The notes under the pieces are model-generated. The model saw nothing but the letters and a program-made list of their open reading frames with translations, was not told the DNA's origin and did not search any database. Shown piece by piece: positions 1 to 64,000 of a stretch of 64,000 nt of DNA. How positions within the stretch are numbered: position 1 is the stretch's first letter; the number at the start of each line of letters is the position of its first letter. The DNA is taken from positions 68,903,888 through 68,967,887 of the forward strand of contig OZ038383.1 in NCBI GenBank assembly GCA_964036045.1, written 5' to 3'. This stretch comes from Eutreptiella sp. 'Long Island Sound 2002' (Eukaryota > Euglenozoa > Euglenophyceae > Eutreptiales > Eutreptiaceae). A program made the position numbers and the translations under genes.

Positions 1-306
1 ATCTACGCTCTGTGGATCCCAGGGTGTAATAAGGTGTATATTGACCAGAGAGGAGCGCATGGTTGTATTTGATCGAGGTCGTGAGCACATAATTCAGGCC
101 ACGGATTGGGGCCTTATGCACCAAGGGAAAAGGGCCGCTATGCCATTGCATGACTCGATCACGAAACATGGTTTCGAAAAGGAGATCATGACACCGCTGG
201 AGCAAGTCCAACCATCGAATGCGAATTCCGGGGAAGTGTTCTGGATGCACCGTTTCGGGAAATCCCGACTACTGACCCGGGCAATCCCCGATGTGCGACT
301 CCCCAA

Positions 307-979
307 ATGACACTAGCTCCTGAAAACGAAAAGTTTTTGTCTAAGACCAAAAACTCAACGTCAGAAAAAGGCGACGTGACTGCTAGGGCGAAAAGTTTTA
401 TTGAATGCATGCACAGCTCCCTCTCAATCAATGACAAACTACGTCTGGTTTATGAGTCTAAGAAATTCTGCGACTCAACACTTGCTAGTCAGGTGTTTGT
501 GAAGGCACGGAAACACATTAAAAGGGATACGGGGGTGGTCATTCGACGACAATTGCTGGTGAAGGTACCAATGATGGATTGTACCCTCAAATGAACGCTG
601 TATGGTATCATATTTGGGGAAATCGCGCGTGAGCCGAAAGCCCCAGCGGCTCTCAAGGACTATCTCGTAAGTTGCATTGCGCTTTCCGCAACGAACCCCC
701 ACGATTGGGGATTTGTGCAAGTCTTGCCAATTACATATCCCCACTAGTGATGTACTTAAGGTGTGTGATACCCCGGAACCCTGTGAGTGTGCGCACCTTG
801 CTGAGAAATGCGGTATACCCACAAGGGATGGGCACCGCGTAACAAGGGATTTAGGGTGGCTGCCATTGTTTTCGGGTCGCACGGATCCCAAGGCACTGAC
901 CCAGAATCTTAAAATTGCTCTTCTTCCCCAGTGGAACCATATCCGCGCTGAAGTGCACTCTGACCTGTATCCCGGGTAA
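307..979 (+). pseudogene. ORF remnants upstream of a reverse transcriptase
   Basis: Two short open stretches (307-594, 95 aa; 677-979, 100 aa) lie just upstream of, and on the same strand as, the RT remnant that starts near 1.25 kb. The first ends in a basic/hydrophobic segment (VVIRRQLLVKVP). The second has a Cys/His-rich patch (CKSCQLH, then CDTPEPCECAHL) followed by DGHRVTRDLGWLP. I do not recognise a named domain. The order suggests the N-terminal part of the same retroelement polyprotein broken by frameshifts, but this is inference from position and strand only. Confidence 0.3.
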
Positions 980-1245
980 CAAAGATCACCTCTCCCTATC
1001 TGCGATGGCAACAGTCCAAGGTTTTTATGGTGACCTACTTGCGACCACACCGAAAACCCACCACCTCTCCCATGTAAATTAGCAGTTAGGACAACTCCGA
1101 GTGTCTTGGGTAACAGACTAGTTCCACAAGGGCACTTCCGCATTGCGGGCTAGATGCAGAAACATTTGGTACCGTAGGTTCAAAGAGGCTTTTTTCCAGC
1201 GGCCAAAACGATTCTCCGAACTGCTTCGCACGCACACACCGGCTG

Positions 1246-2921
1246 ATGCCTCGGAGCAAGCTTTCCGATATGTTGTATCACGTGCCAAATCTTTCCTCTC
1301 CCGGGAACTTGACCCCCTTAGTGATGCACATCTCCACCCAGACTTGTGCTCGCGCCTCCAGGACCGTGTCCAAAGTGCTAAGGATGGAGTACACTATGTC
1401 ACAGGAGTTTGTGGACACATGGGGACACGCCCTCAGTGCATGCAATACAAAGCTCCAACGATATATCGCCCGCGCCCCCCCACCCGGTGGGACACCAACC
1501 CCCAAGTCCAACGGACAATACACTAGGGGACTGAAGGGAAAATACCGGCCCTGCAATTCTGGTGACGACCCACCCCTCATTGCTCCTCTCCATGCACCTC
1601 GGCAATCTAACCCCACTGTATGTGCTCAGCCACCTACGTATGCTGGACCAGCGAAGCTTGGTGTGGCAATCTCAAGGCCTGTGGTCCTACGCGACCATTC
1701 ATGTTATGTGACACCCCAAATGCCCCACCACACTTCATGCTACCACCGTGGTACAACACGCAGTTGTGCGCTACCGGCACCCAACTGCAAGTTGCTGCTG
1801 AAGTATAAGAGTCTCGAATGTGCCTCCCCGCCCGTTATAAAAATGAGAGAGGTTCTTACTTATGCCTGCCACCCTTTTCAGAAAATACAGATGCTCATGG
1901 GCCGTGCTTTAAGCTTGTTATGGAAAATGGCGGCGGAGGTTTTCAAGTCACGTGAACGCATTGTGATGCCCCAAGTGTTGCATACTATCAAACAGTGGGC
2001 GTCACAATTGGAATAATCCCAGTTTGCAGGAACGAGTGCGCCATTTTGGAATGAAATGGACGTGCAGGAAATGTTTCCAGAAATTCCTGTGTCGTGGACC
2101 CCCGCCCCGGTATGGAGCCACAACCCACTAAAAGCGAAGAAGAACACCAGGGGACCGGTGGAATTTTATTTGGCTAAAGATGGGAACCGACGAATGGACA
2201 ACACGGTCCATGGATCACGGGATGTTTTCTGTAAATTCACTTTGCATGACGTTCTACATTATAATCTTTTTGAATTGCATGCCAATGACGTTTTTGTGTC
2301 CCCGTCGTCCGTGATGTCACAGAACACTGTGATCCCCATTGGGGGCTCAACGTGTGCACAAGCGGCTTCACTGGTTTTAATCCACCGGGAGCTGAGAGGT
2401 GACTTGCATGAAGAACTAAATCACTTGATGTGGCTGTGCTATAGAGATAATTTCCTCATTTTGCACCAACCAACGGAGGTGGATTTTTCCCTGGACCTCT
2501 CGACCACAAAAATCCATCAGGGTTTTGCGAGGATGACAAATATGGAAATAACAATTGAACAGCAGGGCCAGCGACTCTGCTTCTTGGAGTGTGAATTGTG
2601 CTCCCCGTATGGACCGAACCCACTGTCTTTGCCCAATTATGCAGAGCAGCCGATGCAAGGCTCATCACCACCACAATGGAAAAAGATGCCGGACGCTCTT
2701 TACCGAACGCCCAATGCATGTTGCAATCATGGATTCTGTCAGTGGTAAAACAGTGTTTACGCTATTGGATTACACCGGAAACAAAACAAGTCAATGTGCA
2801 ACGGGTGGTGAGTCTCCTAAACAAAAAAGACATGCCGAAACGATGGTGGACGGGGAACCTCAGGAAAAGCCTGAATAAATGGGGTGAAATACGCCTATGT
2901 ACTGTAACAGAAGGAGAATGA
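1246..2921 (+). pseudogene. reverse transcriptase remnant with YRDN catalytic centre
   Basis: One frame is open from 1246 to 2748 apart from a single in-frame TAA at 2014-2016. RT-like blocks occur in the right order: motif A-like MDVQEMFPEIP (from 2056), motif B-like VIPIGGSTCAQAASL (about 2330-2375), motif C-like LCYRDNFL (YRDN at 2440-2451) and a grip-like LCFLECEL (about 2575-2600). After a probable frameshift a thumb-like basic segment (VVSLLNKKDMPKRWW) follows in another frame to 2921. The second catalytic Asp of the usual YxDD is Asn. The family is not one I can name; the divergent centre and FLECEL block recall Penelope-like or related RTs. The copy is decayed and no ends are seen. 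Confidence 0.55.
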
Positions 2922-5123
2922 CAGAAGTGCCGAGAATGGTATGTTTTCTACATCTGGAATGATGATGCTACGGGTACGCAGAACCGTCTCTTTCTTCCAT
3001 CTCTCTTAAGGGCGACACGGCGGGGTGACCATGCATGATGTGTATGTATGCCAGTGCATGCAACCCAGTGATATGTGCTTTATGAATGCAAATGATACCC
3101 AAGCTCAAGTGAACAATAGATGGTCCCATGCCTGCATGTGCGCCATCCTGTTTGTTTGCTACTGTGCTGCAGAATACACCGGTGTAAGTGGCTGTTTTGT
3201 TTCTCCTTCGCTCTTGCATTGCACTGCTGGGGTCCTAGGGAAAACACTTGTGCCGTGTCTTGCCACCTGACGAAGCACTAGATTTTGAGACTTGATAACA
3301 AGATCAACGATTAAGTTGCCTTAATGCAATCAACCGTTCTCCGAGACGATCCATGGCAATTTGTTCTCATTATACAAGCGTCCCCCGGCATGTTCAATGG
3401 GGGGACTCATCTTCCATGAAGTCAACTTAATACAAGGTGGGAGAGTCGCTATGACAACCCGATGTGAGGTCCACTCTTCTCTCAGATATGCCTTGTCGCC
3501 TTCGCTCCTCTTCACTTCCTCCCCTACTTACCTCCGTGGCAGGCTCATTGTGAGTTCGCGCTCCCGACATGGGCCTTCGCTTGCCTTCCTCTGCATGCTA
3601 ACTTTGGGGAACATTCTTCCCGAAAGGGTGCGAGCAATAGTCTCAGCCGCTTTGTGCTTCACCCTCTTGCTCTTCCTCCCGGGGGAGCCATGGGCCAATG
3701 ATCGACTTTTGTTTTGCTCTTTGCCGCGTGCCATGTTCAATTGATTTTGGCTGAGGAGTTGGTGCCTGTTGGCCTGTTGGAGTAGTTGTCTCTCTGAACA
3801 ACTTGCTAGGGCGGCATGGTGGGGTGCCACCATCCCTTCTCAAATTGGATCATTGACAACTTGTCTCATCGCGAGGATGTTGTGAAGCCGGAACTTGTTG
3901 TTGTGGGCGGTCACGGGTCAAAACGGCGACCCTTTAATGGGCGGGCATACTCGGCTTGCGTGTGATGTTGTCATGCCCCAAGAACCGCAATACTTTTGAA
4001 CTCCATTTATGCGATCCAAGGATGGGCCGTTTGAAGGGAAATCGAAACGTCGTGGTGGATTTTTTGGCCACCTTCTTGCAGACTATTCAGTGAGTCGAGG
4101 CATGTCCCTAAGCTGAGAGGGGACGATGTGGTGAAAAAGCAACGAACGAATTGTTTCCGGCGTCTTCGTCCACATTGCTTTACTTTCCTGGTCCTACGAC
4201 CCCTTGAAGATGGCATTTGGCATTTAGGTGTTGCAAAGCAGTGTGTCCTTAATGTCATAAAGGTGATTGTCATTGACCCATGGTTCTGTGGTACTATCTT
4301 GAACCATAAAATATTTTTCCGAAGTCGCCAATCAACCAAATTATACCGATTGCATGACAATGTCTTTGCATGACAATGTCTTTTCGAACTGCCGCCGTTT
4401 AGTGGCCATAGCACTTAAGGTGTGAGCCATCATGCATGAAATATCAAACACCATACTTGGATTCTCGCGGCGTGTGAACACCCTTTCTTGCTTTCGTGGT
4501 GCTTTTAATCTTTTCACGGCGTCCTTGTCGAGCGCGTCATTGGCAAGAAATACTTTTCATGATAAAGGCCACTTAGATTAGGTACATTTGGTGAGCGTGC
4601 AGGCAAGCAACTTGTCAATGGTGCAACCTCATTGTGCCGCCGATGTGCCAATCCTTGCCGAAAATCATCCAAACTCCCATGGAAGAAGAATGAGGTCATG
4701 CGGCACAATGTTTCCAAAAGGGTGAAAAAGATTCCAGAATAGAGTGAATGGAGGCGGTGGTTTGAATGCACGGTTGAGTCTTCTCTCGAATACTTCGGTT
4801 GTACATAGTTATGTCAAACGCAACGCCAAGGGCAACGAGCAAGTGTGCATGTTCATGGACGAGTGCATGAACTAGTATGACGGTGGGCCTGTTTGGCGAA
4901 GCCAAGGCGTAGCAAGTGGAAGCGTGAGGTGACGACGCACGTGAGGTGATGACACACATTGTGTGGGAATTCCCTCGCGCTCCGACATCTTGGACAAACC
5001 AACAATGGCAGATGTAGAGAAATCATGCCATCTCATTTTTTTTTCTCGCCTCATCACTTCTTAGCCAAACCTCACTTGTTTCCCGGTTTCGCTCGCCATC
5101 GCCGCACTTTCCGAATGAGGGCA
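2922..5123. other. no recognisable gene
   Basis: Only short unrelated open frames on both strands. I see no motif, repeat or RNA gene here that I can support. It is flanking sequence between the RT remnant and the left end of element X. Confidence 0.5.
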
Positions 5124-5155
5124 TGGGATGCGCTGCTCTAGGGCGTGGTGCGGAA
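5124..5155 (+). repeat. left terminal inverted repeat of X
   Basis: Matches the reverse complement of 21640-21671 at about 26 of 32 positions (tgggatg, then ctaggg, then gtggtgcgga). It is immediately followed by a C homopolymer. Confidence 0.5.
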
Positions 5156-5310
5156 CCCCCCCCCCCCCCCGGATTTCAGGGTTTTCAATGCGGCTGGAAC
5201 ACGGACCTTCACGTGTTACACGGGTGCACTATGATGCAACAGGCTGCCTCGCATGTCTCGTTTGCTCGGTGTTGCCCTTTTTGCCCTTTTTGCAATTTGG
5301 TTCATTTGTG

Positions 5311-5436
5311 CTCTAACTAGTTAGAACAGGGTTAGAGCACTAGTTATCGCGGGGGTTATCGTCCGATAACCTGGTTATCACGCTAGTAATCGCGCGAAAA
5401 CTAGTTATCGCGTGAGTTCTTGCTGGGCTTATCGCG
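5311..5436. repeat. ctaactag / ttatcgcg motif cluster (left)
   Basis: Repeated short motifs ctctaactag, ttagagcac, ctagttatcgcg and atcgcgcgaaaactag. The same vocabulary recurs at 6919-7103 and 21357-21460, so these look like subterminal repeats of X, possibly protein-binding sites. That role is inference. Confidence 0.55.
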
Positions 5437-5493
5437 CTGTATTTGCTCTTGTTCCACGTTTCGCGTCTTCGCCTTAGCTCACAAACTATTTAC

Positions 5494-6541
5494 TATGGCC
5501 CTTGCTGCTGCCCACGCTTCGTGTGAGCACCATCAAAAGCTCCTTGGGATTCGTCACCTTGGCGGACCTGAGGGGTTTACGATGGGTGACACCCAAGTGA
5601 CGCGCCCTGTGGCGAGCCTTTTTGACAATGGTGTGGACTTCGGACTCATCACCCATCGTTTCCCCCCTCATGGTGGACAACAAGGACCCATTGGTTCTCA
5701 ACGACTACATCTTCGAGGTTGCTAGAGGTAAATCTAGGGGTTGCTAGATTTTCATCTAGCTTCGTCCGGAGGATGTGGAGGCGGTGGTTGAGTCGGTCAC
5801 GGCCCATGCCGGAGGTGGAGGAATTGGGCGGTGGGGGGGGAATGGACAAGCCCCACCACCCCCTCGTGATTAGTGTCCAGAAGGTAAGGATCAGACCTAG
5901 TACGGGGAAGGGAAAACGTTTCGTTTCCCTTACCCCTTACCCACAACACCCGCCGGGTCTCCACTGAGGACCCTGAAACCAAGCTCCCCATGCACTCCCT
6001 TTGCCCAACAAAGGAGTGGGAGCGTGAGTGGTAGGGGGTCACCACTCCCAACATTGTTTCGGGGCAGGGGGTGATTCTTTTTCCTTTTGGGCCAACACCT
6101 CCCATTATTGGGGAGGCCGAGGAAGTGGTTGAGGCAGAGCCCATGGGGCCCTTCAATAGGGATCCAATGGATCTTGTGGTCACCACCAGGGACAAGTTGG
6201 TGGTGAACCACTTGCTTGAGCACGATTTTTTGAGCCTTGTGCAGCCCGAGAGTCTTTGGGAAGACCTAGGGAGGGTGCCTCCCTCAGAGAAGGCACCCAT
6301 TTTCCATGAGAACCCCCCCATTGTGTGCAGGCCCAAAGATTCAGGGGCCCGCTGTACAATGTACAGCAACTGTGGGGCCGCAACCACCACAAGCGCAACC
6401 CCCACAAGCTCCACGATAGGCCGGTCCGCAAAAGGATCGCAGATCGTGAGCTTGAGACCGCGAAAAAGCACGACCAGGGTGGCTGAAGCTACCTTGAGGC
6501 CTCCCGTCCCAAAGCATCCAAATTGTACGCCCCCAAGGGAC
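5494..6541 (+). pseudogene. unrecognised coding remnant of element X
   Basis: Open pieces in sequence on the plus strand: from ATG 5494, a segment containing SPLMVDNKDPLVLNDYIFEV up to about 5727, a possible 32-nt GT..AG gap (5728-5759, itself CTAG-rich), then EDVEAVVESV, then an open frame 6071-6541 (EAEEVVEAEPMGPF...LLEHDFLSLVQPESLWEDLG). Frameshifts and at least one stop break the reading. I do not recognise a domain. It leads directly into the dioxygenase-like remnant and may be its N-terminal half. Confidence 0.35.
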
Positions 6542-6906
6542 TGAGACCATGCGCCTTCACGCCAATTTGCGTGATGGGGCGCCCATGGCGCCGATTGCAT
6601 GTCCGTGTGGGGTCTTTCAGGGGAGGAGATTTTTGGGTGGAAAGTTGTGGCCTGCTGAATCCCTCCTTGAGGGACAAAAAGCGGCACACCTGCGTGTACA
6701 AGGGTTATGAGGTTGTGGGTTGGGCATGCAAGGTCACACCACAAGCCCCGGTGTTGTTCAACATCCGGGCACTACATGCTCCATTGCCATGGGAGGGTGA
6801 GCGATGGGGCGTGATTTTCTACATTGCACGGGGGTTGCCACATTGCACGCCTACGTGGCGGCGGGCACCTCTTAACCTTGGTTTTAGCTTGCCTAGTGTG
6901 CACTAA
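6523..6906 (+). pseudogene. 2OG/Fe(II) dioxygenase-like remnant (TET/JBP-type suspected)
   Basis: The open frame reads GSFRGGDFWVES, then VLFNIRALHAPLPWEGERW, then GVIFYIARG. This is the C-terminal half typical of 2-oxoglutarate/Fe(II) dioxygenases: GG.xWV strand, distal iron His, 2OG-binding Arg in GERW, final strand. The expected N-terminal HxD iron site seems to sit just upstream in another frame as RLHANLRDG (about 6550-6575), with Asn where Asp is usual, so a frameshift and a lost ligand make this copy inactive. Transposons carrying TET/JBP-family dioxygenases are known (for example KDZ elements of fungi and algae). Assignment to that family here is inference from motif spacing. Confidence 0.45.
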
Positions 6907-6918
6907 ACCCCCCCAACT

Positions 6919-7103
6919 AGTGTGCACTAACCCTTGATCTAACTACTTATCGTGGTAGTTTTCGCCCTCTAACTGGGTGCTCTAACTAGTTATCGCGCCG
7001 TGTTATCGCGCTCTAACTGAGTTATCGCAAGGGCCAACACGGGGGCTATCGCGCGAAAACTAGTTGGAGCACGAGTTATGGCGTGGGTTGTCGCACGTGT
7101 TTT
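6919..7103. repeat. ctaactag / ttatcgcg motif cluster (inner left)
   Basis: Dense array of ctctaactag, ttatcgcg and gcgcgaaaactag. It is the second cluster of X, directly outside the DIRS left end, and mirrors the cluster at 21357-21460 on the other side. Confidence 0.55.
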
Positions 7104-7144
7104 TTGAGGCCGCTGCGTCAAAACCGCAAAGTAAGATGTGGATA

Positions 7145-7450
7145 TAATAGCCCTATGTATGGGCCAGCACCCCCTTTTACCCCACAGTGGTAGGCCTGAT
7201 CTATTGCACACTTTCGATTGTACAACATGCCTGTTGGGGTCATCTGTGGTGTGTTGCCAAGGGGAGCGGAGGGCAAGTTCGGGTCCATCAATGTTCCAAG
7301 CCGGCTCCGCCCGCATCCCCAATTCTGTGGCCCTAATATATGGATAGAATAGGCATGTGTATGGGCGTGCACTCTGTTTCACTCCACGGCGTTGGGCTTG
7401 TCCTGTTGCACACTTTTGATTGTACACCATGCTTGCCGGGTTCATCTCGT
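7145..7450 (+). repeat. DIRS left-end direct repeat, about 1.6 units
   Basis: A unit of about 190 bp containing ttgcac..cgattgtacaacatgcc and gggtccatcaatgttccaa is present once and then partly again (second start near 7331). The same unit occurs in the same orientation at 21016-21240, so it is a terminal direct repeat of the element. Confidence 0.65.
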
Positions 7451-7554
7451 CGTCGTCGTCCCGGACCATTCTCCATGTTGGCGAGCCGTCGATGATTGCG
7501 ACGCTCCGACGGCATGAGAAAGGCACCCATAGTTGCGGGGTGCTTCCGACAGGG

Positions 7555-7667
7555 CATATTTGCTCACGTAAAAACAAAAAGCAGACTGCACAAGGACAAT
7601 GCAGAAACATGCAGTCCAGACTACACTTATGGCTGTGACTGCTGCTGTCCCTGCTTCCCGACATCCT
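7555..7667 (-). repeat. DIRS inverted repeat, left arm
   Basis: The reverse complement matches 20714-20826 at roughly nine of ten positions (ggatgtcgggaagcaggga through ctgcattgtccttgtgcag). An inverted pair about 13 kb apart in a recombinase-bearing element is the expected DIRS arrangement. Confidence 0.75.
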
Positions 7668-7689
7668 CCCTGTGAACCCCGCTCCGTGG

Positions 7690-8400
7690 TGGCCCCCTAG
7701 TGGGGGTAGTGGGGAGCTCCTGGGAGCAACCGAGCGCCTCCCTCAATCCCGGTCCAGCGGCGAAGGCTCCCGAGAGGGAGGAGATGCAGCGGCGACAGGG
7801 GAGAAGGCGGCGGTGGTATGGATGTGCCCTGTGAACTCCCCACGGCCCCTACAGCCGGTGATACCCGCCTAGAAGGCCGGTCTGGCGATGGGCCCTGCTG
7901 TGACGACACTGGGGAGCTCGCTGGGTCCGGTGACGGCCTACCTCAGGCCCATTCTAGTGGTGACGGCTACTGGCCAGGGCTAGGATGCGGCGACGGACGG
8001 AGCTCAAGTGACCAGGGTGAGGATGTGCCCCGTAAACCCCCTACGGCGACACAAGCTGATACCCGCCAAGAAGGCCAGCCTGGCGATGGGCTCTACCGTG
8101 ACGGCGGCGGGGAGCTCGCTTGGTCCAACAACGGCCTCCCACAGACCCGGTCCGGTGGCAACGGCTGCTGGTGAGGGCGGGAATGCAGCGGCGGATGGAG
8201 CCAAGGAGACCACGGGACGGACGTGCCTTGTGGACCCCCCAGGGCTCCCACAGCCGGTGATACCCGCCAAGACGGCCAGCCTGGCAATGCCCTCCTTTGA
8301 CGGCGGCGAGGAGCTCGCTGGGTCCAACGACGGCCTCCCTCAGGGCCGGTCCAGTGGCGACGGCTAGTGGCGAGGGCGGGGATGCAGCAGCGGACGGAGC
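7690..8400. repeat. tandem repeat, about 199-bp unit, 3.5 copies
   Basis: The landmark ggggagctc recurs at 7711, 7911, 8109 and about 8309, with periods of 200, 198 and about 200. Unit contents such as cggtgatacccgcc and gacggcctccct repeat in order. It sits between the left end repeats and gag, in the presumed leader of the DIRS element. Confidence 0.75.
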
Positions 8401-8416
8401 CCAATACACGAACGAC

Positions 8417-8965
8417 ATGTCGGCTGCTCAGGGTATGCACGCGGTGGGAAAGATCACGCTGAGGAACCCCGGGAATTCAAAGGTACAAGGCAAGGGTTTG
8501 TGGCAAGCCTGGGAGCTGACCATGGAGTTTTGGACTTTGGAGATGAGGCTAAACTCATGGAATGGTGGCACGATCGAGAAGACGGTTGGGATTCAGATAC
8601 GGTGCTAGATGAGTGGGACAGTGTGCAAACTGGTGACGCCTGCACAAAACGGCAATTTTCCCAAAAGGCGTGGACGAGAGGGTATGGACCCGGAGGGACA
8701 ATTACTCGTTTGGGATCGACATGTTTTGCTGTGTGAGTTACGAGGAGCCGTACACCACGTGCCCGTCGAACTTGACGCGGATTACCGACAGTTTGCAATG
8801 TGGTGTACTGCGGACTCTGAGCACGTCATCTTCATTGCAGGGGCTACAGTGCTGGTGAGGGGTGTAACCCTGCGGGCCCTAGGTGTCGCTCCGGGGACGT
8901 TGTTGGAGATGAGGGTCAGACTGGGGACTCGCAACCGCTGGCGGCATTGGCCGTCTTCCGGGTAG
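8417..8965 (+). pseudogene. DIRS gag-like region, N-terminal part
   Basis: Plus-strand coding remnants begin near ATG 8417 (MSAAQGMHAVGKITL) and pass through at least two frames to 8965, for example DRHVLLCELRGAVHHVPVEL. A weakly similar segment (DDHLCVAQPAAYTQLPV) is found at about 45.6 kb in the second DIRS-like copy, ahead of its clearly homologous gag core, which supports this being element coding sequence. No named domain. Confidence 0.4.
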
Positions 8966-9486
8966 AGAAGTATGTGACCTGGAGGGAATGTTTGGCGGGG
9001 TTGCCGACGACAGCTGGGGCGCTGACACGTGCCATAGAGAAAATGATAGGCAGGTTCAAAGGCAACTTGCCTTCGCTACTGACGGACGTCAGCGTCAACT
9101 GCCCGGGACTAGAGCCAGAGCATTTTTGGAAGGTGTTGGGATGTTTCGAAACGTATGTAGGTGCCCTGTTGGACTTCTCTGTGACGAGGTATGTGCAAGT
9201 ACGCCGCGAGGAGTATCACGACCCCGATGACTGGGATGCTTTGTAGGAGGCCCGCAGGGAGTACGGCGAAGTGGGACATCAGGTTCGGCTGCATGAGGAC
9301 CGTATGCGAGAACCCGGGCCTAGTGACGAGGAAGAGCGCCAGTACGAGGTCCTGAACCTGGAGAACGTGCACAAGATCAGGAAAAGGCCAGGTGCACCTA
9401 AGTGGACGGTTCGACTGAGCACAACCCTTCGTGACTACCTGCAGCAGCGGGAAAAAGCAGGCCAGTACGGTCTGGTCAATGCCATA

Positions 9487-10037
9487 TTCCTTTGTCTACG
9501 ATGTAGATGACGAAATGGGCGCTTCTAGGGGTCGGGAAAAACACCCTTGTTTTTACAACGCTTCTGGGGGTTTTTGAGGTAGCCCGACGCACTCGCGCAT
9601 GAGTTTTTATGCGGTTCAACCACTTTCAAGGAGAAAAGCACTTTGCATGTTGCCTCCAGCTTTGCTTCCACCGTTTTTAGCGTCGTATAGGGGTCGTTTG
9701 TTGGCCGCGTTTTCTACGTTCCGCTTTTGTGCTTCCGGTGGTGCTTCTGGAAGTGAGTCCCTCGTTTTCCGCGTTATCCGCGTTATCCGCGTTCCGGTTT
9801 TCTGCTTCTGGTTGTGCTGCTGGAAGCGTTTTCCGCGTTATCCGCGTTATCCGCGTTCCGGTTTTCTGCTTCTGGTCGTGCTTCTGGAAGCGTTTTGTGC
9901 GTTTTCCGCGTTATCCGCGTTCCAGAGCGTTACGGAGTGTTATTGTCGTTGTGCGCGTTCTCCTAGCTTACGGGGATAACGTACGGAGCGGAGGCGGGAG
10001 CGGAGGCCCAAAAATGGCGCTTCTGTAGACAAAGGAA
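9487..10037. mobile_element. 551-bp MITE with TA target duplication
   Basis: Perfect 13-bp terminal inverted repeats ttcctttgtctac (9487-9499) and gtagacaaaggaa (10025-10037), flanked by TA at 9485-9486 and 10038-10039. Removing the element and one TA rejoins the gag frame (VNA|IWDIM), and the second gag copy at 46.6 kb lacks it. It encodes nothing recognisable, so it is a non-autonomous element. A TA duplication fits Tc1/mariner-type mobilisation, which is inference. Confidence 0.88.
9715..9935. repeat. approximately 70-bp minisatellite inside the MITE
   Basis: Units built from gttttccgcgttatccgcg, ttccggttttctgcttctgg and gtgcttctggaagc repeat about three times, with the 9-bp gttatccgc itself doubled inside units. 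Confidence 0.75.
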
Positions 10038-10517
10038 TATGGGATATCATGCGCAACATGGATCGCCAAGGGAGTACTTACTTGAGGGAAGCATGGAAGA
10101 AGAAGCACAAGAAGGAGAAAAAGAAGTGCTGCAAGGAGCGCAAGAAGGCGAAACGGGCGAGCCAGAAGAACAAGAAAGGTAAGAGGCGCCGGTCGAGGGA
10201 TACTAAGTCCTCCAATGGGACTACAAGTGAGTCCAGTGACAGCTCGGAGAGCTCGTCGTCCCCACAGTCCAGTGGCAGAAGTGGACGACAAACAGCCACC
10301 CAACCAGCAAGCTGTGGGCGCAAAGGAAAGGTGGAAATCCGGTTTCTCGCTGTGGAGGCGAGAGTTTTGGTCGAAAAAGAGCCAGAAGTGGATCGACTGT
10401 ACCAACCCGCCAAAGGTGCCATGCCCCAAGTGTAGACAAAGTCATTGGTACCATGAAGCCGAGGCCTTTGGCTGTGGGGCCTGACTACGAGAGCAGAGAG
10501 GGGGGACGTGGGATGAG

Positions 10518-11430
10518 TTGGACATGGGGGGTCGGGGACTTTGTGAGGCAGCGCAGGCGTACTTGGATGCCATCGAGTCGGAGCGTGGGCACTGGTGGCT
10601 GTCGGCGGCGACACATGCCTTGGAGGAGAGTACCAGAAAAGGCTACGCGCCAGCACTCCGGAAGCTACGGAAACGAAGTAGAGAGCAGTTTGGAGCGAGC
10701 CCCCGCCAGGTTCTGGAGTTGGAGATCAAGGAGATGGTGGCAGGTACGAACACACAGGGAAGCCTCAAGAAGTTATTGTCGGCGTGTAGACAGCTGGACA
10801 AGCTACGACTTCGTCCCAGGATTGTGGAGACGGATTACGAAGGTTGTCAAGCGGTTGGCCAAGCGGCGGGTGCGGGGCGAGTCCGCCCTGGTACGCTGGG
10901 CGCCAATCGAATTTTTCGTCTGGCTAGCGGAGCACGTCGTGGACCCGGCAAGCGCCGAGGTCGTGGGGTTGGCCCGTATCAGCGTGGCGTGCCTGCTATG
11001 AGTGGGAGAAGCGGCGACAATGCGCACCAGTGCCCGTGGGGATGTCCGGTTTAATGGCGAAAAGGGGGGGCCGGGCACTTGGGATGTCGAGGTGGGACCG
11101 TGGACGAAATGGTGGGCATTGTTCCTCTGTGAAATCTCACGACTCAAACATGGGCGTGCCCACTTGCCCTTCTCCTTCCAGGAAGCGGCGGGGTTACAAT
11201 AGGGGTGGCAAAAGATCGTTGGAGGGACGGATTTCGAAGGGTACAGGTGGCATGCCCTGCGAAGATGTGGTGCGGCCGTCTTGTGGTTTTGAGGCGCCCG
11301 TATCCAGACGATCATGCTTGCGGGAGGGTGGGTCACCCCCAGTGTTGCCAGGGATTATTGCCATCCCACGCACGCCTGGTGTTGCGAACGACAAATACAA
11401 CTCCCGATTCCGGTGGACCGGTTGGGGGGA
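10518..11430 (+). pseudogene. DIRS tyrosine recombinase, inactivated
   Basis: N-terminal core-binding-like helices (YLDAIESERGHWWLSAATHA...SLKKLLSACRQL) lie at 10518-10800. After a frameshift the catalytic domain follows: VGEAATMR after the first-Arg position, then WHALRR (His/Arg II, about 11247-11265), IQTIMLAGGWV (Trp at the third-box position) and VARDY (nucleophile Tyr, about 11355). The codon expected to be the first catalytic Arg is TGA (10999-11001). Further stops are TAG 11200-11202 and TGA 11290-11292; both TGA codons are what CGA gives after C to T. The enzyme would integrate the circular cDNA of the element. This copy cannot work. Confidence 0.75.
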
Positions 11431-12348
11431 GGGGCAGGCGGTACGTTGCAATGCAGGTCAGAAGAACAACCTGTGGACAGCCTATGGGCAAGACGATGGA
11501 TCCGAGCGGATCTGCGAGACGTTGCACCTCAGCGACGCGCTAGGGCACAAGCAAGTGAAGCCGGCCTAAAGAGAAGGAAAAGAAGCAAGTCCTCGGAGCC
11601 CACGAGTGCCACACGCGCGGAGTACGATAGCGAGTCCAGTAGCGAAGGCGAGTATCGGTTCATGGAGTCGGACCGAGGACGGATTGAAAGCCTTCAGCCG
11701 GCAGGTGGAGAGGTTGATGTGTTTGCCAGACGTCCCGCGGCGGCAAGAGCACCTCGTGGCGGGAGGATTGTTGGCTCTTGGGAGGCTGGCAACTACCATT
11801 GACCGGCGGAGGGGATTGGAAAGATTGACGCAGGCCCTGACGACCATTTCAGAGGAGGGACTCAGGGAGGCGTCCGAGGAGTCGTACTACGATGAGGAGG
11901 AACTGGAACCAGTGAGCCTCGATTTCGCAAGGAGAGGGATCGGGGAGGTGGGAAAGCTGGAGATGGCAGATACCATTTGGCGACGATGCGTACCGGGAGA
12001 CCTGCTGTGTACATACCAAGCCTGGGATAAGAAGTATGCCAGTGGGATACCAGTGGTGGACTGCCCCGCAGTAGGCGACATGCTGAGTAACGTTCGGGAG
12101 GCGGGGCCTTTAAAGAGGTGCGGTGAGCAAGAGGCACCAGCAAGGCCAGGGTCATTCCTAAGAACTCGCAGAAGTGCGCACTCATTTTTGCGTGTGTGGG
12201 TTTGAACGACGGAGACGGACGTAACCGCCTAAATTCCAGTTACCTTGGGTAGAGCAAGTGACTCCCCTGATGGTGACAGCAGGCCCTAAGGCGTTTTCGG
12301 GGGAAATCGACCTAAGCAATTGCTTCTGGTGTATCCGCAAGCCGTACC
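11314..12348 (+). pseudogene. DIRS RT, N-terminal part up to motif A
   Basis: After the recombinase the coding passes through three frames: an acidic/Ser-rich stretch (KRRKRSKSSEPTSATRAEYD), then LLALGRLATTIDRRRGLERL, then VIPKNSQKCALIFACVGLND, then FSGEIDLSNCFWCIRKPY. The last is RT motif A with its catalytic Asp (EIDLSNCFW). The reading stops exactly at the LINE insertion (target copy 12341-12348) and resumes in the same frame at 19444. At least two frameshifts, near 12110 and 12225, show decay apart from the LINE hit. Confidence 0.65.
12341..12348 (+). repeat. target-site duplication gccgtacc, left copy
   Basis: Identical 8 bp at 19436-19443. With one copy plus the intervening 7,087 bp removed (7,095 bp, a multiple of three) the RT frame of the DIRS element continues and matches the order seen in the second copy at 48.05-48.15 kb. 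Confidence 0.9.
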
Positions 12349-12496
12349 ACATTCTGAGTGTCTATTTCTTTTCGGTGTCTTATTTGCCATGCTTGGCCGG
12401 GCCCCTGTGGCCTGCCGGCAGTGACCACTGACACCGACACATCAAAACGCCAACTAACAGTCCAACGTGAACAACTCGAGTACTCGGGTTACCCGA

Positions 12497-14234
12497 ATGG
12501 ATGCCAAAGAGTGCATGCAGAAATGGAGGGTGCACGGAGAGCCACGCATCACCATCACGCAGGCCAAGCAGATTTATCATTCGATGGACTTGAATGAGTA
12601 CCAATTTGTCATAATGTCATGCCATTACATGCACAACCTGTTTGATCAAGGAACCATGATATCGCTGCAAGGAATCATTGAAACAGACACTGTTGAGCAG
12701 CTACAGGCAATCATGTTACGAGAATTGCTCAACGTAATGATGGTCATTCAAAAGCAGGACATCCTGGAAATGCAGAAATCCGTCAACAAAATATTGGCTG
12801 CAGTGGGCAACTTGAATCACATAGCGCTGATCATCTTTAATGACACGTCTGAAGAAGTGGGAGTTGCGTCTGCGGGTATCAAGCTGAATGAATCAATGCC
12901 AGTGAACATGCATTCTTTGATACGATTTGAGAGGACGATCACTTATGTAATAGCGCATCCTGAATGTTGGACATGGTTCTGTGTGAGTGATCAGAGATCT
13001 AGGGAGTCCTCACTAGCGCCTGTGTTCAAAACACAACGAATATTGTGTCTCGGTGCTGACCCGGACAGCAGGATTTTTAAGGATGTCGCCATAACAGCCC
13101 ATCGCTTTGCTGTCCAGGCACACTCCTCGTGGATTAAGCATGCTATTGGTGAAGCCAAAGACATTGCCATGCCTGGCACCATCTACTATGAAAACACTCT
13201 TATGACCAAGCAAGTGTATCTACAATTCACGGAGGCCCAGGCGATTGACTTCATTAACAAACATGGGTCCAAGCCTTTCTTTATCATGGAGTTTTACAAA
13301 TGGATTAGAAACAACGAATTGAAAAATCAACCCCACAAATATGAATTATACGTGCGGTCCACTCACAAGACCAAGACGCGCCCTTTCCTATTCTTTCTAG
13401 TGCTTTCTGTGTTTGGCGACCTGTCAAATTTGCTCACTAAAATGGAATGACCTCATCATCAATGTTGTGTCTGCGAAGAAATTGCGCATTGGCCTTAGCC
13501 ACAGGGCGGATGCACTCCTACAGCAACACGTGGAAACTATGTACAACAACCATGGGGTATCTTTCTACAATGATGAGTTGCGTCGAATTCTGAGGGAAAT
13601 TGATGTGATGTAAGACGTTGCTAGCGACGCAGGATCAAGAGGCTCAACAGCGCCGGCAAGTGATGCCATGATACTGGTAGATGTACCACCCTGGTGGGCC
13701 GCCCACGAGCTACGAACTGCTATGTGCTCGATCAGTGAAACATTTAAAAACTTTGACCTACGACGGCGGCCATTTTCCGTTGGTGCTGTACGCACAACAT
13801 CTTGGAGAGCAATCAAAAAGGAGATAAGCAAATTTGCGGGTACAGTGTTCAAGAGGGCACATGGTCTGGACAAATTTAGGGCCATCTCTGCCGAGGAATA
13901 TAATGCTTTGAGAAATGTCAAAACCAAACCAGCGGAATGTGAAGCCAATCAAGAGAAAAGTTCATCCTCGAATGTCGGACTCAACATGGATATTGATGAG
14001 AGCTTGCTGACCTTTGCAAAACCGTGTGGCAAAAGGAGTCTGGATCTGAAGAACTCAAGAAATGAGCATCCTGCAGGACATTGCCCTCCACAGTGGGGGA
14101 GTGGACACGTGCCCATTCACAGACAACTTCTCGGTGATGACGTACAATGCCAATGGGTTAAACACGGATGTGACTCGAGGGGACAGGGAGTATCAAAGGC
14201 ATGTACTCTTGTTGGGAGCGGCAGTCAAACATAG
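12497..14234 (+). pseudogene. LINE ORF1
   Basis: Starts at ATG 12497 (MDAKECMQKW) and is open to 13450. It then continues after frameshifts through 13413-13613 and 13668-14234. The end overlaps the ORF2 start (14062) in a different frame, as is common in LINEs. Middle parts read like a compact globular protein (ICCHYMHNLF-like, then FINKHGSKPFFIMEF). The C-terminal part is more polar. I do not see a CCHC knuckle or RRM that I could claim. Presumed RNA-binding partner of ORF2. Confidence 0.55.
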
Positions 14235-15135
14235 TACTTCCGTTGTGGGAGTTCAAGAGCCTCATGGCAAGCTGTGGGATGACTACACGTCCATTCACCG
14301 TACAGCCGACTTGAGATCCTTTGATTTCATGGGTAACCTCAATCCACGTGGAAGGGGTGCTTCAGCCATATATTGGTCTAATGCGTGGGAACACATTTCC
14401 AGCTTTTTGCTCTCTCCCTGGCTCATGTTTGTTTACCTAAGGCATAATTCTGGTTCCAAAGTATTCTTCATGGTGGGTCACTTGCACCACCTACCCACGC
14501 TGCGCAAAGAACAATGGTCATTGATCAAACGAATCATCAAGAATTTTGAGGGACATCTCATACTCTTGTGTGATCACAACTCGGTAACAATACCCGCAGT
14601 TCACAGCTTGCGGGCTGACATCACCCATACCTCTGTTGTTGTGCAGAGCAGGGAAGCTGAGCTGGGGGCCCTGGCTGCAGCCAACTTGAGTGACTCTTGG
14701 GTCACCCTATTTAGGAATCATGATGATCTAAGTTTTTACCCTTTTGGTTGGACTTATGGTTTTGGAGCAATCCATAGAGATCAAGACACACCAAACGTCA
14801 AAAGACAGAAAACGGATACACCACAACAATTAGATGAGCACACATCCACTACACCGCATATTCTAAGGAGACTCAACAAAGTGCATGTAAGTGACTGTGA
14901 TGTGGGTTGTACAGGCGGGCCTTAGCCACTTTTCTTGCACACTCTGACCACAAAGCTCTTATTGTGGCCATTACAGCGCGCGTTCCCTCGAAAAGGGGTC
15001 ATAGACACAAGGTATGTCCGGATATGCTCTCTTGTGACGCCTCCACAAACGCACTCTGACGACAGTTGGAATCCATCCCCAAAGATGCGGAGGATTGGTG
15101 GGATGTGTGAGCCTCCCTGATACGGGAGGCGGCAG
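14062..15135 (+). pseudogene. LINE ORF2, endonuclease domain
   Basis: Endonuclease/exonuclease/phosphatase fold signatures appear in order: VMTYNANGL (Asn), VVGVQEPHG (catalytic Glu), LILLCDHNSV (Asp..Asn), LSDSW, and, after a stop at 14923-14925 and a frameshift, SDHKALIVAI (the terminal SDH) at about 14937-14970. The domain nicks target DNA to prime reverse transcription. ATG 14062 (MSILQDIALH) is chosen as the start because the fold begins about 20 residues later. Confidence 0.75.
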
Positions 15136-15239
15136 CGCATTACAGTCCGGTTAGGACGGGAAATTCCAAAGGCGTTAGTCGGGTTGTTTCTGTATTATAT
15201 CGGAGCTCGGTCAACAGAAAGTGTGGTGAGGGATCGGAC

Positions 15240-16388
15240 TTGCTCCGTGATCGGGGAATTGAGCCTCCAACACATGCGATTGCATACAAGGCACTAAGTC
15301 AAATGGTTGATGATGTACACCAAGATTTTCAGGGACAGACTGTACTGGGGAAATTGCAAGAACTCTTGACTCAGGATGAGGAATTTGATCTTACATGCAG
15401 TGAAAGGGTGAATCAGGCATACAGAATGATGAAACAGCTGAACAATCTCAGGACGGTGTGTGCGATTCGTGAGTGTGAGCAAAATGTTACCAACTGTCCC
15501 AGAAAGGTTCAATTTGTGGTAGGAAGATCTTTGAGCATATCCGGGATACGGTGGGAGGGTGGTTTCATATGGACCATGGTGCGTCCTCTCGGTAGACTTC
15601 TCTAAAGCATATGACACCATACAATTCAAGTTGTGCATTGCTGTGCTCCAAGTCATGGGCATCCCACATTTTTTTATTGAAGTGGTTCTTGCGCTTCTAA
15701 GAGGACCGCGCAAATACATTGTCAATGGACAAATTGTGCGTGAGATTATGCATGTGCCTTAATCAGGAATTAGACAGGGTGATCCGCTCTCACCCTACTT
15801 GTTTGTGCTCATGGTGTCCCCGTTGTTGTATGATTTACCGCAGCATTGCCTCAGTGCAGTACCACGAATGTATGTTGACGACTTGGCTTTAATCTTTACA
15901 GGTCAAAGTACACACGTGCACGCTATGGTTATGCAGTTTTACACAGATTGCGAATTTTTTCCAAGTTGTTTCGGCTTGAAATCAATGTGGACAAGAGCAA
16001 GCCGCTCTTGAAAGGGGACCTCAGCCCGGCTGATTACAGAGACACCCGACTCCTCATTGTATCCAAGTTAAAATATTTGGGGGTTTGGATTGGCCACATC
16101 ACAAGAGAACAAGCGTTCGCTGAATGCCTAGCAATTGCACGAAAACGAGCACACTTCTTACTCAAGCTACCATTGGGTCTAAATGAAAGGGTACCGCTTC
16201 TCAAAATTTGGATACCGCCGCTCTTGAATTTCACAGCCCGGGCTTATCAGCCCAACGACTCCGTCATTTCACAGCTCCGCAATACATATTGGGTGGGACT
16301 AAAGCTTACCAGTTGGTCTGTCACGTTACCAATATTGTCACCGCCTCCAGGGAAAGGAGGGTACAACTTTCTGCAGGCAGAGGCATAG
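15240..16388 (+). pseudogene. LINE ORF2, reverse transcriptase domain
   Basis: RT motifs in order: VDFSKAYDTI (motif A, about 15585), GIRQGDPLSPYLF (motif B, about 15767), YVDDLALIF (motif C, about 15870), LLIVSKLKYLGVWIG (motifs D-E, about 16050-16090). An in-frame TAA at 15760-15762 sits just before motif B, and a frameshift at about 15945 follows motif C. Before motif A the segment ECEQNVTNCPRKVQFVVG belongs to the connecting region. This part copies the element RNA onto target DNA when intact. Confidence 0.85.
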
Positions 16389-16724
16389 CTGCATTGGCAT
16401 TTTGAACACATGTTTGTTAGCTTCATTAGGCAACCACATAAACTATCGGCCGACATTGTGCAGCCAATGACTGACTGGTCCAAACGCATTGGGCTGGTCC
16501 TGCATCTAGGGTTCTTACCACTGTTGCAAATAGGCATCACAGACTGAAAGCATGTGCCTTGTTTGGGGTTGTGAGGTAAAAGCTTTTCGTGGCTCAAGCA
16601 GCTGGATGAACCGTATGCATCACCACTGGTCTCCTTGCAAAACTTGCCTCTGTGGCACAATGCGCTGTATCGAAATGAGAATCATCACACCTATCACCGT
16701 CCTCAGCTTGTCTGGAAATGAGTA

Positions 16725-18143
16725 GTGTATGGGCATGACATCTCTCATGACGCTCTGATTAAAGGAATAGCACACACATACCAATCCCCTTACCGCATTG
16801 CTGCCAGGAGACTGTTGCACCGTGCCCATTTAAATCCGATTGAGTTCTCTTGTCCCAGTTTCTGGGCGACCTGGGGATCCCGAGATATGGTCAAACACAT
16901 CCTCACCCTTCCAGTTGGTTTCTGCAAAGAGTCACAGTTTCCTTGGAAATACTTCAAGCCCAATCAGTATCCTCCACAGCCCAGGGACTTCATACATCGA
17001 GCGTTGTGGGGTAAGCTAAGCACAACAGGGGATAGAACACAGCCACTGACAGGGCACATCGGAGGATGTCCCATCTGTGGAGCTGATGAGGCCGATTTGC
17101 ACTTCCTATTTCACTGCTCCTTGATTAAAGTAGCAGCTGATTGCATTGACAAGGCCTTGGGCAGTTACATTGATGTGCATGGCATTTCACACTCATTTTG
17201 CAATTTGCAAGCACACATGAGGAAGAGACCGTTGCAACCCTGCCGGGTAAAGTGCTGTGGACAGCACGACAGGCGATGTGGGTCACACATTGCCTTTTGC
17301 GTTTTAATGTGTTGCCTCACACACGCAAGTACCGCACATTTTTGTCTGTATGGGCCCAAAAGATGATGGAGCTGGCCAAATGGCCGGGGGGTAGTTTTTC
17401 CTCCTACTTTCGTTCTGTACGCTATGCAATACTTGAGCTCCTTAACAGAAGTACATTAGTACCGAGAATTTTTATGGGGGATTGGTTTTTTACCCAGCAG
17501 GGCAATCAGAGATCTGAAAGACGCAAACTCAATAAGGAAGCAAGAGTGGCTCCGGCGCTAGCAGCGTTGCAACCATATTTGTCTGAAGAGTGGCTTGTAT
17601 TTTACACAGATGGACTCCTCTGTGCGTATGGAACTGGTGGGATCAGTCGCGGGCTTCGGTGTCTACTGCCCGCACCTTAGGATAAAGCATGCCATCCCGA
17701 ACCCGGAGGGAGAGAGGCAGACGAACAATGCTGCCGAACTATTTGCTGTGCTCCGGGTTCTGGAACACTTCACTACTGGTAGAATTTTGATTGCGTTGGA
17801 TAGCAAGATTGTAAATGACGCCATCAAGGGGGGGGTGCAGAAATGGAAAGACAATGGCGGGAGGTGTTCGACAGGACTAGTGGGTACCGTACATTGTTGG
17901 TCGGCCTTGCTTCAGTTTTTGAACCTGCCAGGAAGAGAGCTCAGAACGGTGCTACTCCCCTCTCACTGTGATATTAGAGGAAATGAAGTAGCCAATGACC
18001 TGGCTGAATTGGGTAGGAGCCGCAACCCTTTGAATGTAACACACACAGACAGAATGCAATGCACAGCAGATATCCTCAATCAAACTCCGTTGCCTGGGAG
18101 GCAACGACCCTGCTCCGATCTGATGGAACGCCAGCCCAGATAG
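16725..18143 (+). pseudogene. LINE ORF2, zinc finger and RNase H
   Basis: CPICGADEADLHFLFHC (about 17065-17115) is the zinc-binding motif often found behind LINE RTs. RNase H follows with all four acidic positions recognisable: FYTDG (about 17600, neighbouring frame), NNAAELFAVL, LIALDSKIV and GNEVANDLAELG (to about 18010). Frameshifts separate the pieces. The stop at 18141-18143 is about 1.3 kb before the element end. Confidence 0.8.
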
Positions 18144-19435
18144 ACTTTAATGCAGATTTTTACATTGATGTGGACCTGGGAGGAGACTCAGGTATCTGGG
18201 GCACACCGATGCCCCCAAATGATCAGGACTTCATTCCCACGGTAGATGAACCACAAGGGGATTTGCTTGTAGCCAGAAAGTTGTTCCAGTAGCAACAGCC
18301 TCAAAGGGCGGGAGCCTGGTGCCCTTTTGCCTATTTGGCGGGCTGCTTGACACCTTTTGCCCACAAAAGTTGTTGCATTTGTTGCTAACTATACCCTTAC
18401 GGGAGAATCTTGGAGGTTCATCTTTCTTCCTGGGCCCTCAACCATCGACTGGTCAAGTCCCGGATGTGAGATGATAGAGTGGCTTCGCCGGGCGGGTGCC
18501 CAGTGGCTTTTTGCCCCAAGAGGGCGAGTCGCCGGCGCCTTTTGCCCACAGTGGCCCCTACCATCGACAAAGCAATTTTACACCTTACACACAACTTTGC
18601 GTCCTGCGGTGGATACACCACTGGCCGAAGACTTCTCGATGTCTTCTTCTTCGGGTTATGACACCCTTTCGTTTCATTCCAATGTCTCTGTTATTCGTGT
18701 GTCCTTAGATGTGAGCGCCTGAGCACAAGCGTGAAGGGTATCGGCGCCCGTGGCGCCATGCCTACGCCTTCCCCTGCATGTAATGATTGTTCTGTTCGGC
18801 GGTGTGTACTGGCGGTTCTGCAGTTATAGTACCGAAGCTATATTGAGGGTACCCATCGTCGTAGTACAACGGTCGTGCGCCTGCCCCGTGGGCTGGGGAG
18901 CGCCGGTTCGAGTCCCGCGATGCCTGGTACGGGGAGCCGGCATGTAGTGTGGCATAGCTTGCCGTGGCTCGAAATGCGTTATAGGTGTGCTGTCCTCATA
19001 GAATACTTGGGTATCTTCCGGTAAGGTGTCTTTTTGTGTATGTACTATGATCAGTTGGGCAGTCTGGTGTCGGTGGAACGGACAGAGCTTGTGGTGTTTC
19101 TGCGCCTTGTGGCGCCTTTTTGGTCAGGATACCATGGATTCTTTCCTCCTTACTCACGACATGTCATGACCTGCCCGTCTGATTGCAGTGCAGGGCGCTG
19201 CATGCAATATAATGTGATGCTAATGTAGGTGTGCACAATGGATGCCGGGTGAGTGCGGATGCCAAAATGCACACACGTGTGTCACTAAATCCTACACAGA
19301 GCACTAAGGGGACACAAGGCATGTCGGTGCTCGTTATTGGTGAGTGATGATGTCGCCTGACCCATGTGGTATGTTAGCTACCAGCATTGTGTACATAGCA
19401 TTACACGGAACTGAATTGGATAAATGATGTGAGAG
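18144..19435 (+). other. LINE 3' tail
   Basis: Non-coding tail between the RNase H region and the 3' target duplication. The phrase ccttttgcccac/ctttttgcccc recurs several times between 18.3 and 18.6 kb. It contains the tRNA-like block listed separately. No poly(A) or short 3' microsatellite is seen. Confidence 0.6.
18854..18925 (+). other. tRNA-like block in the LINE tail
   Basis: A-box tagtacaacgg (18862-18872) fits TRGYNNANNNG, and B-box ggttcgagtcc (18905-18915) fits GGTTCGANTCC exactly, separated by 32 nt as in a tRNA. The D stem pairs (gtac/gtgc with one G-U), and the anticodon and T stems pair with one mismatch each. The acceptor ends do not pair in the standard register and U33 is C. 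It is best read as a tRNA-derived (SINE-head-like) relic rather than a working tRNA. Confidence 0.55.
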
Positions 19436-19443
19436 GCCGTACC
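19436..19443 (+). repeat. target-site duplication gccgtacc, right copy
   Basis: Second copy of the 8-bp duplication that brackets the LINE. The DIRS RT reading resumes directly behind it. Confidence 0.9.
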
Positions 19444-20569
19444 GTTGGTGTCGGATTTTCCGTGTGAGCAACCCACAGAGGTGTTTCCGCTGGCTTACTC
19501 TGCCCTTTGGGTGGAAGTATTCGCCGGTGCTTTGTCAGCGGCTTGTTTCCGCACTGGTCCGTAGGGCCTTGCGTGACTTACAAGCACGGTGGATCACTTA
19601 CCTTGACGACGTCCTTGTTTCTGCTGTTGGTAGGAATCGGGCTCGGGTTGCTGCGCGACGCGTGGGTCGAGTTTTGAGCAAGGTGGGGTTCCTGATTAGC
19701 CCTAAAAGTGTGCTGGACCCTGTGCGTACTTTGAATTTCATCGGAAAGCAGTTTGCTGCTGCTGCCATGACTGTAGAGAACAAGCCGGGGGTAATTGGCG
19801 GGGTTGTTGCCCTTTGGCTTCTGGGCATTGTCCAAAACAAGTTGAGCAGCAGGATGGCTGCCAGATTGTTGGGTAAGCTTGAGTGGGCGATGAGGCCCAA
19901 TGTAGGGCTTGCTCTTGTTGTCGCTTGGGGACACCGCTGGAAGTTAAACGATTGTTGTTATTTTAGAAGAGGCATCCGTCGTGCACTAATGACGGCTGTT
20001 GCGTTTGCCCTGGCCCCGCAGAGTTTTGCTCCTTGGCCTTGGTTGCCTCAGCTGCCTTCGGCAGACGGTGTTTTCTTCACTGATGCCTCGGAGAGAAGTG
20101 TGGGGGGCAGGTACCGCATTGGGGTTGTCAGAGAGGGCAGGCGGTGGCGCAGTCGTAAGGCATCCAAGTGGGTTATGACACTACAGCAAGTGGAGTTGTA
20201 TGTGGCCGCATACGCTCTGCGCTTGGGTTGCTATATGTGATTGCCGTATATTGTAGTGGCTACGGACAATGACGTCGGTAGAGCACTGATTTTACTGTTT
20301 TAGGTATGTGTGGAGGTATATTGTTGCGCAGCCCGCAGAGTCTACTCCGACAGCTTTTATGGATCACGAGCTGGAATGATCCCCCTCTTGGAGTTTTTTG
20401 GCTGGGCAGGGATTTGAATCCGGCAGACCCGCCTAGTAGGCTGGGATCCTTTCGCACGCACAGTGATGTCATTGACAGCGTTAAGCGCTGGCAGGCAGCT
20501 TGGAAAGGTGAGCCGAATCGGTTCGCTTATCTTGAATTTCTCCCGAGGTTTGCATGGCGTCTGCGATAA
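19444..20569 (+). pseudogene. DIRS RT (after motif A) and RNase H
   Basis: Continues in the frame left at 12348: FRVSNPQRCFRWLTLPFGW (motif B region), then TYLDDVLV (motif C, about 19598), then FIGKQF and the connection, then RNase H FFTDAS (about 20075) and VELYVAAYALRLGC. A stop at 20238-20240 and a frameshift follow. The end is recognised in another frame as LNPADPPSR and YLEFLPRFAW up to 20569. The block LPFGWKYSP..YLDD with LNPADPxSR is typical of DIRS/Ngaro-type elements. A homologous decayed stretch lies at 48.1-48.97 kb. Confidence 0.8.
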
Positions 20570-20593
20570 TCCTCCCATTCGCTCGTAAAAGGG

Positions 20594-20700
20594 TTGGCAG
20601 CTTGGTCCGCATGTGGAATGCTTGCATTGTCCTTTGCATGCCTCTGTTTTTGCATCTTGCCAGCCCTGCGGCCGACAGCCGGACTGAACCGATGTACTCT
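20594..20700 (+). repeat. DIRS right-end direct repeat, first copy
   Basis: About 95 bp (ttggcagcttggtc..catgtggaatg..tgcattgtcctttgcatg) repeated in the same orientation at 20925-21015. The split direct arrangement close behind the RT gene resembles the split repeats of Ngaro/PAT-type elements. Confidence 0.7.
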
Positions 20701-20713
20701 TTATTCTAGTTCA

Positions 20714-20826
20714 GAGGGAGGATGTCGGGAAGCAGGGACAACAACAGTCACAGCCATAGCTGTAGTCTGGACTGCATGTTTCTGCATTGTCCTTGTGCAG
20801 TTTGCTTTTTATTTTTACATGAGCAG
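20714..20826 (+). repeat. DIRS inverted repeat, right arm
   Basis: Partner of 7555-7667 in inverted orientation. It lies between the two copies of the 95-bp direct repeat. Confidence 0.75.
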
Positions 20827-20924
20827 ACAGGCCCGCCCTCCCACCCGGAGATTTTGTTTTTTTCCGTGCGTACAGTAAAGCAGGGAGCGTCGCACCTAGC
20901 CAAACTGGGGACTATGACGTTGGC

Positions 20925-21015
20925 AGCTTGGTCTGCATGTGGAATGCCTGCATTGTCCTTTGCATGCCCGTGTTTTTGCATCTTGCCAACCCTGCGGCCA
21001 ATAGCCGGACTAACC
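20925..21015 (+). repeat. DIRS right-end direct repeat, second copy
   Basis: Near-identical to 20594-20700 over about 95 bp and runs straight into the terminal repeat shared with the left end. Confidence 0.7.
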
Positions 21016-21240
21016 AAAATTGGCTCCCACCGCATCCCCAGTTCTGTTGCCCTAGGACGTTGATACCGTCGGCCTGTGTATGGCCCAGCACTTGGTTTCA
21101 CGCCACGGGGTTGCGCCCGATATGTTGCACGCTATCAATTGTACAACATGCCGAACCTGGGGTCATCTCTGGTGTGTGGCCAAGCTGAGTGCAGGGCAAA
21201 ATCGGGTCCATCAATCTTCAAAACGGACTCCACGCGCAAG
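21016..21240 (+). repeat. DIRS terminal direct repeat, right copy
   Basis: Same orientation and order as 7145-7450 (cgcatccccagttctg..gccctag, ttgcacgctatcaattgtacaacatgcc, gggtccatcaat). Marks the right end of the DIRS element. Confidence 0.65.
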
Positions 21241-21356
21241 GCCTTTTGGGACTGGAGGCAGCCAAGGCCTCATACATTGAGGCAATGTGTGTGGAGAAAG
21301 ACCGAAATTTTTGTGTACCAAGTGTTTTGCCTTGTTTGTGCCAGTGACGGGTGGGG

Positions 21357-21460
21357 GAGGGTGTGCGATAACTACCCGCGATAACTCCGCGATAACTGAG
21401 TTATCGCGCGAAAACTAGTGCTCTACCTATTTAGTGCAGGGTGCTCTAACTCTGCTCCAA
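21357..21460. repeat. ttatcgcg / ctaactct motif cluster (right)
   Basis: Right-hand counterpart of the clusters at 5311-5436 and 6919-7103 (gataactgagttatcgcgcg, gctctaact). Followed by a run of about 18 C at 21479. Confidence 0.55.
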
Positions 21461-21639
21461 CTTAAAGGAGCACTTTGCCCCCCCCCCCCCCCCCCCAAGA
21501 AACCACCCCTAGGAGGAGGGTCATTTGGGGGGAAAAATGGGATCGGGTGTTTTTGAGAATGCCGAATCCATTTTTTTAGGTTGTTTGCCCTAGAATTGAG
21601 CCTAGGTGGGTGTTCTAGAAATTGTGCTCTAACTAGGGC

Positions 21640-21671
21640 TTCCGCACCACACCCTAGAACGCCACATCCCA
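21640..21671 (-). repeat. right terminal inverted repeat of X
   Basis: Reverse complement of 5124-5155 with about six differences. Ends catccca. Confidence 0.5.
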
Positions 21672-22382
21672 CAACTTCCAAGATTTGATAACACACGTGC
21701 ACCACGATTTGTCATTTCATGGAGATCCAAAAGCAACAAGGAACACAAAAGTCGTCGTCTTGAGAGAGGTCTTTGGAAGGGGAGAGTGCAAGTTTTGCAA
21801 GTTTTGAATTAGTTTTACCCAAAATCGAACTCTCTCGAATGTTGAAATGAATGCTGTTGAAGATGTTGAGTCGGATGTGCATGCTTGCATTGTGTTTGGC
21901 AATAAGGCACCGGCAACAACGATGGCTTGTGGTTCTAGTGAAGTAGCCTTGAAGTGCCATATATTACCTTGGCTACGTAACCTACTTTTTTTGCCGGAGC
22001 CACTTGTAGGACATGGTAGTGTCCCGGGCAAATGGAACCAAACGTCCCGCGTGTCGTAGGTGTCTTGCACCCGCCCGTGCTGGAGGTGGTTCTGGAGCCA
22101 ATCTAGAACCACCTGTCCAGAACGCGCAGCACGCGCAGAAAACACTCAGGACTTTGTTTGTGCTTCTGTTTGTGTTTGTGTTTGTGTGGTGGGGTTGTGT
22201 GCTTGGGGTGGAGGGGGGGGGGGGGCGCGTCCTCACAGCTGGATATCCGGCCTACGTCGGGGTCCCACCAAGGTTCTCACCGGGCCCATGGGCGGGGATG
22301 GCAGAGGCTTGGCCTCCATGATCGTCTCGTGCAATCCATGTCCGCTTTCACCCTCTTGTTCCCGTCCTCCATGGTCTACACC
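21672..22382. other. no recognisable gene
   Basis: Sequence between X and the piggyBac remnant. Contains a near-palindrome around 22092-22120 (ggtggttct..agaaccacc) and a G run at 22217. Nothing else to report. Confidence 0.5.
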
Positions 22383-23256
22383 TCATGCGCGGGGCCAAAG
22401 CACTTGATGTGCAAGGGCACGTTGCACGCCTTGAACATGTACGCCGTTGTTGACGTACGGCAGTGGCTACATAGCTGCTTCCGAGCGACCTTCACGGGAC
22501 CATGTACCACTTGTGGTGACATGGTCAATGCACACCACTTTGGCTTCGCGCAATATCGGCGCCGGATAACGTACCATTGGAACTCCCAAATGGTGGTTCC
22601 ACGTTCCTCGACACCAAGAGCCTCGCATGCCGCAAAGGCGTTGGCGGCCGCTTACCGCATCATGAAGACGCGGACCGCGCTGGCCCACGTCCTTTCTCGC
22701 ATCATTATGCGGAGTTGGAGCACCATTTGGTTGGCACCATCCACCGCCCGTAAGAACTCACGGCATGCAACTACTCGGCTCAACGGTTGCCCGCCTCGGG
22801 ATTGGACTTCGGACTGCCGAAAAGAACAATTAGTTAGGAAGGGGATTGGACGGGGGGGCTTGTGCCCAACCTTGGGGTTCTTCAAAACGACCAATTTGTA
22901 GCCGTGGGCCTTGATCACACCACGTGCCACTTGCCCCTCGGCGAGGCGATGTTTGGCTTCCGTCAAGGCCTCGTCCTTTTTGTTGCGTTTCGACAACGTC
23001 AAGAACGGCCGATTCATGGACGCGGATTAGTCCGCAAGGCCATGGCTGCCGAAGAACGAGTGCGCGACCAAGACGGTCTCAGGGGGCACTTGGAGCGCCC
23101 ATCACCGCATGATGCCTTTGGCATGAGATTTCTGGCGCAAGTGCCGGTTCGGCGGACGCGGCCGCGGCGGCCGGTGTACAAGTACACATCAACGACATAG
23201 CCGTATGTATTGTCGCACAACACATACAACTTTATGCCGGAGTCAAGGTGATTTTG
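22383..23256 (-). pseudogene. piggyBac-type transposase, broken
   Basis: Reading the minus strand from 23256 down: GIKLYVLCDNTYGYVVDVYL followed by YTGR (the first catalytic block of the DDE_Tnp_1_7 family), then SFFGSHGLAD with MNRPFLTLSKRN (second block), then VACREFLRAVDGANQMV and the helix WASAVRVFMM with NAFAACEALG (third block), and finally the C-terminal cysteine-rich motif RKQLCSHC with ACNVPLHIKCF. Several frameshifts separate the blocks, and the Asp expected before SFFGS reads His. The N-terminal region and the TTAA-flanked ends were not found. Intact proteins of this family cut and paste at TTAA. Confidence 0.85.
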
Positions 23257-26236
23257 GATGCATGGCGCAACACGGCTCTAAAGCTGGGATGGTAGCGTCC
23301 ACATCAAGATCTCGCTCGGTAACGCCCCCACAAAAACGGGCCCGTGGGGACCCACAACCACCACAACAACCGATCTCGCAAGCAGCAACACCACATATGG
23401 TACCGTTTATGGTGCTTGTTCCACTTTCACATTGGCCCCATTAGGTGGCCGTGCGGTAGCAAGGACACATACAAACGCAAGAACTAGCGAAATTAGAAAA
23501 AGCTCATCAAGCGACTACCGAAGGAACTGGCCATTCCGGATGACCAAGAACGAAATGGTGATAGCAGACATCAGTGCCAGCACCCTGGACTAGCGAGGAC
23601 GCACCGTCAAGGAGAACGCCGCACAGAATCGCCGGGACTATCTCAGCCAGAGAAGCCCGCACCGGAGCCATGCCACGTGACTGACCGCAAAGAAGATCGC
23701 AACGAACAAGCACGGGCACCAAGACACCTTCGGGCGGTGCTGCACCAGCTGCATCCCTACCACAGATCCCAGGCGGCGCACATGCAGCTTGAAGACAACG
23801 AGCATCGGCGTCATACCCTTGGGTCGAAACGGGCGCTTCATCACAGTGAACACAGTGCACAATCACCATTGAGGTCGCCACCAGTGCAGCCTCCGGTGCA
23901 CCTTTCACTAAACCCTTGTCTTGGGCCCCGTGCAGTGAGAACCGGACAAAGGGATCTGGCGCTGCTGGTGTACCCACCCCTGGTCCGACCATCGGACCCT
24001 TCTGCCCGTAACCCCTTAAGGATTTCATCTCGGTCGTCCGTGCTTGGTAGTTGCCGAGTGACTTTCAGCGCGTCGCCGGCTGGGTGGAGGCGGGTGTGCA
24101 GTGCGCGCCGAGCACTGTTAACGTCACGCTGACGAAAGCGGGACGCGGGTGAAGTGTGCGCCGTGGTGAGCTAGCGCAAATACATAAGGCCGTTGCCCTC
24201 GTTGCCCCCGCCCTATAGGAACAGGGTTTGGGACACAATGGTCTGCCCCCCCCCCCCCTACCGCACGGCACCGCGAGCGCGACCACAGTGGTGACCGACG
24301 TACGGAAAGTTGAAGGAATGCCCTAGAGTGGTGTCGCACGGAGAGTAGTAAGGCCCTCGAGACCACTGCCAGCCGGGCAGGCTAGGCCACAAACACATTT
24401 GTGACTCCTTCCTACCGAGTGTCTTGGGACACTCTGCACAGACCTAAACCCATGCTTTTTCTATGCCAGACAATGACGCACGCACCTTGCTCACACGTAA
24501 CCATGATGATTAGGGAGGCACATTAGCTGAGCCCCTGTGGTGACCTCTTGTATACGACACGGATAGCGACCCGGAATCCTGATCCCTGCGCAACATGTGT
24601 GGAGGCCGTCGTCAAACCGATCCATGCATGCATTGTCAAATGCGTGGGCACCCGGACCGACACACGCCCCCACATGGCATATCACGCATGGACGTCACAC
24701 TGCCACTTGTATGCATATACTCCTTAGGAGAGACCGATTTCATATGTGCACGCAAATACTCTGCATGAACACTCTCCACTTTCAATGTGTTGCTGCATTA
24801 TCGGGCACCTGGACTAGCACATGCCTCTTCAACGGCATCTCTTGCATGCAATGCACACTAAAGCCGACACGCATGAACCCGACATCTGACACCACCTGCA
24901 TGCATGCAGACATGTTCCCCGCGCGGACCCTCTCAACCGGCGACGTACAACTACATTATGACAACGTCACATACACTCATGACCCCATGTATGGACGCCA
25001 CCCTATATCCCCCCCCCCCCCCGACACACACACATCTTGTGTGAGGCGTTGCCAGCACATATGACCCGGAGGCACTGCGAATATTCCATGTGATACCTGC
25101 TCCATAACACGACACATACTCAGCATGGCACGGGCCGCCTGCACAGCACTAGGCGAGCACATAACATGACATTCTAGGACATGATGCAATTGACTAGTGC
25201 ACCATATAGGCCATGTGGGAACACCATCGCTGTCTATGCAGTATTTGGACACATGAGCGCTCACACCCAACCAACCCTCTGCGCTATCATGGAGAACCAA
25301 GCTCCGCCAAGGAAGACACTAAAACCGTTTGCATACCGCTCCACGGATACAAGTGCACGAAGACCCTTTGACCCGCTCAGACCGTTTCCTCCGCCTGCCG
25401 CCCTGAGACGTCGACCCGCCGATAGCAGGGACCGGCTGGTGATGTAGAAGAACACACATGCTCCAAAATGAGGTGAGGCGACAGTTGATGTCATGCATGG
25501 GGCCTACATAGTTATGCCGCCTGAATACAATGCCGCCTCTCCCGCCGCTTGAAATTTGAGCTTAGGGAGCTCTACACCATAGGGGTAAAGTACATAGGCT
25601 AGCGGAATCCACCACGCAAAAGCAACGTGGGGAGGCGCCGGGACAAGAAGCACAAAAGGAAGCAAGGAGACTGGATCTGCCCCCACTTCGGAAATCATGA
25701 CTATGCGCGTCGCAGGGGATGTAACAGGTATACCATGCACAACTGATCGGTGTATCCCAACACCCACATAGCGCGAGCAGCTGGCACCCTCACCGCTGTC
25801 AGCTGTCGTCGTTTCTCTTGACTTCCAATGCGGCATTATCACACATCACTCACACGGGTGGCCACACATATGAATGCCACCCGCTACGCTACACACACGC
25901 ACAACTGTATGAGGAGTTTCGGGCACACGTGACGGAGGAACACTGCGAATGGCCGAAAAGATACATGTTCCCCCCAAGGCACACACATCACATCCACATT
26001 CATCAGTTGCTAATCAGGCGTGGCAGACTGTCTACCATGCTTTGTGCAGAAATTACACATTTGGTGCCATTATGCTGCACGGACCTCTAGTCCGCTCAAT
26101 TAATGAGTATGCCCATGGTGTACATATCTGGACCTTCGGCTTTCGCGGCCTCTACCGAGTGCACTCATTTACACCTTGAGCGCCAGAAAAAAAAAGGAAA
26201 AAAACATCCAATCAGGGGAATCAATCCACTATTGCG
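23257..26236. other. no recognisable gene
   Basis: About 3 kb with only short or low-quality open frames on both strands (the longest, 23507-24028 on the minus strand, shows no motif). C homopolymers occur at 24246 and 25011. It could hold the missing N-terminal part of the piggyBac element, but I cannot read one. Confidence 0.45.
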
Positions 26237-26526
26237 GTGCAATTACAAGACCTAATTTTACTGGTTACACCATTACAACAAAAGGGATTCCTGCTGAAAA
26301 GAAACATGGTTCATTGTTTCTCTTCCACAGTTCAGCTATGGAACTCCATGCTTCAGGAACTCATGTGCCCCATCGATGCGTTGAAAGCATTTGACTCCAT
26401 TACACATTGTTGCTGCAAATCCTTCTTGACTTCAATGTGTGTGCCAATCCACATGATCTGTGCCATATTATGCCTATTTAAGGCACCAATGATTGTCACA
26501 GTGGCAGGTCTAATGTTCTACATCCG
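26237..26526 (+). pseudogene. LINE RT motif-A scrap
   Basis: A 97-aa open frame contains DALKAFDSITHCCC followed by VPIHMICAILCLF and VTVAG. This is the shape of LINE RT motif A and the following block (DxxKAFDSI, then a hydrophobic helix, then a strand ending VxG). It breaks off at 26529, just before the left end of element A. No other RT motif is nearby, so it is a fragment. Confidence 0.45.
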
Positions 26527-26574
26527 GTGAAAGACTACTAGATGACCTTAATGCTACTTTCACAAGGCACCTTA

Positions 26575-26603
26575 CCCTTGGTACACGCTAGAAGACCCAA
26601 TCT
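26575..26603 (+). repeat. left TIR of copy A
   Basis: Complementary to 31992-32020 with one mismatch. Inside it follow several ctagaac/ttctag motifs up to 26670. Confidence 0.85.
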
Positions 26604-26787
26604 TCATCCAGCCTAGAACACTCTAGCTTAGATGTTCTAGCCTAGATTAGAACAATACTAGAACGATCTAATGTCTACCCACATATCCCAATTTCTTCAT
26701 TGTTCCCCCGTGCATGCTTGCTAATGTCCGTAGTGCATTGTTCCATGTTTCCTTCGCTCGCGCTTAGATATTACACATTTCTTTGCA

Positions 26788-28674
26788 ATGAAACGTCCCA
26801 CCACTTCCCCCCTTGCTCCCTCCTCAACCGGGAAGGATACTTCCCTCTTGTCTAAGGCACTACGGGAGTTGAGTGGGGCTTCAAACCTCAAGGATGAGCG
26901 GGTGGGCCATTACTTGGGCACGTGGGCGACATCATGCCCCCTAGCACGGCGGCAATTCAACAACGCCGTCCAATATGTGAACTCAGCCACTTCTACCCAA
27001 ACCACGGGTGAGGCATGCAAGGCCGCCGTTGAGGCATACACCGCCTCCCTACTGCCCGCAACCGCCATGTGCGAATTCGGGCTCAACACGAGGGCCCCCA
27101 AGTCCTCGTGGAGGACCCTCTCGGTGCTCTACATGCTCCGTAAGTTGGAGTACCACCGCACCGTCCCTGGTGGCCCCCTTTCCCGTCCAATTTGTACCGA
27201 GCGGGCTTTCCAAGCCCGTTGGAAGGAGTTGGTCGCCCCGGTGCAATTGGATAATCCCGTTGCCACGGTGTTGCCCGAGGCCACCGGGATCTCATGGCCC
27301 TTCGCCTCTTGGGTCACATACATCCTCTCCCGGCCGGGCTTGGTGCGGTCAATCTTCATTGTCCGGGGGGATGCCTACCCGGTGGCCGGGGGCAATTGGA
27401 CCCAATTCACCATCTCCTTGGCCAACTTCGACCGCTAGGCCCGCTCCGCCGCGGGCCTTTGGGTGTTGAGCATGGCCAATTGCGATGACAAGGCCATGGA
27501 CACCCTTGGCACGTTGTGGAAGAGCAATTGTGAGGTAGTCCTCTCACCTAGTGCCTTTCACTCGTTCTAGTTTTCATCTAGTCAGCCTCGGACACCGCTC
27601 GCTAGAAGGTAGACTAGCCTAGACTAGAACGAAAAAAACCACCCCCAATGTCTCGTGTTTAGGTGATTCAAGACATCATCGACACGGGGCTCGTCCGATG
27701 GGGGGCCTCCAAGGAGGAGGCAAAGGTGATCCTCAGGGGGGGATCAACCGTGGACACGAAGGGTGATCTTGTTGTCCACGTGCCCCCAAGTGGGCTTCAT
27801 GTTCAATGAGGGGATATGGAATGCCCAAAAGAAGACTTGGGAGGGTAGTGCTTTCTCGCGGACCACGGAGCATGATGAGGCCCACTACACGGCTTTCCTC
27901 CTTGGGACGCCTTCTTTGCAAGCCGCTGGCTGCAGTACGCAGCGGATGTTGAAATTGCCACGTGCGTGGGTCGTCGTGTGCATTTTGCACTTCGCAAGGG
28001 CCATGGGCCGCTTGTTGGGGGAGTTTGTCGACCGGGAGGCTAGGGCGGTCACTCCTGCGCTCCGTCAAGACCTGCAAGTTCTCATGTTCGAGAGGCTTGC
28101 AGGTTGGAGCGCTTATGGGTCTGCTTCCCCGGACGGGGAAGAGACGGCCAATTTTTTTGACGCATGGCCGGATATTGCTAGGTGCCTCGGCTTTAGGCCG
28201 AGCAAGGCCAAGTACAAGGCCATCGCGAAACTGTGGGATCTGCTGCACGCCCTCTATTGTACATACTAGGGCCCTAACCCATTGATTTGTGCCGCCGTGG
28301 CAAGGTATTTCCGGCGGCACTGTACTGTCAGGACAGCATCATGGTATCTAATGAGCCTTGAGCATGATGTAGATGCCATGTTGCAGAACATTAAGCCATT
28401 TGGGTTGGCTATGTTCTCGGGTGACATTTCGGAAAGCATCAACCGGTTTCTGAAACATGGTCATCACGAGCACAGCAACCCGGGGGGGGGGGGGGGGGTT
28501 GGGTGGAGGGGGTGGACGAGGTGTCAGATCGTCTCCGGTCTGCCAGCCACAGGGAGGCCAATGTGCAAGCACAGTGCACGACATGGCTATTTGCATACTT
28601 CGACATGTCGTGGTTTGTGCACGGGGGGGCCCGGTCGCAAGTACCGTGCTCGGGCAAGGATGCCATGGAGGTAA
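26788..28674 (+). pseudogene. A-family gene 1 (candidate transposase), copy A
   Basis: Exon 1 runs from ATG 26788 (MKRPTTSPLA) to 27534, intron 27535-27662, exon 2 from 27663. Exon 1 has an in-frame TAG at 27436-27438 where copy B reads TGG. Exon 2 starts VIQDIIDTGLVRWGASKEEA, shifts frame at a G run near 27736, then is open from 27763 through FDAWPDIARCLGFRPSKAKY, a TAG at 28267-28269, and on to SWYLMSLEHDVD, FGLAMFSGDISESINRFLKH and GHHEHSN. The late block (His-rich helix, then FSGDxSExxN) resembles the C-terminal part of some large eukaryotic transposases. This is a resemblance, not an identification. Copy B lacks that block. Confidence 0.55.
27535..27662 (+). other. intron 1 of copy A (CTAG-rich)
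   Basis: Starts gtagtcc after ..AATTGTGAG and ends tcgtgtttag before GTGATTC. Interior: gttctagttttcatctag, cgctcgctagaaggtagactagcctagactagaacg. The equivalent intron of copy B (58380-58507) has the same borders. Confidence 0.65.
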
Positions 28675-28770
28675 GGAGGGGCCAGGGCCACATGCAGGCT
28701 TCCCTCGAACACAATCTTCACCATCAGCAACATGTCGGCCAAGGAATTGATCGAGCACATCATGCAACAG

Positions 28771-28917
28771 GTATTTTGTCTTGCGCTCTAGCGCTGATAT
28801 AGGGAAGCGTTCTAGTGTTGATCTAGGCAGCACGATCGGTCGCTAGAACGTCGCTAGAAAGCCGCTAAAACGGTTGCCTAGAATGCCGCTAGAATGGTGC
28901 TGTGTTTTTTGTTGTAG
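28771..28917 (+). other. intron in gene 2 of copy A (CTAG-rich)
   Basis: gtattttgtc...ttgttgtag. Interior rich in cgctagaacg-type repeats (tcgctagaacgtcgctagaa, cctagaatgccgctagaa). Counterpart in B: 58934-59077. Confidence 0.7.
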
Positions 28918-30282
28918 CAACAGCAAACAGAGGAGTTGCTGGCAGCGGTGATCGCCCAGCAAGAGCAGAAGGAGCAGCATGCCTAGCCCAAAGCCGAGCA
29001 GGCCGAGGCCAAGCCCAAGGCGGCGGCCGAGGTCAAGCCCAAGCCACCCCCCCCTCGCCAAGCCCAAGCCGAAGCCCCAACCCCAAGCCCCACCTCCTCC
29101 ATTGCCACCCCCTCAGCCGTTGGCCGCCAAGAAGTCGGCCAAGGCGGCCCCGGAGCACGAGCAGCTGGAGGAGCTGGGGGGGGGGTTGCGAGGTCTCTCG
29201 GCTTCCTTCGCGCCGCAAAAGGGGGCAAAGGCCAAGGCGGCGACCAAGGTCGCCCAATGGGAGGCCAAGCTAGTGGAGCTGCGCGGGAAGGGGGATGAGG
29301 TGCGGATCGCCATGGCGGAGTACTCCCTCGGGAAGGCGAAGGAGAAGGTGGAGGAGAAGCAGGAGGCGATCTAGCAGCTGGATCGCAGTGTGCGGAGCAT
29401 GGAGAGGAGCGTGGCGGCGGAGGCTGAGGCGGAGGTGAAGGAGGAGGTGGTGGATGAGGTGGTTGAGGTGGAGGTGGAGGCGGAGGAGATGGTGGAGGAG
29501 ACGGTGAAGGAGGAGGTGGAGGCAAAGGTGGTGGTGGAGACGGCGGCGGGGGGGGGGGGGGGGGCTGGATTGGCCGAGGTTTTTTGCGGGGGTCGAGGGA
29601 TGCGGGGTCCATCAAGGACCTGCCAAGGGACCCGGCCATCCTGACTGGCCCCCACCCCCCAAACCTGGAGCACCCCTCCTCGTCCCCCCGGAGAGTCAGG
29701 TTTGGACTCTCCATTTTCTGATGCAGCGGGTGCATCAAAGGCTTTTGGGGCCGGGGAGGTGGGTATGGGTGGACGAAGGGGGGGTCGTCCACCTGCAGAA
29801 GCCCATGCGGGTGGGGGTGGTCCGAGGGTGGTGGGGGTGGCAACACGAGTTGCCCGGGCGGACTTGGGGGGAGTCGCCCCCCCCCCCCCCCCCGGAAAAG
29901 GGGGTGCAGATATTTGAGTTGGCCCAACTCAACCTCTTCCCCCCCGAGAAGAAAAGGGGGGGGGGGGGGCAGCCAGTGGTGATTCATGGGCATGTGCTGG
30001 CAGGCGCTGGGGCTGGGGGGGATGGAGTTGACGGGTAGGACCTGGACGTGGACGCCGACCTAGTAGGCGCTCATGATCAATGGGGGGTTCGACCCGGCGG
30101 CGGCCAACCGGGGGGCGCATGCCGGATTGGTGCACGGCATCGCCTCCGGGCCCAAGTCCAAGCCCAAGCCGACCGCAACCCCCGCAATCGGGGACCCCCC
30201 TCAGCCGCACCCCCCCAACCCCCGGGACGCCTTCGCCAAGGCCTTGGGGGCCATCTCTGCCGCCCTAGACCGGCAAGGCACG

Positions 30283-30426
30283 GTATGTTGACTGCGTTGT
30301 AGCGTTGCTCTAGCAAACCGTTCTAGCGTTGATCTAGCCACCGCCGTGTTGCCGCTGCTAGAACGCCGCTACAGCAATTGCCTAGAACGCCGCTAGAACA
30401 CACTTGCCTCATGTTTCTATTCTCAG
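30283..30426 (+). other. second intron in gene 2 of copy A (CTAG-rich)
   Basis: gtatgttgac...tctattctcag. Interior: cgttctagcgttgatctag, ctagaacgccgct, cctagaacgccgctagaac. Counterpart in B: 60440-60594. Confidence 0.7.
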
Positions 30427-31477
30427 GTGGTGAGCGTGCAGACGTGTGGAGCCCACCCTCGCAGGGTGCGCGTGGAGTGGCGCGATGGCGGAGGCTGGAC
30501 GCACCTCGGGGGGGTCACCGAGTTGGGCCGGATGATGGGGAATGACCCCAATTTGGCCCTCTCGGTGCTGCACAGATTGGGTAGGTGGGAGGCGGGCAGG
30601 AGTGTGGGGGGCATGGTCCCGCAGCGCAAGGGTTGGGTGAGGGTGCACGACCGGGCGGGGGAGACCAGCAGCAGCAGCAAGAGCAACAACAACACCACCG
30701 CCACACCACCGCCACCAACGGGGAGAGGACACTCCCCCCAAGGCCCCCACAGCCCCCCCCCCAAGGCCCCCAAGAAGAAATCCCGCCACTTCGAGAGTAG
30801 CGAGGAAGACGCCCCCCCCCCCCGAAGCACAGACCAAGCCCAAGCCCAAGGCCAAGCCCAAGCCCAACGGCAAGGGCAATGGCAAGGCCACCCCCCCCCC
30901 AAACCCCAAGCCCCCCCCTTGGAGGATAGGGGCCGGGACGCCTATGGGAATGTGCCGGGTGTGGGGGACCCCCGGTAAGTCACTTGGAAGGAGGGGGGCA
31001 ATGGGGGGACCGTCAGGCAAGTGACGGTGTTGGGGGATTGGGATAAGGAGTTGGACCCGGGGGAGCGGTGGGTGGTGTCGCAGGGGTCCAATGGTGTCGC
31101 AGGGGTCCAATGCGGAGGCGGGGAAGAAGGCGAAGAAGAGGAAGCGGGAGAAAGAGGGGGGCACCTTCCGGGTGCCGGGGGAGTTCCTCTTCCTCGCCTG
31201 GGAGGAGGTGGAGGGCCACCTCCGGGACGCCTTGCAGGAGGGGGACGACGGGGACGACGGGGATGACGGGGATGACGGGGATGACAAGGGGGACGAGGGT
31301 GGCGACAAGGGGGAGGGGGGTGACAAGGGGGGTGACAAGGGGGGTGAGAAGGAAGGGGACACGGGGGGTGAGAAGGGGGTTGCGGGGAGCAAGGATGCGC
31401 CCCGGCAACCCCCCACCACGCAGGAGGGGTAACCTGTGTGTCGCGACTGGCTAATGGGGGTCCGGGGGGGGCAAGGG

Positions 31478-31600
31478 GGCTAATCAGGCTAACCAGGCTA
31501 ATCGGGCTAACGCACCACCAAGTGACCCGGCGCCAGCCCGCCAAGTGACCTTCCAAGTGACCTATGGGGTGCGGTGGGGGGCTAACCGGGCTAATCGGGG
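31478..31600 (+). repeat. 10-bp gggctaacc/gggctaatc repeat, copy A
   Basis: Alternating ggctaatcgg/ggctaaccag units with two aagtgacc boxes behind them. The same block is at 61630-61760 in copy B, so it belongs to the element (3' part, after gene 2). Confidence 0.65.
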
Positions 31601-31913
31601 GCCGGGGGGCTGGGGGGGGCGCTCCGTGAGTCGGGTCTAGCATCGGGACTCTGTGATTGGCCACGGCTGGCCATGGTAGCCGGGAAGCTTCTCTTTGAGG
31701 AGTGGCAGAGCATTCATATATATTGTTCTAGCTGCATTCTAGCGAACCGTTCCAACGGCGCTCCAGCGGCGCTCGCTAGAGCGTCGCTAGAGCGCCGCTA
31801 GAACGAAAAATTTTTGGATTCCCAAATCAGGTGAAAACCGTGAAATTGTGAAAAAAACAAAACTACGGGCCCCCGAGTACGGATAGGGGGGTCCAGGTTA
31901 CACACCTCAAATC

Positions 31914-31938
31914 CCCCCCCCCGGGGGGGGGGGGGGGT
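31914..31938. repeat. oligo(C)-oligo(G) hairpin near the right end of A
   Basis: A run of 10 C directly followed by about 15 G, able to fold into a perfect stem, placed about 80 bp inside the right TIR. Copy B has the same structure in weaker form at about 62071-62095. Could stall polymerases or end transcription; inference. Confidence 0.5.
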
Positions 31939-31991
31939 TAACCCCCTCTTTTTTTCATTCTAGCCACTCTAGCGGCATCTAGGGTAGAACG

Positions 31992-32020
31992 AGATTGGGT
32001 CTTCTAGTGTGTACCAAGGG
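31992..32020 (-). repeat. right TIR of copy A
   Basis: agattgggtcttctagtgtg followed by taccaaggg; partner of 26575-26603. Confidence 0.85.
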
Positions 32021-32090
32021 TAGCAGGTGGTGGTTGTGGTGAAGACGGTTGGGGTATTCACGAAGAAATCCATTGGCATGGGGGATGTAG

Positions 32091-33149
32091 TTGCATTTTC
32101 TCTTGGCGCCGGGGGTGGATATAATCCAACGGAAACAGGGTTTGGTATATGCTTCCTTCATTTGCTTTGTGTGCCTGAACGTTTCCCATAATGTCTATCT
32201 GCGCACGAACCAAAAGACAGTGAATTTGCCTATGGGGGGGGGGGGCAAGTCTTCACCGCGGCGCAGCCTTGCACAGCCTCTAGTGTCACCGGATGCCATA
32301 TTTTCTACATTGGGTGAGCCTAGTACCCATGATTGTTTGTCCCGCTTTCAATGGTGTCATTGCCCCCCCCCCCCCCCGCCGCCTCTCCGAATCAAGCGCC
32401 GTGAGCGTCCACGCTGTCGACGCTGCGTGAACGTGAGCCCGAGCACGAACCCTCCACACCGAGTAGCACACGTATGGCCGGAGGAGGGTCTAGTCCTAAT
32501 GGAACCACCGTCCGCGGACCTATGCCATTCACTTCCAAACACACCCCTTCCTTGGACGCCACCACATTTGCGCCTGTTGTTTGATTTGCTGGACCGCTGC
32601 CCTACGCCTAGTATTGACATCATTATGTCTAGATTCCTGCAACGCCGAAATAGCCCAGCACCACAAGCAGCACTGCTTTCGCCGGTACCATCGCAGTCTC
32701 AGCCTTGTGACATCGGAGGCATGAATGAGCTCACACCTATGCTAGTAACACGTTGTCCCCGTGTACCAACAGGTACACAACTGGTATCCTTCCCACACTT
32801 TGTGCGGTATACTAGTGACAGTGCTGGCCGAATGGTCTACAACGTGTTCATTAGAAATGTGAACCGCAATGCCACACGCCATAGCGGCGGCTGTCCAAAA
32901 TTCCACTGTCAACACCTTGTGAGCATAGCGAACACCCACCTGCATAGACGCCCCTTGGAGGAAATGGCATTATGGGGTGGCTACATGAACGCATTGCAAC
33001 CTCCTAGGGCTCCACTCATTGCCTGGCTTTTTGCACCATCCATATGCCTAATTGGAAGGCTAGTGACCTCTCTCTTTCCACGGGGCAAATCCCATACATC
33101 GTCCATCCCGGAGTGTTCGAACACCATCATTTCTTGCATTCGTGCTTAG
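32091..33149 (+). CDS. 352-aa open frame, doubtful
   Basis: A long plus-strand frame just outside element A. Its translation passes through a G run and a C run (giving MGGGGKSS and CPPPPPPP) and shows no domain, signal peptide or membrane segment. The C-terminal half (from about 32640) reads slightly better. There is no homologous copy in the window to test it. Treat as an open frame, not a gene. Confidence 0.15.
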   Translation: MHFLLAPGVDIIQRKQGLVYASFICFVCLNVSHNVYLRTNQKTVNLPMGGGGKSSPRRSLAQPLVSPDAIFSTLGEPSTHDCLSRFQWCHCPPPPPPPLRIKRRERPRCRRCVNVSPSTNPPHRVAHVWPEEGLVLMEPPSADLCHSLPNTPLPWTPPHLRLLFDLLDRCPTPSIDIIMSRFLQRRNSPAPQAALLSPVPSQSQPCDIGGMNELTPMLVTRCPRVPTGTQLVSFPHFVRYTSDSAGRMVYNVFIRNVNRNATRHSGGCPKFHCQHLVSIANTHLHRRPLEEMALWGGYMNALQPPRAPLIAWLFAPSICLIGRLVTSLFPRGKSHTSSIPECSNTIISCIRA

Positions 33150-33269
33150 TAATTGTGATGCACTTTTGGTTTACTTTCCCTCCGGCCCTCAGCGTTTGCA
33201 CTCGGCACCACGTGTGGATTGTGGTCACACAAAACGACAAATGGTAAACTGGGTACTATAAAAGAAACA

Positions 33270-33568
33270 TGTCAACAATTCCAATTCCTTTTTCTTGTTG
33301 GGCGCTTCATGTTGTGCGTGCTGTGTGGGCATCGGCATTGGACTCCTCATCTATGTTGCACCGTCGCCATCATCAGCCGATGCACCTAGAACTCACACGC
33401 CTTTGCCTGCCAATTGCAGTAGTGTAAAATCAGTAGCACTCCGCCTCGTATACGATGCAAGATGAGAATTGCCAACAACGTATATCGTTTCTTCTATGCC
33501 CAATGCCGTTGAGAGGCCGGGTCCTCCACCGTAGCAACATGGCGTTCTTCCACGGCTACCACCTCCAC
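33270..33568 (+). repeat. approximately 300-bp inverted repeat around element T, left arm
   Basis: Aligns through its whole length with the reverse complement of 44131-44430 at roughly three quarters identity; shared blocks include caacaattccaatt, ggcgcttcatg, gactcctcatctatgttgca, attgccaacaacgta, tttcttctatgccc and gtagcaacatggcgttcttc. It is probably the end of an older element into which T later inserted. Confidence 0.75.
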
Positions 33569-34004
33569 ATTATGTTGTCGCAAAAGCCGCATCAATAGTT
33601 ACGTCCACTACTCATGGCTTGCATGAACCCCCGTTGACATTCATTTTTGCTGTCGCCCAGCAACGAACGCTTCCGTTTTCGCAAGTTCAGAGCCACCTCA
33701 CAATCCAATTGCACCGCACACATTTATGACATCATAGACATGCTAGAACCTGCAAAGCTGCCCATACTTCAACCCGATGGGGTCGACGCCCTCCTCAACA
33801 ACGACAAGCCACCCTTATCACCTTTCGGATTCCTCGGATCTCGACGCGCCGTGTTTTCTCTCTGGAATATCACTTGCATGGTGCAGTCACCATCAGAACC
33901 TCGCAACACCGTCCCCAAGATCTTCTCGGTGTCCACAGCCGGGAGACACACTTTCCACGACAGGGTGTGTATCTTTGCCACCAACCGTCTCATTTTGTTC
34001 ACTA

Positions 34005-34009
34005 TCAAA
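34005..34009 (+). repeat. target-site duplication TCAAA, left copy
   Basis: Directly abuts the left TIR of T; the same 5 bp abut the right TIR at 41840-41844. Confidence 0.85.
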
Positions 34010-34033
34010 CTTAGGCCACGCAAACTGCCCACC
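34010..34033 (+). repeat. left TIR of T
   Basis: 24 bp, perfect inverted match to 41816-41839. A copy with one change (cttagcccacgc) is at 34888-34911, where the tandem-duplicated end begins. Confidence 0.92.
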
Positions 34034-34887
34034 CCCGTGGCCCACTTTTGCCCCGTTCTATACCCAAAAAGAGCAGTGTAAAAAACTCCCCTTTTTTGAA
34101 CGTGTATTTTCGCGGCCGATGAAGTTAGGGGTTCAAAACACCCTTTCTACACTACTACTTCATGATGATTGAAAATGCTCATCTCAAAAGTATGTTTCCC
34201 ATGGTTGCAGCTGGAGCCAGCACCCACCTTGACGAAAAGTACTTGTGGGATGTCCCGCAATTACATTTGTTGGTGATATTCAATCGTGCACATGTTGGTT
34301 ACTGTAGTCACCGCGTATTGGACATGTCTTGTTACTTTGTATCTTTGGTATCAAGTTTATCATTGAAGCAGCTGGGGCCAGCACCTTTGCAAGCAATTTC
34401 ACCTTTCCTTGGTTCTCTTTGGCAGGAAGGTGCGGGTGCCAGCACTTGCTGACTCAAATGGTCTTCTCGAATCCCTTTTTGGCTCAAAGTAGCTGATGCC
34501 AGCACCTTTCAACGCAATCGAGTCTCTGAGATGATGTTCCGGACTATGAGTGCTGGCACCAGCACCAACTCCAGAGAGCAACCTGGTTAGTACCATTCCC
34601 ATATCCATTCCACCGATGTTTATCTTCATAAGGTACGTGCATCTCATTGAAGGATAGGGAGTGTGCTGTGTTTTGCCACCATGTGCATCGTGTATTTCAC
34701 TTGCATCACCAGACTTTTGTAATGAAATTTTCCTACTCCGTTGTTCGGCATCTACTACGTACTGGACATTATTCCAATGGGTCTTCTTTATTACGTGATG
34801 CCCATGCTGGCGAGCCGGGGGCTCTGATGTTAGTGCACCTATTGGCACAGGTCCGCTGCAACCGTCGTACTCGTAAGACTGTACCTC
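34010..34887 (+). repeat. 878-bp left-end duplication, outer copy
   Basis: Repeated almost unchanged as 34888-35765 (period exactly 878). Each copy starts with the TIR and holds five palindrome boxes and a candidate exon ending HAGEPG..LVHLLAQVRCNRRT. Only the inner copy is continuous with the 617-aa gene region, so the outer one is a partial duplicate of the end. Confidence 0.9.
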
Positions 34888-35765
34888 CTTAGCCCACGCA
34901 AACTGCCCACCCCCGTGGCCCACTTTTGCCTCGTTCTATACCCAAAAAGAGCAGTGTAAAAAACTCCCCTTTTTTGAACGTGTATTTTCGCGGCCGATGA
35001 AGTTAGGGGTTCAAAACACCCTTTCTACACTACTACTTCATGATGATTGAAAATGCTGATCTCAAAAGTATGTTTCCCATGATTGCAGCTGGGGCCAGCA
35101 CCTTCCTTGACGAAAAGTACTTGTGGGATGTCCCGCAATTACATTTGTTGGTGATATTCAATCGTGCACATGTTGGTTACTATAGTCACCGCGTATTGGA
35201 CATGTCTTGTTACTTTGTATCTTTGGTATCAAGTTTATCATTGAAGCAGCTGGGGCCAGCACCTTTGCAAGCAATTTCACCTTTCCTTGGTTCTCTTTGG
35301 CAGGAAGGTGCGGGTGCCAGCACTTGCTGACTCAAATGGTCTTCTCGAATCCCTTTTTGGCTCAAAGTAGCTGGTGCCAGCACCTTTCAATGCAATCGAG
35401 TCTCTGAGATGATGTTCTGGACTATGAGTGCTGGCACCAGCACCAACTCCAGTGACCAACCTGGTTAGTACCATTCCCCTATCCATTCCACCGATGTTTA
35501 TCTTCATAAGGTACGTGCATCTCATTGAAGGATAGGGAGTGTGCTGTGTTTTGCCACCATGTGCATCGTGTCTTTCACTTGCATCACCAGTCTTTTGTAA
35601 TGAAATTTTCCTACTCCGTTGTTCGGCATCTACTATGTACTGGACATTATTCAAATAGGTCTTCTTTATTACGTGATGCCCACGCTGGCGAGCCGGGGGT
35701 TCTGATGTTAGTGCACCTATTGGCACAGGTCCGCTGCAACCGTCGTACTCGTAAGACTGTACCTC
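34888..35765 (+). repeat. 878-bp left-end duplication, inner copy
   Basis: Begins with the one-mismatch TIR and ends at gtacctc, after which sequence unique to T starts. Differences from the outer copy are scattered single bases. Confidence 0.9.
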
Positions 35766-35842
35766 AAATTGTTGTTGCAAGTAAGCAAAATAGGAAGCCA
35801 CGTTGGTTGTCCGCTTTCACGAAACAGTTATATATGCTATAG
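35525..35842 (+). CDS. candidate upstream exon of T gene 1
   Basis: An open frame in the same frame as the 617-aa ORF, which starts 70 bp after its stop (TAG 35840-35842). Translation: FSYSVVRHLL, then SSLLRDAHAGEPGVLMLVHL, then LAQVRCNRRTRKT, basic and free of low complexity. An intron between 35.82 and 35.90 kb (for example ending acttacag before GTCAACC) could join it to the ORF and skip the stop. The splice sites are a guess. A truncated second copy lies in the outer 878-bp repeat. Confidence 0.4.
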   Translation: MKDRECAVFCHHVHRVFHLHHQSFVMKFSYSVVRHLLCTGHYSNRSSLLRDAHAGEPGVLMLVHLLAQVRCNRRTRKTVPQIVVASKQNRKPRWLSAFTKQLYML

Positions 35843-35911
35843 CCTGTCCTGCACAAGGCTGCACGTCCAACTAGTAAGGTATCACGGAAAGACACACTTA
35901 CAGGTCAACCT

Positions 35912-37765
35912 TTGACGCAGGGTGTTCGCCGTGTTTTAGCAAACTGTGGTGTTGTTACCAATCGCCCTGTACCACCAACTGCCAAGGCTACCTCGGCTGC
36001 ACAACAACTGTGGTCGTCCATGTCAAACCACCAAATGGCTATGTGGTTTGATAACTGGTGGTGGAAGAGGTCTACTACTGACCCAGAGCATCCCAATCCC
36101 AGCATGAACCTGACAGTGTTTGCAATGTTGCACACTGCAGACCTATGTCCCTTCCCTGGGCATCCGTCTTTGGTAACCGTGTTGGGACAGCTGGACTCGG
36201 CTGTGCATTCCACTGCTACTGCACTTCGCTCCTTGAACGATGTTACACGGGTTTCGCTTGATGCGGAGCCTGAGTTTATTCGTGTTCCCCTCGATATTAA
36301 ACGGGACAACGTTAGGTCACTACAATTCCGGCCACTGTTGTTGACCGATTTGACTACCGGTGGGATCCTTGATTTGCTACACATTCTACAAGAGATCCAC
36401 GACATACAACGGCACACCCGGCGCCCCATGCCCCTAATAATTGATATGAAAATACATTTTTACTTACTGCGTTTTTTGTACGGGGAGTCATATGTGCAGT
36501 ACAATTTCCATGAGCATCTGTCCATGTTGCCTTGTATGTACGGTGCGTGGCACCCTTACAAACACACTGCCCTTGAGGTATACAAGGCCTTCTTTCGTAT
36601 CTTTGCTGCGTTGGAAAACTGTAATTTGCAAGTGGGTGCCATGGTGTACCACCACCGTAAGCTGCTCCACATTGAGAAAGTGGTAGCAGCACTACTACTT
36701 GTAGGTAACTCTGTACGTGTACGTATTCAACGCAAATTGGAATGGTTGCAGCTGGCACCAGCATCTCTCTCAGCAGTTCAAGTGGATACAGCTACCCGTT
36801 GGTTGCAAGGCCTGCAGTCCTTGCTGTTTAGTTATGTCCCTGCACTTTTTGCGTTAGGCGTACAGGTACGCAACTGCAACTGGTCAGGGCGACAACCAGG
36901 CACTGGTCAGGTAGCCCACACAGTTTTGCAATGGAGCCTGTTGCTACATCTGTTTCTTACTGGCGATTGGGAAGCCGAAACAGAATACGTTCGCAGTTTG
37001 AGTATCACACTTGCAGTGTGGCAGGAGTGGATGAGTAATACCCTAGGTTGTCTCTTTGGTGAAGAGATTGGTGAGGCCCTGTTGTCCCGGCTCTCCGCCC
37101 GGGTCAAGCTCCATCCAACTGCATTATCGCAACCTGCTCTAATGGACTTGTTGCTCAGCATGCCACACCCGCACATGGGCACCAAAACCCTTCGCGGCAA
37201 GCTGCGCACTGGTCTGTGCGATCTTTTTCGAGCACGTCTCCGTTGCTTTATCGCCTGGTGTACCAGTCCCCAGCTTTTGTTTGCCCCATTTACTACAGCT
37301 AAAACCACTGCTTTTGTTGGCCTTCTACCTGAAGGACACACGTTTCCCAAGCCCATCCCTGATTCTGTTAATGAGGCTGCTCTGCGAAAGGTTTTTCGCA
37401 GGAGTGTGCTGTTATTATTATCCAACCGGTCCCCTCCGGAAGGTGTTACTAAGTACTTGGATCAATGCAATTTTAGGAGAGACCCTGCAGAGGTTGCACA
37501 GCTCACTAGCCTAATGGAACGGTTCCGCACACGGAACAGGCGCGGGAAAGGGGGGGGGAAGGGCAAGGGTAAGGGTGCCCCTGATGTTGATGATGCTGAT
37601 GCACCAGATCGGTTTGTGGGGGTAGAGGATGACCACATGTCCGTGTCCAGTGCTGATTCCCTTGGCTCCCTGGGGCATCTGGTAGTTGATGTGGATACCA
37701 TGAGTGATGCCCCCCCCCCTTGGTTTTGCTTCAAGAGGAAGACAATTCAGTTTGCCTCCCAGTGA
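35912..37765 (+). CDS. T gene 1: 617-aa protein, candidate transposase
   Basis: The longest clean ORF of the window, with no stop from 35912 to TGA 37763-37765. Mostly alpha-helical, Leu-rich composition. Recognisable points: IDMKIHFYLLRFLYGESYVQ (about residues 173-192), MYGAWHPYKHTALEVYKAFF (about 208-227), a Trp-rich middle, and a C-terminal tail that is first basic/Gly-rich (RRGKGGGKGKGKG) then acidic (DVDDADAPD). A likely 72-nt in-frame intron, 36705-36776 (gtaact..ctctctcagcag), surrounds a palindrome box; splicing would shorten the protein by 24 residues. I do not recognise the family. As the large gene of a TIR element with target duplication, transposase is the obvious candidate role. 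Confidence 0.7.
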   Translation: MTQGVRRVLANCGVVTNRPVPPTAKATSAAQQLWSSMSNHQMAMWFDNWWWKRSTTDPEHPNPSMNLTVFAMLHTADLCPFPGHPSLVTVLGQLDSAVHSTATALRSLNDVTRVSLDAEPEFIRVPLDIKRDNVRSLQFRPLLLTDLTTGGILDLLHILQEIHDIQRHTRRPMPLIIDMKIHFYLLRFLYGESYVQYNFHEHLSMLPCMYGAWHPYKHTALEVYKAFFRIFAALENCNLQVGAMVYHHRKLLHIEKVVAALLLVGNSVRVRIQRKLEWLQLAPASLSAVQVDTATRWLQGLQSLLFSYVPALFALGVQVRNCNWSGRQPGTGQVAHTVLQWSLLLHLFLTGDWEAETEYVRSLSITLAVWQEWMSNTLGCLFGEEIGEALLSRLSARVKLHPTALSQPALMDLLLSMPHPHMGTKTLRGKLRTGLCDLFRARLRCFIAWCTSPQLLFAPFTTAKTTAFVGLLPEGHTFPKPIPDSVNEAALRKVFRRSVLLLLSNRSPPEGVTKYLDQCNFRRDPAEVAQLTSLMERFRTRNRRGKGGGKGKGKGAPDVDDADAPDRFVGVEDDHMSVSSADSLGSLGHLVVDVDTMSDAPPPWFCFKRKTIQFASQ

Positions 37766-38239
37766 CGAGGAGGAGGGGGCAGTGTTCCAAGAATAACCCC
37801 TCCCCCTACCTAACCATAGGGTAGGGTTACGCTTGTCTGCATGAGTAGCTGGTGCCAGCATTCCCTCCTATTGTTCCTGCTTTCCTCGCTGCACATTGCA
37901 CACGCACCGTTGTCTGTTGTCTGTCGCACTGTTTTCTGTTCGGTCTGTTTGGTCTGGATGCAATGGAATCAAAGTCTGGCACGTGTACTGACCAGTCACG
38001 GAAACATGATCATTTGAGACGGCCGTCTCCTTCCAGGGCTTTGGAACAAGTGCGCAATTTACCAGTGCCATGTCAGTAGTAGCGAAGCGGATGCCGCTGT
38101 CGGGGATTAATTGACTGCGATGTGCGCTGCCCTTCGTATGGACAGAGCCACTGACACACCGCTCAATTTGCGCCATTTTCTGCTGAAACTGCTGTTCCAT
38201 TACTGATTTCTGTCGATTTGCCACACCATTTCCCTTCAA

Positions 38240-41091
38240 ATGAGACTCTTCATCATAATGTCAGATGCAACCCCTGCTGAGGGTGCTGGTACAATGTCAC
38301 CTCTACCAATGACACCGTCAACAAACGGGGGATTCCTAAGCCAGTCTCAGGATGTGACAGCATCACAGCCAGTTCCAGCGCCAAGTGGTAAAGGAGGCAA
38401 GAAAGACAGTGCACTGAAGAAAAAGCTCGCGGACCACTGTGAAAAAAAGGAGGTGGAACTACCCTTGGAGAAGCTGTGATGGGACGAGAAGATGCAGTTT
38501 GGGCAGATACGAAAATGGTCTGAGGATGAGGTACTGAACAAGGTCAAGACCGCCGACTACCCTTATCCGGATTGTAATATGGGGTGATGGAAGTATGCTG
38601 CCTTCTGTGCGCACAGTTTGCTGTTTCGTTACCGATAACGTTCGTCGGTGCTGGTGCCAGCATCGCTTGTCCAAAATTGCCGTTGACTTTGATCATTTGT
38701 GACCGGGTGCAATATCAGGTGGGATCTACCGGATACTGTCTGGCCAGCACATAGTGGATGCTGCTCGGCGCGTGAAACTGGAGCTGGAGAAGCGAAACTT
38801 GCCCCCTCCCCGATGGTGTTCCCATTTCTTGGCGACTGTTGTGCGGCCTGAGACCCCGTTGACCATTCGTGAGTCCCTGGCAGGAATCAGTCAAGCCAAC
38901 CAAACAGCACGAGCACCAACTTTGTGTGAGAGAGTTCTGCGACTGGTGGTGGAATACGAAAGGGATACTGAGGGAAACTTAACTGCCAGAGAGCACCTGA
39001 CGAATTTGTGGGTGAAAGGTGGATTCGGCGCTCAAGATGGCACACTGGTGTGTGCCTGCCCGTCAGCACGTCCGTTTGTTTGTGGTTTCATCGCCCTGTC
39101 AACGTACTCCGCCATCTATTGCCCAGTGTGAATCCTGTGGTACCCCTTGTAGGCCAATATGATAAAGCAGTGGTCTCCTGTGGCTCTGTTGGTGAGTACT
39201 TGTGGACGTGAAGCAGCACATGCAGTGCAGATGCTGGAGGCCCGCGGTCATAGCATGACTGTGAATCAAATGCGTTGCTTCGAAGGACAGGTGCCCCCCG
39301 ATATCCGGACAATCTGCAAGTTTATGGCTTACACGGCAAATGGTGGAGCACAGCTCAAGAAGATGGGAAAGCGATTGAAACTGGATAGGTTATGGAGTTG
39401 GCATCTGTGTCATCCTGAGAACAATCTCATCCATGAATCTCGCCGTATGTTTGCCCTCCCATGCATCTGCGGTGGCTGTTCGATTGCAATTTGTTGTGAG
39501 AGGTGCTGGGGCCAGCACCCATCGTTCGGAAATGCCGTTTTGGTGCCTGCAAAACTGGGGTCTCAAAGTTTGTACTATGATTGCTAAGGTGGACTGGGTG
39601 AACGAGAAAAGTGTGAATCCCTCCTGGCAAGCCGAAGTGACTTGTATTTCAAGACATACACCTGGCGTTGGACAGAAGAGGACCCTTTTCCACCATGGAA
39701 ATACGTTGTCAGTGCGCCGATTTGGAAGGATGTCAGCTATGTTGGTCTGCGAGAATCTTTGTCGAAACCACTGGTGTTACCAACCGTCCAGGCGAATCAA
39801 GACAATTTCTTCACCGTCGACCTGCACGTGGGTGCCACTGAGGAGAATTCACAGGTCTGTGTGCTACCCCAGTTGCAAAGCGATTCACTGACGTCACTGC
39901 ATGGCCTTCACTCGGAACTTCACTTGGAACATGAATGTGTTGCAGTTGGAAGGGGACTCGGACGGAAAACTACTGGTGCTGCCAGCTGCAATTGGCTCGG
40001 CCATCCCAGCAGCAGTGGCTGGTATCTCTTTTACAATGGTGTACATTGAGCCCCCCCGTGGCTTTACCCTGGGCATCCATGTATTGGTCAGTACAGTGCT
40101 GCAGCGTGGCGTTCTTGTTGTTGTTGCCGGTGAGCCTGGTGATTGTCGTGGCATTGTGGACAGTCTTCGTGAACAGCACCAAGATACGGGGTTGTGTGCT
40201 ATTAAGCTGTCAATGTACCACCTCAACAAGAAGTCACCACAATTTACTATGGGGTGTACTGAAGTGAATCTTCTCTCGAAACATCCGCTGCCACAAAAGG
40301 TATCTAGACCACACTGCGACCCTGGTTGTTCGGACACGCGTTCAAAAATCACAACAAAATGGTAGTTTCACCTCGTTGCAGCTGGGGCCAGCTCCTTTCA
40401 TTGAAGAATTGCTTTTTTCCCCCCCTTTAAGGTGCCTCGATACATTACTGTGACGGATTTCCCAAGTGGGCGGTACCTGCCCGTGGAGATTGTTGGTTAC
40501 TTGCTGACACTGGCTGGTGAAATGGTGGTGTACCAAGAAATATGGCTGCTGCTATTGTCCTCCTCCCACACATTGCCCGGGGCCCTCACAATTCGATTTC
40601 ATATTCCTGTCAATGTGGTGGTTGGTATCCTTGGGGATACGGCAATTCAGGACTTTGTCACACATGCTGTTGCTGGATGCAAGGAAGCTGATGGCCTGCC
40701 GAATATTGACTGGACTGGGGTGACAAATCAGATGCTCCATGGGGTACCCATTGATTGCAGGGGAAAATTCCGCAAGCTTGAGGACGTAGAACAGGGGGAC
40801 GAGGATGAGGATGGAGAGGAAGTGGCCGAGCATGAAGCAGAGCCGTTGGCCCAAAAGCTGAAGCCCAAAAAAACCAGTGCCAAGCGGAAGCAGGATGAGG
40901 AGAGCAGTAGTTCGAAACGTGCAACTCCAGAGAAGGCTACGAGCAATGGGGCACAGAAGTCTGCGACTGGCGGGGAGAAGTCCAACAGTGAAGGCGCCGC
41001 TGGTGATCCTGCTGACACTGTGAAACCCAAACGACTTGGATTTACCAATTGGACTGCCCGGATCAACAGGGCTGCTGCAGCAAAGAAGTAA
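38240..41091 (+). CDS. T gene 2: six-exon gene with ParB-like segment
   Basis: Exons 38240-38573, 38719-39047, 39153-39444, 39589-39854, 39946-40299, 40432-41091. All GT-AG borders keep phase, and the coding sum is 2,235 nt (744 aa). Exon 1 carries one in-frame TGA (38477-38479), so this copy is truncated unless read through. A second ATG at 38258 (MSDATPAEG) is a possible start. Exon 2 contains GIYRILSGQHIVDAARRVKL, like the Gly-Gln-His helix of ParB-type domains. Exons 4-5 read as a globular domain (YTWRWTEEDPFPPWKY; GISFTMVYIEPPRGFTLGIH). Exon 6 ends in an acidic stretch and a basic, NLS-like tail (KPKKTSAKRKQ). Introns at 38574, 39445 and 40300 each hold one palindrome box. The role may be DNA binding or partitioning of the element, which is speculative. 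Confidence 0.65.
38574..38718 (+). other. intron of T gene 2 with palindrome box
   Basis: gtaata...caatatcag, phase 1; box at 38650-38661. Confidence 0.6.
39445..39588 (+). other. intron of T gene 2 with palindrome box
   Basis: gtatgtttgcc...gattgctaag, phase 1; box at 39505-39516. The donor gtatgttt also precedes the box near 35088 in the duplicated end. Confidence 0.7.
40300..40431 (+). other. intron of T gene 2 with palindrome box
   Basis: gtatctag...ttttttccccccctttaag, phase 0; box at 40381-40392. Confidence 0.75.
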
Positions 41092-41815
41092 TCATGTTTC
41101 TTGATCCCATAAAGACTGGTCCAGTGCTTTGCACTACAACGCTGTCAGTGTTCGTCTTGCACAGTCATGCACTTGTCCGTTGGTTTTGTTGTTACACAGC
41201 ACTCACAATACCTCTGCTTGGTTTGCACCTACTATTTCTTTGTTTTCCTCAGGAAGTGCTGGCACCAGCTACTCTTTGCCCAATTGCTTGTCTTCATTAC
41301 CATTTTTCCAAGTGTTGGTGCTGGCCCCAGCTGCTCAGCTGGATTTTCATGTAAACAGCCCTGTCTTTCAGGTACAACAATTTGCAGGTGAATTTTGCAT
41401 ATACTTCGCAGCGGTGACTCCTATGTATGGTTGTGTATGTGCATGTGATTGTAGTACTGTATTACAAAGCATACGATTCGAAGTTCCCAATGTGGAAATA
41501 GAGACACTGTGTCAGCGTGCTTGTTCGTGTCCACAGTTGAGGGGGGGTTGAGAACAGCGTGATTTTACAGCTTCCTGTTTACATGGTGCAATAAGCCCTA
41601 CATGTGCTTTTCCTCCGATATCACACATTCAATCCAGGAAATGGGAACTGGGTTCAACAGATGAAAATGAAAGAAACGTGTTTGAGACCCCCCAAAAAGG
41701 CCCTGTTTTTGTGCCTACAATAAGACACCATCAAAATGAGGCCACAGACCCCCGCATCTGGTGCTGGCACCAGCACCAGACGTAGATGCTGGTCTGCCAC
41801 CTATGCTTCCGTGAA

Positions 41816-41839
41816 GGTGGGCAGTTTGCGTGGCCTAAG
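41816..41839 (-). repeat. right TIR of T
   Basis: Perfect reverse complement of 34010-34033; followed by TCAAA at 41840-41844. Confidence 0.92.
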
Positions 41840-41844
41840 TCAAA
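41840..41844 (+). repeat. target-site duplication TCAAA, right copy
   Basis: Matches 34005-34009. Confidence 0.85.
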
Positions 41845-42749
41845 GGTCCCACATGTCACTACGGAGGCTTCCGCCCACCAGGAGGGCACTTTAATGAGGA
41901 CCAAACACGTTGTTGGCCCCCACTAATGGACAATATCGATTCATGGACGTTGGGTGACTCAGAACTAGAGCTGTAAGCAGCGAATCACGCTAGAGTAAGA
42001 CAATGCGACACACTAAGCATTGGGGAAAAATTTTGTTGCAGCAATGTACAAATATATTACTACACCCCTCTCCCCTTAAATGTAGCCAACAACAAGCAAC
42101 AAGCAAGCACTTCTCCTTTCTGTTTTGGCCATTACTCCGTTCCAACTCTTCGGGATCCACTCTACTCTCGGCATCCTACAGCCTAGGTGGGGCCCTTGCC
42201 AAATGCAAGTTTTGAGCCAGATGCTCACCGGTTGCGCCCCGGGGCCGGGGCGCCAGGTCGGGACGTGCCCTCCCAGAATTGCACATTTTTTTGCCCCAAA
42301 ACAGCCTTTTTTGGCCCAAAAACGGCCCCGAAACACAGTCAAAAGGGCCAAACGAAGGGAAATGGTGGCTCACATGCGCCATGATTGCCCCGTGCCAAAG
42401 AGCCCTTTGTTGCCCTCCAACTCCACGATATGTCCGAGGAACGGCCCAAAAGTTGCTTAAAATGGCCCGAATGAGCGCAGTTTGTGTCCCACAGCCCCAA
42501 AACCAAGAACGGAGCATATCTTGGGCAAGGTGGCTGTGAAACTGATTCCGAGGGCACCTAGTCTACCCGCAACCCTCCACTTTTTGTGGTTTGCAAGCCT
42601 CGGAATCACGCAACGAGACACCTAGACCCCCGTACCAGTGGTCACTTGGTGGAGACGGAGGGCAACCCGGCCCGCGCACGGCGGGGTCAACGATGGGTCC
42701 ATAAGGGTCCCTGGGGCAAAAAAGCTCATTCTTTCCAAAGTTTTTCCTT

Positions 42750-43140
42750 GACCACTTGGGATGCTCAAACAAGTGTCTTTAGCCCGTTTCGAGCCCGTGG
42801 TGACGCGTTTTGGCCCTTGGAAAATCCCAAAATGCCTTGAAAATGGGCCGTTTTGGGACCAAAAATGGTCAAAAATGGGTCAAACACGTGTTTTTCCAAC
42901 AATGATCCTGGACCATTTCGGATGCTCAAACAAGTGTTTTTAGCCCTTTTTGAGCCGGTGGTGACGCGTATTGGGCCATGGAAAATCCCAAAATGCCTTG
43001 AAAAGGGGCCGTTTTGGGAGCAAAAATGGGTGCAAAATGGGTCAAAAACGCGTTTTTCCAGAAGTGATCTTGGACCATTGGGGGTGCAAAAACAAGTGAC
43101 ACGAGCCCATTTTGAGCCCGTTTTGACCCAGTTTAGCCCC
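42750..43140 (+). repeat. tandem repeat, 161-162 bp unit, about 2.4 copies
   Basis: gaccacttgggatgctcaaa (42750), gaccatttcggatgctcaaa (42911) and gaccattgggggtgcaaaaa (43073) start successive units; the body includes tggaaaatcccaaaatgcct and ggccgttttggga. Non-coding sequence between T and the right arm of the older inverted repeat. No gene is seen in the rest of 41.85-44.13 kb. Confidence 0.85.
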
Positions 43141-44130
43141 TTCCGCCACATGCATGTACCAAGTTGTACCCTTCGCACGTACCTTAGAGCCGTATGGTGG
43201 CGCCACCTAGAGTTGGGGAGAGGGGTGTAGATTAGAGGACAACAACGTAGTTGTGGACGGACACCTGGAATAGCTGGGTACAATATGCTGTTTGTTCATT
43301 GGCAGTTGCATGGTTTGCACTTCGATTTTGTTGCAGAACAGCCGAAAGCAGGCCCGGCCTTAGCATTTTGAATATTGCTTGCACTAAGGTCGCCGGTGCT
43401 TCTGAGCATGAGCAATCTTCATTATAGCCTAAGTAAGGTTGTGGATGTGAGAGACAACGTGGTCCATGCAGCGACCATTTTGCTGGCACATCCGCCACTG
43501 GCGTCCTTTACGCGCAAAAAGCAGTATGCGGTGTGGATGGTGCGCACAACGCTGGCCACTCGCAGTACCCAAAGGCAACCACGATACCGGCAGCCGCACA
43601 TGTTTCCAGTGGCTGAAGAACCCAACCATGGGGCGGGCCGCATTGTCCCCTGGGGCCTCACCGTTGGCTTGTGGGGGTGGGCTGGGACCACAGCAAGGTG
43701 CTAACTGCAGTGCTGCGCCATGTGCGGCCGAGCCATTGGCACAAGTAGTACACGGCGTGCCCCAGATGCCATAGCATTGTTTCCCCAGCACTCGATGCCG
43801 ATCATTGCGTCCACTTGGTAGGGGTGCACCGTACGTGTTGTCCTATCACCCAGAGAGTGTCGTGGTGTCGCGGCCACGGCTACCCTGGTGGTGCTCCCGG
43901 CTGGTATGTGGGGGGCAGCATGGAGTCATTCCCCCCGACGACCCAGTTGGTCTAGTGGTGGCTTACCACTCTCCTAGCGTGCAGCAGGTAGTGGTGGTCG
44001 CGTTCCAACACGGGTTCAGGACGTCGTGAGGGCACAAGGCTTCCCCTGATGGCGGCCAATCCTCAAGGGGGGAGTCCGGTCCGTCTCTGGGGGTGCCTAG
44101 AAGGCGTTTCCTCGCTTCCCAAGAGTCGCG

Positions 44131-44430
44131 CAGGTGGTATCGGTGGAAGAACGCCATGTTGCTACACAGGACGACTTGGTCTCTCAACCGCATCGGGCAT
44201 AGAAGAAAGGGTATACGTTGTTGGCAATTCCCATCTTGAATCGCATACAAGGCAAGTTGCTACCAATTTTACACAACCCCAATTGGGAGGCAAAGGTGTG
44301 TGACTTCTTGGTGCATCACCTAATCATGGCGACAATGCAACATAGATGAGGAGTCCTATGTGGATGCTTGCGCGACACGTACAGCATGAAGCGCCAGAGA
44401 GGAAAAGGAAATTGGAATTGTTGGGCAGTA
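44131..44430 (-). repeat. approximately 300-bp inverted repeat around element T, right arm
   Basis: Partner of 33270-33568. With T removed the two arms would be about 2.7 kb apart. Confidence 0.75.
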
Positions 44431-45250
44431 CGTGGGTCCGAATTTGTTGAAGTGGGGGACGCTAGAGCCGGGTGTTCTTACTTTGGACTCACTAATAAGG
44501 GCATGCATGCATGTTCTTGCTTTGACTGTGTGTTCTTGGGGGGGAGGGGTTAGTCATACTAGCAAGCCATGGCCATCCCAATAGAAGCAACCCAACGAAC
44601 AAAAGATTTGTTGGCAATTGCCAAGGTGATAAATCCACCCAATTGGCATTCGCAAGTGTTGCAACATTTGAATGTACAACTACCATTGTCGCTGTCAAGT
44701 GCTGTTAAGAGGAGGGGACCTTTGTATTGTCTTTGTCTTTGTATTGAAGTTGAGATTGGTGGACGTCTTGTGTTTGTGTGATTGCTACGTGCATAGACAA
44801 CAAGTCACCATTCTGTTTCAATATAAAATGCATGGTTATGGGTTGGATAGCTCACCCTGCAATTCGGGGTGCGGGCGGGGGGGTGGGGGCACGACCACCA
44901 TAGGACAGCAATTTGTCAAGTGGTACAGGGTATGTTGAAGCATGGGCCGCGTGCCCTCCCAAAGCCCGCGATGTACTCCAGACCTACGGCGGAGGTGGAG
45001 GCATCCCAACAAGACGGGGACTTGGCGAAGTATGGAGCTGGTCCGGGGCACTGCAACCCTGCGTTTGAGATAGAGGGCAATGAGAGCCGGAACAATTTGA
45101 AGAACGAGGCGCTTAGGGGACCGATGCGTGCTTTGGAGTGGTGGATAGACAAGACCCAGCAAGAGCTCAAGACAGGAGGGTGTCGGACGATCGGAGGCCA
45201 CACAGAGTGTTGTTGTTAGGAGAGCGTCGTCACGAGCGCTAAGGAACACA
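44431..45250. other. no recognisable gene
   Basis: Short open frames only. 44931-45215 (LPKPAMYSRPTAEVEAS...RALEWWIDKTQQELKTGG) reads like protein but has no identifiable relative here. Confidence 0.4.
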
Positions 45251-46082
45251 GCTGCAGGAGCGAGTAGCCCTGGTGCCAAGCACTGGCACGCCCCGCATCC
45301 CCCTGGAGAAGGGTAGTCTTGCCCTACCGGGAGGTGTCCCAGAGAAGGGCCGTCATGCCCTGCCAGCAAGAGCCCATGCCGCCGAAAGCCCCGCGGACCG
45401 GCGTGCCCTACCGGGAACAGCCGGCCACTGGGTTAGGCTACAAGCCCTGAGGAAAAGCATGTGCTGTACGAGGACACCAAACCCAGAGGGACAACGACGA
45501 GTAATTGGTCCGTATGCAGCGAGTGCGACCCCACAGAGCTTACACTGACTGGCCGTGTGGCCGCTGCCGTGACGACCATCTTTGTGTCGCTCAACCGGCT
45601 GCATACACGCAGCTGCCTGTTACACGCGGCACGGTCGTGGAGATGGATTGGGAGGACGAAGCAGAAGTTGTGAAATGCGAAAGTACTTGGTCCTTGACCT
45701 AGTTGTTTGAGAGGCCCTATTGGGAGATGGACTTTGACGTGGGAGATGGGAGGGTTCTCGAGCCAGAATGACAAGCATTCATGGTGGATCATAGCGTGCT
45801 CGTGTAGGAGATGGCAGGAGAAAAGTGTCGAGCATTTGCGCCCGTCAATGGAGACTGCAGCTAATTCACCCGGTGTAGCAATGACCTTTATATGATTGCG
45901 GGCCGAAGCATTCTGAAGCCCGGTGTGCCCATTAGACTCCAAGGAGCCCTGTGTGCCCATTAGACTCCAAGGAGAGGAGTGTTCCTAGCATGCTGCATGA
46001 TTCGAGGATCCGAGTGAAGGGTGGTGCGGGGGATTCCCACCCCCTCGCGCCACTGTCACTGTTTCATGTCTAGAAATATGCC

Positions 46083-47110
46083 ATGTGGCGTGAGTATTTG
46101 GCAGGCGGTCCCCCGACGCCGCAATCCCTGACTAAGACTGTTGGGAGGATGATGGCACGATTCAAAGGAGACACCGGAGCGCGAGTGGTGGAAGTGGCCA
46201 AAGTTTGCCCAGGACTGCCCCCAGACCAAAAGTGGACAGTAGTGGCGGCGTTCCAGTGCTATGCAGGAGCTGTCATCGATTTTAATGTGCTGCAGTTCAT
46301 GCGGGTGCAGCGGGGCGAAGGTTTTCCGGACAATGATTGGGATGCACTCGGCAGAGGGAGCTTCGAAAACGACGAGGTCGAATGTTAAACACGTATGCAA
46401 TGTCCGAGGCGTACAGAGGTTTTGGAGGCGGAGGATGACGAGCTAAGTGCGGGTTGAGGAAAGATTACAACCTTAGTTTGATGAACTTGCGGTGTATGAG
46501 GAAGCGGGCACGGGTGCCAAAGTGGACTGTGAGGTGGTGCAAGGCGCTGAAGAACCACCTGCAAGAGCCCCATCGAGCGGATGAGTCTCAATTGGTGAGT
46601 GAGGTGTAGAGCAATACCAGGCATATGGATAAGCAAGGTACTACAACCTTGAAAGAGTAGTGGAAGACGAAAAGGGAGAAGGAAAAAAGGAGACGGAGGA
46701 AGGAGAGAAAGAAGTCGGAACCTTGCTGAAACTCAGAGTGAGCGCAGCGATCACAAAAGTAGCCCTTTCGTACCTAAAAGGACGAAAAGAGATACATCAT
46801 GCAACCACAAAAACAGTATGTACACAAGATAAAATGGCACAAAGGGAGTCAGAGCAATTGGACAGGGTCCCATACGGAAACCAAAAAGTTGGCGATGAAG
46901 GGGAAGAGGAGAAGTAGACGTTCCAGCAGATCGAATGACTCGGTTACGTCCTCGTCAGGCAGTTCGGACAGTTCAGGTTCCAACAGTTCTAGTGAATTGT
47001 CCACGGCGTGTGAAAGCGCGACCCGAGGCCAAGTGAGCACGCAACCGCCAAGGCATGTGAAAGCGAAGAAGACCGAGGTTCCGGGTGCGTTTCCAGGACA
47101 CTGGGCACAC
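46083..47110 (+). pseudogene. DIRS gag-like region, copy 2
   Basis: MWREYLAGGPPTPQSL, then MMARFKGD, then DNDWDALG aligns with 8975-9243 of copy 1. Then, in other frames, VPKWTVRWCKALKNHLQEP, HMDKQGTTTLKE and KREKEKRRRRKERKKSE match KWTVRLSTTLRDYLQQ, MDRQGSTYLREAW and KKKHKKEKKK of copy 1. The Ser-rich tail (SSSGSSDSSGSNSSSE) follows. Several frameshifts. It has no MITE, giving the empty-site comparison for 9487-10037. Confidence 0.65.
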
Positions 47111-47621
47111 ATAGTATGCGCTCCACCTCAGCACCGAGCACCGAACTTCAACAGCTGTTCTGGCGTCATGTGGTTCGAACACACACTCCCCTTCGCTTGC
47201 TGGACTCACTGTCATACTCATGGGCCTTCCCGACCATTGGTTCAGCTAATTTGGCTCGCTTTGCGGTTGCGCGGCACTTGACTTTGTGCCGCCCCAATCG
47301 TCGATCAGGCTCTTGGTCTCGGGGATTAGGCCTGATCCATCTCGCCCACACACCGACCACCGTCCGCTCCTCCGTACGCCATTGGAAAGCCCCTTCGAGC
47401 CCGGCCTGTAGCAGTGCTTCCTCCCACCGGCCCCGCCCGACTGGGGACTGGGACCCCTCCCGCTTTTGATTCTTTTCTCCACTCCCCGACGGGCAACTAC
47501 AGAACACAGTTGTGTGACCACAAATGCGATGAGTAAAAAGGTACCCGGCCACCTGCAGCAGTGCGCCCCACCACCGCCCCCGCCCGACGGGAGGCTGCCA
47601 CCCCACCCGTTGCTTGCCTTT

Positions 47622-47650
47622 GCCCGAGCCGCCGCTCGGGCGGCTCGGGC
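47622..47650. repeat. perfect GC hairpin, 12-bp arms
   Basis: gcccgagccgcc, loop gctcg, then ggcggctcgggc. Confidence 0.8.
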
Positions 47651-47715
47651 AGCGGGAATCAAACCAGGGGCCAGCGGCGCTGGCGTCCAGGGTGCTTCCA
47701 CTGAGGCACGCGGCG
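47648..47715 (-). other. tRNA-like block, minus strand
   Basis: On the minus strand tgcctcagtgg (A-box-like, 47698-47708) and ggtttgattcc (B-box-like, 47655-47665) are 32 nt apart, and a D-stem gtgc/gcac forms. Other stems are poor. Probably a SINE-type relic. Confidence 0.35.
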
Positions 47716-47927
47716 CTGCAACTGTACAAGGACGCGTGAGGGACTGGAGGAGGGATACCCAGCCTTACCCAACCTTCCCACACCGCGCTTCGCTTGGGCG
47801 CCATCCATAAGAAACCAAGTGTGCCTAACCAGATGTATGTGGAACGGACACGTAGTAGTAGTATGTGGGCAAGAGCCGTTGGCTTGGGCCTCAGCACATT
47901 GCATGGTTACAACCACTATGAACTGAT

Positions 47928-48975
47928 TTGTGCGGAGCCGGATCCTGTGAGCGGGGGTACCCGGTTAGCCAAGTATCCGTCTCTATGCCAGCCATTGGAA
48001 AGCCCCTTCATATTTGTCTCCCACCTTGCCCATTGTTTTTGGAGCATTCGCCTGCCGTGGGGATGGAGGCGCATTTTTCGAGTGCATGTACCCTCGGGAT
48101 GCTACCGATGGATGTGCTCCCCTTTGGGTGGAAATACCCCCCCTTGGTGAGCCAGCGCCTCGTTTCGGCACCGGTTCCAAAGGGGTTAAAAGGTTCAAAG
48201 GCGCTAGGTATTACTTATTCGGACAACGTACTCCTCTCCACTTTGGGGTGTTTCCATGTGCGATGTGCCGTGAAGCGTGCGTGTAAGGTTATGCACTGCG
48301 CCAGGTTCCTCTTCACTGAAAAAAGCATGCTCCACCCAGTACACAAAACGGAGTTTATCGGTAAGGTGGTGAGTGTGCGCTCTTAGACAGTTGGAAACAG
48401 ACCAGGACTGATGGGAGGCGCCATCGCCCTTTGGCTGATAGGTTTGATTCGGAACGGGTTGGACGAAAGGGGGGCAGCTAGGCTGTTCGGCAAGCCAGAA
48501 TTGGCGGTTAGACCCAATGCGGGGCTTGCACCATTTCTGTTTGGGCGTAGCTATGCGGCGCCTGAGTGGATTACTTCGCTGCAGGCGGAGCCATATGCTG
48601 TGATTTGTGCCTTTCGTTTAGGTAGCTATAAAGGCCTGTCATACGTCATTGTTGGGACTGATAGCGATGTAAGCAAGAGCACAGATCACAAGTATGCTTG
48701 GCGGAATTTTCTTACGCAGCCGACAACGCTTATTGCGTCAATTTTTCTGGCTGCAAAGTTGGACCAATCGCCCCATGGGTATTATTAGGGTGGACACATA
48801 GTTAAACCCTGCAGACCCGCCCAACAGGCTGCGATCCTTTCAATTCGGTAGTGCAGTTACTGCCATTACTGCCAGATGTAAGCGCCGATTGGCGGCTTGG
48901 ACAGGGGAGCTGAATCCTTATTCCTGTCTTGATTTCCTGCCGCGATTTGCTGCTGCTTTTGCATGGAATGGGTTC
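47928..48975 (+). pseudogene. DIRS RT-RNase H remnant, copy 2
   Basis: In mixed frames: AHCFWSIRLPWGWRRIFRV (motif A to B; the Asp position reads His), LPFGWKYPPLVSQRLV (about 48119-48166), ITYSDNVLLST at the YLDD position (about 48208-48240), HKTEFIGKVV, then 48411-48788 (AIALWLIGLIRNGLDERGAA, RLFGKPELAVRPN) aligned with copy 1, and finally PADPP with LDFLPRF near 48810-48960. The catalytic centre is lost and there are multiple stops. Confidence 0.7.
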
Positions 48976-48980
48976 TAAAT

Positions 48981-51690
48981 TTTGTTTCGGCTGGGTGCTC
49001 GGATGCCTTTTACTGACGTCTGTTTTTTTTCGCATTTGCTCAGAAAAGGTTCAGCAATTCGGACTGTCTGTGGAATTCATGTTTGCTGTTGTTTTGCATC
49101 CCTGTAGCAGCTTGCCACTGTGTTGCCTGCACACACAAAGACAGCCACCCTGAACATTAAATCTCATCAATGTGCTGTCAATCAAAGAACTACACGTCCC
49201 ACAAGGGATTGGGAATGGTGAACAAGTGTTGAACCTCACTTCAGCAGTAAATTACAGCATTCCCACAGGTGGAAATCATGAGGACTGCCTCGTCACAGTA
49301 CAAAGAAGTGAACAAACTGCCTGGTGTTAATGAGGACATAAACCTATGACTGTTGGGTTCAGAAAAGCACAGCAGTGCAATTTGGCACCCATTTCAATCC
49401 CCAAACAAGCTGATATTATGTGCAAAGTGCAACCTGTAGTTGCACACTGTGCAATATGTTGTCTACATAGTCCAATTTGTAACTCACACCTCTCAGCCTG
49501 TTATGTTGTTCGCAACTTCCAAAGTAGCTTGATACCCATCTCCCCAACCTCAACGCCAACTCTCACGTTGGTAGTTACCATACAAGAACTAGAACCCCTG
49601 CAACAGCCACCTTGCCCAACAGAGGCCTCCAACCTAATTTTCTGATCCAAAACTAAAGCCCTTTGCAAAAGTTATCCGCCAAAAGTAGTTTGGCGAAGCG
49701 ATTTCAGAATTTTAGGTCCAGTCCAACAAAGGTAAGCACCTCAAATAGCAGTGGCAACAACAGAGGTAGCAGCAATTGTGGTGATTGCTCTAGAAAGCAG
49801 CTGCAATGGCAGTAGTAGCAGTAGGGGCAGAAACGATAGTTGCCACATTTGTGGTGATTTGGCCCACCTGCCCTTGCAAGGTCACCCCATGCAAGCTGAC
49901 CCTTCTCCTCACCCAGGACAAGGCGAGCCCTGAATGTTGGTCGGACTCTTGTGGAATCCCCACCTGCCACATCCCATAGACCCCCCAATGCCCTTTGGAG
50001 GGGGACACTAACCCCCAACATAGTCCCTCCCAAAAGGCCAACACATGCGTACACCCGGAAGCACCAACCGGCGTACTTGTTCAGCACTCATGGCACACAC
50101 CCCCACCAACGTGGAGCATAATTTTGAGGTCCATGGGGAAGGTCCAGGAGATCTTTCAATGTGGCTGCGGGGGAGGGCAGAACTGGGGGAGGTTTGCCGC
50201 ATCCCCCACCACTGGCAGCCAGAACCAGGGATGTGCCTAGTGTTCGGCCTACGGGACGGGCAGGGGGTGGGGTGGGTGGTTGGGTGTTTTGGATTTTCTG
50301 GCTGGGTGGGTGTCCAAATGGTGCAGCTCACTGTAGCGTCTGGGGCTTGGGGACAGATGGTTCTGGCCAGGGATGTGCTTATCTACTGGGGGGGGGGGGG
50401 GTGAATTACAAGACTCAGCCAACCAGATTTTGGGAAAACCCAGGGACCCAGAATTGTCCGTGCTGTTGGACAGCGACCCACCCACCCACCCACCCAGTCA
50501 GCCACCAAAGCAGTACACAAGACACGAGCAAAATTTCCAAGTGGTGCTGTCAGTGGCCCCCTGTGGTTAACTGACTTTTGTACTTACAACACACCCACAT
50601 AACCATGCATGCATCATTCTCTTCAAGGGAAGCATGTAGCAGAATGGGACAAGAAATGTGCAGGACAAGACAAGGGACACAGGCACCCACCCACCCACCC
50701 ACACACACACCCTAACACATCCCTGCTCTGGGAGAAACCAATGGGGTGAAGGGCGTAGCCATGGCAGCGGAAAATTTTTTGACAACTAAGGCCGTTTCAG
50801 TGCAACCCCCCTGCGCATACACGGCAATCCCCTGACTGCACCCTATGTCGGCCACAAACTGTCAGGCTATTCCAGGTGCCCTCAACCCGTTGCATAGACA
50901 ACCTCCTGTTCAAACAACGGTAGAGTCATTTCTGCAAATTTTGGTGCTTTCGTCATAGGACGCACAAGTGGGTGGAGCCAGCTGCAGTGTGCAATGCCCT
51001 GGTAGTATCAGAATTTCGCTGCAGACTGCTAGGGTTGGACGACACCTGTGCAACAGGCAGGCTTGTGCAGCAGATAAACCTGATGAGATTCTTGGAGTAG
51101 CTCTGCATTTGCCGTCATCCTCTACTTCACCACCCATCACTCACCAGGTGCAGAATGTATGGTTGTGGGATCGCAGACGGGTGGGTCTCATCTGCACCAG
51201 AACATGAACATGTGCCACTGCACATGGCAGCCGATCACAATGCAGCGGTTCGCTGGCAGAGGGCAACGAAATGGATTGCCAGAGTTGCCATTGGCGTGGT
51301 CAGTCTCGGAGTGGTAGCACGTATGCAGGGGCACAGGCGGGGTGGCTTAGTATGGGTTTGGAGGTTGAGGCAGCAGCAGTCCATTGTTGACGAGTTCCTT
51401 CTTGTTGTTGTTGTCTTTAGTATCCCCCTGCTCATTTCTGCCTCCAGCCCTCACCAAGCAATTGCTCAGTGTGTCGGACACCCTACCCGGGGGGGGGGGT
51501 CAAAGGGTGGGTGGGTGGATCAAAGGCCTGGTTCAGTGGTTTTTGAGAGGCATCCCCCCCCCCCCCCGGGGGGGTGGGGGTGGGATTTTCTTGGGTGCTG
51601 GGTTTGCAAGCTTTGGAACTCAGGGGCATTGAAAATGTGTATATAGTGGTCACGCTATGAGGCGCCTGTTGCACAGCTTTTACAGCTTTT
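48981..51690. other. unassigned, homopolymer-rich
   Basis: Short open frames without motifs. Features seen: a G run of 14 at 50387, accc repeats at 50480-50500 and 50687-50705, and a C run followed by G near 51555-51582. Some C runs sit just before cag/tag in a way that suggests intron ends, but I could not chain exons. Confidence 0.4.
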
Positions 51691-51698
51691 GGCAGATC

Positions 51699-51775
51699 TG
51701 GTTGGTAGTTGAATGGTTAACACTATGGCCTTATTATTGTAAGGACGTGGGTTCCATTCCCAGTTGTCCCAGTAT
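51699..51775 (+). other. tRNA-like block
   Basis: A-box tagttgaatgg (51706-51716, fits the consensus) and B-box-like ggttccattcc (51750-51760, two bases off) with 33 nt between. D stem and most of the T stem pair, and an arm cctta..taagg sits where the anticodon stem should be but with a 6-nt loop. Likely a tRNA-derived relic. Confidence 0.4.
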
Positions 51776-52330
51776 GCTTGTGGGTCAATGTCAGGGGCTG
51801 ACATGCTCCACTGGTTTCAGATTGTTTCATTTTGGTCATTACAGCTAGTGTGGGCCAACCAAGCAAAGGTATACCCCCCCCCCCCAAGGAAGTGGAAACG
51901 GGTGGGTGGGTTGAATGGCGGGTGGGTGGGTGGGTCACTTCCAGCCCTTCCCCCCCCCCCCCAGGGTCCCTCAGCAATAGCTTGGCCCTCACTCTACTGC
52001 TGGTCTTGCATTTCCTGCAGTCCCTTTTACTTTTGCTTTGGCAACAGCAATTGGGCTGAGGACTGGGCAGTCTCATCCCCCCACCTCTCGCGCCTTCTCT
52101 CTGAATCCACACCCATGAAAGCCCTGGGATTGGAAAAATCCATTTCGGAACAACCCCCCCCCCTCCCAATGAACCCCAGGACCTTGAACCCCCCCCCCCC
52201 CCCCCCGCACACACACAGCAGAGTGAAAATGTGAAAATGTGAAAAATGGGATTGCCATGGTTGGGTGGGGTCGTGGGGCCCGCAGGCCCATCGCGATCTG
52301 TGGCAACGTCTCTGGTGCAGCTGGTAACTG

Positions 52331-52525
52331 TTGGGTGATAGCCTGTCGGTACAGTGGGTCCTGTGGCATGCAGGAGGGCAGGGAAATGAGGGGGCAGACC
52401 GGTGTGCACAGCAGCTTGCATCAAGTCAGAGAGGCCAAGTCGGTGCAGGACATTTGGCAGGACCTGGGCCCAGAGGAAATGTCAGAATGCGAGGATCCCG
52501 AAATGGCGTGGGGTCGTTACAGTGA
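52331..52525 (+). pseudogene. RNase H C-terminal scrap
   Basis: QWVLWHAGGQGNEGADRCAQ (from 52352) is the C-terminal RNase H block of LINE-type elements (WxxxHxGxxGNExAD). Upstream catalytic blocks were not found within 1 kb. The sequence behind it, in another frame, is acidic and Ser-rich (SSSAGSSDSDSNVGVDSDSD, to 52664). Fragment of a non-LTR element. Confidence 0.6.
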
Positions 52526-53101
52526 CTGCACCTCCAGCAGTGCAGGGTCCAGCGACAGTGATAGCAATGTTGGCGTGGACAGTGACAGTGACAGTACAGT
52601 GTCGAGTGTGGGCGAGTCGCCCGTGAAACGACAGTGCCCGGGTTTGCATGCAACAGGTTGCTGACCAGGTTCTTGGGGAGGGGGCGGAGCTGACCCAAAC
52701 CAGCCAGCCTATGCAACATTCGATAGCCCGGTTGGGCGAACTCAAGGCAACATTCAGCACTGGTTTGGACTGAACATTGATTGAGCGATGACCGTATAGC
52801 CTGTGTCACGGGGGCTATATCAGTAGCTAAGTATCCGTTGCTTCAGAGCCCCCCCCCCCCCCCCCCACCACACACACCCCTCTGCCTTAACCCCCCCCCC
52901 CCCCCCGCTCTTAGCGTTGATGGCAAATCCCCACATTGTGGAGTTGTGCACCGAAAGCGAAGACATTCACTGGCCCTATGGTGATTCCTGGCCCCAATTT
53001 GTTGCGTAAATGCCCACATTTCGAATGTGCAACACCCTGCAGCTGAAGTGTACTGAGCTGGGTGCTGGGGTGATTCCAGGGGGTGGTGAGTATCGTCGAT
53101 C

Positions 53102-53398
53102 ATGGCCCTGGATGGACTGACTTCCCGCTACTCCTCACTCAGCATTAAAGGGTGGAGAATGCGTTTGCAGCCGCAACCTGAAACATTGGTTGGCTCCACC
53201 ACCCACGCAGTTGTAGTCACAGATGTGGTTTGCATTCACAGCTTCTACTGCCTCTGTTTAGTGTATGCTCTGGATGACCAGCAGAGAATCGCCTCACGGC
53301 TGTTTGCACGCAGCCCCAGCGTCCGAGGACCACATCCCTTCAGCCGGAGCATGGAGAGCCACGTGGCAAAAAGGTGCGAGACTGCATGCCTGCGTTGA
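53102..53398 (+). CDS. 98-aa open frame, unrecognised
   Basis: MALDGLTSRYSSLSIKGWRM...VVVTDVVCIHSFYCL. Possible exon, since the sequence upstream shows C-tract plus cttag acceptor-like ends (52893-52915). No domain, no second copy. Confidence 0.2.
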   Translation: MALDGLTSRYSSLSIKGWRMRLQPQPETLVGSTTHAVVVTDVVCIHSFYCLCLVYALDDQQRIASRLFARSPSVRGPHPFSRSMESHVAKRCETACLR

Positions 53399-53544
53399 GG
53401 ATTAGCTGCACTTGAAACAGTTTGTGCTGCGGCCCTTCTCTGCTTTCCATCTCTTGTCCCTCGACATCCCTGCCCTCAGGACAGTCTAACTCTTTGTTTC
53501 ACGCTTGACCCCATGCTTACCGCAGATATCCTGATTGAAAATGT

Positions 53545-53715
53545 CTACATGCGCAAGGGCGACGATAAACAGTGGGGACGTAGTGTGCAAAGGGTACCAC
53601 AAGCGATGGGGACCAGGTGCGCAAGGGCTACCATAAGCGATGGGGATAAGGCGCGCAGGCGGTACCATAAGCGATGGGAACAAGGTGCACAAAGGGTACC
53701 ATAAGCAATGGGACG
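53545..53715 (+). repeat. minisatellite, 33-34 bp unit, five copies
   Basis: Units of the type gcgcaagggctaccataagc then gatggggataagg. The inverted partner array is at 53920-54115. Confidence 0.9.
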
Positions 53716-53919
53716 AAGGCTTGGCTTGGCGTGACGGGTATTGGAACTCACAAAGCGTCCTAAACAATCCTTCTGTTGCGTGTGCATCACCCGTGTTCGT
53801 AGCCTTCAGAGGAAGACGCTGCGGGCGCAATGCGTGTTACCAACTTATGGGTAGGTCAGCCCAACTGGGTGTTTACACAAATGGGATTGCCAACCTAATG
53901 TTGGAGGTCAAAAATTAGC

Positions 53920-54115
53920 CTACTTTGTCCCCATTGCTTATGGTACCCTTTGCGCACCTTATCCCCATCGCTTATGTTACCCCTTGTGCACCTTGTCCCC
54001 ATCGCTTATCGTCGCCCTTGCGCACCTTGTCCCCATCGCATATGCTACACCGTGGGCACCTTATCTCCATTGCTTATGGTACCCCTTGCGCACCTTGTCC
54101 CCATCGCTTATGGTC
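53920..54115 (-). repeat. minisatellite, inverted array, six copies
   Basis: Reverse complement of the 53545-53715 unit (ccccatcgcttatggtaccc then tttgcgcacctt). The 205 bp between the arrays are unique. Confidence 0.9.
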
Positions 54116-54571
54116 CCCACTGGATGCACTTCCATTGGATGGCCCGGTGTGCCAAGTCCCTTTGACGCAGCGCGGCCCTTGCCACCATTGCTTCCGCCGC
54201 TTGGGCGTCGTACACCCCTTCCCCCGCCACCGCCTTTAGGTTGCTGAGGCGTTCCACGATCCACCTCCCTAGGGCCAGCGCCAGGAACTCCGCCGTGGTG
54301 TTGTCCACTTTTGGTGGCCCACCGCCACTCCCCACCAGGTACTCCCCATCGTAGTTATCGGGCCTGTTTTTGTGCCTCTCCCGCACGATGTCTCCTCGTG
54401 GATGGCATCCGTGTACACTACCACCGAGGCCTCGGGCGCCAAGTGCGTCCACTCCACCCATAGTAAGGACAAAGTGCCCCCCAGGCCGTCTCTAATGAGG
54501 TCCGCGGTGTCATCCACTACTTCTTCCCCGTTGTCATCCAAGAGCTCCCCAGAGACCCACGTTAAATCCAA
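54108..54571 (-). pseudogene. RNase H-like remnant, minus strand
   Basis: In one minus frame ASVVVYTDAIHEE (strand with catalytic Asp), and in the next frame PPKVDNTTAEFLALALGRWI (NxxAExxAL helix with catalytic Glu) at the expected distance, followed by VYDAQAAEAMVARAAL. One frameshift between them. It could come from a LINE or from element Y next door. The other catalytic residues are not seen. Confidence 0.35.
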
Positions 54572-54859
54572 TATGTTAAATTTTCAATTTTAATTTTTGA
54601 AAGGCGTTAAATGTCAAACCGGTAAGTTTTAACACGTTAAGCGAGAATACCTAGATTTTTCTAGATTTTAAACTAGTTGGAATGTTAATTGCATGTGTAT
54701 GCTAGGGTCTCAAGGGGGTTTTATGTGGTAGAATGTTGCACAATGGGTTTGTAGAGATGTTGGATTGCCTAAGGGCTGGGTGTCCAACCCCTAGTCCTTT
54801 TCTTTGGGTCCACCTCCAACCCCACTCCACACCCCCTTTTCTCTCGTGTAGCACTTGTT

Positions 54860-55150
54860 ATGCCTTTCCCTTGGGACACCATTCTCGAGCTTAGTATGAC
54901 GCTTGTGCGTTTGAGTGGAGCCAAGAGTTTGTGGGCCCCTTTGGTCTCCCAACTCCTTGGTGAGTGGGTGGCTTCATGTCCCTTGGCCAAGGGCCGATGG
55001 GCAGAGGCCACGGACGTTGGCTACCTCTCCCTTATTCGTACTAAGCAAGTGGAGGCGGTGAAGCAATACACCTCTTTCCTTTTTCCCGCCCCCAAGTTGA
55101 TTGGGCTACTCATGGACCTCAACGTCAGTATGGTTAGATTGAGGGCAAGG
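54860..55150 (+). pseudogene. diverged relative of A-family gene 1, exon 1 (element Y)
   Basis: ILELSMTLVRLSGAKSLWAP, then GEWVASCPLAKGRW, then VEAVKQYTSFLFPAPKLIGL aligns without gaps of note to SLLSKALRELSGASNLKDER, TWATSCPLARRQF and VEAYTASLLPATAM of copy A. Upstream sequence has its own ctag words (ctagatttttctag, 54650-54670). It breaks off into C-rich repeats at 55170. A third, older lineage of the same family. Confidence 0.6.
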
Positions 55151-55419
55151 GGAGGTAAGGGGAGCCTCAGCCCCCCCCCCCCGCCCCCCCCACCACCCCA
55201 AATTGCCCCACCTGGACCCCCCCCCAACCTACCCTCCCAACCGCTCCCCCCCCTAGCGCCCCCTCCCAGACCCCCCTCCCTCCAATGCCCCCCCCCCCCC
55301 CCCCCGGGGGCCTTCGGCCCACTTCTATTGGGGGGGGAGTCGCGTATAAAAGCAAGGAGATGTCCCCCCCCGTGCGGGACAGGCACACCCAAGCTGTGGC
55401 CGTGCTGCGCGAGCTTGGG

Positions 55420-57140
55420 CGGGACGGAGGACGCCGCGGCTATGGCCGGTCTCCATTGGCTGGGGGGAAAGGAGACACCTGGCAGCCACCGGTCTGCGTT
55501 AGCCGGGGTGGGGGGGGGGGGGAGACGCGAGACACCAACACGCCCCGGCGTGCCCGGTCTACATTAGCCGTGTGGGGAGGGAAGATACCTCGTAGCCAGT
55601 ACGGACGGTTGCGGCCATTCTGCGCTAGCCGGGGCGGGGGGGGGGGCTCCCCGGCCGCAAGGACGCCCCTGTTGTAGCCGGTCTACGTCAACCGGGGCGG
55701 GAGGGAGTGCGGACAAGGGACATGCACGCCCCGGCTGTGGCCGTTTTGCGTTAGCCGGGGCGGGAGGAAGGACACTAAGCAGTCAACACGCCCCGGCTGT
55801 GGCGCGATGTGCTGGCTGGGGCGGGGGAGAAGCTACCTAGTAGCTTCCCCCCCCGCCCTGGTTGTAGCAAGTCTGCGTTAGCCGGGGCGGCAGGGAGTGC
55901 AGACAGGGACATGCACTCCTTGTTGTGGCCGCCCTGTGTCATCCGGGGCGGGAGGGAGGACACCAGGTGGCAAGCACGCCCCAGCTGTGGCCGTTCTCTG
56001 CTAGCCGGGGCAGGGGAGAAGACACCAGGCAGCCAGCACATCCCGGCTGTGGCCGCTCTGCGTTAGCCGGGGCGGCGGAGAAGATACCTGGCGGCTAAGA
56101 CGCTCTGGCCGTGGCGTGTGTGTGAGCCGGGGCGGGGGGGGGGGAGCGTCGACGAGGGACATGCACACTCCCTGGTGTCCTCCCTCTTGCGAAGGCTAAC
56201 ACTGCATGACCACGGCCGGGGCGTGCTTGGCGGGGTTCCGCACACCCTCCCGCCGTGGCAGACGCGGTCCGGCCGCAGCCAGGGCGTCCTACCTACCAAG
56301 TACCTTCCCTCCCGCTCCAGCTAATGCAGACCGGCCACGGCTGGGGCGAGCAAGCGGCCTGGTGTCTCCCCGGCTACCGCAGACCTGCCATAGCCGGGGC
56401 GTGCGTGTTCCTGATCCGCACTCCCTCGTGCCCCGGTTGATGCGCACCGGCTGCAGCAGGGCGCCCTCGCTGCCAAGTGTCACCCCCACCCCGGCTAACG
56501 CAGAATAGCCGCAACAGGATCGTGCTGGTGCCCTGCTGACCTCCCTGCCGAGCCGGCTAGCGCAGAATGGCCATAGCCGGCCGTGTTTGCCGTTAGCCGG
56601 GGCGGGAGGGATGGCACCATCACTACCCCCCAATTGACAAGGCACAGCCGAGACCTGCGCGAGCCGGCTACCCGGCATCGGCCCCCGGCTGTTTCTGGTC
56701 CGACCTCTCTCCCGCGGTGTGCTTCGGCCGGGGCGTCCTTGCAGCCACGTGTGCGGTAGGGAGGGTCGCCCAGCGGACCACACGTCCCAACCTGTGCCGG
56801 CCCGTGCCGACTTGCTTGGCGGCGGGGCCGGAGCTCCCGTGTGGCTGCCCGCTACGGAGGGGCCTCCGGCGCACCCAGCAAGCCTTTGTATGCTCTGGTC
56901 CCGCGGGGGAGGGGGGGCGGCACGCCAAAGGCCGGCACGCACCGGCTGTAGCCATGCCGCGTTAGCCGGGGTGGGGGGGTGGGCCATCCGGTGCCTCGCA
57001 TGTCGCGGCCTTCGCCAGTTTGCGTGTGCAGGGTCGGCGGGACGGCGGCCCGGGTACCGCCGGCCGCCGTCGGTCGCGGGGCCACAGGCGCACTTCATGC
57101 GCCGCCGTAGGGCCGGACCCTGCTGCCCGGCTGGGGGGGA
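55420..57140. repeat. satellite, approximately 62-bp unit, orientation switch
   Basis: gttagccggggcgg recurs about every 60-66 bp (55502, 55568, 55628, 55691, 55754, 55812, 55880, 55942, 56003, 56065, 56124), each with a gacacc..ggcagccagcac..ccccggctgtggccg body. Between about 56200 and 56560 units read in the opposite orientation (ccccggctaacgcagaa). More diverged towards 57140. Confidence 0.85.
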
Positions 57141-57294
57141 TGGTTAGTCTCCCGGTGGGAGCCAGTTCACCCGCCGGGGGGGACGGGGGTGTCCCGCCCG
57201 GGCGGTGGCTAACTCCTCTGGGGTGCCCGCAGGGGGCGGTATCCGCAGCGGCTCGGGCCTTCCGGTCGGGTGAGGTGTGGGGCTGCCCCCTTTT

Positions 57295-57365
57295 GGCGGC
57301 CGCCGTTGAGACACGTCTTGCCGGGCTGGCCGGCGCCAGGCTCCCCCATCTTTAGGCTCCGGGCT
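57295..57365 (+). repeat. segment duplicated upstream of third element end
   Basis: gcggccgccgttgagacac, ggctcc..ccatcttta, ggctccggg align with 62330-62402 (gcggccgtcactgagacacc, ggctcgccatccgta, gcgctccgga). The same unit thus precedes both the left end of copy B and the partial end at 62407. Confidence 0.65.
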
Positions 57366-57604
57366 GGGTCGTCCGGTCCGTAAAACGCACTACCCTTGGT
57401 ACACGCCAGAAGACCCAATCTTGATCTAGCCTAGAACGCTCTAGCTAGAACGTTCTAGCCTAGGTTAGATCAATACTAGAACGATATAATGGCTACAACA
57501 TATCCCAAATTCTTCGTTGCTCCGCCGTGCATGCTTGCTATTGTCCGTAGTGCATTGTTCCATGCTTCATTCTTTCCCGCTTAGATATTGCACATTTCTT
57601 TGCA

Positions 57605-58813
57605 ATGAAACGCCCCACCACCCCCCCCCCCCCTGCTCCCTCCTCACCCGGGAAGGATACTTCCCTCTTGTCTAAGGCGCTACGGGAGTTGAGTGGGGCC
57701 TCAAACCTCAAGGATGAGCGGGTGGGCCATTACTTGGCCACGTGCATGGGCGCTATCATGCCCCCTAACACGGCGGCAGTTCAACAACGCCGTCCAGCAT
57801 GTGAACTCAGCCACTTCTACCCAAACCACGGCTGAGGCATGCAAGGCCATCGTTGAGGCATACACCGCCTCCCTACTGCCCGCAACCGCCATGTGTGAAC
57901 TAGTGCTCAACATGAGGGCCCCCAAGTCCTCGTTGAGGACCCTCTCGGTGCTCTACACGCTCCGTAAGTTGGAGTATCACCGCACCGTCCCCAGTGGCCC
58001 CTACTCCCGTCCAATTTGTACCGAGCAGGCTTTCCAAGCCCGTTGGAAGGAGTTGGTCGCCCCGGTGCCATTGAATAATCCCGTTGCCACGGTGTTGCCC
58101 AAGGCCACCGGGATGTCATGGCCCTTCGCCTCATGCGTCACATACATCCTCTCCCGGCCGGGCTTGGTGCGGTCAATCAACCGCACCTTCCGGTTGACGT
58201 TCATCGTCCGGGGAGATGCCTACCCCGTGGCCGGGGGCAATTGGACCCAACTCACCATCTCCTTGGCCAACTTCGAGCGCTGGGCCCGCTCCCCCGCGGG
58301 CCTTTGGGTGTTGAGCATGGCCAATTGCCATGACAAGGCCATGGAGACCCTTGGGACGTTGTGGAAGAGCAATTGGGAGGTACTCCTCTCACCTAGTGCC
58401 TTTCACTCGTTCTAGTTTTGATCTAGTCGGCCTCAAACACCGCTCGCTAGACGCTAGATTGGACTAGACTAGAACGAAATTAACCACCCCCCATGTCTCG
58501 TGTTTAGGTGATTCGAGATATCATCGACACGGGGCCGGTCCAATGGGGGGCCTCCAAGGAGGAGGCAAAGGTGATCCTCGGGGGGGATCAACCGTGGACG
58601 CGACGGGTGATCGGGGTGTCCGCGTGCCCCCAAGTGGGCTCCACGTTCAATGAGGGCATATGGAATGCCCAAAAGAAGACTTGGGAGGGTAGTGGTATCC
58701 CACAAACCATGGAGGGTGATGAGGCCAACTACACGGCCTTCCTCCTTGGGACGCCATCCTTGCAAGCCGTAGGCTGCAGTACGCAGCGGATGTTGATAAT
58801 GCCACGTGCCTAG
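57605..58813 (+). pseudogene. A-family gene 1, copy B (deleted)
   Basis: Exon 1 57605-58379 (MKRPTTPPPPAPSS), with a frameshift near 57740 relative to A. Intron 58380-58507. Exon 2 58508 on (VIRDIIDTGPVQWGASKEEA...YTAFLLGTPSLQAVG), ending at TAG 58811-58813 where A reads TGG. Exon 2 of B keeps the frame that A lost at its G run, which confirms the reading. The late His-rich block of A is deleted. Confidence 0.55.
58380..58507 (+). other. intron 1 of copy B (CTAG-rich)
   Basis: gtactcctctc...tcgtgtttag; holds gttctagttttgatctag and cgctcgctagacgctag. Confidence 0.65.
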
Positions 58814-58933
58814 GCCGTCTTGTGCATTTTGCACTTGACAATGGTTGACAGGGTCACATGCAGGCTTCCCTGAACCAGAGTATTTCAAACCAAGATGGCA
58901 TCGCAAGAGCAGTTGGACGAGCTGGTGAGGCAG

Positions 58934-59077
58934 GTATATTTCGTGCTGTGCGTTCTAGCGGTGATCTAGGGAATCGTTCTATTCTTGATCTAGGCAGCAC
59001 GATCGGCCGCTAGACTGTCGCTAGAACGCCGCTAGAATAGTTGCCTAGAACGCCGCTAGAACGATCGTGTGCTACAG
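58934..59077 (+). other. intron in gene 2 of copy B (CTAG-rich)
   Basis: gtatatttcg...gtgctacag; holds cgttctagcggtgatctag, gctagaacgccgctagaa, cctagaacgccgctagaac. Confidence 0.7.
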
Positions 59078-60439
59078 AACGCAGCGACCCAGGCGCTGAT
59101 TGGGCACGTCCCGGAGGCGCAGAGGCGTGTAGCTCCGGCCGAGCACGCCGAGCCGAAGGCCGAGCAGGCCCCGCACCCCAAGCCCAAGGCAGCCCCCCTC
59201 GCCAAGCCCAAGTCCAAGCCCAAGCCCCAACCCCAAGCCCCACATCCACAGTCGCCACCCCCTCCCCCATTGGTAGCCCGGAAGGGGGCGGCAGCCGCAG
59301 CCGAGGAGGAACCGGCGGAGGTGGAGGAGGCGCGGGGAGAGCTCAAAGGGTTCTTGGATTCCCGCGCCGCCTCCAGGGCGGCCAAGACAAGGGCTGAGAC
59401 GAAACTCTCGGCCTGGGAGGCAAAACTGGCCAGCCTCCAGGAGGAGGGAGCGGAGGAGGAGAGGATCCGCTAGGGGGAGGCCAACCTTCGCAAGGCGAAG
59501 GCGAAGGTGGCCGAGAAGCAGCAGGCGATCGAGGGGTTCGATCAGGCGGTGGGGCGGAGCAAGAGGGAGTTGGCGGCGGTGGTGGCGGGGGTGAAGGACG
59601 AGGAGGTGGACAAGGTGGTGGAGGTGGACGTGGAGGGCGAGATGGAGGAGGCGGGCGTGAAGGAGGAGGAGGAGGAGACGAAGGTGGTGGAGGCGGCGCC
59701 GGCGGGGGGGGGGGGGACGAGCGACTGGCTCAGGGGGTTGATGGGGTCGAGGGTTGCGGGGGGCATCCAGGTCCTGCCATGGGACCCGGCAGTCCTGGCT
59801 ACCCCCCAATCCCCAAACCTGGACACCCCCCTCCTCGTCGCCCCGGAGAGTCCGGTATGGACTCTCCGGTTTTTGTTGGTGCGGGTGCACCACCGGCTGT
59901 TGGGGGCGGGGCGGTGGGTATGGGTGGACGGGGAGGGGCAGGGGTTGTCCACGTGGACAAGCCCCTGCGCCTGGGGGTGGTCGAGGGGTCGTGGGGGTGG
60001 CAACGTGAGTTGCCGGGGCCGGGGAATAAGCGATGGGGGGAGGTGGGCCCCCCCCCCCGAAAGGGGGGTAAAGATGTTTTAGTTGGCGCAAACCAACATC
60101 TTCACCCCCGAGCGGAAAAAGGGGGGGGCCACCCACTGGCGATTCGTCGCCCACTGCTGGCAGGGGCTGGGCTTGGGGGGGGGTGAGTGGGTGGGGAAGG
60201 CGTGGGTCTGGACGCCGACCTGGTTGACGCTGCTGGACTTTGGGGGTTTCAACCCCGAGGCGGCGAACCGGGGGGTGTATGCCGTGGTGGTGCACGGCAT
60301 TGCCTCCGGGCCCAAGCCCAAGCCCAAGCCCGCCGCAGCCCCCGTTGGCGGCCCCCCGCAGCCGCACCCCCCCAACCCCGCGGACGCCTTCGCCAAGGCA
60401 CCGGGGGCCATCTCTCCCGCCTTGGACCGCCAAGGCACG

Positions 60440-60594
60440 GTATGTCGATTGCGTTGTAGCGGTGATCTAGTAAACCGTTCTGGCGTTGATCTAGCCACCG
60501 CCGTGCCGCCGCCGCTAGAACGTCGCTAGAACGCTGCTAGAATAGTTGCCTAGAACGCCGCTAGAACGCTCCTGCATTTTGTTTGTCTCTTCAG
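60440..60594 (+). other. second intron in gene 2 of copy B (CTAG-rich)
   Basis: gtatgtcgat...gtctcttcag; holds gcggtgatctag, gctagaacgtcgctagaacg, cctagaacgccgctagaac. Confidence 0.7.
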
Positions 60595-61629
60595 GTTGTC
60601 AGCGTGCAGACGTGTGGAGGCGACCCCCGCGGGGTGCGCGTGGAGTGGCGCGATGCTGGAGGGCCGATGCGCCTCGTGGGGGTCACGGAGTTGAGCCGGA
60701 TGTTGGGGGCGAACCCCAATTTGGCCCCCTTGGTGCTGGAGGGTATGGGTAGGTGGGAAGCGGGCACGAGTGCGGGGGGCATGGACCCGCAGCGCAAGGG
60801 TTGGGGGAGGTTGCAGGACCGGGGGGGGGATGACCAGCAGCAGCAGCAGCACCAGCAGCACCAGCAGCAGGGAGAAGACACCCCCCACCAAGGCCCCCAA
60901 ACCCCCCCCCCAAGGCCCCCAAGAAAAAACCCCGCCCCCGCCACTTCGAGAGTAGCGACGAAGAGGCGCCCCCCCCCCCCCCCCAAGGGCAGCAGGGCAA
61001 GCCCAAGCCCAAGGCCAAGCCGCGGGCCAAGGGCAAGGGCAAAGCCACCCCCCCCCCCCCCAAACCCCAGGCCCCCCCTATGCAAGAAAGGGGCCGGGAC
61101 CCCTATGGGAATGTGCCGGGTGTGGGGGACACCCGGTATGTCCCTTGGGCGGAGGGGGCTAATGGGGGGACCGTCAGCCAAGTGACGGTGTTGGGGGATT
61201 GGGATGAGGAGTTGGACCCGGGGGAGTGGTGGGTGGTGTCGCAGGGGTCCAATGGGGGGGGGAGGGGGGGAAGAAGGGGAAGAAGAGGAAGCGGGAGAAA
61301 GAGGCGGGCACCTTCCGGGTGGCGGGGGACCTCCTCTTCCGCACCCGGGAGGAGGCGGAGGCCCACCTCCGGGAGGCCTAGGAGGCCGGGGACGACGGGG
61401 ATGACGGGGATGACGGGGATGACGAGGGGGACGTGGGTGGGGACAAGGGGGAAGGGGGTGACAAGGGGGGTGAGGCGGGGGCGACAAGGTGGGTGAGAAG
61501 GAAGGGGACACGGGGGTTGGGGGTGAGAAGGGGGGTGCCAGGAGCAAGAATGAGCCCCGGCAACCCCCCACACGCAAGAGGGGTAACCTGCGTGTCGCGA
61601 CTCGCGAATGGGGGCCTGGGGGGGCAGGG

Positions 61630-61760
61630 GGGCTAATCGGGCTAACCGGGCTAATCGGGCTAACCCACCACCAAGTGACCCGGCGCTGGCCCGCCAAGTG
61701 ACCTTCCAAGTGACCTATGGGGTGCGGTGGGGGGCTAACCGGGCTAATCGGGGGCCGGGG
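61630..61760 (+). repeat. 10-bp gggctaacc/gggctaatc repeat, copy B
   Basis: Counterpart of 31478-31600. Confidence 0.65.
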
Positions 61761-62329
61761 GGTGGGGGGGGGAACCCGGCGCTCCGTGAGTCGGGCCAGC
61801 ATCGGGACCCTGTGATTGGCCACGGCTGGCCATGGTAGCCGGGGCAGCTTCTGTTTGAGGAGTGGCGGAGCATTCATATATATCGTTCTAGCGGCGTTCT
61901 AGCGAACCGTTCTAGCGACGTTCTAGAACGCTCGCTAGAACGTCGCTAGAACGCCACTAGAACGAAAAATTTTTGGATTCCAAAATCAGGTGAAAACAGT
62001 GAAATCGTGAAAAAAAAAGTATGGGCCCCCGGGTATGGATAGGGGGGTCCAGGTTAGACACCTCATCTGCCCCCCCCCCCCCCCCTGCGGGGGGGGATTC
62101 CCCTCTTTTTTTCGTTCTAGCCGCTCTGGGCGGTTCTAGGCTAGAACGAGATTGGGTATTCTAGCGTGTACCAAGGGTAACACCTTGCCTCCGTGAGCCG
62201 TAGATGGGGTGATGCTCGGAAATACCTAGGCACTCCAAGCCGCTGCAGCGTGGTAGGCGTGTGTAGCGGGTGGTAGTCTACAGCGGCGCGAGCCTGCCTG
62301 TTTAGGGGGGGGCCTTGGGCCCCTCCGAG

Positions 62330-62402
62330 CCGGCGGCCGTCACTGAGACACCTCTTGTAGGGCTACCCTGCGTCAGGCTCGCCATCCGTAGCGCTCCGGA
62401 CT
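62330..62402 (+). repeat. segment duplicated upstream of copy B
   Basis: Aligns with 57295-57365. Confidence 0.65.
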
Positions 62403-62406
62403 CTGT

Positions 62407-62520
62407 CTCTTGGTGCGCGCTAGAATACCCAATTTTGTTCTAGCCTAGAACACTCTAGCTAGATCGTTCTAGCCTAGATTAGATCAATACCAGAACGATA
62501 TAGTAGGCTAGGTAGAACAC
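62407..62520 (+). mobile_element. left-end fragment of a third A/B family copy
   Basis: ctcttggtgcgcgctagaat followed by acccaat and the subterminal words tagcctagaac, ctagctagatcgttctag, agaacgatata, as at 26575-26670 and 57393-57490. It stops in sequence unlike either copy (CA repeats from 62535). Confidence 0.7.
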
Positions 62521-62534
62521 AAAAAACAAATTAT

Positions 62535-62585
62535 CCCTCACACACACATACAAACACACACACACACACACACATGCATGCACAC
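62535..62585. repeat. CA microsatellite
   Basis: cacacacacatacaaacaca followed by further CA repeats and atgcatgcacac. Confidence 0.8.
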
Positions 62586-62739
62586 ATTTTGATGTAGGGG
62601 CACTGTGGGGCTGCCCTCGCTTCAAGCTTTGGTTGGGGGGGGGAGGGGGCTTTACTTGTGTCACACATTTTTCAGGGGGGGGCTTGAGAACTACCTTGGG
62701 TGTGGGGGGGGGTTGAACTCAGGGTTCTGGGAGGGTGTT

Positions 62740-63344
62740 CTTTTCTTTGTTTCACAGGTGCTTTTTTTATTGGATTTTGTGGGTTTCACATGACAAACAA
62801 CAATTTCAAGTTACAGGTATGCCATGCAATGCTGTGCAGTGTTGTGGTGTGTTGTGGTGTGTGATCCTCTGTGGTGTGTTGTGCTGTGTAGTGGCGTGGT
62901 GTGCTGTGTTGTGGTCACATGAGGTGCACTGTGGTGTGTTGCGGTGTCATGTGGTGTGGTCTGGTGTCATGTGCTGTGGCCTGATGTCATGTTGTGTGGT
63001 GTGCTGTGGTGTGCTATGCTGCGGTGCGGTCTGTTGTAGTGTGTGATTGGCTCTTGTGTGTGGTACTGTGCGGGGGGGGGTAGTGTGTTGTGGTCACATG
63101 ACGTGCGCTGTGGTGTGCTGTGTTTTCATGTGGTGTGGTTGGTGTGGTTCGTTGAATGGTGTGTTGGTTGCTTGGCAGGTTGGGTTGTTTGGCCGCTTGG
63201 GTTATTTGATGGTTGTTTGGCCGGTTGGGGCATGCTGTGTGGTGTCTGCACCGTATGGTGTGTGCTGTGGTATGCTGTTGTATGCTCTGTGATGTCATGT
63301 GTGTGGGTACACATGCATTTGCTGTCATCCCAAGGGAGGGGGGG
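62740..63344 (+). repeat. giant palindrome, left arm
   Basis: The reverse complement aligns with 63426-64000. Outer end cttttcttt..cacaggtgctttt..attggattttgtgggtt; middle GT-rich (tgttgtggtgtg); inner end gatgtcatgtgtgtgggtac and ccaagggaggggggg. Confidence 0.85.
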
Positions 63345-63425
63345 CGGCTGGTAAGCAGTTACTTTTTTTGTTCTAGGGGCGTTCGCGGAAACTGTTCTAG
63401 CGGCCCTCTACTGACAGTCTAGCGG
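63345..63425. other. palindrome spacer
   Basis: 81 bp containing ttgttctaggggcgttcgcg and gttctagcggc, words like those in the A/B family introns and ends. Confidence 0.6.
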
Positions 63426-64000
63426 CCCCCCCCCTCCCTTGGAATGGCAGTAATTACATGGGTACCCACACACATGACATCACAGAGCAAACAACGGCAT
63501 ACGGCACCAAACACCACAGGGTGCAAACACCACACAACGTTCCCCCATCAGCCGACCAACCAACAAATAACCCAAGCTGCCAAACAACCCAACCTGCCAA
63601 GCAACCAACACACCAACACATTCAACAAACCAGACAGGCAACCGTATTGCACGATACCCCACCGCACCACACCACACCACATGACACCAGACCACGCCAC
63701 ATGACACCCGACCGCACCATATGACAACATAGCACACCGCAGGGCACGTCATGTGACCACAACACACTACCCCCCCCCCTCGCCGCACATAGTACAGCAC
63801 ACCACAGCAGATCACACACTACAACACACCGCAGCACACCACAACACACCACACTATATGACACCACTTTACACATTAGGAGACCACAACACACCAAAAC
63901 ACTGCACAGCATTGCATGGCATACCTGCAACTTGAAATTGCAGTTTGTCAGGTGAAACCCACAAAATCCAATACAAAAGCACCTGTGAAAAAAAGAAAAG
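63426..64000 (-). repeat. giant palindrome, right arm (cut by window end)
   Basis: 575 bp complementary to the left arm with scattered mismatches and small gaps. The end of the window falls inside or at the end of the arm. Confidence 0.85.

Follow-up and report, generated by a model that had tools for sequence, protein, structure and literature searches.

Probable defective copy of an unclassified DDE transposon group in Eutreptiella, with a second gene that may encode a palindrome-binding protein

Introduction

What kind of mobile element lies at positions 34010-41839 of a 64,000-nt stretch of the Eutreptiella sp. 'Long Island Sound 2002' genome (hereafter the window; OZ038383.1, 68,903,888-68,967,887, assembly GCA_964036045.1), and what might its second gene do? 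A first-pass annotation, made from the letters alone, had described a complete 7.8-kb DNA transposon of an undescribed or poorly described group, with one gene for a 617-aa protein and another, in six exons, for a ParB-like accessory protein. Searches of the 2.28-Gb assembly (contigs up to 201 Mb) and comparison with related families lead us to conclude that the locus is probably a defective copy of an unclassified DDE transposon group, which probably ranks as a superfamily, and that gene 2 may encode a palindrome-binding protein. Elsewhere, the window holds a reverse transcriptase domain that is part of a retroelement (19464-20240; Pfam RVT_1, E 8.9e-12) and long proline/glycine-rich minus-strand open frames in GC-rich DNA (28983-31419 and 59072-61877).

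Results

The window element belongs to a multi-copy family

The two 24-bp terminal inverted repeats (TIRs) of the window copy match each other perfectly and are flanked on both sides by TCAAA, just as first annotated (Table 1); the 25-bp repeat arm returned by an inverted-repeat comparison takes in one base per flank, the TIR itself being 24 bp. The exact 24-mer has 240 matches in the genome (112 on the plus and 128 on the minus strand) versus none for a backwards-read control, and the first 100 of these listed include at least 34 adjacent plus/minus pairs less than 13 kb apart, 20 of which span 6.9-7.0 kb. Twenty copies were fetched, 9 kb each, and with the window copy made up a sample of 21 from this family (family 1), in which 15 had both TIRs within the stretch and six had no right TIR inside the 9 kb. 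The 5-bp target-site duplication (TSD) was perfect in 14 of the 15 two-ended copies and matched at four of five bases in the remaining one (L020), with target sequences that differed between copies. Ten of the 15 were aligned as full-length copies, leaving out L009, L013 and L024, which are internally deleted and shortened, and L018 and L021, which have internal inversions; their mean DNA identity was 97.4%. The TIR counts, the TSDs and this identity therefore establish a real multi-copy transposon family, and the further copies with the same TIRs and 5-bp duplications that the first-pass annotation had looked to for support do exist.

The canonical element measures 6.95-6.99 kb (~6.97 kb), and the window copy owes its 7,830 bp to a direct-repeat duplication of the left 878 bp, TIR included. 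The word 'complete' is not borne out, given this duplication and the breaks in both genes. Internal inverted segments (~279, 615 and 152 bp in L013, L018 and L021, respectively, three of the 15 two-ended copies) might stem from gap repair that went wrong once the element had transposed. Seven of the ten aligned copies, the window copy not among them, have a plus-strand frame of 242-245 codons running from ~41127 through the right TIR (41127-41839). Activity may have been recent, since 36 of 60 scored transposase matches contain no internal stop. Substitutions across copies showed no clear coding bias by codon position, as expected if copies decay after insertion.

Table 1. Coordinates of the element copy and its features, numbered from the first base of the window
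Feature	Position	Strand	Remarks
Left TSD	34005..34009		TCAAA, seen in sequence
Left 24-bp TIR	34010..34033	+	CTTAGGCCACGCAAACTGCCCACC
878-bp left-end direct duplication, copy 1	34010..34887	+	Absent from other aligned full-length copies
Left-end copy 2	34888..35765	+	Inner TIR 34888-34911 with 1 mismatch
Canonical element portion	34888-41839		6,952 bp
Gene 1 (P1), DDE transposase (almost certain)	35600..37765	+	First in-frame ATG 35600; further upstream exons possible
Gene 2 (P2) exon 1	38258..38583	+	Window copy: 14-bp deletion, stop 38477-38479
Gene 2 exon 2	38719..39047	+
Gene 2 exon 3	39153..39444	+
Gene 2 exon 4	39589..39854	+
Gene 2 exon 5	39946..40299	+
Gene 2 exon 6	40432..41091	+	Stop included
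Duplicated left cluster of GCTGGNNCCAGC	34210, 34371, 34432, 34492, 34552 (starts)		34432, 34492 imperfect
Left cluster of GCTGGNNCCAGC	35088..35441		Starts 35088, 35249, 35310 (imperfect), 35370, 35430
Palindrome within gene 1	36751..36762
Palindrome, intergenic spacer	37848..37859
Palindrome, gene 2 intron 1	38650..38661
Palindrome, gene 2 intron 3	39505..39516
Palindrome, gene 2 intron 5	40381..40392
Right palindromes	41258..41774		Starts 41258, 41320, 41763
Right 24-bp TIR	41816..41839	-
Right TSD	41840..41844		TCAAA, seen in sequence

Gene 1 has the marks of a DDE transposase

Gene 1 of the window copy is interrupted by a premature stop (35840-35842), and the 617-aa ORF annotated earlier (35912-37765) is a fragment of this transposase gene, whose full frame is open in two of the ten aligned copies (751 codons in L011, 763 in L019). 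A D, a second D and an EE..EA motif are conserved in all seven diverse gene-1 sequences compared. The structure prediction (pLDDT 79; an earlier model, A2, from eight alignment rows reached only 42.8 and was set aside as too poor) matched the structures of the P-element, Hermes, Transib and RAG1 proteins, P-element transposase being the best; the model has a catalytic domain of RNase H fold, the kind of core for which the first-pass annotation had proposed to look, interrupted by an all-helical insertion. With these conserved residues, the fold match and the observed TSDs, gene 1 is almost certainly a DDE transposase that inserts with 5-bp TSDs.

Its sequence matched none of the libraries searched at any useful level. 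In Pfam, the six window ORFs had no usable match, P1 and P2 of open copies none that reached a curated cut-off, and six remote homologues and the proteins of families 2-4 three weak matches in each case, all below cut-off. Gene 1 matched no PDB sequence, and PHROGs, queried with P2 and two P1 relatives, gave nothing usable (a single weak match, P0005, E 0.66). A first search of viral contigs had no match, and relatives were confirmed neither among the matches of a second viral search (0 of 19 pattern matches) nor in prokaryote genomes (0 of 1 match). The suggestion of an undescribed group thus stands as far as these libraries go, with the transposase below every Pfam cut-off and no strong match to a named family, and, with Pfam and PDB as the comparison, the group is likely to belong to no existing named superfamily.

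Gene 2 is a co-inherited six-exon gene

In three of the ten aligned copies (L010, L011 and L028) gene 2 has an open frame of 746 aa, and all five introns begin with GT and end with AG. The gene is present in all five family-2 stretches, where the aligned segments are each 24-33% identical to it (E-values from 1e-72 to 7e-83); in one of these, L035, introns 1 to 3 lie at the same positions as in family 1 and introns 4 and 5 are absent. A partial homologue occurs in the family-3 copy L032 (E 7.5e-25), so that families 1 and 2 have the two-gene organization first proposed, and family 3 has it in part. The open frames and intron borders of the three copies, together with the independent conservation in family 2, support the six-exon model, and gene 2 is, judged from sequence, a real gene; the original annotation had it right in outline, from a copy broken in exon 1.

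The label 'ParB-like' fared less well, being unsupported by Pfam, NCBIfam, PHROGs, PDB sequences or profile comparison, tests that leave room for a ParB relationship. No recognised family was found in Pfam or NCBIfam, PDB sequences yielded a single chance-level match that was not ParB-like (E 0.3), and phage records no usable match. No P2 homologue at E <= 0.01 appeared among 7990 scored candidates, which may be due to introns. HHalign of gene 2 against a profile of F-plasmid SopB gave a probability of 0.9% (E 0.061), the SopB side comprising the nine of 19 sequences that passed a BLAST filter, and the gene-2 side including five family-2 rows, three of them incomplete. By eye only, a gene-2 segment, GQH..AA, resembles the ParB G..R motif, and EPP (family 1) or EVP (family 2) stands at the place of a putative DPPY methylase motif; no methylase family was found in the Pfam searches with proteins of families 1-4.

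Each sampled family has its own palindrome

Four families were sampled, and each has a palindrome that differs from those of the others. In family 1 it is GCTGGNNCCAGC, and a canonical element has 13 sites, of which one is imperfect: five lie at the left and three at the right, and gene 1, the spacer and introns 1, 3 and 5 have one each. Exact sites number 15 in the window copy and none elsewhere in the window (18 and four, respectively, with up to one mismatch), and seven to 12 in each fetched copy. Family 2 has CTGGCCGAAATTTCGGCCAG, and each of its four complete copies contains 14 sites (up to two mismatches), 11 to 13 of them with an exact core, and none outside the element in those stretches; placement is similar to that in family 1, with five sites at the left and three at the right, three more in the spacer, and single sites in gene 1, intron 2 and intron 3. 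Counted over the whole genome regardless of location, exact matches to CTGGCCGAAATTTCGGCCAG number 6168 versus none for the control. The palindrome of family 3 (L032) is TGGCGAAATTTCGCCA, in imperfect copies, and that of family 4 (L034, with gene 1 and no TIRs found) is AGCGCAAATGCGCT, present four times. The palindromes of families 2 and 3 have the core CGAAATTTCG in common, and those of families 1 and 2 the CTGG/CCAG arms. In a further copy, L037, both genes and a right TIR were found but no left TIR.

No palindrome falls in a gene-2 exon (0 of 13 sites in family 1, 0 of 14 in family 2), an absence from coding sequence that could partly be simple coding constraint. Methylation-type decay was looked for at the palindromes and none was seen. 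Between 38650 and 41258 of the window, the distances from one palindrome to the next, over four in succession, are 855, 876 and 877 bp, near the length of the 878-bp duplication, possibly by coincidence.

Discussion

Our preferred reading assigns distinct tasks to the two genes. The gene-1 transposase would cut at the CTTAGG ends and insert the element across a 5-bp stagger in the target, a step that would have left the TSDs. The fold, the conserved residues and the TSDs are observed; catalysis and the excision step are presumed. Gene 2, as a co-inherited accessory protein, would bind the palindromes of its own family, a role for which we see an even chance, and once bound could build an element-long nucleoprotein complex that aids assembly, expression or protection. 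Such a complex would be family-specific, marking its own elements and keeping families apart. Tentatively, and with somewhat less confidence than in the binding itself, we propose a new DDE superfamily in which each family has an element-wide palindrome array of its own, read by a diverging accessory protein, the two forming a self-recognition code. By analogy, and just as tentatively, its logic may be comparable to that of parS sites and ParB, with co-resident families distinguishing their own DNA.

A competing account, to which we grant a substantial but less than even chance, is that the palindromes serve as binding sites for the transposase or a host factor and that gene 2 has another role, such as DNA modification. 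The family-1 sites are roughly inverted between the ends, with a central TG/GG in four of five sites at the left and CA/CC in three of three at the right, as expected for sub-terminal sites of a transposase, but families 1 and 2 also have sites in introns and spacer, far from the ends. A modifying role has a parallel in the ParB-plus-methyltransferase accessory protein of an Ectocarpus Sola1 element, for which marking of the element's own DNA is suggested in the available part of PMC12477816; gene 2, however, has EPP or EVP where the methylase motif was sought by eye, and no methylase family was found in Pfam.

It is unlikely that the element belongs to the P-element superfamily (or to the hAT-like folds) as a branch that has diverged very far and whose target duplication has shortened to 5 bp. 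The P-element transposase of Drosophila has the closest fold, and Hermes, a hAT protein, is a fold match as well, but sequence identity in the alignments with P and Hermes is only 8-11%, gene 1 and the relatives scanned reach no curated Pfam cut-off and thus no sequence-family match, and hAT Pfam domains, including the dimerisation domain, had no match in gene 1 or in families 2-4. P-element and hAT insertions duplicate 8 bp of target. The present TSD is 5 bp, perfect in nearly all two-ended copies, and this argues against membership in either, though the folds are closest to theirs. Beyond TSD length, the CTTAGG ends, the second gene and the dispersed palindromes are features of the present element as against the P-element.

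Membership in the CACTA-Mirage-Chapaev-Transib group, as a divergent Transib/RAG1-like or other branch, is very unlikely. TSD length fits this group, whose marks include CxxC and CA..TG ends according to the accessible part of PMC12730594. These marks fail here because CxxC is missing between the second D and E in all seven gene-1 sequences and the ends read CTTAGG..CCTAAG, the first-pass annotation having already judged the TIR start a poor fit to Transib; H(3-4)H, moreover, is present in only three of the seven. That the palindromes are functionless chance or simple-repeat by-products is very unlikely, for although those in existing copies mutate at background rate and the five left sites of family 2 lie in a ~70-bp tandem array (L035, element coordinates 206-487), L028 has 14 sites with up to one mismatch versus a mean of 0.4 and a maximum of three in 200 first-order Markov sequences, the palindromes of the four families all differ, and exact family-2 sites far exceed their control.

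What is new here is that each of four sampled families has its own palindrome. Element-wide, family-specific palindrome arrays are not described in the available portions of PMC12477816, PMC12730594, PMC10045372 and PMC12810828, and within the open-licence PMC literature no title or abstract opening pointed to the present element. A transposon group present hundreds of times in a single genome, with a transposase that reaches no Pfam cut-off, would fill a gap in DDE classification near the P, hAT and RAG folds. The presence of four families side by side, each with a different palindrome, and of a second protein that diverges among three of them (partial in family 3), offers a natural experiment on self-recognition.

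Among known systems, En/Spm (CACTA) has sub-terminal repeats bound by TnpA. The present element is like it in having a short repeated motif near both ends, where a second element protein would bind, and differs in that the motif is a palindrome, varies between families and is spread element-wide, introns included. Ginger2, with an integrase-type transposase, has TSDs of 4-5 bp as given in the part of PMC10045372 available. In Sola1-1_Ec32 of Ectocarpus, as set out in the accessible portion of PMC12477816, the accessory gene lies on the opposite strand and encodes recognised domains (ParB plus methyltransferase), whereas gene 2 lies on the gene-1 strand and has none recognised. Both, as far as that source extends, are DNA transposons whose accessory protein is proposed to bind the element's own DNA; in Sola1-1_Ec32, the authors of that source suggest, the protein may serve to mark it.
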